Assembly: GCA_902774155.1 (NCBI GenBank)
Contig: CACYHF010000015.1
Span: forward strand, 1-34,074
Direction: 5' to 3'
Source of the DNA: an uncultured Bacteroidia bacterium
GTDB lineage: Bacteria > Bacteroidota > Bacteroidia > Bacteroidales > UBA932
Length of the DNA: 34,074 nucleotides
Positions 1 through 34,074 of this stretch are shown piece after piece; position 1 is the first letter of the stretch; each line of letters begins with the position of its first letter. The position numbers were made by a program, and so were the translations under genes. Below the pieces are notes generated by a model that searched no databases, was not told the origin of the DNA, and saw only the letters and a program-made list of their open reading frames with translations.

Positions 1-79
1 CGACGTTGTGGGCCGCCATTTCGAAGCGGTAGGCATCCTCGTCATAGAGGACGGGCGTTTCTTTGATTGGTTTTGCCAT
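1..79 (-). CDS. Small conserved-type protein, N-terminus only (cut by window edge)
   Basis: The first 26 codons of a reverse-strand gene are visible, starting at ATG 79 and running off the window. The peptide begins MAKPIKETPVLYDEDAYRF. From memory, small proteins opening with an 'M-[AP]-[KR]-P-I-K-E-T-P' stretch are common in Bacteroidetes and proteobacteria and often sit beside toxin-like or acetyltransferase genes, so an antitoxin-like role is possible but unproven. Support for a real gene: a good Shine-Dalgarno AGGAG about 11 bases upstream, a TAnnTTTG promoter at 132-139, and an inverted repeat at 158-176 upstream of that. The partner gene, if any, lies outside the window. Confidence 0.6.
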   Translation of the reverse strand, partial: MAKPIKETPVLYDEDAYRFEMAAHNV

Positions 80-131
80 AATTCGTTTCTCCTTTTTTTG
101 TGTTCCCGCTCTATAGATGCATGGAACTATG

Positions 132-139
132 CAAATGTA
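132..139 (-). promoter_or_regulatory. Promoter -7 motif TACATTTG for the small reverse gene
   Basis: The reverse strand reads TACATTTG, matching the Bacteroidetes TAnnTTTG element. A TTTTTTG lies about 22 bases further upstream and could be the -33 element. The predicted leader is roughly 45 bases. Confidence 0.55.
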
Positions 140-157
140 ACATTTTTTCTTGTTAGC

Positions 158-176
158 ATTGCAAAAAATATGCAAT
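158..176. promoter_or_regulatory. Inverted repeat upstream of the small-gene promoter, possible operator
   Basis: ATTGCA and TGCAAT form 6-base perfect arms around a 7-base A-rich spacer, overlapping the probable -33 region of the promoter at 132-139. The position suits a repressor or autoregulator site. Binding is inference. Confidence 0.3.
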
Positions 177-188
177 TATAGTATTTGA

Positions 189-213
189 AATCGTCAATAA
201 GTCCTTGACGATT
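189..213. repeat. 9-bp inverted repeat (hairpin) in the intergenic stretch
   Basis: AATCGTCAA and TTGACGATT are perfect arms around the loop TAAGTCC. There is no T-run on either strand, so it is not a typical intrinsic terminator. The surrounding stretch from 140 to 307 has no convincing gene; it also holds a small GGGAG/CTCCC repeat near 250. Confidence 0.45.
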
Positions 214-307
214 GTTTGCAGTGCGTCTATGACGAGTCCCGTCTCAATCATGGGAGTCTCTCCCTGATACTAGTCGCTTTTTTTATATCTATATCCCACT
301 GGCTTGA

Positions 308-723
308 GGCGTCATAGTTTACTTTTGCTACATTGATGAGTCCGGAACCCCGCAGATTCCAGGCAACACTTCCCACTATGTTCTCTGCGGACTTTCCATT
401 CCTGTAAAGTACTGGAAGCGATGCGACAAGCAAATCAACAAGATTAAGGCAAAGTACGGCCTGGCAGGAGCAGAGATCCACACGGGCTGGATTAAGCGCA
501 CCTATTTGGAGCAGTCAAAGATTGCTGGTTTTGAGAAACTATCCTATGCCGCAAGACGATCTGCCGTTATATCGGCACGTACAGCAGAAATATATCGTGT
601 CAAGAATCAGCACAACCCCAAGGCACTCAAGCAACTCACCATCTTACCTACCAGGAACGAATGGATTTCCTGCGCGAAGTGGCTGATGCCATCGGTGGAT
701 GGTCCTTTGCACGCATCTTCGCC
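308..723 (+). pseudogene. Decayed DUF3800 domain gene
   Basis: Codons from about 311 translate to a stretch with YIDESGTPQIPGNTSHYVLC, then KYWKRCDKQINKIK and EIHTGWIKRTYLEQ. I recognise this as the DUF3800 family, which carries an N-terminal D-E-S-G motif. No start codon precedes it: an in-frame TGA lies at 305-307 and the codon where Met is expected is ATA. At about 637-640 the similarity jumps frame, from KALKQL in one frame to HLTYQERMDFLREVADAIGG in another. This fits a deletion of roughly a dozen codons that is not a multiple of three. Similarity stops after ARIFA near 723, well short of the family's usual C-terminus. The gene is therefore broken at the start, in the middle and at the end. 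DUF3800 proteins are often found in defence or mobile contexts; here it is a fossil. The family call rests on memory of relatives. Confidence 0.72.
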
Positions 724-797
724 GATACTTCGAAAACGGTGAGACCGACCTTCTGGACCGCATCAAGCCCCGTTTCGAGCGCCGCAGGCGAAATCGG

Positions 798-1253
798 TCA
801 ACTCTCCAAGATTTGCCCGGCCGCATTCTTGGTGTCCACCTTTTCGATGATGCGCTCCAGGATGCCGTTCTCGTCGAAGATGAACGTGCGCCGGAGCGTC
901 CCCAGCGTGGTTTTGCCGTACATCTTCTTCTCTCCCCAGACGCCGAAGGACTGGAGCATCTTCGTGGTGGTATCGGCCAGCAGCCGGAAAGGCAGCTCAT
1001 ACTTGGCCCGGAAGCCAGTATGAGACTTCGCGCTGTCCTTGCTTACGCCAACCACATTGTACCCTGCAGCGGCCAGTTCCGCGTAGTTGTCCCGGAAAGA
1101 GCAGGCCTCCGCCGTGCATCCGGACGTATTGTCCTTAGGATAGAAGTAGATGATGGTCTTTCGGCCTTTGCCGATGAAATCCTCCGATTTCACCATATTC
1201 CCGTCCTGGTCCATAACCTCGAAGGACGGCATCTTGTCACCGATTTTCAGCAT
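798..1253 (-). CDS. bcp: Thiol peroxidase, BCP/PrxQ-type peroxiredoxin
   Basis: This 151-residue cytoplasmic peroxiredoxin reduces hydrogen peroxide and organic hydroperoxides using thioredoxin. The signature YPKDNTSGCTAEACSFRDNY contains the peroxidatic Cys46 and the resolving Cys51, five residues apart as in E. coli BCP (C45/C50). A VWGEKKMYGKTTLGTLRRTF stretch and the C-terminal ERIIEKVDTKNAAGQIL are also typical. Length matches the family. The ATG at 1253 lies just downstream of an intrinsic terminator that ends the neighbouring plug-lipoprotein transcript, and no clear TAnnTTTG motif was seen for bcp itself. It may depend on read-through or a weak promoter. The sequence after its stop (735-797) holds no recognisable gene. 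Confidence 0.93.
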   Translation of the reverse strand: MLKIGDKMPSFEVMDQDGNMVKSEDFIGKGRKTIIYFYPKDNTSGCTAEACSFRDNYAELAAAGYNVVGVSKDSAKSHTGFRAKYELPFRLLADTTTKMLQSFGVWGEKKMYGKTTLGTLRRTFIFDENGILERIIEKVDTKNAAGQILES

Positions 1254-1263
1254 ATTGTAAGAA

Positions 1264-1290
1264 TTAAAAAGAGGCTGATTTCAGCCTCTT
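1264..1290 (-). terminator. Rho-independent terminator after the plug-domain lipoprotein
   Basis: On the reverse strand AAGAGGCTGA pairs perfectly with TCAGCCTCTT (1269-1278 with 1281-1290, 2-base gap), followed by a run of T. It lies between the lipoprotein stop (1316) and the bcp start (1253). Confidence 0.85.
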
Positions 1291-1315
1291 GATTACGTTA
1301 CGGGCTTGTGAAAGC

Positions 1316-1765
1316 CTATTTCAGATTGATGATGATGACACCATTGGCCCCGCGTACGCCATAAATGGAGGCCGAGCCGGCATCTTTCAGTACGTCGATA
1401 CTCTTGACATCGTTGGGGTTTACCCAGTCGATGTTGTTATACGCAGCACCGTCCACAATGAAAAGAGGGTCGGTATCACCGTTGACGGTATTGACGCCAC
1501 GGATGACAATCTTATTGCCGTCCACCTGCACGCCGGCACATTTTCCGGCAATCATCTCATAGATGTTCCTATAGGACGTATTGGCATAAGTATCCACATC
1601 CACACTGGAAACAGCAGTGGTGAGATTACCCCGCACCTCTTTGCCGTACCCCACATCCACAATATCTTCGCTGCGAGGTTTATTATACACAGAAGAATCC
1701 GACTTGAAAACGCCACAAGCGGAAACAAGGGCGACCAGCGCGCCAATAAGTATGATTCGTTTCAT
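1316..1765 (-). CDS. Standalone TonB-receptor plug-domain lipoprotein
   Basis: The ATG at 1765 gives a 149-residue protein with a lipoprotein signal (MKRIILIGALVALVSACG, lipobox Cys at residue 17). The rest is a SusC-like plug domain: NIYEMIAGKCAGVQV, then IRGVNTVNGDTDPLFIVDG and VKSIDVLKDAGSASIYGVRG, ending ANGVIIINLK. In SusC/RagA receptors this domain fills a 22-strand barrel that would add several hundred residues; here the protein stops at the end of the plug. It is probably anchored in the outer membrane by lipid, facing the periplasm. An ATG-less extension upstream is possible in frame, but the lipobox and the promoter five bases before this ATG fix the start. It is transcribed alone and ended by the terminator at 1264-1290. 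Function is unknown: it might be a TonB decoy, a receptor accessory or a binding protein. Confidence 0.85.
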   Translation of the reverse strand: MKRIILIGALVALVSACGVFKSDSSVYNKPRSEDIVDVGYGKEVRGNLTTAVSSVDVDTYANTSYRNIYEMIAGKCAGVQVDGNKIVIRGVNTVNGDTDPLFIVDGAAYNNIDWVNPNDVKSIDVLKDAGSASIYGVRGANGVIIINLK

Positions 1766-1770
1766 AGCCA

Positions 1771-1778
1771 CAAATCTA
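1771..1778 (-). promoter_or_regulatory. Promoter TAGATTTG, nearly leaderless
   Basis: The reverse strand reads TAGATTTG five bases before the ATG at 1765. Transcription would begin at or next to the start codon. Confidence 0.65.
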
Positions 1779-1820
1779 ATAATATATTTGAGATGCAGCA
1801 ATTTTCCTGCCAAAAAAGCG

Positions 1821-1828
1821 TAACTTTG
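1821..1828 (+). promoter_or_regulatory. Promoter TAACTTTG, nearly leaderless
   Basis: TAACTTTG ends seven bases before the ATG at 1836 of the pseudouridine synthase gene. It is divergent from the lipoprotein promoter 43 bases away. Confidence 0.7.
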
Positions 1829-1835
1829 CATCAAT

Positions 1836-2534
1836 ATGGCAGTTTACAGAGAAATGAGCCTGGAAGAATTCCAGGATATCGAAAGCAGAATCCTCTATGA
1901 GGATAACCACCTGCTGGTGTTTAACAAACACACTGGCGAGATTGTCCAAGGCGACAAAACCGGCGACGAACCTCTGAGCGAAACGCTCAAGGCGTTCATC
2001 GCCCGGCGGGACGGGAAGCCCGGTCAGGTGTTTATGGGCGTCCCCCATCGGCTGGACCGGCCTGTCAGCGGCGTCTGCCTCTTTGCCAAAACCTCCAAAG
2101 CCCTGGAACGGTTGAACGAAATGCTCCGGAACGGACAGGTTCACAAAACCTACTGGGCGCTTACGGCCACCCGACCTCCCAAAGACAGTGATATCCTCAC
2201 AGATTTCCTCACCCGGAACGAAGCCCAGAACAAATCCTATGTTTCCAAAAACGGTAAGGAGGCCCGTCTGAAATATACCCTTATCCAGACCACGGAACGA
2301 TATTACCTCCTGGAAGTGGAGCTTTACACCGGCCGACACCACCAGATCCGCTGCCAATTGGCCCATATGGGTTGTCCCATCAAAGGGGATCTCAAGTATG
2401 GCGCCAAGCGTTCCAATCCGGACGGCGGCATCAGCCTGCTGGCCCGCCGGATACAATTCATCCACCCCGTCAAAAAGACCGAGGTGGATGTAACCGCTCC
2501 GGTTCCGGAGAACTGGAAAGGAATAAAGGGGTAA
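1836..2534 (+). CDS. RluA-family RNA pseudouridine synthase
   Basis: This 232-residue enzyme isomerises uridine to pseudouridine in rRNA or tRNA. The catalytic motif is GVPHRLDRPVSGVCLFAKT with Asp74 in HRLD, and the second conserved block is LYTGRHHQIRCQLAHMGCPI with GDLKYGA after it. There is no N-terminal S4 domain, so it resembles the short RluA/TruC-like members rather than RluB, RluC or RluD. The substrate cannot be told from sequence. The start is fixed by the TAACTTTG promoter seven bases upstream. The gene ends 20 bases before the convergent AraC-type gene; no terminator hairpin was seen between them. Confidence 0.92.
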   Translation: MAVYREMSLEEFQDIESRILYEDNHLLVFNKHTGEIVQGDKTGDEPLSETLKAFIARRDGKPGQVFMGVPHRLDRPVSGVCLFAKTSKALERLNEMLRNGQVHKTYWALTATRPPKDSDILTDFLTRNEAQNKSYVSKNGKEARLKYTLIQTTERYYLLEVELYTGRHHQIRCQLAHMGCPIKGDLKYGAKRSNPDGGISLLARRIQFIHPVKKTEVDVTAPVPENWKGIKG

Positions 2535-2553
2535 CGTCGCCCGCTCAAGCCCA

Positions 2554-3072
2554 TTAAGGTTTCTTGGATTGTTTCCGCCGCATCCGGGCACACCAGTGAC
2601 TGGGCGGCTCTCCCATTATGTTCTTGAAATTCTGGAAGAACGAAGTCACCGTATGGAAACCCGAAAGCTGGGCCAACTCGGTTACCCTGAGCCCCATATT
2701 GTTCCGGAACAAATCCATGGCGTACATAATCCGGTAATAGTTTACGTACTGCCTGAAATTGCGGCCGGAAAAACGTCTGATGGTTTTGCTCAGCGACCCC
2801 TTGTTGGTGTAAACGGCATTGGCCAGATCCTGGAGGGAGAAGGATTCCACCAGATAAGGCCTCCTTTCGGTCATATACCGGCAGCACCTGTCGTAAAGCA
2901 TCTGATCGATCGCCGTCATCTCATAGGAAGCAGACTCTTCGTCTTGGGCTCCCGGTTGCTCCAGGAGCGTCTTCAAATGGGCTTCTTTCCTGCGCAGGCG
3001 TACGTACAGGCCGATGCCCGCCGCCACCGCCAGCCCACAGAAAAGAGCCAGGGACAACAGTAACAGGTTCAT
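2554..3072 (-). CDS. Membrane-anchored AraC-type HTH regulator
   Basis: The 172-residue product starts MNLLLLSLALFCGLAVAAGIG, one strong membrane segment at residues 1-25, followed by basic YVRLRRKE. An acidic, flexible linker leads to a C-terminal AraC/HTH_18 domain (about residues 75-165), with FSLQDLANAVYTNKGSLSKT as the first helix-turn-helix and LAQLSGFHTVTSFFQNFKN as the second. The helix followed by Arg/Lys predicts a cytoplasmic DNA-binding domain tethered to the inner membrane. There is no periplasmic sensor, unlike hybrid two-component AraC proteins. The ATG at 3072 is preferred over a TTG at 3081. It lies 48 bases after the stop of the second YitT gene, with no TAnnTTTG promoter between, so it is probably the last gene of the leuS transcript. 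Targets are unknown. Confidence 0.82.
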   Translation of the reverse strand: MNLLLLSLALFCGLAVAAGIGLYVRLRRKEAHLKTLLEQPGAQDEESASYEMTAIDQMLYDRCCRYMTERRPYLVESFSLQDLANAVYTNKGSLSKTIRRFSGRNFRQYVNYYRIMYAMDLFRNNMGLRVTELAQLSGFHTVTSFFQNFKNIMGEPPSHWCARMRRKQSKKP

Positions 3073-3120
3073 AGGGTACAAGGCAGGCCGGACGGACGCG
3101 TTTCCCCTATGTCAAAGAAC

Positions 3121-4098
3121 TTATTTCTTGATGGTATCGAAGCCCTTTCCGTACACGCCGTTCACGGAGCTCACGGACAGGAAGGCCTTATCATCCAACT
3201 GTTTGATATAACGCAGCATCAGGTTCAGATCGGTTTTCCGGGTAATAACCATCAGCACTTTCTGATCCTGCTTGGTATACCAGCCCTTGCCGTCCAGAAC
3301 AGTAACGCCACGATGCATCTCGTGCGTGATGGCATCGGCAATCTTTTCATATTCCTTGGAAAGGATGAACAGTTGCACACTCTGCTGCGAACCCGAGATG
3401 TACATATCCAGTACCGAACTGTTCACGGTAACCAGGATGAAACCGTACAGCACGGTGGTAATCTTTTCTACGAAAGGAAGCTTGTACGTCACGGGGTTTC
3501 CCATAGCGTCCAGGATCTGCTCGTGCGTAACCGGGTCGATGGCATTGGCATAGGAAGGGATGAGCAGCGAGGAGCCGATGATGATGAAATCCAGGAAAAG
3601 GATTACCTTGCCCGGTGAGACGTTATGATACTTGGTATAAATCAGGGCGATAATGTCTGTTCCGCCCGTGGAACCGCCGTTGGAAATGCTCATACCGATG
3701 CCGATACCCGCCATCAAGCCGCCCATAAGGACGCTCAGAAGCTTACCGTTGGCAAAAACCAGGTCCGTGATGAACTTTTCCGGGATGAGTCCGGGCAGGA
3801 AACGCAGGGCTACGGAGGCCAGGATGATGGCGTAGATGGTCTTGGCGCCAAAACCCATACCCAGGATCACCATGGCCGCCGCCACCAGGATGGCATTGAG
3901 CACAAAGTAGGTGTAACCCATCTGGATTTTACCACCGGTGGCGTACTGGATAATGGAGCTGATACCCGATACGCCCCCGCCGATGAGGTTGTTCGGAATC
4001 AGGAAGATGGACCAGGCCAGCACGTAGATTAGAATACCCAGGGTGACCAGCAGCCACTCCTTGACCAGGGCAAACGTGGATTTTTGCAACATCGGCAT
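3121..4098 (-). CDS. YitT family membrane protein (paralogue 2)
   Basis: This 325-residue integral membrane protein of the YitT/DUF161 family ends in a soluble DUF2179 domain. Hydrophobic segments start at LVTLGILIYVLAWSIFLIPN and recur to about residue 240. The family hallmarks IPNNLIGGGVSGIS and SNGGSTGGTDIIALI are present. The C-terminal part (RGVTVLDGKGWYTKQDQKVL, then DDKAFLSVSSVNGVYGKGFD) is the cytoplasmic DUF2179 module. The segment IDPVTHEQILDAMGNPVTYK is an insertion the upstream paralogue lacks. The start at 4098 lies two bases after the upstream paralogue's stop, so longer upstream reading is excluded. Biochemical function of the family is not established. Confidence 0.88.
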   Translation of the reverse strand: MPMLQKSTFALVKEWLLVTLGILIYVLAWSIFLIPNNLIGGGVSGISSIIQYATGGKIQMGYTYFVLNAILVAAAMVILGMGFGAKTIYAIILASVALRFLPGLIPEKFITDLVFANGKLLSVLMGGLMAGIGIGMSISNGGSTGGTDIIALIYTKYHNVSPGKVILFLDFIIIGSSLLIPSYANAIDPVTHEQILDAMGNPVTYKLPFVEKITTVLYGFILVTVNSSVLDMYISGSQQSVQLFILSKEYEKIADAITHEMHRGVTVLDGKGWYTKQDQKVLMVITRKTDLNLMLRYIKQLDDKAFLSVSSVNGVYGKGFDTIKK

Positions 4099-4100
4099 AA

Positions 4101-5006
4101 CTATTTCTTTTTCTTGATACCCGTTTTCATTTCGTCGAAGCCTTCGCCGTATACATTGTTGGCCGGCACCACGGTCACAAAGGCTTTCGCGTCCATCTCC
4201 TTCACGGCTTTCACCAGCTCCGGAAGCTCGGTCTTGCGCAGCATAACCATAAGCACCTGCCGGTCCTCCTGCGTATACCAGCCCAGGGCCTTGAGGGCCG
4301 TTACCCCACGCCCCATCTGTTGGTTGATATAGTCCCCTATCTCCTTCAGATGACTGGAAAAGATGAGCACCTGAACGGCAGAATCCTTGCCCAGCAGGAT
4401 CAAGTCCAGCACATAGGCGCAAATGCCCATAGTAATGTAACCGTACACCACATTGGTGAAATTGTGTCCCGGCACAAAGATCAGGAGCGTAATGACCACA
4501 AAGTCGGTGAACAGATAAAACCGGCCGATGGAGATGGGCCAGAACTTGTTAACGATGAGGGCCAGGATGTCCGTTCCGCCGGTGGAACCGCCCCGCATAA
4601 TGATGAGGGCCAGACCCACGGCTTCCAGCAGACCGCCGATAATGGGAACCAGGATACCGTCTCCCACATACAATACCTCTCCTTCCACCGACCAGAGGCA
4701 ACGCATACTTTCGTCCCCCAGGATACGGAACAAAAGCGTGGACAACAGGATGGCATAGATGGTCTTGATGCCGAAACCCTGCCCCAGGATGAACCAGGCC
4801 AGGATCAGGAGCAAAACATTGATGCCGAAATACCAGATATCCACGGAGATGCCGGTAACCATAGACAAGAGGGCCGATGCACCCGTGAGGCCACCGTCGA
4901 TCATATTGTTGGGCAGCAGGAACGACTGCCAGGCCATTACAAACAGGACTACCCCCACCGTAATGACCAGGTAGTCGAAAATGCCGATCAGGATTTTCTT
5001 GCTCAT
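4101..5006 (-). CDS. YitT family membrane protein (paralogue 1)
   Basis: This 301-residue protein has the same architecture as the next gene. It has five or six membrane helices (first VITVGVVLFVMAWQSFLLPN), the motifs LPNNMIDGGLTGAS and MRGGSTGGTDILALI, and a C-terminal DUF2179 domain with RGVTALKALGWYTQEDRQVL and AFVTVVPANNVYGEGFDEMK. The two genes are diverged tandem duplicates: motifs are shared, but most of the intervening sequence differs. It begins three bases after the leuS stop and is followed by its paralogue after two bases, so translational coupling is likely. A lysine-rich end (GIKKKK) is noted. Confidence 0.88.
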   Translation of the reverse strand: MSKKILIGIFDYLVITVGVVLFVMAWQSFLLPNNMIDGGLTGASALLSMVTGISVDIWYFGINVLLLILAWFILGQGFGIKTIYAILLSTLLFRILGDESMRCLWSVEGEVLYVGDGILVPIIGGLLEAVGLALIIMRGGSTGGTDILALIVNKFWPISIGRFYLFTDFVVITLLIFVPGHNFTNVVYGYITMGICAYVLDLILLGKDSAVQVLIFSSHLKEIGDYINQQMGRGVTALKALGWYTQEDRQVLMVMLRKTELPELVKAVKEMDAKAFVTVVPANNVYGEGFDEMKTGIKKKK

Positions 5007-5009
5007 CGC

Positions 5010-7769
5010 CTACTTCTTAAGAACTACGTTAACAATACGTCCCGGCACCACAATCACCTTCGCGATGTTCATATCGCCCACATACTGAGGCGTTTTCTCA
5101 TGCGAACGGACCAGGGCTTCCACATCGGCCGGAGCAGCCGAAGCCGGCGCTTCCAGGAAGAAACGTGTTTTGCCGTTAAAGGAAACGGGATAATTCACCG
5201 TATTGTCGGCCGCCAGCTCCTCCTTGTACTCCGGGAAAGTGGCATAGACCACGGAACCCTCATTACCCAGCTGATGCCACAGTTCCTCCGCAATATGCGG
5301 GGCGAAGGGGCTCAGCACCACCGTGAGCGGCTCCAGAATGGCCCGCTTGGAGCAATTGCCCAGTTCGTTCAGGGCAATCATAAAGGCCGATATGGTGGTG
5401 TTGTAGGAGAAGTGCTCGATATCGTCCTGCGCCTTGCCGATGAGCTTGTGCAGGGCCTTGAGTTCTTCCTTCGTGGGCTCCTCGTCGGTAACCAGCCACT
5501 TCTCGCGGTCCCAGAACAGGCGCCAGAATTTCTTGAGAAAGCGGTTCACGCCGTCGATACCTTTGGTATCCCAGGGCTTGGCCTGCTCGATGGGGCCCAG
5601 GAACATCTCGTAGAGACGGAGCGTATCGGCGCCATAAGTGTCGCAGATCTTGTCCGGATTCACCACGTTGTACATACTCTTGGACATTTTCTCAATGGCC
5701 CAGCCGCAGATGTACTCGCCGTCTTCCAGCACGAATTCGGCATCTTTGTAGTCCGGCCGCCAGGCACGGAAAGCCTCGATATCCAGTTTGTCGTTGTAGA
5801 CGATATTCACGTCCACGTGCACCGGAATGGTCTCGTACTGGTCCTTCAGGCCGGCCGATACGAATTTGTTGGTGCCGGGAATCAGGTACACGAAGTTGGA
5901 ACGGCCCTGGATCATGCCCTGGTTGATGAGCTTGCAGAAAGGTTCATCCTCGCACACATAACCCAGGTCGAAGAGGAATTTGTTCCAGAAACGGCTGTAA
6001 ATCAGGTGTCCCGTAGCGTGCTCCGTACCGCCCACATACAGGTCCACATTGCGCCAGTACTCATCGGCCTCTTTGGAGACCAGGGCCTCCCCGTTGTGCG
6101 GGTCCATATAGCGGAGGTAGTACGCGCTGGAGCCGGCGAAACCGGGCATCGTGCTCTTCTCCAGGGGATATCCCTTGTACGTCCAGTCCTTGGCGCGGGC
6201 CAGCGGCGGCTGCCCATCCTCGGTGGGTTTGTACTGGTCGATCTCCGGCAGGGTGAGCGGGAGGTCTTCGAACGCGACCGGCGTGGCAATGCCGTCCTTA
6301 TAGTATATGGGGAACGGCTCACCCCAATAGCGCTGACGGGAGAAAATGGCATCCCGGATGCGGTAATTCACTTTCCGCCGGCCGATGCCGTGCTTCTCCA
6401 CATAGTCGATGGCGGCGGGAATGGCCTGTTTCACCGTGAGACCGTTCAGGAAGCCGCTGTTGCACATAATGCCTTCCTTGGCATCCAGGCTCTGCTCGGA
6501 GACATCGGCCCCTTCGATCAGGGGGATGATGGGCAGGTTGAACTTCTTGGCGAAGGCGTAGTCACGGCTGTCGTGGGCCGGAACGGCCATAATGGCACCC
6601 GTTCCGTAACCGGCCAGCACATACTCGGCAATCCATACCGGCACTTTCTGGCCAGTGAGCGGATTGATGCCGTAGGAACCGGAGAACACGCCCGTGACGG
6701 CCTTACCGGCTATCCTTTCACGCTCCGTTTTCTTCTTAACCTGCTCCAGATAGGCGTCTACCTCGGCCTTCTGGGCCTTGGAAGTCAGTTTTTCCACCCA
6801 TTCGCTCTCCGGGGCCAGCACCATAAAGGTGACCCCGAAAACGGTATCGGCGCGCGTGGTAAAGATGGTTACGTCGTGCTGGACGCCGTCGCATTCCACC
6901 TGGAACACCATTTCAGCGCCCTCACTGCGTCCGATCCAGTTGCGCTGCATCTCCTTGAGGGATTCCGTCCAGTCCAGACGCTCAAGGCCGTCCAACAGGC
7001 GACCGGCATAGGCCGATACGCGCAGCTGCCACTGCGTCATTTTCTTCTGGAACACCGGGAAACCGCCACGCTCGGAGAAGCCGTCTTTTACTTCATCGTT
7101 GGCCAGCACGGTACCCAGTGCCGGGCACCAGTTCACGGTGCTTTCTCCCTGATAGGCAAGGCGGTAGCGCATGAGGGCATCGGCCTTCTCCTTTTCGGAG
7201 AAAGCCTTCCACTCCCCTGCCGTAAAGGCCGGTCCTTCGCTGCAGGCGGCGTTTACCGCGGCGGAGCCACCTTGCTCAAAGGCGGCTGCCAGTTCTTCGA
7301 TGGGGCGGGCTTTTTCGGCATCTTTGTCATACCAGGAGCCGAACATCTTCAGGAAAGCCCACTGCGTCCACTTATAATATTCCGGGTCGCAGGTGCGGAA
7401 TTCGCGGTCCCAGTCGAAGGAGAAGCCGATCCGGTCCAGCTGCTGCCGATACCGCGCCACGTTGTCGTGGGTGGTCTTTTCCGGGTGCTGACCCGTCTGG
7501 ATGGCGTATTGCTCCGCCGGCAGGCCGAAGGCGTCGTAACCCATAGGGTGCAAGACGTTGAAGCCTTTCAGCCGCTTGTAACGGGCAAAGATGTCGCTGG
7601 CGATATAGCCCAGCGGATGGCCCACATGCAAACCCGCACCACTGGGGTACGGGAACATGTCCAGCACATAATATTTGGGTTTGTCGGAATCTACACTGGC
7701 ACGGTAGGTCTTGTTCTGGGCCCACCACTGCTGCCATTTCTTCTCAATCTCTAAAAAGTTATAATCCAT
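5010..7769 (-). CDS. leuS: Leucyl-tRNA synthetase
   Basis: This is a 919-residue class I synthetase that charges tRNA-Leu. The class I signatures are HVGH at residues 48-51 (within [16 protein letters not shown]) and KMSKS at 694-698. The CP1 editing domain is recognised by [20 protein letters not shown]. An anticodon-binding domain follows KMSKS, and the end [17 protein letters not shown] matches the C-terminal domain. Full length with no frameshift. An insertion after residue 150, with alanine/glutamate-rich sequence, precedes the [18 protein letters not shown] zinc/CP region. The gene starts three bases after the stop of the M28-TonB gene and is followed after three bases by yitT. This housekeeping gene is therefore probably transcribed from the promoter of the SPOR lipoprotein. 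Confidence 0.98.
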
Positions 7770-7772
7770 AGC

Positions 7773-9116
7773 TTATTTCAAAGTCTTTCCGTTGATACCG
7801 AATTTGCCTTTGTCCTTACTCAATTTGAAATCCACCGCAATGGTCATGGCTACCTTGGCTTTCTTGCCATGGTGACGGCCCGGCCGCCACTTGGGCGAAG
7901 CGCTCACCACCCGGACGGCTTCATCGTCCAACACCTGATGGATGCCGCGCGAGACTTTCACATCCTGCACCTCTCCCTTTTCGTCGATGATGAAATCCAC
8001 CAGGACGCAGCCCTGGATGCCATTGTCCACCGCGTAGCTGGGATACTTCAGGTATTGATACACCCAGCGCTCCATGAAGGTGGCAGGGTCCGGGGAATTC
8101 AGGAACATAGGTTTCACCTCCACGTCACTGTATGCATATACGCCGATCGGGTGTTCTTTCTTGTTTTCCAAGGTTCCGTGGAACAGCGGACGCTGTCCGT
8201 TGGCCAGGTGCTGGACATAGCTGTAGATGTATTCCAGTTCGCGTTCCATCCCCTCGAAATCCACCAGGGAATAGGTATCCCGGCCCGTATTGTGCTCCGG
8301 ATAGCGTCCCGTAGTGAACAGGACGGAAGGGATCTGCCTGTCGTAGAAGACTATATGATCTCCAGGATAAGGCTCCTGGGCGGTTAGCTGAGCCTGGATG
8401 GGAAGCAATTCCCCCTGCAGGGACTGCGCGATGGTGTTCAGGTCCGTGTTGGATGCGGTGTAGGCCCAGAATCCGTTGGACGAGAGGCCCAACATATCCA
8501 GATTCACCATGGCATCAATATTGGCCACTTCGTCGGCCAGGGAACGATTCAGGAGATACCAGGCGCCGGCGAAAGACTCGCAGGAACTGCCGAAACCCAC
8601 CAGCAGGATGCTTCTTCGCAGCTGGGTCCTGGCCAGGGACAGTTTCCGGGCCAGTTCCACCAGCATAGCCATACCGGAGGCATTGCCGTTGGCGCCGAAG
8701 TAGATGCGGTTCACCCGCTCTCCGTTCACGGTGAGCTGGTCCATCCCCAGGTTGTCCATACGTGCTCCCACCACTATATAGTGCTCGTTCAGGTTCTTAT
8801 CCCAACCCGGGATAATGCCCATCACGTTGCGGGACGTAAGGGTATCGGCCTGTCCGGCCAGCTTGAATTCACAGCCCGAGGTGAGCATTTCCACCCCGTA
8901 TTCCTTCAGTTTTTCCGTCAGGTAATCGGCCGCCATGCGCTCTCCTTCCGATCCGGCCTTCCTGCCTTCCAGCTGGGCGCCGGCCCAATAGGCCACATGT
9001 TCCTTGAAGGCCCGGACGGTTTCGGAGTCGTCCAGGTCTTCCAGAGAGACGCGATACTGCGCATGAATCCCAGTTGCCGCCAGCAGGGCAACCAGCAGGG
9101 ACAGAAGTTTTTTCAT
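7773..9116 (-). CDS. Degenerate M28-peptidase-like protein fused to a TonB C-terminal domain
   Basis: Exported protein of 447 residues with a signal peptide (MKKLLSLLVALLAATGIHAQ). Residues 30-310 have an M28 aminopeptidase fold pattern, but the metal site is mostly lost. The usual His of HxD is Arg119 (VGARMDNLG), the GADDNASG loop reads GANGNASG (residues 141-148), and the catalytic Glu-Glu pair reads Ser178-Cys179 (GFGSSCESFAG). Asp207 in NLDMLG and a late His (PEHNTGRDT) remain. Residues 345-435 are a TonB C-terminal domain: YLKYPSYAVDNGIQGCVLVD, then FIIDEKGEVQDVKVSRGI and PKWRPGR. There is no N-terminal anchor of the TonB type, so this is probably a periplasmic binding protein rather than an energy transducer. 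Its start overlaps the SPOR gene stop (ATGATGA); ATG 9119 is an alternative. Confidence 0.85.
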   Translation of the reverse strand: MKKLLSLLVALLAATGIHAQYRVSLEDLDDSETVRAFKEHVAYWAGAQLEGRKAGSEGERMAADYLTEKLKEYGVEMLTSGCEFKLAGQADTLTSRNVMGIIPGWDKNLNEHYIVVGARMDNLGMDQLTVNGERVNRIYFGANGNASGMAMLVELARKLSLARTQLRRSILLVGFGSSCESFAGAWYLLNRSLADEVANIDAMVNLDMLGLSSNGFWAYTASNTDLNTIAQSLQGELLPIQAQLTAQEPYPGDHIVFYDRQIPSVLFTTGRYPEHNTGRDTYSLVDFEGMERELEYIYSYVQHLANGQRPLFHGTLENKKEHPIGVYAYSDVEVKPMFLNSPDPATFMERWVYQYLKYPSYAVDNGIQGCVLVDFIIDEKGEVQDVKVSRGIHQVLDDEAVRVVSASPKWRPGRHHGKKAKVAMTIAVDFKLSKDKGKFGINGKTLK

Positions 9117-9649
9117 CATTCGTTTACCAGGATCCAGCTGTCTTGGGGGCATACGCCCGTACCACGCAGCTGATTAAGGGTTTTCAGACTTTCGTTCAAA
9201 CTGTTGGAGGGGCAGATTCCCACGGCCAGCAATCCGTTGCGGAAGCTGATGATGGTGGCGTTTGAATAACCGGCATCCTTGCACGCATTCAGTTTGCGTT
9301 CGGCGTAATAACGTCCCCGGAACGCACCCACGATCAAGTAATATTTGTACTCCAGCTTAGTGGTGAACAGCCCGCCCAGTTTGGCGGGATTCAGGATGGT
9401 TCCATTGGATTGGGAAAGGGAGTCCAGCAGGTGGGCTTCCAGGGCGGCCAGGGAATCCGCCAGCGCCTTTTCCGCGCGGGCCATGGAATCCAGCCGTGCC
9501 TGATGCCGCGCTTCCTCGGCAGCCATCTGCTCCAGCCGCAACTGCTCCACCTGCGCCGATGTAGGGCGCCCGGCCAGCGTGCGGACGAAGTCACAACTGC
9601 TTACGCTCAGGAGCGCAAGAGCCAGAAACAGGACCAAGGTTTTTTTCAT
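9116..9649 (-). CDS. SPOR-domain lipoprotein
   Basis: The 177-residue product has a lipoprotein signal MKKTLVLFLALALLSVSSC (lipid Cys19). Next comes an alanine- and glutamate-rich, probably coiled-coil stretch (residues 33-75, AQVEQLRLEQMAAEEARHQA and on). The C-terminal SPOR-like domain (about 98-170) begins EYKYYLIVGAFRGRYYAERK and contains ATIISFRNGLLAVGI. SPOR domains bind glycan strands lacking stem peptides at division sites. The protein is expected to be anchored in a membrane and to bind peptidoglycan. It is the first gene of a probable six-gene reverse transcript, with a clear promoter at 9670-9677 and an unusually strong Shine-Dalgarno site at 9657-9663. Confidence 0.85.
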   Translation of the reverse strand: MKKTLVLFLALALLSVSSCDFVRTLAGRPTSAQVEQLRLEQMAAEEARHQARLDSMARAEKALADSLAALEAHLLDSLSQSNGTILNPAKLGGLFTTKLEYKYYLIVGAFRGRYYAERKLNACKDAGYSNATIISFRNGLLAVGICPSNSLNESLKTLNQLRGTGVCPQDSWILVNE

Positions 9650-9656
9650 ACATAAT

Positions 9657-9663
9657 CCTCCTT
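9657..9663 (-). promoter_or_regulatory. Strong Shine-Dalgarno site AAGGAGG
   Basis: The reverse strand reads AAGGAGG seven bases before the ATG at 9649. Most other starts in the window lack such a site, so this one stands out and fixes the start. Confidence 0.75.
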
Positions 9664-9669
9664 AATCTG

Positions 9670-9677
9670 CAAAATTA
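9670..9677 (-). promoter_or_regulatory. Promoter TAATTTTG for the SPOR-M28/TonB-leuS-yitT-yitT-araC run
   Basis: The reverse strand reads TAATTTTG 20 bases before the ATG at 9649. No other TAnnTTTG motif was noticed in the gaps of the downstream run, which are 48 bases or less. Confidence 0.65.
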
Positions 9678-9711
9678 CGCTTTTTTCCAAAATCAAGCCA
9701 AATAAAAGTAG

Positions 9712-9719
9712 TATATTTG
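9712..9719 (+). promoter_or_regulatory. Promoter TATATTTG for the phoH-like gene
   Basis: TATATTTG ends seven bases before the ATG at 9727, again leaving almost no leader. It is divergent from the promoter at 9670-9677. Confidence 0.7.
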
Positions 9720-9726
9720 CGCACTT

Positions 9727-10683
9727 ATGAAGAAAACCGTCACGTTGGACGCCATCGACCCCATCGAAATCTTCGGGGTTGGCAACAAAATACTCAGCGA
9801 GTTCTGCTCGTATTTTCCCCACCTGAAAGTGGTGGCGCGGGGCAACCAGCTCATCCTGGAGGGAAAGGAAAGTGACATCGCCGAATTCAACATCCGCTTT
9901 GCCGAACTGGTGGAGCGGCGTCATCATAAGATGAATCTCACCGTCTACGACGTAGAAGACATCTTTTCCGGCAGCGGGGACGGCCACTTCCATCCCGGCC
10001 CGGACGCCATCATCGTCCACGGAACCGATGGAAAACCCATCCGCGCCAGGGGGAAAACCCAGCAGGAACTGGTGAACGCCTATTTCGACCACGACCTTAT
10101 CTTCGCCATCGGCCCGGCCGGAACCGGCAAAACATATATAGCCATCGCGCTGGCGGTACGCGCCCTCAAGAACCGGGAAATCAAACGCATCATCCTCACC
10201 CGCCCGGCCGTGGAAGCCGGTGAGCGCCTGGGCTTCCTGCCGGGAGACCTCAAGGAAAAACTGGACCCGTACCTGCAACCGCTGTACGACGCCCTCTCAG
10301 ACATGATTCCCTCCCGCAAACTGCAGGAATTCATGGCCGACGGCACCATCCAGATCGCGCCCCTGGCCTATATGCGAGGCCGCACGCTGGACCGCGCCTG
10401 CGTGATCCTGGACGAAGCCCAGAACACCAACCTGGGCCAGTTGAAGATGTTCCTCACCCGTATGGGTTCCAGTGCCAAGTTCATCGTCACCGGCGACGCC
10501 ACCCAGATAGACCTTCCCCGCCGGGAAGACAGCGGCCTGCTCCGGGGCATCGCCCTGCTGGAAGGCATCAAAGGCATCGCCACCATCCGTTTCACCAACG
10601 AAGACATCGTCCGTCACCCGCTGGTGACCAAAATCGTCAAGGCTTTCGATCAGAAAGAACCCGAAGAAAAGATTGGCAAATAA
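9727..10683 (+). CDS. phoH: PhoH-like ATPase
   Basis: This 318-residue cytoplasmic P-loop ATPase has Walker A GPAGTGKT at residues 129-136, then RIILTRPAVEAGERLGFLPG, Walker B VILDEAQNT (Asp229-Glu230) and the sensor motif IVTGDATQIDLP. The N-terminal 110 residues are a small KH-like RNA-binding module (KKTVTLDAIDPIEIFGVGN and on), the usual layout of the PhoH-like protein of bacteria. The family is linked to RNA metabolism, and the exact role is unclear. The gene begins right after a TATATTTG promoter and is followed after 21 bases by the LolA-like gene. Confidence 0.93.
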   Translation: MKKTVTLDAIDPIEIFGVGNKILSEFCSYFPHLKVVARGNQLILEGKESDIAEFNIRFAELVERRHHKMNLTVYDVEDIFSGSGDGHFHPGPDAIIVHGTDGKPIRARGKTQQELVNAYFDHDLIFAIGPAGTGKTYIAIALAVRALKNREIKRIILTRPAVEAGERLGFLPGDLKEKLDPYLQPLYDALSDMIPSRKLQEFMADGTIQIAPLAYMRGRTLDRACVILDEAQNTNLGQLKMFLTRMGSSAKFIVTGDATQIDLPRREDSGLLRGIALLEGIKGIATIRFTNEDIVRHPLVTKIVKAFDQKEPEEKIGK

Positions 10684-10704
10684 TTTGCAGAACATACATC
10701 CGCT

Positions 10705-11226
10705 ATGAAAAAAATACTGACATTCGTACTGCTCCTCTGCGGTATCACCGCCGGAGCCCAGACCCTGGAAGGGACCTTCACCCAGGCCAAAACCCTCAAG
10801 ATTACCGGAAAAGTCATCACAAGCGAAGGCACACTCACATACACCGCCCCCGACCAGCTGGCCATGTTGTATACCAAGCCGGACGGAGATTATTTCATCA
10901 TCGACGGCCCTATGCTGCGGATGGACCTGCGCGGCGTATCGCTGGACGTGAACACAGACAACAACAAAACGGTGAAATCCCAGCGCAATGCCATCCTCTA
11001 CGGCATCGCAGGCCGATATGAGGAAATCGCCCAGGAAATGGACGCAGACCTCACCGTCACCCCGGCCAAGGACGGCGGCAAACACGTGGTGATCAAAGTG
11101 CGCCAGACGCTTCCCAAAGGCTACTCCGGCATGGAGCTGGATTACAAGAAAAACGGGCAGCTGCGCACCATGGTCCTGGATGAGTTCGGCGGCATCTCCA
11201 CAACCTACGTCCTCACCATAAAATAG
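10705..11226 (+). CDS. LolA-like outer-membrane lipoprotein carrier
   Basis: The 173-residue exported protein has a signal peptide MKKILTFVLLLCGITAGAQ and no lipobox. The mature part alternates strands as in the LolA/LolB half-barrel: KITGKVITSEGTLTYTAPDQ, then LYTKPDGDYFIIDGPMLRMD and YSGMELDYKKNGQLRTMVLD, ending GGISTTYVLTIK. It is shorter than E. coli LolA but typical of Bacteroidetes members. The likely role is to carry lipoproteins or another hydrophobic ligand across the periplasm. It lies 21 bases after phoH and before the separate gyrA promoter. Confidence 0.75.
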   Translation: MKKILTFVLLLCGITAGAQTLEGTFTQAKTLKITGKVITSEGTLTYTAPDQLAMLYTKPDGDYFIIDGPMLRMDLRGVSLDVNTDNNKTVKSQRNAILYGIAGRYEEIAQEMDADLTVTPAKDGGKHVVIKVRQTLPKGYSGMELDYKKNGQLRTMVLDEFGGISTTYVLTIK

Positions 11227-11251
11227 GTATTGAATTCCCGGAAATTTTACT

Positions 11252-11259
11252 TATCTTTG
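11252..11259 (+). promoter_or_regulatory. Promoter TATCTTTG for gyrA
   Basis: TATCTTTG with a TTG at 11230-11232, 19 bases upstream, as expected for the -33 element. The ATG is at 11286, so this transcript has a leader of about 20 bases. Confidence 0.7.
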
Positions 11260-11285
11260 TATGTTTATAGAAAGGTAAGTAGAAT

Positions 11286-13835
11286 ATGGACAATATCGAA
11301 GAGAAGAATGGGCTCGAGGAGCCGCAGGGTAGCGGCTACATCGAGCAAGTGGAGATAGATCACGAGATGCGCACCGCCTACATCGACTATTCCATGTCGG
11401 TGATTGTTTCCCGTGCGCTTCCGGATGCCCGTGACGGCCTCAAGCCGGTCCAGCGCCGCGTTCTGTTCGGCATGGACAACATGGGCCTCAGCTATAACGG
11501 TCAAACCAAGAAGAGTGCCCGTATCGTGGGTGAGGTGATGGGTAAATTCCATCCCCACGGGGACTCCAGCGTATACGACGCCATGGTGCGCCTGGGCCAG
11601 GACTGGAACCAGCGTTATCCTTTGGTCAAGGGGCAGGGAAACTTCGGCTCTGTAGACGGAGACTCCCCCGCCGCCATGCGTTACACGGAGGCCAAGCTGC
11701 AGAAGATGGCCGAAGACGTCCTGGGAGATATGGACAAGGACACCGTGGACATGACGCTCAACTTCGACGACACCCTGGAAGAGCCCACCGTTCTGCCCAC
11801 CAAGGCTCCCCTGCTGCTGCTCAACGGCGCATCCGGCATTGCCGTAGGTATGGCCACCAACATGGCCCCGCACAACCTGGGTGAATGCTGCGACGCCATC
11901 TGCGCATACATCGACAATCCCGAAATCATCACCGAGGAACTGATGCACCACATCAAGGGCCCGGACTTCCCCACCGGCGGCATCGTCATGGGCGTTTCCG
12001 GCATCAAGGAAGCCTACGAAACCGGCCGGGGCCGCGTGGTCATCCGCTCCAAGACGGAGATTGAAGTGGACGAACACGGCCGCGAAACCATCGTGGTCAC
12101 GGAAATCCCTTATATGGTGAACAAGCGGGAAATGATTGAGAAGATCGCCCAGCTGGCCGATGACAAGAAAATCGAAGGCATCTCTTACATCAACGACGAA
12201 AGCTCCCGCGGCGAAACCCGCGTGGTCATCCGCCTCAAGCAGGGAACCAACTCCGGCGTGGTCCTGAACATGCTGTTCAAGTACAGCCCGCTCCAGAGCA
12301 GTTTCTCCTTCAATAACGTAGCGCTGGTAAAAGGCCGTCCCCGCACCCTGAGCCTCAAGGAAATCATCAAGGAATTCGTAGACTTCCGCCATGAGGTTGT
12401 AGTGCGCCGCACCCGCTTCGAACTGGACAAGGCCCAGAAGCGCGCCCATATCCTGGAAGGCCTCCTGAAGGCCATGGACCTCATCGACGAGATTGTCCAC
12501 ATCATCCGCTACGAAGCCAAGAGCATCGACGAAGCCCGTCAGATGCTGGTAGACCGCTACCAGTTCACGGATGTACAGGCTGCCGCCATCGTGGAAATGC
12601 GCCTGCGTCAGCTGGTGGGCTTGGAGCGTGAAAAGCTTCAAAACGAATACGACGAACTGATGAAGTTCATCGACCGCTGCAACCAGATCCTGGGCAGCGT
12701 GGAGGAACAGTTCAATGTGGTGAAGTCGGAAACTATGGACCTTAAGGCCCGCTACGCAGACCCTCGCCGCACGGAAATCACCCTCTCCGAAGATGAATTC
12801 AACCCGGAAGACTTCTACGCCGACGAAGACCAGGTAATCACCATTTCCCACCTGGGTTACATCAAGCGCACCCCCCTCACCGAATTCCGCACCCAGAACC
12901 GCGGCGGCGTGGGCAGCAAGGGCAGCGCCACGCGCGACGAAGACTTCATCGAGCACATCTATATCGCCAACACCCACAGCACTATGCTGCTGTTCACCCA
13001 GAAGGGCAAGTGCTACTGGCTCAAGGTTTATGAAATTCCGGAAGGCAACCGCACCTCCAAGGGCCGCGCCATCCAGAACATCCTCATGATAGACCCGGAC
13101 GATGCCGTCCGCGCCTACCTCAACGTCAAGACCCTCAAGGACGAGGAATTCATCAACAACAACTACATCATGATGGTCACCCGCCAGGGTATCGTGAAGA
13201 AGACTTCCCTGGAAGCCTATTCCCGTCCCCGCACCAACGGCGTGAACGCCATCAACATCCGCGAAGACGACCAACTGCTGGAAGCCATTCTCACCAACGG
13301 CCGCTGCAACATCATGATCGCCGCCCACGGCGGACGCTGCGTCCACTTCGACGAAAGGGATGCCCGCGCCATGGGCCGCACCTCCACCGGTGTCCGTGGC
13401 ATCAATCTTGATGAAGGCGATTATGTGGTGGGCGTAGTCTGCCAGGACTTCCAGGCCGAAGACGCAGCGAAGCACCAGGTGCTGGCCGTATCCGAGAATG
13501 GCTACGGCAAACGCTCAGACCCGCAGGACTACCGTCAGACCGCAAGAGGTGCCAAGGGTGTCAGAACCCTGAACATCACCGAAAAGACCGGCAATCTGGT
13601 GGCCATCAAGAACGTCACCGACGACGACGACCTTATGATCATCTGCCGGAGCGGCATCACCATCCGAATGCCTGTCAACACCATCCGTGTTGCCGGACGT
13701 GCCACCCAGGGCGTTAAGCTCATCAACATCCGGGAAAAGGACGCCATCGCCGCCGTTTCCGTAGTCGCTCACAGCGAAGAGGAAGAAAGTCAGGCCGCAG
13801 AAGGAACCGAAATCACCGAAACACCGCAGGAATAA
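11286..13835 (+). CDS. gyrA: DNA gyrase subunit A
   Basis: This 849-residue type II topoisomerase subunit cleaves and rejoins DNA with GyrB to introduce negative supercoils. The active-site Tyr133 lies in [10 protein letters not shown], an offset of 11 from E. coli Tyr122. The quinolone region [14 protein letters not shown] has Ser94 and Asp98 at the positions of E. coli Ser83 and Asp87, so no classical resistance change is present. The C-terminal half holds repeated beta-pinwheel blades, and [15 protein letters not shown] is a recognisable though degenerate GyrA box, which favours GyrA over ParC. The acidic tail [19 protein letters not shown] is common in gyrase. The gene has its own promoter, and the TPR gene follows after 24 bases. 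Confidence 0.96.
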
Positions 13836-13859
13836 TCAATCTAATAATCTTTTAATAGT

Positions 13860-15161
13860 ATGAAAAAGTTATTTTTCGCCCTCGCGCTCGTCTGCTCGCT
13901 GCAGCTTGCGTATGCACAGAAGCCCGATGAGGAAATGCAGAAGGCTGTTGACAAAGCCCTCGCTGCCGCACAGGATGCCAAGAAGGCTACCAAGTCTGCC
14001 ACTTGGATGAATCTGGGCAAAGCGTATATGACGGCCTACAACAACCCCATCTCCAACATCGCTCCCGGTCTGGACAAGGCCACTTTCGGCATGATGAACA
14101 AGGAGCAGCCCATCTCCGTCTCCAACGTCACCGTTGGCGGTGAGGCCTATGAGAAGATGCAGCTCTCCCACCTGGACGTTTACTTCAACGGCGCCGGTTT
14201 GCTGGCCATCGTGGATGTAACCAAGCCCTCCGTTCCCGGAGACCTCCTGGGCGAAGCCGGCAAGGCTTATGTAAAGGCATTTGAACTGGGTGCCAAGGAC
14301 AAGGACATCGCTCCCAAGCTCAAGGAAATCGCCGATGCCTACTACAACGACGCTTTCACCGCCTATTCCCTGGGTAACATGGCCAAAGCCAGCGACCTCT
14401 TCAAGGGCGCCTATGACTGGTCCACCACCGCTCCCAACACGGAAGCCAACATTGACGCCGCCTACAACAGCGCCTTCACCGCCCTGGCCTCCAAGAACTA
14501 CGCCCGCGCAGAGGAATACTACAACATCTGCCTGTCCAAGGACTACACCTCCGAGGGTAACATCTACGCCGCCCTCTCCGAAGTTTCCCTCGCCAAGGCC
14601 GATACCCTGACCGCCAAGAACTACCTGGCCACCGGTCTCACCAAATATCCGGACAACGCTTCCATCCTGACCAACCTCATCAACCTGTACCTGCAGACCA
14701 ATGAGGATCCCAAGAAGATTGTGGAGCTGCTGGACGAAGCCAAGAAAGCCATGCCCGACAACCCCTCCCTCTACTATGTGGAAGGTAACATCTATGCCGG
14801 CATCAAGGATTTCGACGCCGCTACCGCCGCCTACAACAAGGGTCTGGAGATTGATCCCAAGTACGATATGGCTTATTACGGCCTGGCTCAGGTGGCCCTG
14901 AAGAAAGGTGAGGCCATTGTGGAAGAGATGAACGCCCTGGATGTACGTGAATGGAAGAAGTACGACGAACTCAACGCCCAGCTCATTGAGGTTTACAAAG
15001 GCGCCATCGAGCCCTTCGAGAAGTGCTACGAGGTAAGCTCCAACCCGGACGTGAAAGCCGCCGCCGCAGACTTCCTGAAGCGCCTGAACTTCCAGCTCCG
15101 CAACGTGGATCCGAAGTTCCAGGCCGACTATGAGAAGTGGAATGGCATTGTGGGTCAGTAA
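13860..15161 (+). CDS. Exported TPR-repeat protein
   Basis: The 433-residue protein has a signal peptide MKKLFFALALVCSLQLAYAQ and tetratricopeptide-like helical pairs across most of its length. Examples are DAYYNDAFTAYSLGNMAKAS, AYNSAFTALASKNYARAEEY and PSLYYVEGNIYAGIKDFDAA. It is rich in Ala, Lys and Tyr and predicted periplasmic. A protein of this type directly after gyrA is, from memory, a common arrangement in Bacteroidales. It probably serves as a scaffold; a partner cannot be named. The gene is probably transcribed with gyrA (24-base gap, no promoter motif) and is followed by a terminator at 15183-15214. Confidence 0.85.
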   Translation: MKKLFFALALVCSLQLAYAQKPDEEMQKAVDKALAAAQDAKKATKSATWMNLGKAYMTAYNNPISNIAPGLDKATFGMMNKEQPISVSNVTVGGEAYEKMQLSHLDVYFNGAGLLAIVDVTKPSVPGDLLGEAGKAYVKAFELGAKDKDIAPKLKEIADAYYNDAFTAYSLGNMAKASDLFKGAYDWSTTAPNTEANIDAAYNSAFTALASKNYARAEEYYNICLSKDYTSEGNIYAALSEVSLAKADTLTAKNYLATGLTKYPDNASILTNLINLYLQTNEDPKKIVELLDEAKKAMPDNPSLYYVEGNIYAGIKDFDAATAAYNKGLEIDPKYDMAYYGLAQVALKKGEAIVEEMNALDVREWKKYDELNAQLIEVYKGAIEPFEKCYEVSSNPDVKAAAADFLKRLNFQLRNVDPKFQADYEKWNGIVGQ

Positions 15162-15182
15162 TCCCCATCTAGCCCATTATTT

Positions 15183-15214
15183 AGCCTTCGGCCTTTGGGT
15201 CGAAGGCTTTTTTT
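15183..15214 (+). terminator. Rho-independent terminator after gyrA-TPR
   Basis: AGCCTTCG (15183-15190) pairs perfectly with CGAAGGCT (15201-15208) across a 10-base loop, followed by seven T (15208-15214). It abuts the next gene's promoter with two bases between. Confidence 0.9.
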
Positions 15215-15216
15215 AT

Positions 15217-15224
15217 TAATTTTG
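15217..15224 (+). promoter_or_regulatory. Promoter TAATTTTG for the Clp ATPase gene
   Basis: TAATTTTG ends four bases before the ATG at 15229, which implies a leaderless transcript. It starts immediately after the terminator T-run. Confidence 0.7.
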
Positions 15225-15228
15225 TACC

Positions 15229-17562
15229 ATGCAGTTAAAAGTGACGGAAGACCTGAACCAGGTCATCAAATACGCGCAGGAAGAAGCCATGCGCACCGGC
15301 AGTTATGGGATCGGCCCGGATCACCTGTTCCTGGGTATCATCCGGCACGAGGAAAATGCAGCGTTCACCACGCTGCAACACCTGGGCATTGAACCGGCCG
15401 ACCTTAAGGTGTTCATTGACCAGCGCATCGTAACCGGGGAAACTATCCCTTACGAAGAATTGGAGCACATCAACTTCTCCCGTCAGGCGCAGAATGTCCT
15501 CAGCATCACGGTGATGGAGGCCACGCGGCTTAAGAGCGCGGCCGCGGCGCCGCAGCACCTGCTGCTGGCCTTGTGCCGCACCACGGAAAGCTACGGACAG
15601 GTGTACCTGCGCTCGCATGGTATCGACTACGGACGTCTGCTGGCGTATATGGAAGACGAAGGTCTCCTGCATCCCCACCAGCCGCAACAGGAAGAACCCA
15701 AGCAACCGTCCCAGGGACCGGAAGAAGAACAGCCGGCAGAGGACAAGAAACTGGATATCGAAGAATTCGCTTATGACCTCACCCGGGCCGCCCGTGAGGG
15801 CAAGCTGGATCCGGTGGTGGGCCGCGAAACGGAGATTGCCCGCGTGATTGAGATTCTGGGCCGAAGGAAGAAGAACAATCCCATGCTCATCGGAGAACCC
15901 GGCGTGGGCAAGAGCGCCATCGTGGAAGGCATTGCACAGCGCATCTCCACCGGTGACATATCGGCCGCCCTGGCCAAGAAGCGTATCCTCTCCCTGGACA
16001 TCGCATCCGTGGTGGCCGGCACCAAGTATCGCGGAGATTTTGAAAAACGCCTTAAGGGCATTATCCAGGAGGCCTCCGAAAATCCGGACCTGATCCTGTT
16101 CATCGACGAATTCCACACCATCGTAGGAGCGGGTGGCGCTTCCGGCAGCCTGGATGCGGCCAATATGCTCAAACCGGCGCTGGCGCGCGGCGAATTTCAG
16201 TGCATCGGTGCCACCACGCTGGACGAATTCACCAAGATCGTGGAAAAGGACGGCGGCCTGGACCGCCGCTTCCAGAAGATTGTGGTGGAACCCTGCAGCG
16301 TGCCGGAATCCATCGCCATCCTCCAGCAACTCAAGCCCAAATATGAAGAATTCCACGGCATCCAGTATACCGATGAAGCCCTGGAAGCGGCCGTACGCCT
16401 GACGGACCGGTACATTACGGACAAATCCCTGCCCGACAAAGCCATCGACGCCCTGGACGAGGCCGGCTCCATGGTACGCCTGTCCCTGGCCCGGAAAAAA
16501 GGCCGCGCGCAGGTGGTGGAGGCCGAAGACATCGCTTCCGTTGTGTCCAAGATGACGGGCATTCCCGTGAACAAGGTGGCCGAAAGCGAAGGCAACCGCC
16601 TGGTGAAGATGCGCACGCGCCTACGCCAACGCATCATCGGCCAGGACGAAGCCATTGAAAAGGTGGTGCGCGCCATCCAGCGCAACCGGGCGGGACTCAA
16701 GGACCCGCACCGGCCCATCGGCACCTTCCTCTTTTTCGGTCCCACCGGCGTGGGCAAGACGCAGCTGGCACGTTCGCTGGCCGAATACCTCTTTGACAGC
16801 GAGGACAACCTGGTGCGCCTGGACATGAGCGAATACATGGAAAAACACAGCGTGAGCCGCCTGATCGGTGCGCCTCCGGGATATGTTGGCTACGAAGAAG
16901 GCGGACAGCTTTCCGAACGGGTGCGCCGCAAACCCTACTGCGTGGTGCTGCTGGACGAAATTGAAAAAGCCCACCCGGACATCTACAACCTGCTTTTGCA
17001 GGTTATGGACGAAGGCCGACTTACGGACAGCAACGGCCGCACGGTGGATTTCAAGAATACCATTGTGATCATGACTTCCAACGTGGGAAGCCGGGAAGTG
17101 GAGGAATATGGCAGCGGGATTGGCTTTGCCACGGCCGGGAAAAACGTGGATACGGACCGGCGGAGCGTGGTGGAAAAAGCCGTGAAGAAGGCGTTCCCGC
17201 CGGAGTTTATCAACCGTGTGGACGATCAGGTATATTTCAACGCCCTGAACAAGGAGTCCATCGAGGCCATCATTGACATTGAGCTGAAAGATTTGCGCGC
17301 CCGGGCGCTGGATGCCGGTTACAAACTCACCATTACGCCTGCCGCCAAGCGCCTGATTGCCGATGCCGGCTACGACCCTGCCTATGGCGCACGGCCGCTG
17401 AAACGGGCCGTAATGCGCTATGTGGAAGACCCCGTGTCCGAATTCATTATCAGCGACCGGATTCTGCAGTCCCGTAAAAAGGGCAGCGGGCAGCTCCGGA
17501 CCCTGCGGGTGGGACTGTCCCCCGACAAGGAGTCCACGGTGGTGGATCTGAAGGAGGATTAG
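15229..17562 (+). CDS. clpA: ClpA-type AAA+ unfoldase, ClpP partner
   Basis: The 777-residue protein has an N-terminal Clp repeat domain (1-145), a charged linker rich in Glu/Pro/Gln (about 148-175) and two AAA+ modules. Walker A1 is GEPGVGKS from residue 222 and Walker A2 is GPTGVGKT from residue 504; Walker B motifs are LILFIDEFHT and CVVLLDEIEKAH. No long coiled-coil M domain separates the modules, which separates it from ClpB and ClpC. The tripeptide IGF at 631-633 (GSGIGFATAG) matches the ClpP-docking loop. It should unfold substrates for ClpP; no clpP or clpS lies in the window. The stop overlaps the end of the convergent 41-residue gene by four bases. Confidence 0.92.
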   Translation: MQLKVTEDLNQVIKYAQEEAMRTGSYGIGPDHLFLGIIRHEENAAFTTLQHLGIEPADLKVFIDQRIVTGETIPYEELEHINFSRQAQNVLSITVMEATRLKSAAAAPQHLLLALCRTTESYGQVYLRSHGIDYGRLLAYMEDEGLLHPHQPQQEEPKQPSQGPEEEQPAEDKKLDIEEFAYDLTRAAREGKLDPVVGRETEIARVIEILGRRKKNNPMLIGEPGVGKSAIVEGIAQRISTGDISAALAKKRILSLDIASVVAGTKYRGDFEKRLKGIIQEASENPDLILFIDEFHTIVGAGGASGSLDAANMLKPALARGEFQCIGATTLDEFTKIVEKDGGLDRRFQKIVVEPCSVPESIAILQQLKPKYEEFHGIQYTDEALEAAVRLTDRYITDKSLPDKAIDALDEAGSMVRLSLARKKGRAQVVEAEDIASVVSKMTGIPVNKVAESEGNRLVKMRTRLRQRIIGQDEAIEKVVRAIQRNRAGLKDPHRPIGTFLFFGPTGVGKTQLARSLAEYLFDSEDNLVRLDMSEYMEKHSVSRLIGAPPGYVGYEEGGQLSERVRRKPYCVVLLDEIEKAHPDIYNLLLQVMDEGRLTDSNGRTVDFKNTIVIMTSNVGSREVEEYGSGIGFATAGKNVDTDRRSVVEKAVKKAFPPEFINRVDDQVYFNALNKESIEAIIDIELKDLRARALDAGYKLTITPAAKRLIADAGYDPAYGARPLKRAVMRYVEDPVSEFIISDRILQSRKKGSGQLRTLRVGLSPDKESTVVDLKED

Positions 17563-17684
17563 AGACTGGCGGCTTCTTCGAACTCAAGACCCAAGTCTTC
17601 GATGATATCCTTCAGCGCCTGGAAGGAAGTGGAAGAGGAGATGAAGTTACCCAGGACATCCACGTTGAAATCTGTGTTACGCAT
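17559..17684 (-). CDS. Unrecognised 41-residue acidic protein
   Basis: An ATG at 17684 opens 41 codons ending in TAA at 17559-17561. The protein starts MRNTDFNVDVLGNFISSSTS and ends with the acidic DIIEDLGLEFEEAASL. I do not recognise a family. Evidence that it is real: its codons favour C or G in third position like the neighbouring genes, a perfect TAnnTTTG promoter (17711-17718) lies about 26 bases upstream, and it fills the gap between the clp stop and the esterase start exactly. It has no signal peptide, cysteine or membrane segment; a short helix (residues 21-38) is likely. It might be a regulator or adaptor, or the leader part of a peptide precursor, but nothing in the sequence decides this. 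Its tail overlaps the clp stop codon. Confidence 0.6.
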   Translation of the reverse strand: MRNTDFNVDVLGNFISSSTSFQALKDIIEDLGLEFEEAASL

Positions 17685-17710
17685 GACGTTGTTCTTTTAA
17701 GTTTCTGATG

Positions 17711-17718
17711 CAAAGGTA
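17711..17718 (-). promoter_or_regulatory. Promoter TACCTTTG for the 41-residue gene
   Basis: The reverse strand reads TACCTTTG, 26 bases before the ATG at 17684. A TTTGGC lies further upstream, but its spacing (14 bases) is shorter than usual. Confidence 0.55.
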
Positions 17719-17757
17719 CGGCCACCTTGCGCCAAACTATTGCTCAAGCTGTTTTTT

Positions 17758-18684
17758 ATGAAAAAATTCATCGTTTTATTAGCGCTTTGTCTGGGTTTTG
17801 CCGCCCAGGCCCAGGAAACGTACCGTTTTGCCGAAAGGGATACCTGCTCCCTTTATCTGGATATCTATCGGCCTGCTGCAGGTAGCCAGACACAACTGGA
17901 CAGCCTGGACAAACCCGCCATTATGTACGTCTTCGGCGGCGGTTTCATTATGGGCGAACGCTCGCACCCCTGGCATCTTCCGTGGTTCAGGACCCTGAAC
18001 GAAAACGGCTATACAGTGGTAACGGTAGATTACCGGCTGGGTATGAAAGGGGTAAAGGTGGGAAAAGGCATGAGCGGCGCACTCCAAGCCTCCGACGCTT
18101 TTGAAAACGCCCAGCAGATGGGCGTGGAAGACGTTATATCGGCCGTGACTTTCCTGCTGGAGCAGAAGGATTCGCTGGGAATCGATCCTTACAATATGGT
18201 TATTTCCGGTTCATCGGCCGGAGCCATCATTTCGCTGGCCACCGAATATGCCCTTGTGAGCGGACGCGCCAAAGGCCTGCCGGAAGACTTTAATTTCAAG
18301 GGCGTCATGTCCTTTGCCGGAGGCATCATCAGCAACAGTGGAGCGCCCCATTTCCCGAAGGCTCCCTGCCCCATCCTGCTGCTGCACGGAACGGCCGACC
18401 AGGCTGTGCAGTATAAGAGCATGGCCTTGTTCGGCAAAGGAATCTGGGGAAGTTCCTGGCTGGCAAACGACTGGAAACGAGCGGGATATAACAATTACTG
18501 TATCTATCGCTTTAAGGATTCCACCCACGACGTAGCCATGTATATGGAAGTGCTCTGGGACCTGGAAAAAACCTTCCTGGAGCAGAATGTCATACGGGGA
18601 CACGCCCGCAGCGTGGACGCACTGGTGGATGACGCTTCGCTCCCCCACTGGATGCAGATTTCCCTGGGCGATATCTACAAATAA
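17758..18684 (+). CDS. Secreted alpha/beta-hydrolase (esterase-like)
   Basis: The 308-residue protein has a signal peptide MKKFIVLLALCLGFAAQAQ. The hydrolase core has an oxyanion segment YVFGGGFIMGERS, the nucleophile elbow SGSSAGAII (Ser in GxSxG), a likely acid in HGTADQAVQY and a likely His in DSTHDVAMY. The pattern resembles BD-FAE and carboxylesterase-type enzymes, although the usual HGGG is FGGG. The substrate is unknown; cell-surface or periplasmic ester cleavage, for example of acetylated or feruloylated glycans, is one possibility. ATG 17758 is chosen over an upstream TTG because it gives a clean signal peptide. No TAnnTTTG motif was found in front of it. Its last 10 bases overlap the convergent Lrp gene. 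Confidence 0.82.
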   Translation: MKKFIVLLALCLGFAAQAQETYRFAERDTCSLYLDIYRPAAGSQTQLDSLDKPAIMYVFGGGFIMGERSHPWHLPWFRTLNENGYTVVTVDYRLGMKGVKVGKGMSGALQASDAFENAQQMGVEDVISAVTFLLEQKDSLGIDPYNMVISGSSAGAIISLATEYALVSGRAKGLPEDFNFKGVMSFAGGIISNSGAPHFPKAPCPILLLHGTADQAVQYKSMALFGKGIWGSSWLANDWKRAGYNNYCIYRFKDSTHDVAMYMEVLWDLEKTFLEQNVIRGHARSVDALVDDASLPHWMQISLGDIYK

Positions 18685-19142
18685 AGGGCGTGGGTGTTCT
18701 TGATCTCGTCCATCACAAAAGATGAGAGGATGGAACCGATGGAGTCAATGTTGCCCAGCACATTGATGATGAACTCATTATAATACTTCATATCCGAAGC
18801 CTGGATCTTCAGCAGGTAGTCGTATTCGCCGGATATGTTGTAGCATTCAATCACCTGGGGAATGTCCTTGATTACGGAGATGAAGTTCCGGGCCACGGAA
18901 CGCGTCATCTGTTTCAGTTTCACGCTGCAGAACACCGTGAAACCCCGGCCCAGTTTGCCGGCATCCAGCACCGCCGCATATTTCAGGATAAAACCCTCTC
19001 TTTCCAAACGCTTCATCCGCTCGAAAACCGGCGTGGTGGAAAGGTGCACCTGAGACGCCAGTTCCTTGGTGGTGAGCCGCGCATTTTCCTGCAATGCCCG
19101 CAGAATCTGCAGATCGATGTTGTCCAATATTATTTCACTCAT
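18675..19142 (-). CDS. Lrp/AsnC family transcriptional regulator
   Basis: The 155-residue DNA-binding protein has an N-terminal winged helix (residues 8-55, ILRALQENARLTTKELASQV then STTPVFERMKRLEREGFI). Its C-terminal RAM ligand domain (65-150) contains KDIPQVIECYNISGEYDYLL and SILSSFVMDEIKN. The family senses amino acids and forms dimers to octamers. It is divergent from metY-metX-thrA, so control of methionine or aspartate-family synthesis and of itself is the natural reading. The tandem palindrome at 19224-19249 is a plausible binding site. Its 3' end overlaps the esterase gene by 10 bases. Confidence 0.93.
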   Translation of the reverse strand: MSEIILDNIDLQILRALQENARLTTKELASQVHLSTTPVFERMKRLEREGFILKYAAVLDAGKLGRGFTVFCSVKLKQMTRSVARNFISVIKDIPQVIECYNISGEYDYLLKIQASDMKYYNEFIINVLGNIDSIGSILSSFVMDEIKNTHALYL

Positions 19143-19197
19143 TCTTTTTTTCGTCTAAAAACCAGCCCTAAAAATACATTTATTCTATTATTCGTAA

Positions 19198-19205
19198 CAA
19201 AAATA
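19198..19205 (-). promoter_or_regulatory. Candidate promoter TATTTTTG for the Lrp gene
   Basis: The reverse strand reads TATTTTTG 55 bases before the ATG at 19142. The region is very AT-rich, so the match is weaker evidence than elsewhere. Confidence 0.45.
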
Positions 19206-19223
19206 GCAATTTATTCCGACTTT

Positions 19224-19249
19224 TAGAAATTTCTTGTACGAAATTTCTA
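19224..19249. promoter_or_regulatory. Tandem palindrome, probable Lrp/AsnC operator
   Basis: TAGAAATTTC and GAAATTTCTA are perfect 10-base inverted arms around the 6-base spacer TTGTAC. Each arm contains GAAATTTC, itself a palindrome, so the site is also two direct copies 14 bases apart. It sits seven bases upstream of the met promoter motif and upstream of the lrp promoter, the right place to regulate both. Known E. coli Lrp sites are AT-rich palindromes of similar style. Binding is inferred. Confidence 0.6.
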
Positions 19250-19256
19250 CTTCGAC

Positions 19257-19264
19257 TATCTTTG
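19257..19264 (+). promoter_or_regulatory. Promoter TATCTTTG for metY-metX(-thrA)
   Basis: TATCTTTG ends exactly where the left arm of the 27-bp inverted repeat begins (the final G is shared). Transcription would therefore start inside the left arm. The ATG is at 19404, giving an unusually long leader for this window of about 130 bases. Confidence 0.65.
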
Positions 19265-19385
19265 TTCCGGCAGATATACCTTCCAAAATCTGTGGCCACC
19301 CTTGGCCTCATAAAAGGGAGGGGCCCGTCCGTAAGGATGGGAGGGGTCGCGAAGCGACGATTTTGGAAGGTATATCTGCCGGAAC
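19264..19385 (+). repeat. 27-bp perfect inverted repeat enclosing three hairpins, in the met leader
   Basis: Bases 19264-19290 are the exact reverse complement of 19359-19385. The 68 bases between hold three more helices: GGCCA/TGGCC (19294-19298 with 19303-19307), CCCGTCC/GGATGGG with one G-T pair around GTAA (near 19324-19341), and GTCGC/GCGAC around GAA (19346-19358). As RNA this would fold into a long stem closing a junction with three arms. As DNA it resembles a small palindromic repeat element with terminal inverted repeats; no target-site duplication is obvious. It could be a structured leader controlling met expression, or an inserted repeat (MITE or REP-like) adopted as a leader. Inner text such as GGGAGGGGTCGCGAAGCGAC looks to me like a dispersed intergenic repeat, but this is memory, not a search. 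Confidence 0.75.
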
Positions 19386-19403
19386 TAACCAAAAATATAG
19401 AGT

Positions 19404-20684
19404 ATGGTAAAGATTGACACCCGTTGTGTACATGCTGGATATGCTCCAGGAAAGGGCGAACCGCGGCAGGTTCCTATTATCCAGAGTACTACCTTTAAAT
19501 ATGAGACCTCGGACCAGATGGGCAAATTGTTCGACCTGGAGGAGAGCGGATATTTCTATACCCGTTTGCAGAATCCCACGGTGGATGCCACCGCCGCCCA
19601 GATCAACGACCTGGAAGGCGGTGTGGGCGCCATCCTCACCTCCTCCGGCCAGGCGGCCAACCTGTTCGCCGTCCTGAACATCGCCAGCGCCGGCGACCAC
19701 ATCATCGCAGCCAACAACATCTACGGCGGCACCTTCAACCTGTTGGGCGTCACGCTGCCCAAGCTGGGAATCGGCATCACTTTCCTGAAGGCCGATGCCT
19801 CCGATGAGGAAATCCAATCGGCCATCCAGCCCAACACCAAACTGGTTTTCGGCGAAACCATCTCCAACCCCGGCGTGGAAGTGTTCGACATCGAGCGCTG
19901 GGCCGCCGTGGCGCACCGGAACGGCCTTCCGCTGGTGGTGGACAACACCTTTGCCACCCCTGTCCTGTGCCGTCCCTTTGAATGGGGGGCCGATATCGTG
20001 ACCCACTCCACCACCAAATACATCGACGGACATGGCGTAAGCGTGGGTGGTGCCCTGGTGGACAGCGGGAACTTCCCCTGGGACGCTTATCCGGAGCGTT
20101 TCCCCGGCCTCACTACCCCCGACGCTTCCTACCACGGCCTCACCTACACCAAGCAGTTCGGGAAGGCGGCCTTCATTGTAAAGGCCACCACCCATCTGAT
20201 GCGCGACCTGGGAAGCACCCAGAGCCCGCAAAACGCCTTCTACCTGCACCTGGGCCTGCAAACCCTGCATCTGCGCATCAAGCGACACAGCGAAAGCGCC
20301 CTGCAGGTGGCCCGCTGGCTGGAGAAGTGCCCGGATGTAGCGTGGGTACGCTACCCCGGCCTGGAGAGCGACCCGCACCACGCTCTGGCCCAGAAATACG
20401 TTCCGGACGGATGCAGCGGTGTATTGTGCTTCGGCCTCAAAGGCGGCCGCGCCTTCGACAACCGCTTCCTGGATGCCCTGAAACTCACCACCATTGAAAC
20501 ACACGTGGCAGACTGCCACACCTGCGTGCTGCATCCCGCCTCGCATACGCATCGGCAGCTTTCCGACGAACAGCTCCGCGCAGCAGGCATTGCCCCCGAC
20601 CTCATTCGCTTCAGCGTGGGTCTGGAAGCTCCGGAAGACATTATCGCCGACCTGGAACAAGCCTTAGCCGCCGCCAAAGCATGA
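19404..20684 (+). CDS. metY: O-acetylhomoserine sulfhydrylase
   Basis: This 426-residue PLP enzyme of the Cys/Met metabolism family makes homocysteine from O-acetylhomoserine and sulfide. PLP-binding Lys205 lies in HSTTKYIDGHG. The N-terminus (DTRCVHAGYAPGKGEPRQVP), TSSGQAANLFAVLNIASAGD and the C-terminal CHTCVLHPASHTHRQL with FSVGLEAPEDI match MetY more than MetB or MetC; the pairing with metX supports this. Full length. The ATG at 19404 follows the hairpin leader by 18 bases, and metX overlaps its stop by four bases, so the two are translationally coupled. Confidence 0.93.
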   Translation: MVKIDTRCVHAGYAPGKGEPRQVPIIQSTTFKYETSDQMGKLFDLEESGYFYTRLQNPTVDATAAQINDLEGGVGAILTSSGQAANLFAVLNIASAGDHIIAANNIYGGTFNLLGVTLPKLGIGITFLKADASDEEIQSAIQPNTKLVFGETISNPGVEVFDIERWAAVAHRNGLPLVVDNTFATPVLCRPFEWGADIVTHSTTKYIDGHGVSVGGALVDSGNFPWDAYPERFPGLTTPDASYHGLTYTKQFGKAAFIVKATTHLMRDLGSTQSPQNAFYLHLGLQTLHLRIKRHSESALQVARWLEKCPDVAWVRYPGLESDPHHALAQKYVPDGCSGVLCFGLKGGRAFDNRFLDALKLTTIETHVADCHTCVLHPASHTHRQLSDEQLRAAGIAPDLIRFSVGLEAPEDIIADLEQALAAAKA

Positions 20685-21679
20685 TCCGTCAGGAAATTAC
20701 TGTACCCCTTGAACTGGAATGCGGCGCCCGCCTGGAAAGCGCCCGCCTGGTTTTTCATACCTCTGGCGCCCGGGCCGGCCGGGTCATCTGGATCTGCCAC
20801 GCCCTTACCGCCAACTCCGACCCTGAAGACTGGTGGCCGGATATGGTGGGACCGGGCCGTACCATCGATACGGAACGGGATTACGTCATTTGTGTCAATA
20901 TGCTGGGCAGCGCATACGGTTCTGAAGGACCTGCCCGGGAGAATCCCGCCACCGGAAAACCCTGGATGCTGGATTTCCCGGACGTCACCATCCGGGACAC
21001 GGTGAATTCTTTCATTGCTGTTCGGAAATACTTGGGTATCAACAAAATAGACCTTTTAATCGGCGCCTCCAACGGAGGATTCCATGCCGTAGAATGGGCC
21101 ATTATGGAGCCAGATATCTTCCGCCGCTGCCTGTTCCTGTGCACCGCGCCGCGCATCTCCCCTTTCCTGGGAGCTACGGTGGAAGCGCAGCGAATGGCCC
21201 TGGAGGCCGATCCCAGTTTCCGCGAAGCACGCAGCCTGGATGGCGGCCGGGAAGGCCTCAAATGCGCCCGGGCACAGGCCCTCATCAGCTACCGCTGCTT
21301 CCGGGGCTACGGACTCACCCAGTCCGAAGCCGACCCCGATACGCTGTTTGCCCGCCGGGTGGCCTCCTATGAGCGCTACCAGGGCGAGAAACTGGTACGC
21401 CGCGGCTTCGACGCGTATTCCTATTACAGCCTCTGCAACGCCCTGGACAGCCACAATGCGGGCCGGGGACGCGGGGGCGTTCAGGCGGCCCTGAAAACCA
21501 TCAAGGCCCAGGTAACGGTGCTGGCCGTGGATACCGACCAACTTTTCCCTCCGGCAGAAGGCCGCACCTGGACCGCCTGGATTCCGGGCGCCCGTTATAT
21601 TGAAATTTCATCTGATTTTGGCCATGACGGTTTTTTACTGGAAATACCTAAAATCTCTGCATTAATTATTATGAATTAA
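20681..21679 (+). CDS. metX: Homoserine O-acetyltransferase (MetX type)
   Basis: This 332-residue alpha/beta-hydrolase-fold enzyme transfers acetyl from acetyl-CoA to homoserine. The catalytic triad is visible as Ser130 (GASNGGF), Asp286 (DTDQLFPP) and His315 (DFGHDGFLLE). The motif NMLGSAYGSEGPARENPATG is the family's substrate-side loop, close to the usual NxxGxxxGSTGP block. Two differences from the common pattern are noted: Asn instead of Met after the nucleophile, and a length somewhat below the usual 350-380 residues. A succinyl- rather than acetyltransferase activity cannot be excluded from sequence. It overlaps metY by ATGA. A hairpin and 114 bases separate it from thrA. Confidence 0.9.
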   Translation: MIRQEITVPLELECGARLESARLVFHTSGARAGRVIWICHALTANSDPEDWWPDMVGPGRTIDTERDYVICVNMLGSAYGSEGPARENPATGKPWMLDFPDVTIRDTVNSFIAVRKYLGINKIDLLIGASNGGFHAVEWAIMEPDIFRRCLFLCTAPRISPFLGATVEAQRMALEADPSFREARSLDGGREGLKCARAQALISYRCFRGYGLTQSEADPDTLFARRVASYERYQGEKLVRRGFDAYSYYSLCNALDSHNAGRGRGGVQAALKTIKAQVTVLAVDTDQLFPPAEGRTWTAWIPGARYIEISSDFGHDGFLLEIPKISALIIMN

Positions 21680-21688
21680 CAAAGTAAG

Positions 21689-21709
21689 TCCCTCCCCCGA
21701 GGGGAGGGA
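21689..21709. repeat. 9-bp hairpin in the metX-thrA gap
   Basis: TCCCTCCCC and GGGGAGGGA pair perfectly around CGA, followed by ATTTAGGGAGAGGG. There is no proper T-run, so at best it is a weak terminator or an mRNA processing or stability element. The purine-rich GGGAGGG text recalls the inner part of the met leader element. No TAnnTTTG promoter was seen between here and thrA. Confidence 0.5.
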
Positions 21710-21793
21710 TTTAGGGAGAGGGTAACGTGGGGCATTGATTGTGCGTGGGGAGATTATATTAATAAAGTTGTTTTATAGATTATAAGTGCGCGT

Positions 21794-24154
21794 ATGCAAA
21801 TACTTAAATTCGGCGGCACTTCGGTTGCCAACGCAGATGCCATGCTGCAAACCCTGGGGATTGTCCAAAAAGCCCTGGAGGCCGACCGCACCGTAGTGGT
21901 GAGTTCCGCCATCAGCGGTTGCACCGATGGGTTCATCGAACTGGCCCGCCAGGCCGCCGCAGGAAATCAAGACTATCTGGAACAGCTGGAGCACTGGCAG
22001 GGACGCCACCGGAACATCATAGAAAAGCTGCTGCCGGAGGGATATCGGAACAAGACCCAGGAAGCTGTGGATGCACTCTTCAACCAGCTTTCCAGCATCC
22101 TGCGGGGCATTTTCCTGCTGGGAGAACTACCCGCTACCAGCCTGGCCGCCGTGGAAAGTTTCGGCGAACTGCTTTCCACCCGCATCCTCACCGACGCCTT
22201 CCTTTCGCAGGGCATTGCCTGCCGATGGCTGGACGCCCGCACACTTATCCGCGTACGGGATGGCATTGTGGATACGGCTGAAACTTATCGCCGGATGCAG
22301 GAAGCCGTGGAGCAGCACAGCCGGGCCGAACTGTTCGTAGTGCCGGGGTTCATCGCCCAAGACCAGGACGGCAGGCCCGCCACCCTGGGTCGCGGCGGCT
22401 CCGACTACACGGCGGCCCTGTTCGCCGTGGGCATCCACGCCCGACGGGTAGAAATCTGGACCGACGTGCCCGGTATTATGACCGCGCATCCCGAGGTGGT
22501 TCCTACAGCACGTCCCATCCCGCATATCTCCTATCGGGCGGCACAGGAGCTGTCCCACTTCGGCGCCAAAGTGATTTATCCGCCCACCATCCAACCCGTT
22601 GTGGCCGAGGGTATTCCCATTTATGTGAAAGACACCTTCCACCCCGACGAACCGGGCACGCTGGTGGAGAAAAACCCGCCCCGTTCCCAGGACGGCGTGA
22701 TCGGCATCGCCCATTCCGACGGCATTTCGCTCATTTCGCTGGAAGGCAGCGGTATGGTGGGTGTTCCCGGCTTCAGTTCGCGCCTGTTCGACGCCCTGTC
22801 CCACGCCGGCATCAACATTATTCTCATCACGCAGGCTTCCTCCGTCCATTCGATGTGCATCGCCATTTCCACGGCCGATGCCGAAAAAGCCCGCCGTGCG
22901 GCCGATGCCTGCTTCGCCTATGAGATTTCCCTGGGGAAGCTGAATCCGCTGCGGGTGGAGAGAGGCTTTTCCATCGTTTGCGTCATCGGCGACGACATCC
23001 TGGGGCACAGCGGGGCCACCGGCCAGATGCTGGCCGCCCTGGGACACCACAGCATCCCCGTACGCGCCACCGCCCAGGGTTCCTCGGAGCGTAATATCTC
23101 CGTGATTGTACCCAGCGACCGCGCCCACGAGGCCATCCGGGCCATCCACCACGAATTCTTCGACCGCTTCACCACCCAGGTCATTCCCTTGTTCATCGCC
23201 GGATACGGGCGCGTGGGAAAGGCCCTGGTACAGATGCTGCGGGACAACGCAGCCGCCATCGCCAAGCGTTCCGGCAAGGAACTGCGCGTGTGCGGCCTGG
23301 CCAGGAGCACACGCTACATCATTGATACGGAAGGAATTGACCTGCAGCACGCCGGGGAATTGTTGGAGGCCGGCCAGACGGACTCGTACATCGACGCCCT
23401 CTGTTCCCTGTCGTTGGAAAATGCCCTCTTCATCGACTGCACCGCCAACGAGGAAATCGGCTTCCGTTATCCCGACCTTTTCCACAGCGGCTACAGCGTG
23501 GTGGCCTGCAACAAAATTCCCTTCTCCGGCACTTACGCGCAGTTCCGCAACCTGCAGGCCGATGCCCACAAGGCCGGCGTTTCCCTGCGCTATGAGACCA
23601 CCGCCGGCGCCGCGCTGCCGGTCCTGGTAACCCTGGACCGCGTGGTCCAGAGCGGCGACACCCTGGTGCGGATGGACGCCGTGCTCTCCGGCACACTGAA
23701 TTACCTGCTGGACAATTACAGGGGAACTGGCTGGGAGGACCTGGTAGAAGACGCCCGCCTGAAAGGCTATACGGAACCGGACCCGAACATCGATTTAAGC
23801 GGCAAGGATGTCTTGCGTAAGATCCTGATCCTTAGCCGCCAGGCCGGTATTCCGCTGGAAGCCACGCAGGTAACGCTGGAGCCCATTCCGGCCGATATCG
23901 ACCGGCGTTACGCCGCAGCGGCGGCCGCCGGACGCAAACTCCGTTATGTAGCCTCCGTAGATGCCGCAGGGCACGCCGTAGTGGGATTGCAGGAAGTGGG
24001 ACCGGACAGTCCGCTGTACGGACTCCGCGGCACGGACAATGCCATTCTCATTACCACCGGAGACTACCCCTCCCCGATGCTCATACAAGGAGCCGGGGCC
24101 GGTACCCGGCAAACTGCCGGCGGCCTCCTGAATGACATTATGCTAAGCCTGTGA
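21794..24154 (+). CDS. thrA: Bifunctional aspartokinase / homoserine dehydrogenase
   Basis: The 786-residue fusion catalyses the first and third steps of the aspartate pathway. The kinase part begins MQILKFGGTSVANADAM and contains GRGGSDYTAALFA and EIWTDVPGIMTA. Regulatory ACT-like repeats follow (about 305-460, with SIVCVIGDDILGHSGATGQM). The dehydrogenase part starts near residue 465, with the NAD(P)-binding loop GYGRVG at 470-475, then VVACNKIPF, LSGTLNYLLDNYRGTGWEDL and YTEPDPNIDLSGKDVLRK. Full length for the family. ACT domains imply feedback control by threonine or a related amino acid. Placed after metY-metX, it feeds homoserine to MetX; thrB and thrC are not in the window. It ends one base before the convergent phosphorylase gene. 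Confidence 0.96.
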   Translation: MQILKFGGTSVANADAMLQTLGIVQKALEADRTVVVSSAISGCTDGFIELARQAAAGNQDYLEQLEHWQGRHRNIIEKLLPEGYRNKTQEAVDALFNQLSSILRGIFLLGELPATSLAAVESFGELLSTRILTDAFLSQGIACRWLDARTLIRVRDGIVDTAETYRRMQEAVEQHSRAELFVVPGFIAQDQDGRPATLGRGGSDYTAALFAVGIHARRVEIWTDVPGIMTAHPEVVPTARPIPHISYRAAQELSHFGAKVIYPPTIQPVVAEGIPIYVKDTFHPDEPGTLVEKNPPRSQDGVIGIAHSDGISLISLEGSGMVGVPGFSSRLFDALSHAGINIILITQASSVHSMCIAISTADAEKARRAADACFAYEISLGKLNPLRVERGFSIVCVIGDDILGHSGATGQMLAALGHHSIPVRATAQGSSERNISVIVPSDRAHEAIRAIHHEFFDRFTTQVIPLFIAGYGRVGKALVQMLRDNAAAIAKRSGKELRVCGLARSTRYIIDTEGIDLQHAGELLEAGQTDSYIDALCSLSLENALFIDCTANEEIGFRYPDLFHSGYSVVACNKIPFSGTYAQFRNLQADAHKAGVSLRYETTAGAALPVLVTLDRVVQSGDTLVRMDAVLSGTLNYLLDNYRGTGWEDLVEDARLKGYTEPDPNIDLSGKDVLRKILILSRQAGIPLEATQVTLEPIPADIDRRYAAAAAAGRKLRYVASVDAAGHAVVGLQEVGPDSPLYGLRGTDNAILITTGDYPSPMLIQGAGAGTRQTAGGLLNDIMLSL

Positions 24155-24155
24155 T

Positions 24156-25040
24156 TTAGAGCGTAGAAATCCGATCCAGACAGAGTTCTATGAGTTTGTG
24201 GATGGCGGGCTTGTAGTCCGGATTGGAGCTCTTGAGGTAGCGGTTGGCAATGATGCAGCACACGGTGGAGGCATTGTGTCCCAGCAGGGTGGCCAGGCCG
24301 GCCAGCGGGGCACTCTCCATCTCGAAATTGGTGATGCGATAGTCCTGACCATCGGCCGAGAAGCGGAAACTCTCTACGTCTTCCAGCATATTGGGCATAG
24401 CCAGCGGCAGACGGACGATGCGGCCCTGAGGCCCGTAGAATCCGGGTGCCGAAATGGTTACGCCCTTGAGGGTGACATCCTTCATCACGTCGATGATCTT
24501 ATTGGATGCCTTCACGAAGTACGGAGAAGGCAGGTAGGGATTCCAGTTCATATGCTTTTTGAAAGCTTCCTCTACCTCCGAGTTGGTCACTTTATCACGG
24601 TTGGCATACCAGTTCATCACCCCGTCGAAGCCTACGCTCATATGGGCCAGCACGTAACTGCCCAGCGGAATATCTGCGTGAAGGGCGCCGGACGTGCCGA
24701 TGCGCAGGATGTTCAGGCTCTTGTGCTCCGGCTTCAGTTCGCGGGTTTCGAAATCCACATTGGCCAGGGCATCCAGTTCCGTCATCACGATATCGATATT
24801 GTCCGGGCCGATTCCGTGGGAGATGACCGTGATGCGCTTCCCGTTGTATTTGCCCGTGGTGGAAACGAATTCACGGGAGGCGTGCTGGAACTCAATGTCT
24901 GTGAGATACTCGGCGATGATCATCACGCGGCCAGGGTCTCCCACCATAATGACATTGTCGGCCAGTTCCTCGGGCCGGAGGTGAATGTGGAATACGGAGC
25001 CGTCGCTGTTGATAATGAGTTCGGATTCTGGAATTCTCAT
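24156..25040 (-). CDS. Nucleoside phosphorylase (uridine phosphorylase-like)
   Basis: This 294-residue cytoplasmic enzyme of the PNP/UDP phosphorylase superfamily cleaves nucleosides with phosphate to a base and ribose-1-phosphate. Visible blocks are VIMVGDPGRVMIIAEYL (phosphate loop), VISHGIGPDNIDIVMTEL, LRIGTSGALHADIPLGSYVL and TNFEMESAPLAGLATLLG, where the E-M-E-S segment contacts the ribose. Uridine is the likeliest substrate, but the base specificity is not certain. The ATG at 25040 is chosen because the preceding in-frame sequence has a promoter (25064-25071) and no coding character. Divergent from the C69 peptidase gene. Confidence 0.88.
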   Translation of the reverse strand: MRIPESELIINSDGSVFHIHLRPEELADNVIMVGDPGRVMIIAEYLTDIEFQHASREFVSTTGKYNGKRITVISHGIGPDNIDIVMTELDALANVDFETRELKPEHKSLNILRIGTSGALHADIPLGSYVLAHMSVGFDGVMNWYANRDKVTNSEVEEAFKKHMNWNPYLPSPYFVKASNKIIDVMKDVTLKGVTISAPGFYGPQGRIVRLPLAMPNMLEDVESFRFSADGQDYRITNFEMESAPLAGLATLLGHNASTVCCIIANRYLKSSNPDYKPAIHKLIELCLDRISTL

Positions 25041-25063
25041 AATGCTTCTGTACTTGTGAAATA

Positions 25064-25071
25064 CAAAATTA
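25064..25071 (-). promoter_or_regulatory. Promoter TAATTTTG for the nucleoside phosphorylase
   Basis: The reverse strand reads TAATTTTG 23 bases before the ATG at 25040. Confidence 0.65.
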
Positions 25072-25086
25072 ACGAAACCGCGCGAA

Positions 25087-25105
25087 AAATGCAAATCTTG
25101 CATTT
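25087..25105. promoter_or_regulatory. 8-bp inverted repeat between divergent promoters, possible operator
   Basis: AAATGCAA and TTGCATTT are perfect arms around ATC. The site lies 15 bases upstream of TATCTTTG (C69 gene) and 15 bases upstream of the phosphorylase motif on the other strand, so a bound protein could act on both genes. The binding factor is unknown. Confidence 0.45.
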
Positions 25106-25120
25106 GTGGATAAGATTTTC

Positions 25121-25128
25121 TATCTTTG
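25121..25128 (+). promoter_or_regulatory. Promoter TATCTTTG for the C69-BASS-S46 set, leaderless
   Basis: TATCTTTG ends three bases before the first ATG (25132) of ATGATG. Transcription probably starts at or within this pair. Confidence 0.7.
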
Positions 25129-25131
25129 AGC

Positions 25132-26814
25132 ATGATGAAACGGATTCTAACCGCGGCCTTTGCCGCCGCCCTGCTCCTGGCATCGAGCAGCCATTCTGAT
25201 GCCTGCACCAACCTTATCGTAGGAAAGAAAGCTTCCGTAGACGGAAGCGTCATCTGCACGTACAACTGCGACAGCTTCGGCTTCATATCGCCCCTGAGTT
25301 ACAGCCCGGCCGGCGCGCACGAACCCGGGGAAATGATTGCCATCCGGGACCGTCACGCCCCCGACGGCGTGCATTACATTGCCCAGGTGCCCTATACTTA
25401 TGCCGTTACGGGCCTGATGAACGAGAAACAGGTCTCCATCGTGGAAACCACCTGGAGCGGACGTCCGGAACTTCGGAATCCGGAAGGCTATCTGGAATAT
25501 TTCTCCATGATGCAGCTGGCCCTGCAGCGCAGTGCCACGGCCCGCGAAGCCATTGCCGTGATGCATAACCTGGTGCAGGAATACGGCTACAACGCCACCG
25601 GCGAGTCCTTCGCCGTCTGTGACAAGGACGAAGCCTGGATTATGGAACTCATCGGCAAGGGTCCCGGCCGCAAGGGCGCCGTGTGGGTAGCCCTCCGCGT
25701 CCCCGACGACTGCATCACCGCCTATGCCAACACCAGCCGCATCCGCCAGTTCCCGCAGGCCAAGAAAGTGGACAAGAAGCTGGGCTTTTATGTCACTGCC
25801 GACGGCAACTGTATGTACAGCGCCGATGTCATCTCTTTCGCCAAGGAAATGGGCTACTACGAAGGTCCGGACGCGGATTTCAGCTTCCGCGAAGCCTACG
25901 GCAACCTGACCGTCAACTCCATCCGCTCCTGCGACGCCCGCGTCTGGAGCTTCTTCCGCCACCACTACAATACGGAGGAAATGGACGCCTACCTCCCCTA
26001 CCTCAACGGAGACAGTTCGGTGCACGACAGCCTGCCCCTGTGGATCAAGCCCGACAAACTGGTGAGCTACCGCGATATCCAGAACGATATGCGCGACCAT
26101 TATGAAGGAACTGCCCTGGATATGACGGCCGATATGAGCGCCGGCCCCTGGGCATCTCCCTACCGCAACCAGATTGTGAGCTTCAAGAGCGCCGACGGAA
26201 CCGATATGTTCCGCGAACGTCCCATCGGCTGTCAGCAAAGCGCCATGACCATGGTCTGCCGCATGCGCAGCTGGCTGCCGGACGCCGTAGGCGGCATCAC
26301 CTATTTCAATATGGACGATGCCACTATGGTGGCCTACGTACCCGTGTACTGCGGCATTAACCGCATCCCGGGCCCGTTCCGCCAGGAGAACAACCGCATC
26401 ACCGAATTCTCCTTTGAGAGCGCCTTCTGGATGAACAACTGGGTGGCCAATATGGTATACCCGCGCTGGAGCGCCATGTATCCGGACCTGCTGGAAGCCC
26501 AGAAAGGCCTGGAAGACTACTACGAAGCCCAGCAGGACGCCGTAGATGCCAAGGCCCAGGAACTCACCGCCGGAGAACGGGCCCAGTACCTGACCGCCAC
26601 CACCATCGCCTATACGGACCAGATGATGAAGCGCTGGGATAAACTGGCCAAGTTCCTGATTGTGAAGCACAATGACCAAGTGATGCGGCCCAGCAAAGAC
26701 GGCGAGATCGTCCCTGGCCGGCACACTTCCCCGGCCTATGCCCCGGCCTTCATCGAAGCCATCAAGGATCAGACCGGCAACCGGTACGTGCGTCCTTACG
26801 CCATTAAGAAGTAA
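25132..26814 (+). CDS. C69-family secreted dipeptidase
   Basis: The 560-residue protein has a signal peptide (MMKRILTAAFAAALLLASSS) followed by Cys25 in DACTNLIVGKKASVDGSV. This Cys is the N-terminal nucleophile expected after processing in the C69 (PepD-like, Ntn-hydrolase) family. Further family blocks are TYAVTGLMNEKQVSIVETTW, GESFAVCDKDEAWIMELIGK and EIVPGRHTSPAYAPAF. The enzyme is probably periplasmic or on the surface and cleaves dipeptides. ATG 25135 is an equally possible start. It leads a forward set with a transporter six bases downstream and an S46 peptidase after that. Confidence 0.88.
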   Translation: MMKRILTAAFAAALLLASSSHSDACTNLIVGKKASVDGSVICTYNCDSFGFISPLSYSPAGAHEPGEMIAIRDRHAPDGVHYIAQVPYTYAVTGLMNEKQVSIVETTWSGRPELRNPEGYLEYFSMMQLALQRSATAREAIAVMHNLVQEYGYNATGESFAVCDKDEAWIMELIGKGPGRKGAVWVALRVPDDCITAYANTSRIRQFPQAKKVDKKLGFYVTADGNCMYSADVISFAKEMGYYEGPDADFSFREAYGNLTVNSIRSCDARVWSFFRHHYNTEEMDAYLPYLNGDSSVHDSLPLWIKPDKLVSYRDIQNDMRDHYEGTALDMTADMSAGPWASPYRNQIVSFKSADGTDMFRERPIGCQQSAMTMVCRMRSWLPDAVGGITYFNMDDATMVAYVPVYCGINRIPGPFRQENNRITEFSFESAFWMNNWVANMVYPRWSAMYPDLLEAQKGLEDYYEAQQDAVDAKAQELTAGERAQYLTATTIAYTDQMMKRWDKLAKFLIVKHNDQVMRPSKDGEIVPGRHTSPAYAPAFIEAIKDQTGNRYVRPYAIKK

Positions 26815-26820
26815 GCCTTC

Positions 26821-27678
26821 ATGAACACCATCTGGATTGTACTGCCCATCCTGACAGTCCTGATGTTCGACCTGGGACTCACGCTCAGGCCCAAGGATTT
26901 TTATTGGGTCCTTACCCGCCCCAAGGCCTTTATCGTGGCCCTCACCGGACAGTTGGTCCTGCTGCCCATTATCGCTATCGGCATCGGCTATCTGTTCCAT
27001 CTTCCGCCTGTATTCTTCATCGGCCTGGTGCTGATTGCCTGCTGTCCGGGTGGTAGTTCGTCCAACATCTTTTCCAAGCTGGCCGGCGGTGACGTAGCCC
27101 TTTCCGTCACGCTCACCGCCCTCACCAGCCTGATTACCCTGGTCACCTTGCCTCTGATTATGGGCTGGATTTCCGCTTCGGCCGGAGCCGAAGCCGGCAT
27201 TCACCTGCCGGTGGGGAACCTCCTCAAGCAGAACCTTCTGCTTATGCTTCTGCCCGTTGTCCTGGGCATCGTCGTGAACTACTGCTGGCCCAACGCCGCC
27301 ACCCGCATAGACCGTGTTCTTTCCAAGGCCGCTTTCCCGGCCCTGATGCTGCTGGTGACCGTTTTCTTCCTCCAGCATTACAAGACCATCTTCGCCCATA
27401 TCGGCACCCTGGGCCTGTGCGTAACCCTGCTCATCCTTGTGGCCATCGCCTGCGCCGCCCTCCTGTCCCGCCTGCTGAAAAACAGCGTCCGGGAACGCCG
27501 GACCATCCTCATCGAGGTGGGGATGCAAAACGCAGCCCAGGCCATTGCCGTAGCCTCCAGCCCGCTGGTGTTCAACAACCAGGAAATGGCCATCCCCGCC
27601 ATCCTGTATTCGCTTATGATGAACGTGGTGTTGCTCACCTATGTAGCCCTGTGCAAAAAGAAACCCCTAAAACAGTAA
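26821..27678 (+). CDS. BASS-family (bile acid:sodium symporter-like) transporter
   Basis: The 285-residue membrane protein has about nine or ten hydrophobic helices, from IWIVLPILTVLMFDLGLTL to ILYSLMMNVVLLTYVALCKK. The family core motif LVLIACCPGGSSSNIFSKLA and the second NNQEMAIPAILYS segment are present. Members move bile acids, pantothenate, pyruvate-like acids or other organic anions with sodium; the substrate here is unknown. Six bases after the C69 gene and 12 before the S46 gene, it is co-transcribed with two peptidases, which suggests uptake or export of a peptide-derived acid. That is inference. Confidence 0.87.
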   Translation: MNTIWIVLPILTVLMFDLGLTLRPKDFYWVLTRPKAFIVALTGQLVLLPIIAIGIGYLFHLPPVFFIGLVLIACCPGGSSSNIFSKLAGGDVALSVTLTALTSLITLVTLPLIMGWISASAGAEAGIHLPVGNLLKQNLLLMLLPVVLGIVVNYCWPNAATRIDRVLSKAAFPALMLLVTVFFLQHYKTIFAHIGTLGLCVTLLILVAIACAALLSRLLKNSVRERRTILIEVGMQNAAQAIAVASSPLVFNNQEMAIPAILYSLMMNVVLLTYVALCKKKPLKQ

Positions 27679-27690
27679 CCATACTCTGAA

Positions 27691-29658
27691 ATGATTAAGA
27701 AATACTCCCTCCTGGCTGCGCTTTTCCTCTGCGCGCTCCAGCCCCTCCGGGCCGATGAAGGTATGTGGCTTCCCGCCCTGATTTCCCAGCGCATCGGCGA
27801 CATGCAGGCCAAAGGCTTCCAACTCACCGCCGAAGACCTTTATAGCGTGAACCAGGCTTCGCTGAAAGACGCCGTGGTGCTCTTCGGCAGCGGCTGCACC
27901 GGCGAACTGGTGAGTGACCAGGGCCTCCTGTTCACCAACCACCACTGCGGCTACAGCTTCATCCAGCGGCATTCCTCCGTGGAACACGACTATCTGAAGG
28001 ACGGCTTCTGGGCTTTGACCCAGGCCGATGAACTCCCGAACCCGGGCCTCACCGTCCGTTTCCTGGAACGGATGGAGGATGTGACCGCCCTGGTGCTCAA
28101 AGGCTATAAGTCCAAGATGACGGAAGAGCAGCGGCAGGCGCTCATCAAAAAGAACGCCGACAAACTGAAGGAACAGGCCACGGCCGAAGGCAACGGCCTC
28201 AAGGCCAGCGTGGAAGCCCTGTACTACGGCAACCAGTACTTCCTCTTCGTGTTCCGCGAGTACCGCGACGTCCGCCTGGTGGGCGCTCCCCCGTCCTCCA
28301 TCGGCAAATTCGGCGGAGAAACGGACAACTGGATGTGGCCCCGCCACACCGGCGACTTCTCCATCTTCCGCATCTATGCCGGCCCCGACAACCTGCCGGC
28401 CGATTACAGCCCGGACAACGTGCCGTACACTCCCAAGAAATCCCTGAAAATCTCCCGCGCAGGCGTGAAGGATGGCGATTTCACCTTCGTGTATGGTTGC
28501 CCCGGCAGCACGCAGGAATATATTCATTCAGAGGCCGTCCGCTATATCCAGGATGTTTCCGATCCGGAGAAGATTGCCCTCCGCACCACCCGCCTGAACC
28601 TTATGAAGAAGTATATGGACCAGAGCCAGGCCGTACGCATCCAGTACTCCTCCAAGTACGCCTCCGTGGCCAACGCCTGGAAGAAATGGCAGGGTGAGGA
28701 AAAGGGTCTCCGGAAGAACAAAGTGGTGCCCGTGAAGCAGGACTATGAAGCCCGCTTCGAGGAATGGGCGCAAGGAACTCGCTTTGATGGTATTACGGGA
28801 CGGCTGGCACAGCTTTATGCCGCACGCAATCCCCTCTTCCGGGCCTACGAATACTACCGTGAGACGGTGCTCACCATCGAGCGGCTCCAGATGGCCCTGA
28901 ACCCCCGCTTCAACAAAAAGGACTACTACCAGCCCATCGACGAAGAAATCTTCGCGGCGATGATATCGGCCTTTGACAAGGCCCTGGACGACAGCTACAA
29001 GCCCGCCGCTTTCCTGGAACAGCGCGCCCGCTTCGCCTCCGTGGAGGAGTGGAGAGACGCCGTTTTTGCCGATGATGCCCTGGCCAAGGAACTAGCCGAA
29101 GCTCTGGATAAGTATTACGATGAGCAGCTGGCACCGCAGGTGAAGCAGCTCAACCAGGCCATCACCCTCACCTACCGGGACTATATGCAGGGCCAGATGG
29201 AATTCGAGAAGGACAAGACCTTCTACCCGGATGCCAACCTCACCTTACGCGTGGCTTACGGCCACGTGGAGGGTTATCGGCCGGCCGATGCCATCTGGTA
29301 TCAGCCCGTCTCCACCCTGCGCGGCATTATGGAGAAGGACAATCCGGAGATTTTTGACTACAACATTCCCCAGACGCTGCGGGACATCTATGCCGAAGGC
29401 GGCCACGAGAATCAGCCGGTATGCTTCCTGGCCACCAACCACACCACGGGCGGCAACTCCGGCAGCCCGGTGCTGAATGCCCAGGGCAACCTCATCGGCA
29501 TCAACTTCGACCGCGTATGGGAAGGCACCATGAGTGACCTGGTCTTCGACCCGGAAATCTGCCGCAACATCTCCCTGGACGTGCGCTACATCCTCTTTAT
29601 CATCAAGGAAATCGGCCATGCAGACTATCTATTCAACGAAATGACTTTCGTTGAATAA
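27691..29658 (+). CDS. S46-family dipeptidyl-peptidase, DPP11-like (Asp/Glu)
   Basis: The 655-residue periplasmic serine exopeptidase has a signal peptide MIKKYSLLAALFLCALQPLRA. The triad is readable: His84/85 in TNHHCGY, Asp222 in RHTGDFSIFRIY and Ser590 in GGNSGSPVL. Arg608 in INFDRVWEG lies 18 residues after Ser590, the same spacing as Ser655 and Arg673 of Porphyromonas gingivalis DPP11, where Arg673 selects acidic P1 residues (DPP7 has Gly). Cleavage of dipeptides with Asp or Glu at P1 is therefore predicted. The protein is somewhat shorter than the 700-720 residues usual for the family. It follows the BASS gene by 12 bases and ends before a strong terminator. Confidence 0.92.
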   Translation: MIKKYSLLAALFLCALQPLRADEGMWLPALISQRIGDMQAKGFQLTAEDLYSVNQASLKDAVVLFGSGCTGELVSDQGLLFTNHHCGYSFIQRHSSVEHDYLKDGFWALTQADELPNPGLTVRFLERMEDVTALVLKGYKSKMTEEQRQALIKKNADKLKEQATAEGNGLKASVEALYYGNQYFLFVFREYRDVRLVGAPPSSIGKFGGETDNWMWPRHTGDFSIFRIYAGPDNLPADYSPDNVPYTPKKSLKISRAGVKDGDFTFVYGCPGSTQEYIHSEAVRYIQDVSDPEKIALRTTRLNLMKKYMDQSQAVRIQYSSKYASVANAWKKWQGEEKGLRKNKVVPVKQDYEARFEEWAQGTRFDGITGRLAQLYAARNPLFRAYEYYRETVLTIERLQMALNPRFNKKDYYQPIDEEIFAAMISAFDKALDDSYKPAAFLEQRARFASVEEWRDAVFADDALAKELAEALDKYYDEQLAPQVKQLNQAITLTYRDYMQGQMEFEKDKTFYPDANLTLRVAYGHVEGYRPADAIWYQPVSTLRGIMEKDNPEIFDYNIPQTLRDIYAEGGHENQPVCFLATNHTTGGNSGSPVLNAQGNLIGINFDRVWEGTMSDLVFDPEICRNISLDVRYILFIIKEIGHADYLFNEMTFVE

Positions 29659-29699
29659 GGTGGCCGTGGAGATAACTCTCTCGCCTACAGTCACTTATG

Positions 29700-29735
29700 A
29701 AAAATCGATTACTCTGTTCAGGGTAATCGATTTTT
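29700..29735. terminator. Bidirectional terminator between S46 gene and pncB
   Basis: AAAAATCGATTAC (29700-29712) and GTAATCGATTTTT (29723-29735) are perfect 13-base arms with a 10-base loop, T-rich on both strands. A further 9-base pair, GCCGTGGAG (29663-29671) with CTCCACGGC (29764-29772), encloses it. Confidence 0.88.
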
Positions 29736-29771
29736 CGTTTATTTCTGATAATCAGGCACTTAGCTCCACGG

Positions 29772-31277
29772 CTACAATTTGAATTCTTCAATTTCCTTAA
29801 CCAACTTCCCTATAATAGACATTTTTGTATCGTACAGGGCGTCGGAGATGTCCACTTTGTAATAGTGGGGGTTGATGAGGCGGCGCTCCGCCGGGGAGAA
29901 GTGGTGCAGGTTGTCCTGGTAGAACTGTTGCTTCTGGGCCAGGGTGTGCTGGGGACATACACGTATCCCCTTGGCGATGGCCTGGTGCTGCAGCGGACGG
30001 GCTTCGTAGGAACCCTGTTCGAAGGTCTTGTACTTGTAGGAATCGTACTCGTCGCGCACGGTGACGGTCTCTCCGTGCTGAAGAGCGATGTCCAGGGCGT
30101 CTCCGCGCAGGCAGGTGACATCCACCTTGTGGGCGTAACCGTCGAATTTATGGCCCTTTACGCTATCTTGGGCCGATATGCGCCAGGTGATCTGGAAGCC
30201 GGGATTGATGAGCTTGATCTTGTCTTCCGAACGCTTGAGGACGGGCTCATCGTCCACCTGGACCAGTTTGTACACATTGCCGAAGCAAGGGGCTGCCTTG
30301 GAGGTAGCGATGGCATCACCCACGCCGTAGCAATCTATCCGGGCGCCCTGCCGCTCCAGGTCTGTAATGAGGTATTCATCCAGGCCGTTGGTGGCGAAAA
30401 TCTTACACTTCTTGAGCCCCTGTTCGTCCAGGATGCGGCGCACTTCCTGGGACAGGTAGGCCAGGTCTCCGCTGTCCAGTCGGATGCCGTAACCGGGGGC
30501 GTAGTTATCGTCAATGCCGTTCTCCTTGAAGGAACGGATGGCATTCTTCACGCCGCAGCGCAGCGTATCATAGGTATCGATGAGCAGAATCAGGTTTTCG
30601 CCCTTGTGCGTACGGATGTAATCGCAGAAAGCCTTGTGCTCCCCTTCCACGGTGCTGCCGTAGGAGGTGACGAAGCTGTGCGCCATAGTGCCGGTGGACG
30701 GCACGTTGTTAAACGCTCCCGTAAGGATGTTGGAAGAGCTGGCGCAGCCGGCAATCTGGGCGGCCTTGCCGCCGTAGACCGCCGCCCAGGGGCCGTGGGC
30801 GCGGCGGGAACCGAATTCGGAAACCGGCTTGTCCGTGGATCGGCACACACGCGAGGCCTTGGTGGCAACGGCCATCTGGTGGTTCAGGATGCACAGCATA
30901 GGCGTTTCCAGCACCTGGGCCTGGATCATAGGGCCCACCACCGTCACGATGGGCTGGTTGGGGAAGACGATCTCCCCTTCCCGCATACAGTACACATCGC
31001 CCGTGAACTTCATGGTACTCAGGTACTTCCGGAACTCCCGGTACTCCTCTCCGGGCAGGAATTTCTCATAGAACTCCTCCGGCTCCGTTCCCAGGGCCTG
31101 CACCATCTCCAGCACTTCCTCCGTTCCACTCACCACCGCCCAGTTGTTGTTCTCCGGAGCCTTGCGGTAAAAGAGGTTAAACACGGCAATCTGGTCCTGC
31201 TTTCCACATTCCAGATACGATTTCCCCATGGTGTACTGGTACTTGTCCGATACGTAGGCGTTGTTAATCTGATTCAT
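29772..31277 (-). CDS. pncB: Nicotinate phosphoribosyltransferase
   Basis: The 501-residue enzyme joins nicotinate and PRPP to give nicotinate mononucleotide, using ATP. The N-terminus NNAYVSDKYQYTMGKSYLEC, the block SEFGSRRAHGPWAAVYGG, the phospho-histidine segment VPSTGTMAHSF and the PRPP/ribose block GYGIRLDSGDLAYLSQEVRR mark the family. FATNGLDEYLITDLERQG and YGVGDAI follow. The ATG at 31277 lies 21 bases after a TATATTTG motif. Divergent from pncA, which makes its substrate. Confidence 0.95.
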   Translation of the reverse strand: MNQINNAYVSDKYQYTMGKSYLECGKQDQIAVFNLFYRKAPENNNWAVVSGTEEVLEMVQALGTEPEEFYEKFLPGEEYREFRKYLSTMKFTGDVYCMREGEIVFPNQPIVTVVGPMIQAQVLETPMLCILNHQMAVATKASRVCRSTDKPVSEFGSRRAHGPWAAVYGGKAAQIAGCASSSNILTGAFNNVPSTGTMAHSFVTSYGSTVEGEHKAFCDYIRTHKGENLILLIDTYDTLRCGVKNAIRSFKENGIDDNYAPGYGIRLDSGDLAYLSQEVRRILDEQGLKKCKIFATNGLDEYLITDLERQGARIDCYGVGDAIATSKAAPCFGNVYKLVQVDDEPVLKRSEDKIKLINPGFQITWRISAQDSVKGHKFDGYAHKVDVTCLRGDALDIALQHGETVTVRDEYDSYKYKTFEQGSYEARPLQHQAIAKGIRVCPQHTLAQKQQFYQDNLHHFSPAERRLINPHYYKVDISDALYDTKMSIIGKLVKEIEEFKL

Positions 31278-31298
31278 TCCAACTGAGTTTTATTCCCA

Positions 31299-31306
31299 CA
31301 AATATA
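31299..31306 (-). promoter_or_regulatory. Promoter TATATTTG for pncB
   Basis: The reverse strand reads TATATTTG 21 bases before the ATG at 31277. The pncA promoter lies only 12 bases away on the other strand, so the two -33 regions overlap. Confidence 0.7.
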
Positions 31307-31318
31307 CTATTTTTTGCG

Positions 31319-31326
31319 TATCTTTG
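31319..31326 (+). promoter_or_regulatory. Promoter TATCTTTG for pncA, leaderless
   Basis: TATCTTTG ends five bases before the ATG at 31332. Confidence 0.72.
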
Positions 31327-31331
31327 TTCCT

Positions 31332-31883
31332 ATGAAAGACAGCGCACTCATTGTCGTGGACATGCTCTACGATTTCATAGACGGTTCCCTGGCCTGCCAG
31401 GAGGCCGATAAGGCCTTAGCCGCTACGGTGGACTATATCGGCCAAAAGAACAAAGGTCCCATCCTGTGGATCCAGGACCATCATCCGGCCAATCACAGCT
31501 CCTTTGTCGAATTTGGCGGTCCCTGGCCACCGCATTGCGTGCAGGGCACCCACGGAGCCGATATTCACGAAGCTTTGCAGCCGTTTGTGAACGAAGACCT
31601 CTGCTTCTTCAAGGGAGAAGACCCCGCCACGGAGCAGTATAGCGGCTTTGAGGGCCGGAACGCCGCCGGACAGAGCCTGGCCGAAGTGTTGGAACTCCTG
31701 GAAATCAAGCACGTAGTGATATGCGGCATCGCCACGGAATTCTGCGTACGCAACACGGCTGAAGACCTGCTGAAAGCCGGCTTCAAGGTGTCGGTCCTGA
31801 AAGACTGCCTGGCCTACGTGGATGCCGAAGGACACCAAACAGCCCTCGAAGCCATGGCGGCCGAGGGCATTCACCTAATTTAA
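31332..31883 (+). CDS. pncA: Nicotinamidase
   Basis: The 183-residue isochorismatase-fold enzyme hydrolyses nicotinamide to nicotinate and ammonia. The catalytic triad is Asp10 (IVVDMLYDF), Lys94 (CFFKGED) and Cys138 (ATEFCVRNTAEDL). The metal site includes Asp49 and His51 (IQDHHPANHSSF), and WPPHCVQGTHGADIH is the typical following block. The ATG at 31332 is set by the promoter five bases upstream; an earlier in-frame TTG is not needed. It is followed after 15 bases by the YqeY-like gene. With divergent pncB it completes the nicotinamide-to-NaMN salvage route. Confidence 0.95.
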   Translation: MKDSALIVVDMLYDFIDGSLACQEADKALAATVDYIGQKNKGPILWIQDHHPANHSSFVEFGGPWPPHCVQGTHGADIHEALQPFVNEDLCFFKGEDPATEQYSGFEGRNAAGQSLAEVLELLEIKHVVICGIATEFCVRNTAEDLLKAGFKVSVLKDCLAYVDAEGHQTALEAMAAEGIHLI

Positions 31884-31898
31884 CTAACAACAAAAAAT

Positions 31899-32351
31899 AT
31901 GACACTAGAAGAGCAAATCCAGCAGTCCATCAAAGAGGCCATGAAGGCCAAGGACACCGTGGCGATGAATGCCACCCGCGCAATTAAAGGTGAAATCCTT
32001 CTTTTCAAGACCAGCGAAGGCGGCGCGAAGGAAGTCACCGACGGGGATATCCTCAAGATGATCCAGAAGCTGGTCAAACAGCGGAAGGAAGCCGCCGAGC
32101 AGTACGTGGCCGCAGGTCGTCAGGAGCTGGCCGACAACGAGTTGGCCGAAGCCGCCGTTATGGAGAAGTATCTTCCCAAGCAGCTCTCCCCCGAAGAAGT
32201 TAAAGCCAAGATCCAGGAGATTATCGCCCAGGTAGGCGCTACCTCTATCAAGGACATGGGTAAGGTGATGGGCGCAGCCAACAAGGCCCTTGCCGGCCTT
32301 TCCGACGGACGGACCATCTCAACCATCGTGAAGAAAGAACTCTCCAAGTAA
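31899..32351 (+). CDS. YqeY/GatB-tail-like protein
   Basis: The 150-residue cytoplasmic protein matches the YqeY family, related to the tRNA-binding tail of GatB. Visible features are an N-terminal helical part (LEEQIQQSIKEAMKAKDTVA), a Lys-Arg-Glu block (KLVKQRKEAAEQYVAAGRQE) and the conserved EKYLPKQLSPEEVKAKIQEI with DMGKVMGAANKALAGLSDGR. It may act in tRNA-dependent amidation or have another tRNA-related role; the family is not fully characterised. It lies between pncA (15 bases) and a GNAT gene (5 bases). Confidence 0.88.
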   Translation: MTLEEQIQQSIKEAMKAKDTVAMNATRAIKGEILLFKTSEGGAKEVTDGDILKMIQKLVKQRKEAAEQYVAAGRQELADNELAEAAVMEKYLPKQLSPEEVKAKIQEIIAQVGATSIKDMGKVMGAANKALAGLSDGRTISTIVKKELSK

Positions 32352-32356
32352 CCCAT

Positions 32357-32929
32357 ATGCTCACAATTCGCGACGCAAAGCCATCCGATGCCCCTTTCCT
32401 TGCCGAATGTATTCTCGCCGGGATGCACTTCTATGACTTCGAGGATGTCCTCTCGGACGACATGACGGAATTCCTTGAGTGTATCACCGAGTGCGAGGGC
32501 CGGGAGGACACGCTTTACTCCTGGAAAAATACCCGCCTAGCGGAGGTCGATGGGACCCCTGCAGGGGCCCTTCTCTCCTACCCGGGAGAATGGTATATGA
32601 AGCTCCGCGACAAGACCTTCCGGAAGTATTGGCCTGCCTTTTTCACCGTCCAACCCGAATCAGACCCTGAGGCAGACCCCGGAGAGTACTACCTGGATTC
32701 CCTGGCGGTCCATCTTGATTACAGGAAGCAAGGTATCGGGAGGGCGCTTCTGGAGGATGGTATCATCAAAGGGGCCTCACTGGGATTCAAGCGCATCTCC
32801 ATTATAGCCGAGACTGAGTACCCTCATCTTCTCCAGTACTATGAGAGCTTGGGGTTCGTCCCGGCTGACCACCGTCAAGTTTTCGGGACGGATTTCCAGA
32901 GATTGATTTACACCATAGCGGAGAATTAA
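32357..32929 (+). CDS. GNAT-family N-acetyltransferase
   Basis: The 190-residue protein uses acetyl-CoA. The acetyl-CoA loop is LAVHLDYRKQGIGRALLEDG (R-x-x-G-x-G form) and motif B is LLQYYESLGFVPA. An acidic N-terminal half (EFLECITECEGREDTLYSWK) forms the likely substrate side; the substrate is unknown. It follows yqeY by five bases and its last four bases overlap the end of the DUF3810 gene. Codon choice looks less strongly biased to C/G ends than in the preceding genes. Confidence 0.85.
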   Translation: MLTIRDAKPSDAPFLAECILAGMHFYDFEDVLSDDMTEFLECITECEGREDTLYSWKNTRLAEVDGTPAGALLSYPGEWYMKLRDKTFRKYWPAFFTVQPESDPEADPGEYYLDSLAVHLDYRKQGIGRALLEDGIIKGASLGFKRISIIAETEYPHLLQYYESLGFVPADHRQVFGTDFQRLIYTIAEN

Positions 32930-33972
32930 ATAACTGTTGGCTGCTTATTATATGCATCCATCGTTATGATCATTCCCACTACTCCGGAATAGTCTTTGAT
33001 CCCTTCGGAAACGCCGTTAGACTTCAAATATAGGTTGTAGAACCAGCTCTGGAACTGGTCTATCCAGCCTATGCGCTTCCCTAACCAGTATTCACGGGAA
33101 TCTTTGTAATCCTCCTTGGCCTTCTCACAGACTTTCCCTATCCAGGCTTCATACTCCTCTTCCGGGAGAAGGGCCCTGGCGTTGGACGCGACATAAGGGA
33201 AGACGGCGAGATAGCCGCTGTAGCGGACGCCAGGATTGGCCGATTGACGACAGAAGGCAAAGCCCCAGTAATTTGCCTCCGCCTCGCTCGTCACCCCGGC
33301 AAGATGACCCATCTCGTGAGCTGCCGTGAAAGGATACTCATACTCCAGCAAGTCCCTGTTCAACTGGGACTCACACAGAAACGGGCCCATATAACCCAGC
33401 ACACCAACGGCGGAGTATAGTCTATTCAGAAGAGGCAGCTTCGCGTGCTGCCAGCGCCGGAGTTTCGTGTATCCGTAAGGGACGGCCTCGCTGGTATAGA
33501 AACCCCGAATCTCTTCCTCCAGTTTCTCACTGTTCCCATAAGATCCTGCCTTCTCTGCTGCGCCATTGAGCCCCGCAGTGTACTCTTCCAGGAATTGGTC
33601 GAAAGTCTCCTTTTCAAAGTGCACCCGCTGGATTCCGTTGCGTACATAGAGCCCTGTCCGATAGTAATTATTCCCCCAGCCCATGTAGAACCAGATATAC
33701 AGCCACATGAGCACTACGACTGTCTTCCCTAACCACTTAATGAGCCCTTCCTTCCTCCTGATGGCCTTTACGAGAATATCCACGAGCGTCACGACAAAGG
33801 CCAGCACGATAATCTCCTCCAGGGAGAATTTCACGATGGAGCCAATCCGGGAGAGAACTGTGCTGATTAGCGGGTAGCAGTGCTCGGCATAGAAGTCCGC
33901 AAACGGAACGGAAAGCCGGCACGCAATGCAGAATGCCAGCAGGATGATGCCTATGACGGTTTTCTTTCTCAT
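32926..33972 (-). CDS. DUF3810 membrane protein with a zinc-protease motif
   Basis: The 348-residue protein has N-terminal membrane helices (VIGIILLAFCIACRLSVPFA, IIVLAFVVTLVDILVKAI and VVVLMWLYIWFYMGWG), followed by a soluble domain from about residue 105. The sequence PFTAAHEMGHLAGVTSEAEA contains HExxH at residues 219-223, followed by glutamates that could give a third metal ligand, so a zinc metallopeptidase activity is plausible. I recognise the whole as the DUF3810 family. The active domain probably faces the periplasm. The ATG at 33972 is chosen because it lies four bases after the stop of the preceding gene. No experimental function is known to me. Confidence 0.82.
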   Translation of the reverse strand: MRKKTVIGIILLAFCIACRLSVPFADFYAEHCYPLISTVLSRIGSIVKFSLEEIIVLAFVVTLVDILVKAIRRKEGLIKWLGKTVVVLMWLYIWFYMGWGNNYYRTGLYVRNGIQRVHFEKETFDQFLEEYTAGLNGAAEKAGSYGNSEKLEEEIRGFYTSEAVPYGYTKLRRWQHAKLPLLNRLYSAVGVLGYMGPFLCESQLNRDLLEYEYPFTAAHEMGHLAGVTSEAEANYWGFAFCRQSANPGVRYSGYLAVFPYVASNARALLPEEEYEAWIGKVCEKAKEDYKDSREYWLGKRIGWIDQFQSWFYNLYLKSNGVSEGIKDYSGVVGMIITMDAYNKQPTVI

Positions 33973-33976
33973 TACA

Positions 33977-34074
33977 TCAGTGGGCGCTGTTCTTTCGCGA
34001 GAAAAGGCGCTGAGGCAGTTCCATAGCAAATACGATCCCCAGGACAATGGCTACGGCTACTTTAGCGGCCGCAA
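33977..34074 (-). CDS. C-terminal end of a membrane protein (cut by window edge)
   Basis: The last 31 codons and a TGA stop (33977-33979) are visible. The peptide is a hydrophobic helix, KVAVAIVLGIVFAMELP, followed by a basic tail QRLFSRKNSAH. The gene runs beyond the window and is probably co-transcribed with DUF3810, four bases downstream. The family cannot be named from this fragment. Confidence 0.6.
   Translation of the reverse strand, partial: AAAKVAVAIVLGIVFAMELPQRLFSRKNSAH

Follow-up and report, generated by a model that had tools for sequence, protein, structure and literature searches.

A palindromic, dispersed and probably mobile element in the metY leader of a Cryptobacteroides-like Bacteroidales bacterium

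Among the closest described systems, the Rickettsia palindromic elements (RPE) are palindromic, dispersed sequences of ~150 bp that lie in frame within unrelated metabolic genes (PMC10969869). Miniature inverted-repeat elements (MITEs) have terminal inverted repeats of ~25 bp around a short core, and a stable hairpin transcript (PMC10969869), and REPs are sequences of 20-40 bp, most of them tagged at one end with GTAG or CGTC (PMC3733652). Here we describe a palindrome that stands before the O-acetylhomoserine sulfhydrylase gene metY in a 34,074-nt stretch of DNA from an uncultured Bacteroidia bacterium (contig CACYHF010000015.1 of assembly GCA_902774155.1; the window). We are confident, short of certainty, that it belongs to a family of dispersed palindromes of Cryptobacteroides-like Bacteroidales that are mobile and apparently non-autonomous.

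The palindrome in front of metY

The host gene metY (19404..20684, + strand; TIGR01326, 571 bits over a cut-off of 495) lies outside the element and is followed by a metX-like gene and then by a fused aspartokinase-homoserine dehydrogenase, with a gene for an Lrp/AsnC-type regulator (18675-19142) upstream and divergent to it; metY and the fused gene are named from matches over curated cut-offs, and the metX-like and Lrp/AsnC genes from sub-cut-off matches. The first-pass annotation of this region had proposed a perfect 27-bp inverted repeat enclosing three further hairpins, and both the coordinates and the fold bear it out. The repeat occupies 19264-19290 and 19359-19385 with 68 nt between the arms, and slightly longer arms (19261-19290 versus 19359-19388) reach 97% complementarity over 30 nt. 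The predicted RNA fold of 19261-19388, a long stem with three inner hairpins, has an energy of -77.6 kcal/mol against -39.8 +/- 3.56 kcal/mol for 200 dinucleotide shuffles (z -10.6; 0/200 as good), and DNA folds are likewise extreme on both strands (z -11.5 and -9.3). At 122 bp, this copy is the only one that covariance model R1 finds in the whole window, and its right end lies 18 nt 5' of the metY ATG (19404).

All parts of the element are given on the + strand. Immediately before it stands TATCTTTG (19257..19264), which we take to be the -7 box of the metY promoter given its resemblance to the Bacteroidetes -7 motif and the presence of a like box before metY in relatives; that the last base of this presumed promoter is common to the left arm, as had been annotated, is confirmed by G19264, which is also the first base of the element. 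A generic sigma-70 scan returned nothing on the + strand at this box. The left arm, or outer stem P0 (19264..19290), has a locus-specific sequence with an element-like end, GTTCCGGCAG, and the remaining arms in this genome (G000) differ from it. The core (19285..19365) scores 89.7 bits with model R1, the best match of a 61-genome search by a model for which this copy (L001) is 1 of the 60 training rows. Within the core, hairpin P1 (19292..19309) pairs 19294-19297 with 19304-19307 around a six-base loop (19298-19303), its outer part being weak, and a pseudoknot (19299..19318) would join the loop sequence CCCTT (19299-19303) to AAGGG (19314-19318). There follow a first conserved GGGAGGGG (19316..19323), common to family copies; hairpin P2, CCCGTCC-GTAA-GGATGGG (19324..19341), which appears in the RNA fold and is variable among copies; a second conserved GGGAGGGG (19339..19346), which is GGGAGGGA in other subtypes; and hairpin P3, GTCGC-GAA-GCGAC (19346..19358), also from the RNA fold and absent or different in other subtypes. 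The right arm (19359..19385) is the exact reverse complement of the left and ends in CCGGAAC.

No intrinsic terminator (a GC hairpin followed by a T run) was found in 19000-19500. Rfam 15 gave 0 gathering matches in the window; at E<=10 the leader (19100-19500) gave four weak matches (MIR7533 twice, PhotoRC-I and CRISPR-DR47), all far below threshold and none to a SAM family, and nine element loci at E<=5 gave four weak matches, none of them plausible. Upstream of the promoter box there is another perfect inverted repeat, a small one (TAGAAATTTC / GAAATTTCTA, 19224-19249), which is a possible operator. Compared with the leader, the product of the divergent Lrp/AsnC-type gene would be the likelier candidate for control of the met genes.

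Spread of the family, its core and its arms

Copy counts vary with the search used. A plain DNA search of this genome returned nine matches, one being the reverse match of the query copy itself, whereas model R1, built from 60 copies with the window copy among them, found 13 core matches in this genome and 797 in a set of 61 genus genomes, the element being present in 53 of them. A DNA search found 26 of 61, all within the genus. An order-level draw of 247 genomes, in which fewer candidates were scored and this genome gave 9 matches instead of 13, contained five positives: this genome, one from another genus of the same family, and three from other families. A pattern scan of named genomes recovered at least 119 stretches, and the titles among the 80 listed loci are Bacteroidales, Bacteroidia or Bacteroidaceae, many of them from animal gut and one a Candidatus Cryptobacteroides; viral contigs contained 0 exact pattern matches. 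Seven copies measured in this genome are 110-134 bp long, and the family is palindromic, dispersed and of ~100-150 bp. The first-pass annotation had weighed a regulatory RNA against a small palindromic element that landed after a promoter and was kept, and had reasoned that many dispersed copies of arms and core in related genomes would mean a repeat element; it is this latter option that the genus-wide search favours. A literature search, judged by title and the start of the abstract, found no description of the element. Contigs of one outlying genome (G128, loci L370-L374) have at their start or end a near-identical repeat of ~135-149 nt with the element inside it, and identical copies may break that assembly.

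The core is constant in plan across the family, with P1 and its six-base loop, two GGGAGGG motifs flanking P2 and, often, P3, and with a pseudoknot in which the loop CCCTC pairs with a downstream GAGGG. At both variable positions of the pseudoknot, 4 and 5, a pair is formed in 190/190 unique cores, whereas independence of the two sides would give ~89 and ~145; the pairs are TA (104), GC (65), AT (19) and CG (2) at position 4, and CG (109), TA (79) and TG (2) at position 5. P2 pairs also covary among copies. At the first P2 pair inside CCC/GGG (n = 174) we counted A-U 93, G-U 74, G-C 4, U-A 2, U-U 1 and A-C 0, and the 74 G-U against no A-C point to the core strand as the strand that folds. The fifth P1 pair is paired in 86/190 cores, which is the chance level, with no covariation, and RNAalifold, which cannot draw pseudoknots, picked the pseudoknot and P2 pairs over P1. 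The first-pass annotation had suggested covariance modelling, and had taken paired substitutions together with conservation solely before met genes as the sign of a regulatory RNA; the substitutions are there, and that restriction is not.

Arms of 15 bp or more were present in 163 of the 189 copies scored. Over these 163 copies, 3846 of 4112 arm positions are Watson-Crick pairs and 117 are other combinations, with 105 G-U and 44 A-C, figures that include related copies under symmetric scoring and become 57 and 24 after reduction to 80 arm families; 34 of the 163 copies have perfectly paired arms. Positional consensus over the family is weak, left-arm identity averages 0.30 among the 80 arm families (a set filtered beforehand to below 60% identity), and in genome G007 four copies carry very different arms around one common 60-nt core. 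Fifteen orthologous arm pairs were picked by hand, of which 1 is missing, 10 lie over a 55% limit and 4 under it. The 10 pairs that are at least 55% alike show 37 both-sided Watson-Crick changes and 9 of G-U type, as opposed to 13 mismatches from a change on one side and 2 changes on both sides that do not pair; the 4 pairs under 55%, one of them well paired and the other three representing one locus that is not, show 25 both-sided Watson-Crick and 2 G-U changes as against 29 one-sided mismatches and 5 unpaired. As the arms differ yet remain largely paired, and as the wobble pairs are biased towards the core strand, selection seems to act on the folding of one strand, the wobble asymmetry being unable to tell RNA from single-stranded DNA. 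Selection for pairing, one of two explanations offered earlier for the perfect stem, thus gains support from the covariation of the core and from the orthologous arms; the other, a recent origin, is not needed, as the metY copies of three species are probably orthologous (see below).

Over the inner 18 arm nucleotides, mean identity is 0.55 between orthologous loci, 0.43 within a genome and 0.35 elsewhere. An identical variable hairpin P2, on the other hand, is found in 29/185 same-genome pairs and 20/2432 different-genome pairs (both classes comprising only copies assigned to a genome), and in 4/46 orthologous pairs. In these summary statistics the arms track the locus, and the variable P2 tracks the genome.

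Insertion sites and core orientation

Gene context was read with a home-made codon-usage gene caller for 169 copies, those with under 500 nt of flank being left out. Of these, 55 lie in frame within genes and 7 are unclassed; the others have neighbouring genes that are co-directional (72), convergent (21) or divergent (14). Co-directional copies start at a median of 10 nt past the stop codon, and convergent gaps are slightly over-represented (21/107 classed intergenic copies versus 42/280 gaps). Judged from 17 translations, in-gene copies add ~32-59 residues to the protein. Ten insert-bearing proteins were scanned, nine of which match housekeeping families and one of which has no match; in six the match to the known family extends to both flanks of the insert (pyruvate dehydrogenase E2, YgiQ, RNase R, DnaX twice and MtaB), and the insert falls outside the best-matched stretch in three (RlmI, TruB and PcrA).

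Two genes allow filled and empty sites to be compared. In the CYTH-domain gene of this genome (L004) the element forms ~40 extra residues in frame, and the same site is filled in a second species (L183); among 22 parsed loci (21 of 30 homologues plus L183), 17 are uninterrupted and 3 have other inserts. For ygiQ, 26 of 30 loci were examined, 5 of them unparsable, and the 21 parsed loci comprise 8 with the element, 2 with other inserts and 11 with none. The ygiQ of this genome has no element and is three codons longer than the short form, and these codons are possibly a scar. By eye, filled and empty sites show no direct repeat, and their boundaries are blurred as TTCC/CGGAA occurs in target and arm alike. 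Near the element's codons, other species carry other in-frame inserts, some of them palindromic (L258, L259 and L277 in the CYTH gene; L387 and L388 in ygiQ), and these protein loops appear to receive inserts repeatedly.

Across species, loci matched on both flanks form 21 clusters. In ygiQ, a radical-SAM gene, the copies of G061, G062 and G005 have near-identical arms at the same codons, with the core reversed in G062, and it is from these opposite orientations that the core appears to invert between standing arms. Flipped orientation was seen in 19/46 both-flank-matched copy pairs, in 8/21 clusters. Recombination between the arms is the mechanism we infer; where the arms differ, independent insertion in either orientation is the alternative.

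Upstream regions of 29 metY homologues in the genus were examined (300 nt tested, 220 nt shown), of which 7 were left out and 22, with protein identity of 67% or more, were orientable. The element is present at 3/22 of these loci and missing from 19/22, a "core" flag at L051 being a chance CCCCTCCC in a coding region and excluded from the count. The core lies on the mRNA strand at metY in this genome and is reversed in G061 and G005, whose arms are alike each other and unlike those of this genome; the copies in these three species are probably orthologous. Most of the outcome that the first-pass annotation had named as speaking against a met-specific RNA is therefore at hand, with many copies elsewhere and metY relatives without the element. 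A promoter-like box precedes metY in relatives both with and without the element, and in G028, G064 and G003 a like box (TACCTTTG or TATCTTTG) is followed by a leader of 20-39 nt to the ATG with no such hairpin. The element's outermost TTCCG / CGGAA are similar to a stretch of the native leader in G003 and G064 (CGGAA or TGGAA), a resemblance that locates the element at that point.

Palindromes of other kinds were also seen at these positions. The metY leader of G062 (L050) has a different palindromic repeat, of GTCATTCTGAACGAAGTGAAGAATC type, at the same position, and a palindrome of this type recurs at L325 in G024, where G007 carries the present element. Further sites orthologous to G007 copies (L324 and L327 in G024, L320 in G021) hold other palindromes with cores that are similar, not equal (CCACCCCCGGC...GGGGG; GGGAAGGGGCCC), perhaps sister families.

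We also considered that each insertion might take its arms from the target sequence (A-core-reverse complement of A), as was suggested by the common core with different arms in G007 and by the native-looking outermost TTCCG/CGGAA at the CYTH and metY sites. This was rejected as the main origin of the arms in view of the weak family-wide arm consensus, the common arms among G278 copies (by eye), and the lack of an inner arm in relatives' sites where these aligned, the L210 and L213 sites having aligned poorly.

Mobility, alternative readings and comparison with known systems

Movement of the family is inferred from its distribution and from the empty sites. At the loci examined we found no transposase assignable as mobiliser, no autonomous copy and no target duplication, and in 20 stretches of four outlying genomes (G278, G128, G226 and G308), the genes of which were examined in part, no autonomous partner was recognised. 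In the reading we prefer, a constant, strand-specific core sits, in either orientation, between arms that vary from copy to copy and are largely complementary, and copies lie between genes or in frame within them. The core strand would act folded and single-stranded, as RNA or single-stranded DNA, recognised by an enzyme in trans; the core would flip by recombination between the arms, and arm pairing would be kept by selection and/or by hairpin-templated correction. At metY the element would be a passenger between promoter and start codon that turns the mRNA leader into a strong predicted hairpin, with the final 18 nt upstream of the ATG not included in it, its putative effect on metY expression, if any, being incidental. 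Orthologous copies in several species could have been passed down slowly by vertical inheritance, could stem from insertions that recurred at favoured sites, or could serve the host at some of the sites.

Although speculative and in our estimate rather doubtful, it is conceivable that the mobile unit is the folded, pseudoknotted core itself, invading resident palindromes or being exchanged within them, given that the arms go with the locus, that P2 goes with the genome, and that cores change orientation while the arms stay in place. The core RNA might even be catalytic, or act as a putative guide for its own exchange.

It is unlikely, too, that we are dealing with a REP-like element moved by the RAYT (Y1/HUH) transposases present in these genomes. 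A strand-specific fold would suit a single-strand enzyme, and 45/46 genomes with a Y1_Tnp match carry the element versus 8/15 without one (Fisher p 1e-4, uncorrected for phylogeny or completeness, which counts against leaning on it); those 8 genomes, however, have the element with no Y1 match. Copies lie near a Y1 gene at just 1/20 Y1 loci, and although that one (L349) has three copies within 6 kb, several Y1 genes are flanked instead, by eye, by short repeats of other kinds; RAYT as the mobiliser was set aside on this low adjacency despite the correlation with carriage. The window copy, moreover, lacks a GTAG or CGTC end tag and is much longer than 20-40 bp. The Y1 genes themselves (L337-L354) are RAYT-like, of ~285-335 codons and of more than one kind per genome, and several are bracketed by short repeats of their own, such as ctcgacctggt / accaggtc around L345 and L348.

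Less probable again is a structure that is not mobile and is kept by the host for its function at each site, as bidirectional terminator, mRNA stabiliser or protein linker insert. The 21 both-flank-matched clusters across species, the pairing largely kept in orthologues, and the short distance past stop codons with a slight convergent excess would all be in keeping with it, but close relatives lack the element at orthologous sites, orientation reverses, unrelated proteins contain the inserts and no terminator-like site accompanies the metY copy. Finally, the proposal of the first-pass annotation that this is a regulatory RNA of the met genes, a methionine-sensing leader (riboswitch, attenuator or protein-binding leader) controlling metY-metX, is very improbable and is rejected, in spite of its position exactly between a met-gene promoter and start codon, its strong fold and covarying core, and the probably orthologous copies that persist at metY in G061 and G005, because the same core recurs at unrelated genes in no fixed orientation (13 matches in this genome), is missing from most metY upstream regions and reversed in two of its three carriers there, and has neither a terminator-like site nor an Rfam family over threshold, no SAM family being among the weak matches.

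These findings remove a false riboswitch candidate and put in its place an element family that is abundant and unmatched in Rfam 15, its host genus being represented in many assemblies from animal guts. Natural in-frame inserts in housekeeping proteins can here be compared with the element-free sites of close relatives, and the family is a tractable case of a palindrome whose arms vary freely yet largely pair and whose core inverts. It also poses an annotation risk, in that the element may be translated as a spurious protein segment or called a leader RNA.

Against known systems, the element shares with SAM riboswitches and other met leaders in Rfam its position before methionine genes, but differs in being dispersed at unrelated genes and in matching no Rfam family at threshold. 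It resembles REPs in that its palindromes are mostly intergenic, its fold is strand-specific and Y1 transposases occur in the genus; it departs from them in the 122-bp length of the window copy, in having neither GTAG nor CGTC at either end, and in being flanked by RAYT genes so rarely (1/20). MITE terminal repeats are common to a family, as the transposase reads them. Terminal inverted repeats are likewise found at the window copy, and in arms of at least 15 bp in 163/189 copies, but here the arms vary by copy while the core is constant, and no parent insertion sequence was found. With RPEs, to which we liken it by description and not by sequence, the family has in common a palindromic, dispersed element and in-frame insertion into unrelated protein genes (a property of the family, the metY copy not lying in a gene), and it differs in belonging to another phylum and in its constant core with covarying pseudoknot, hypervariable arms and orientation flips; we know of no RPE with a pseudoknotted constant core between hypervariable, flipping arms. 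We therefore describe it as an RPE- or MITE-like element, distinguished by a covarying, strand-specific core, by arms that change freely while staying mostly paired, and by inversion of the core.
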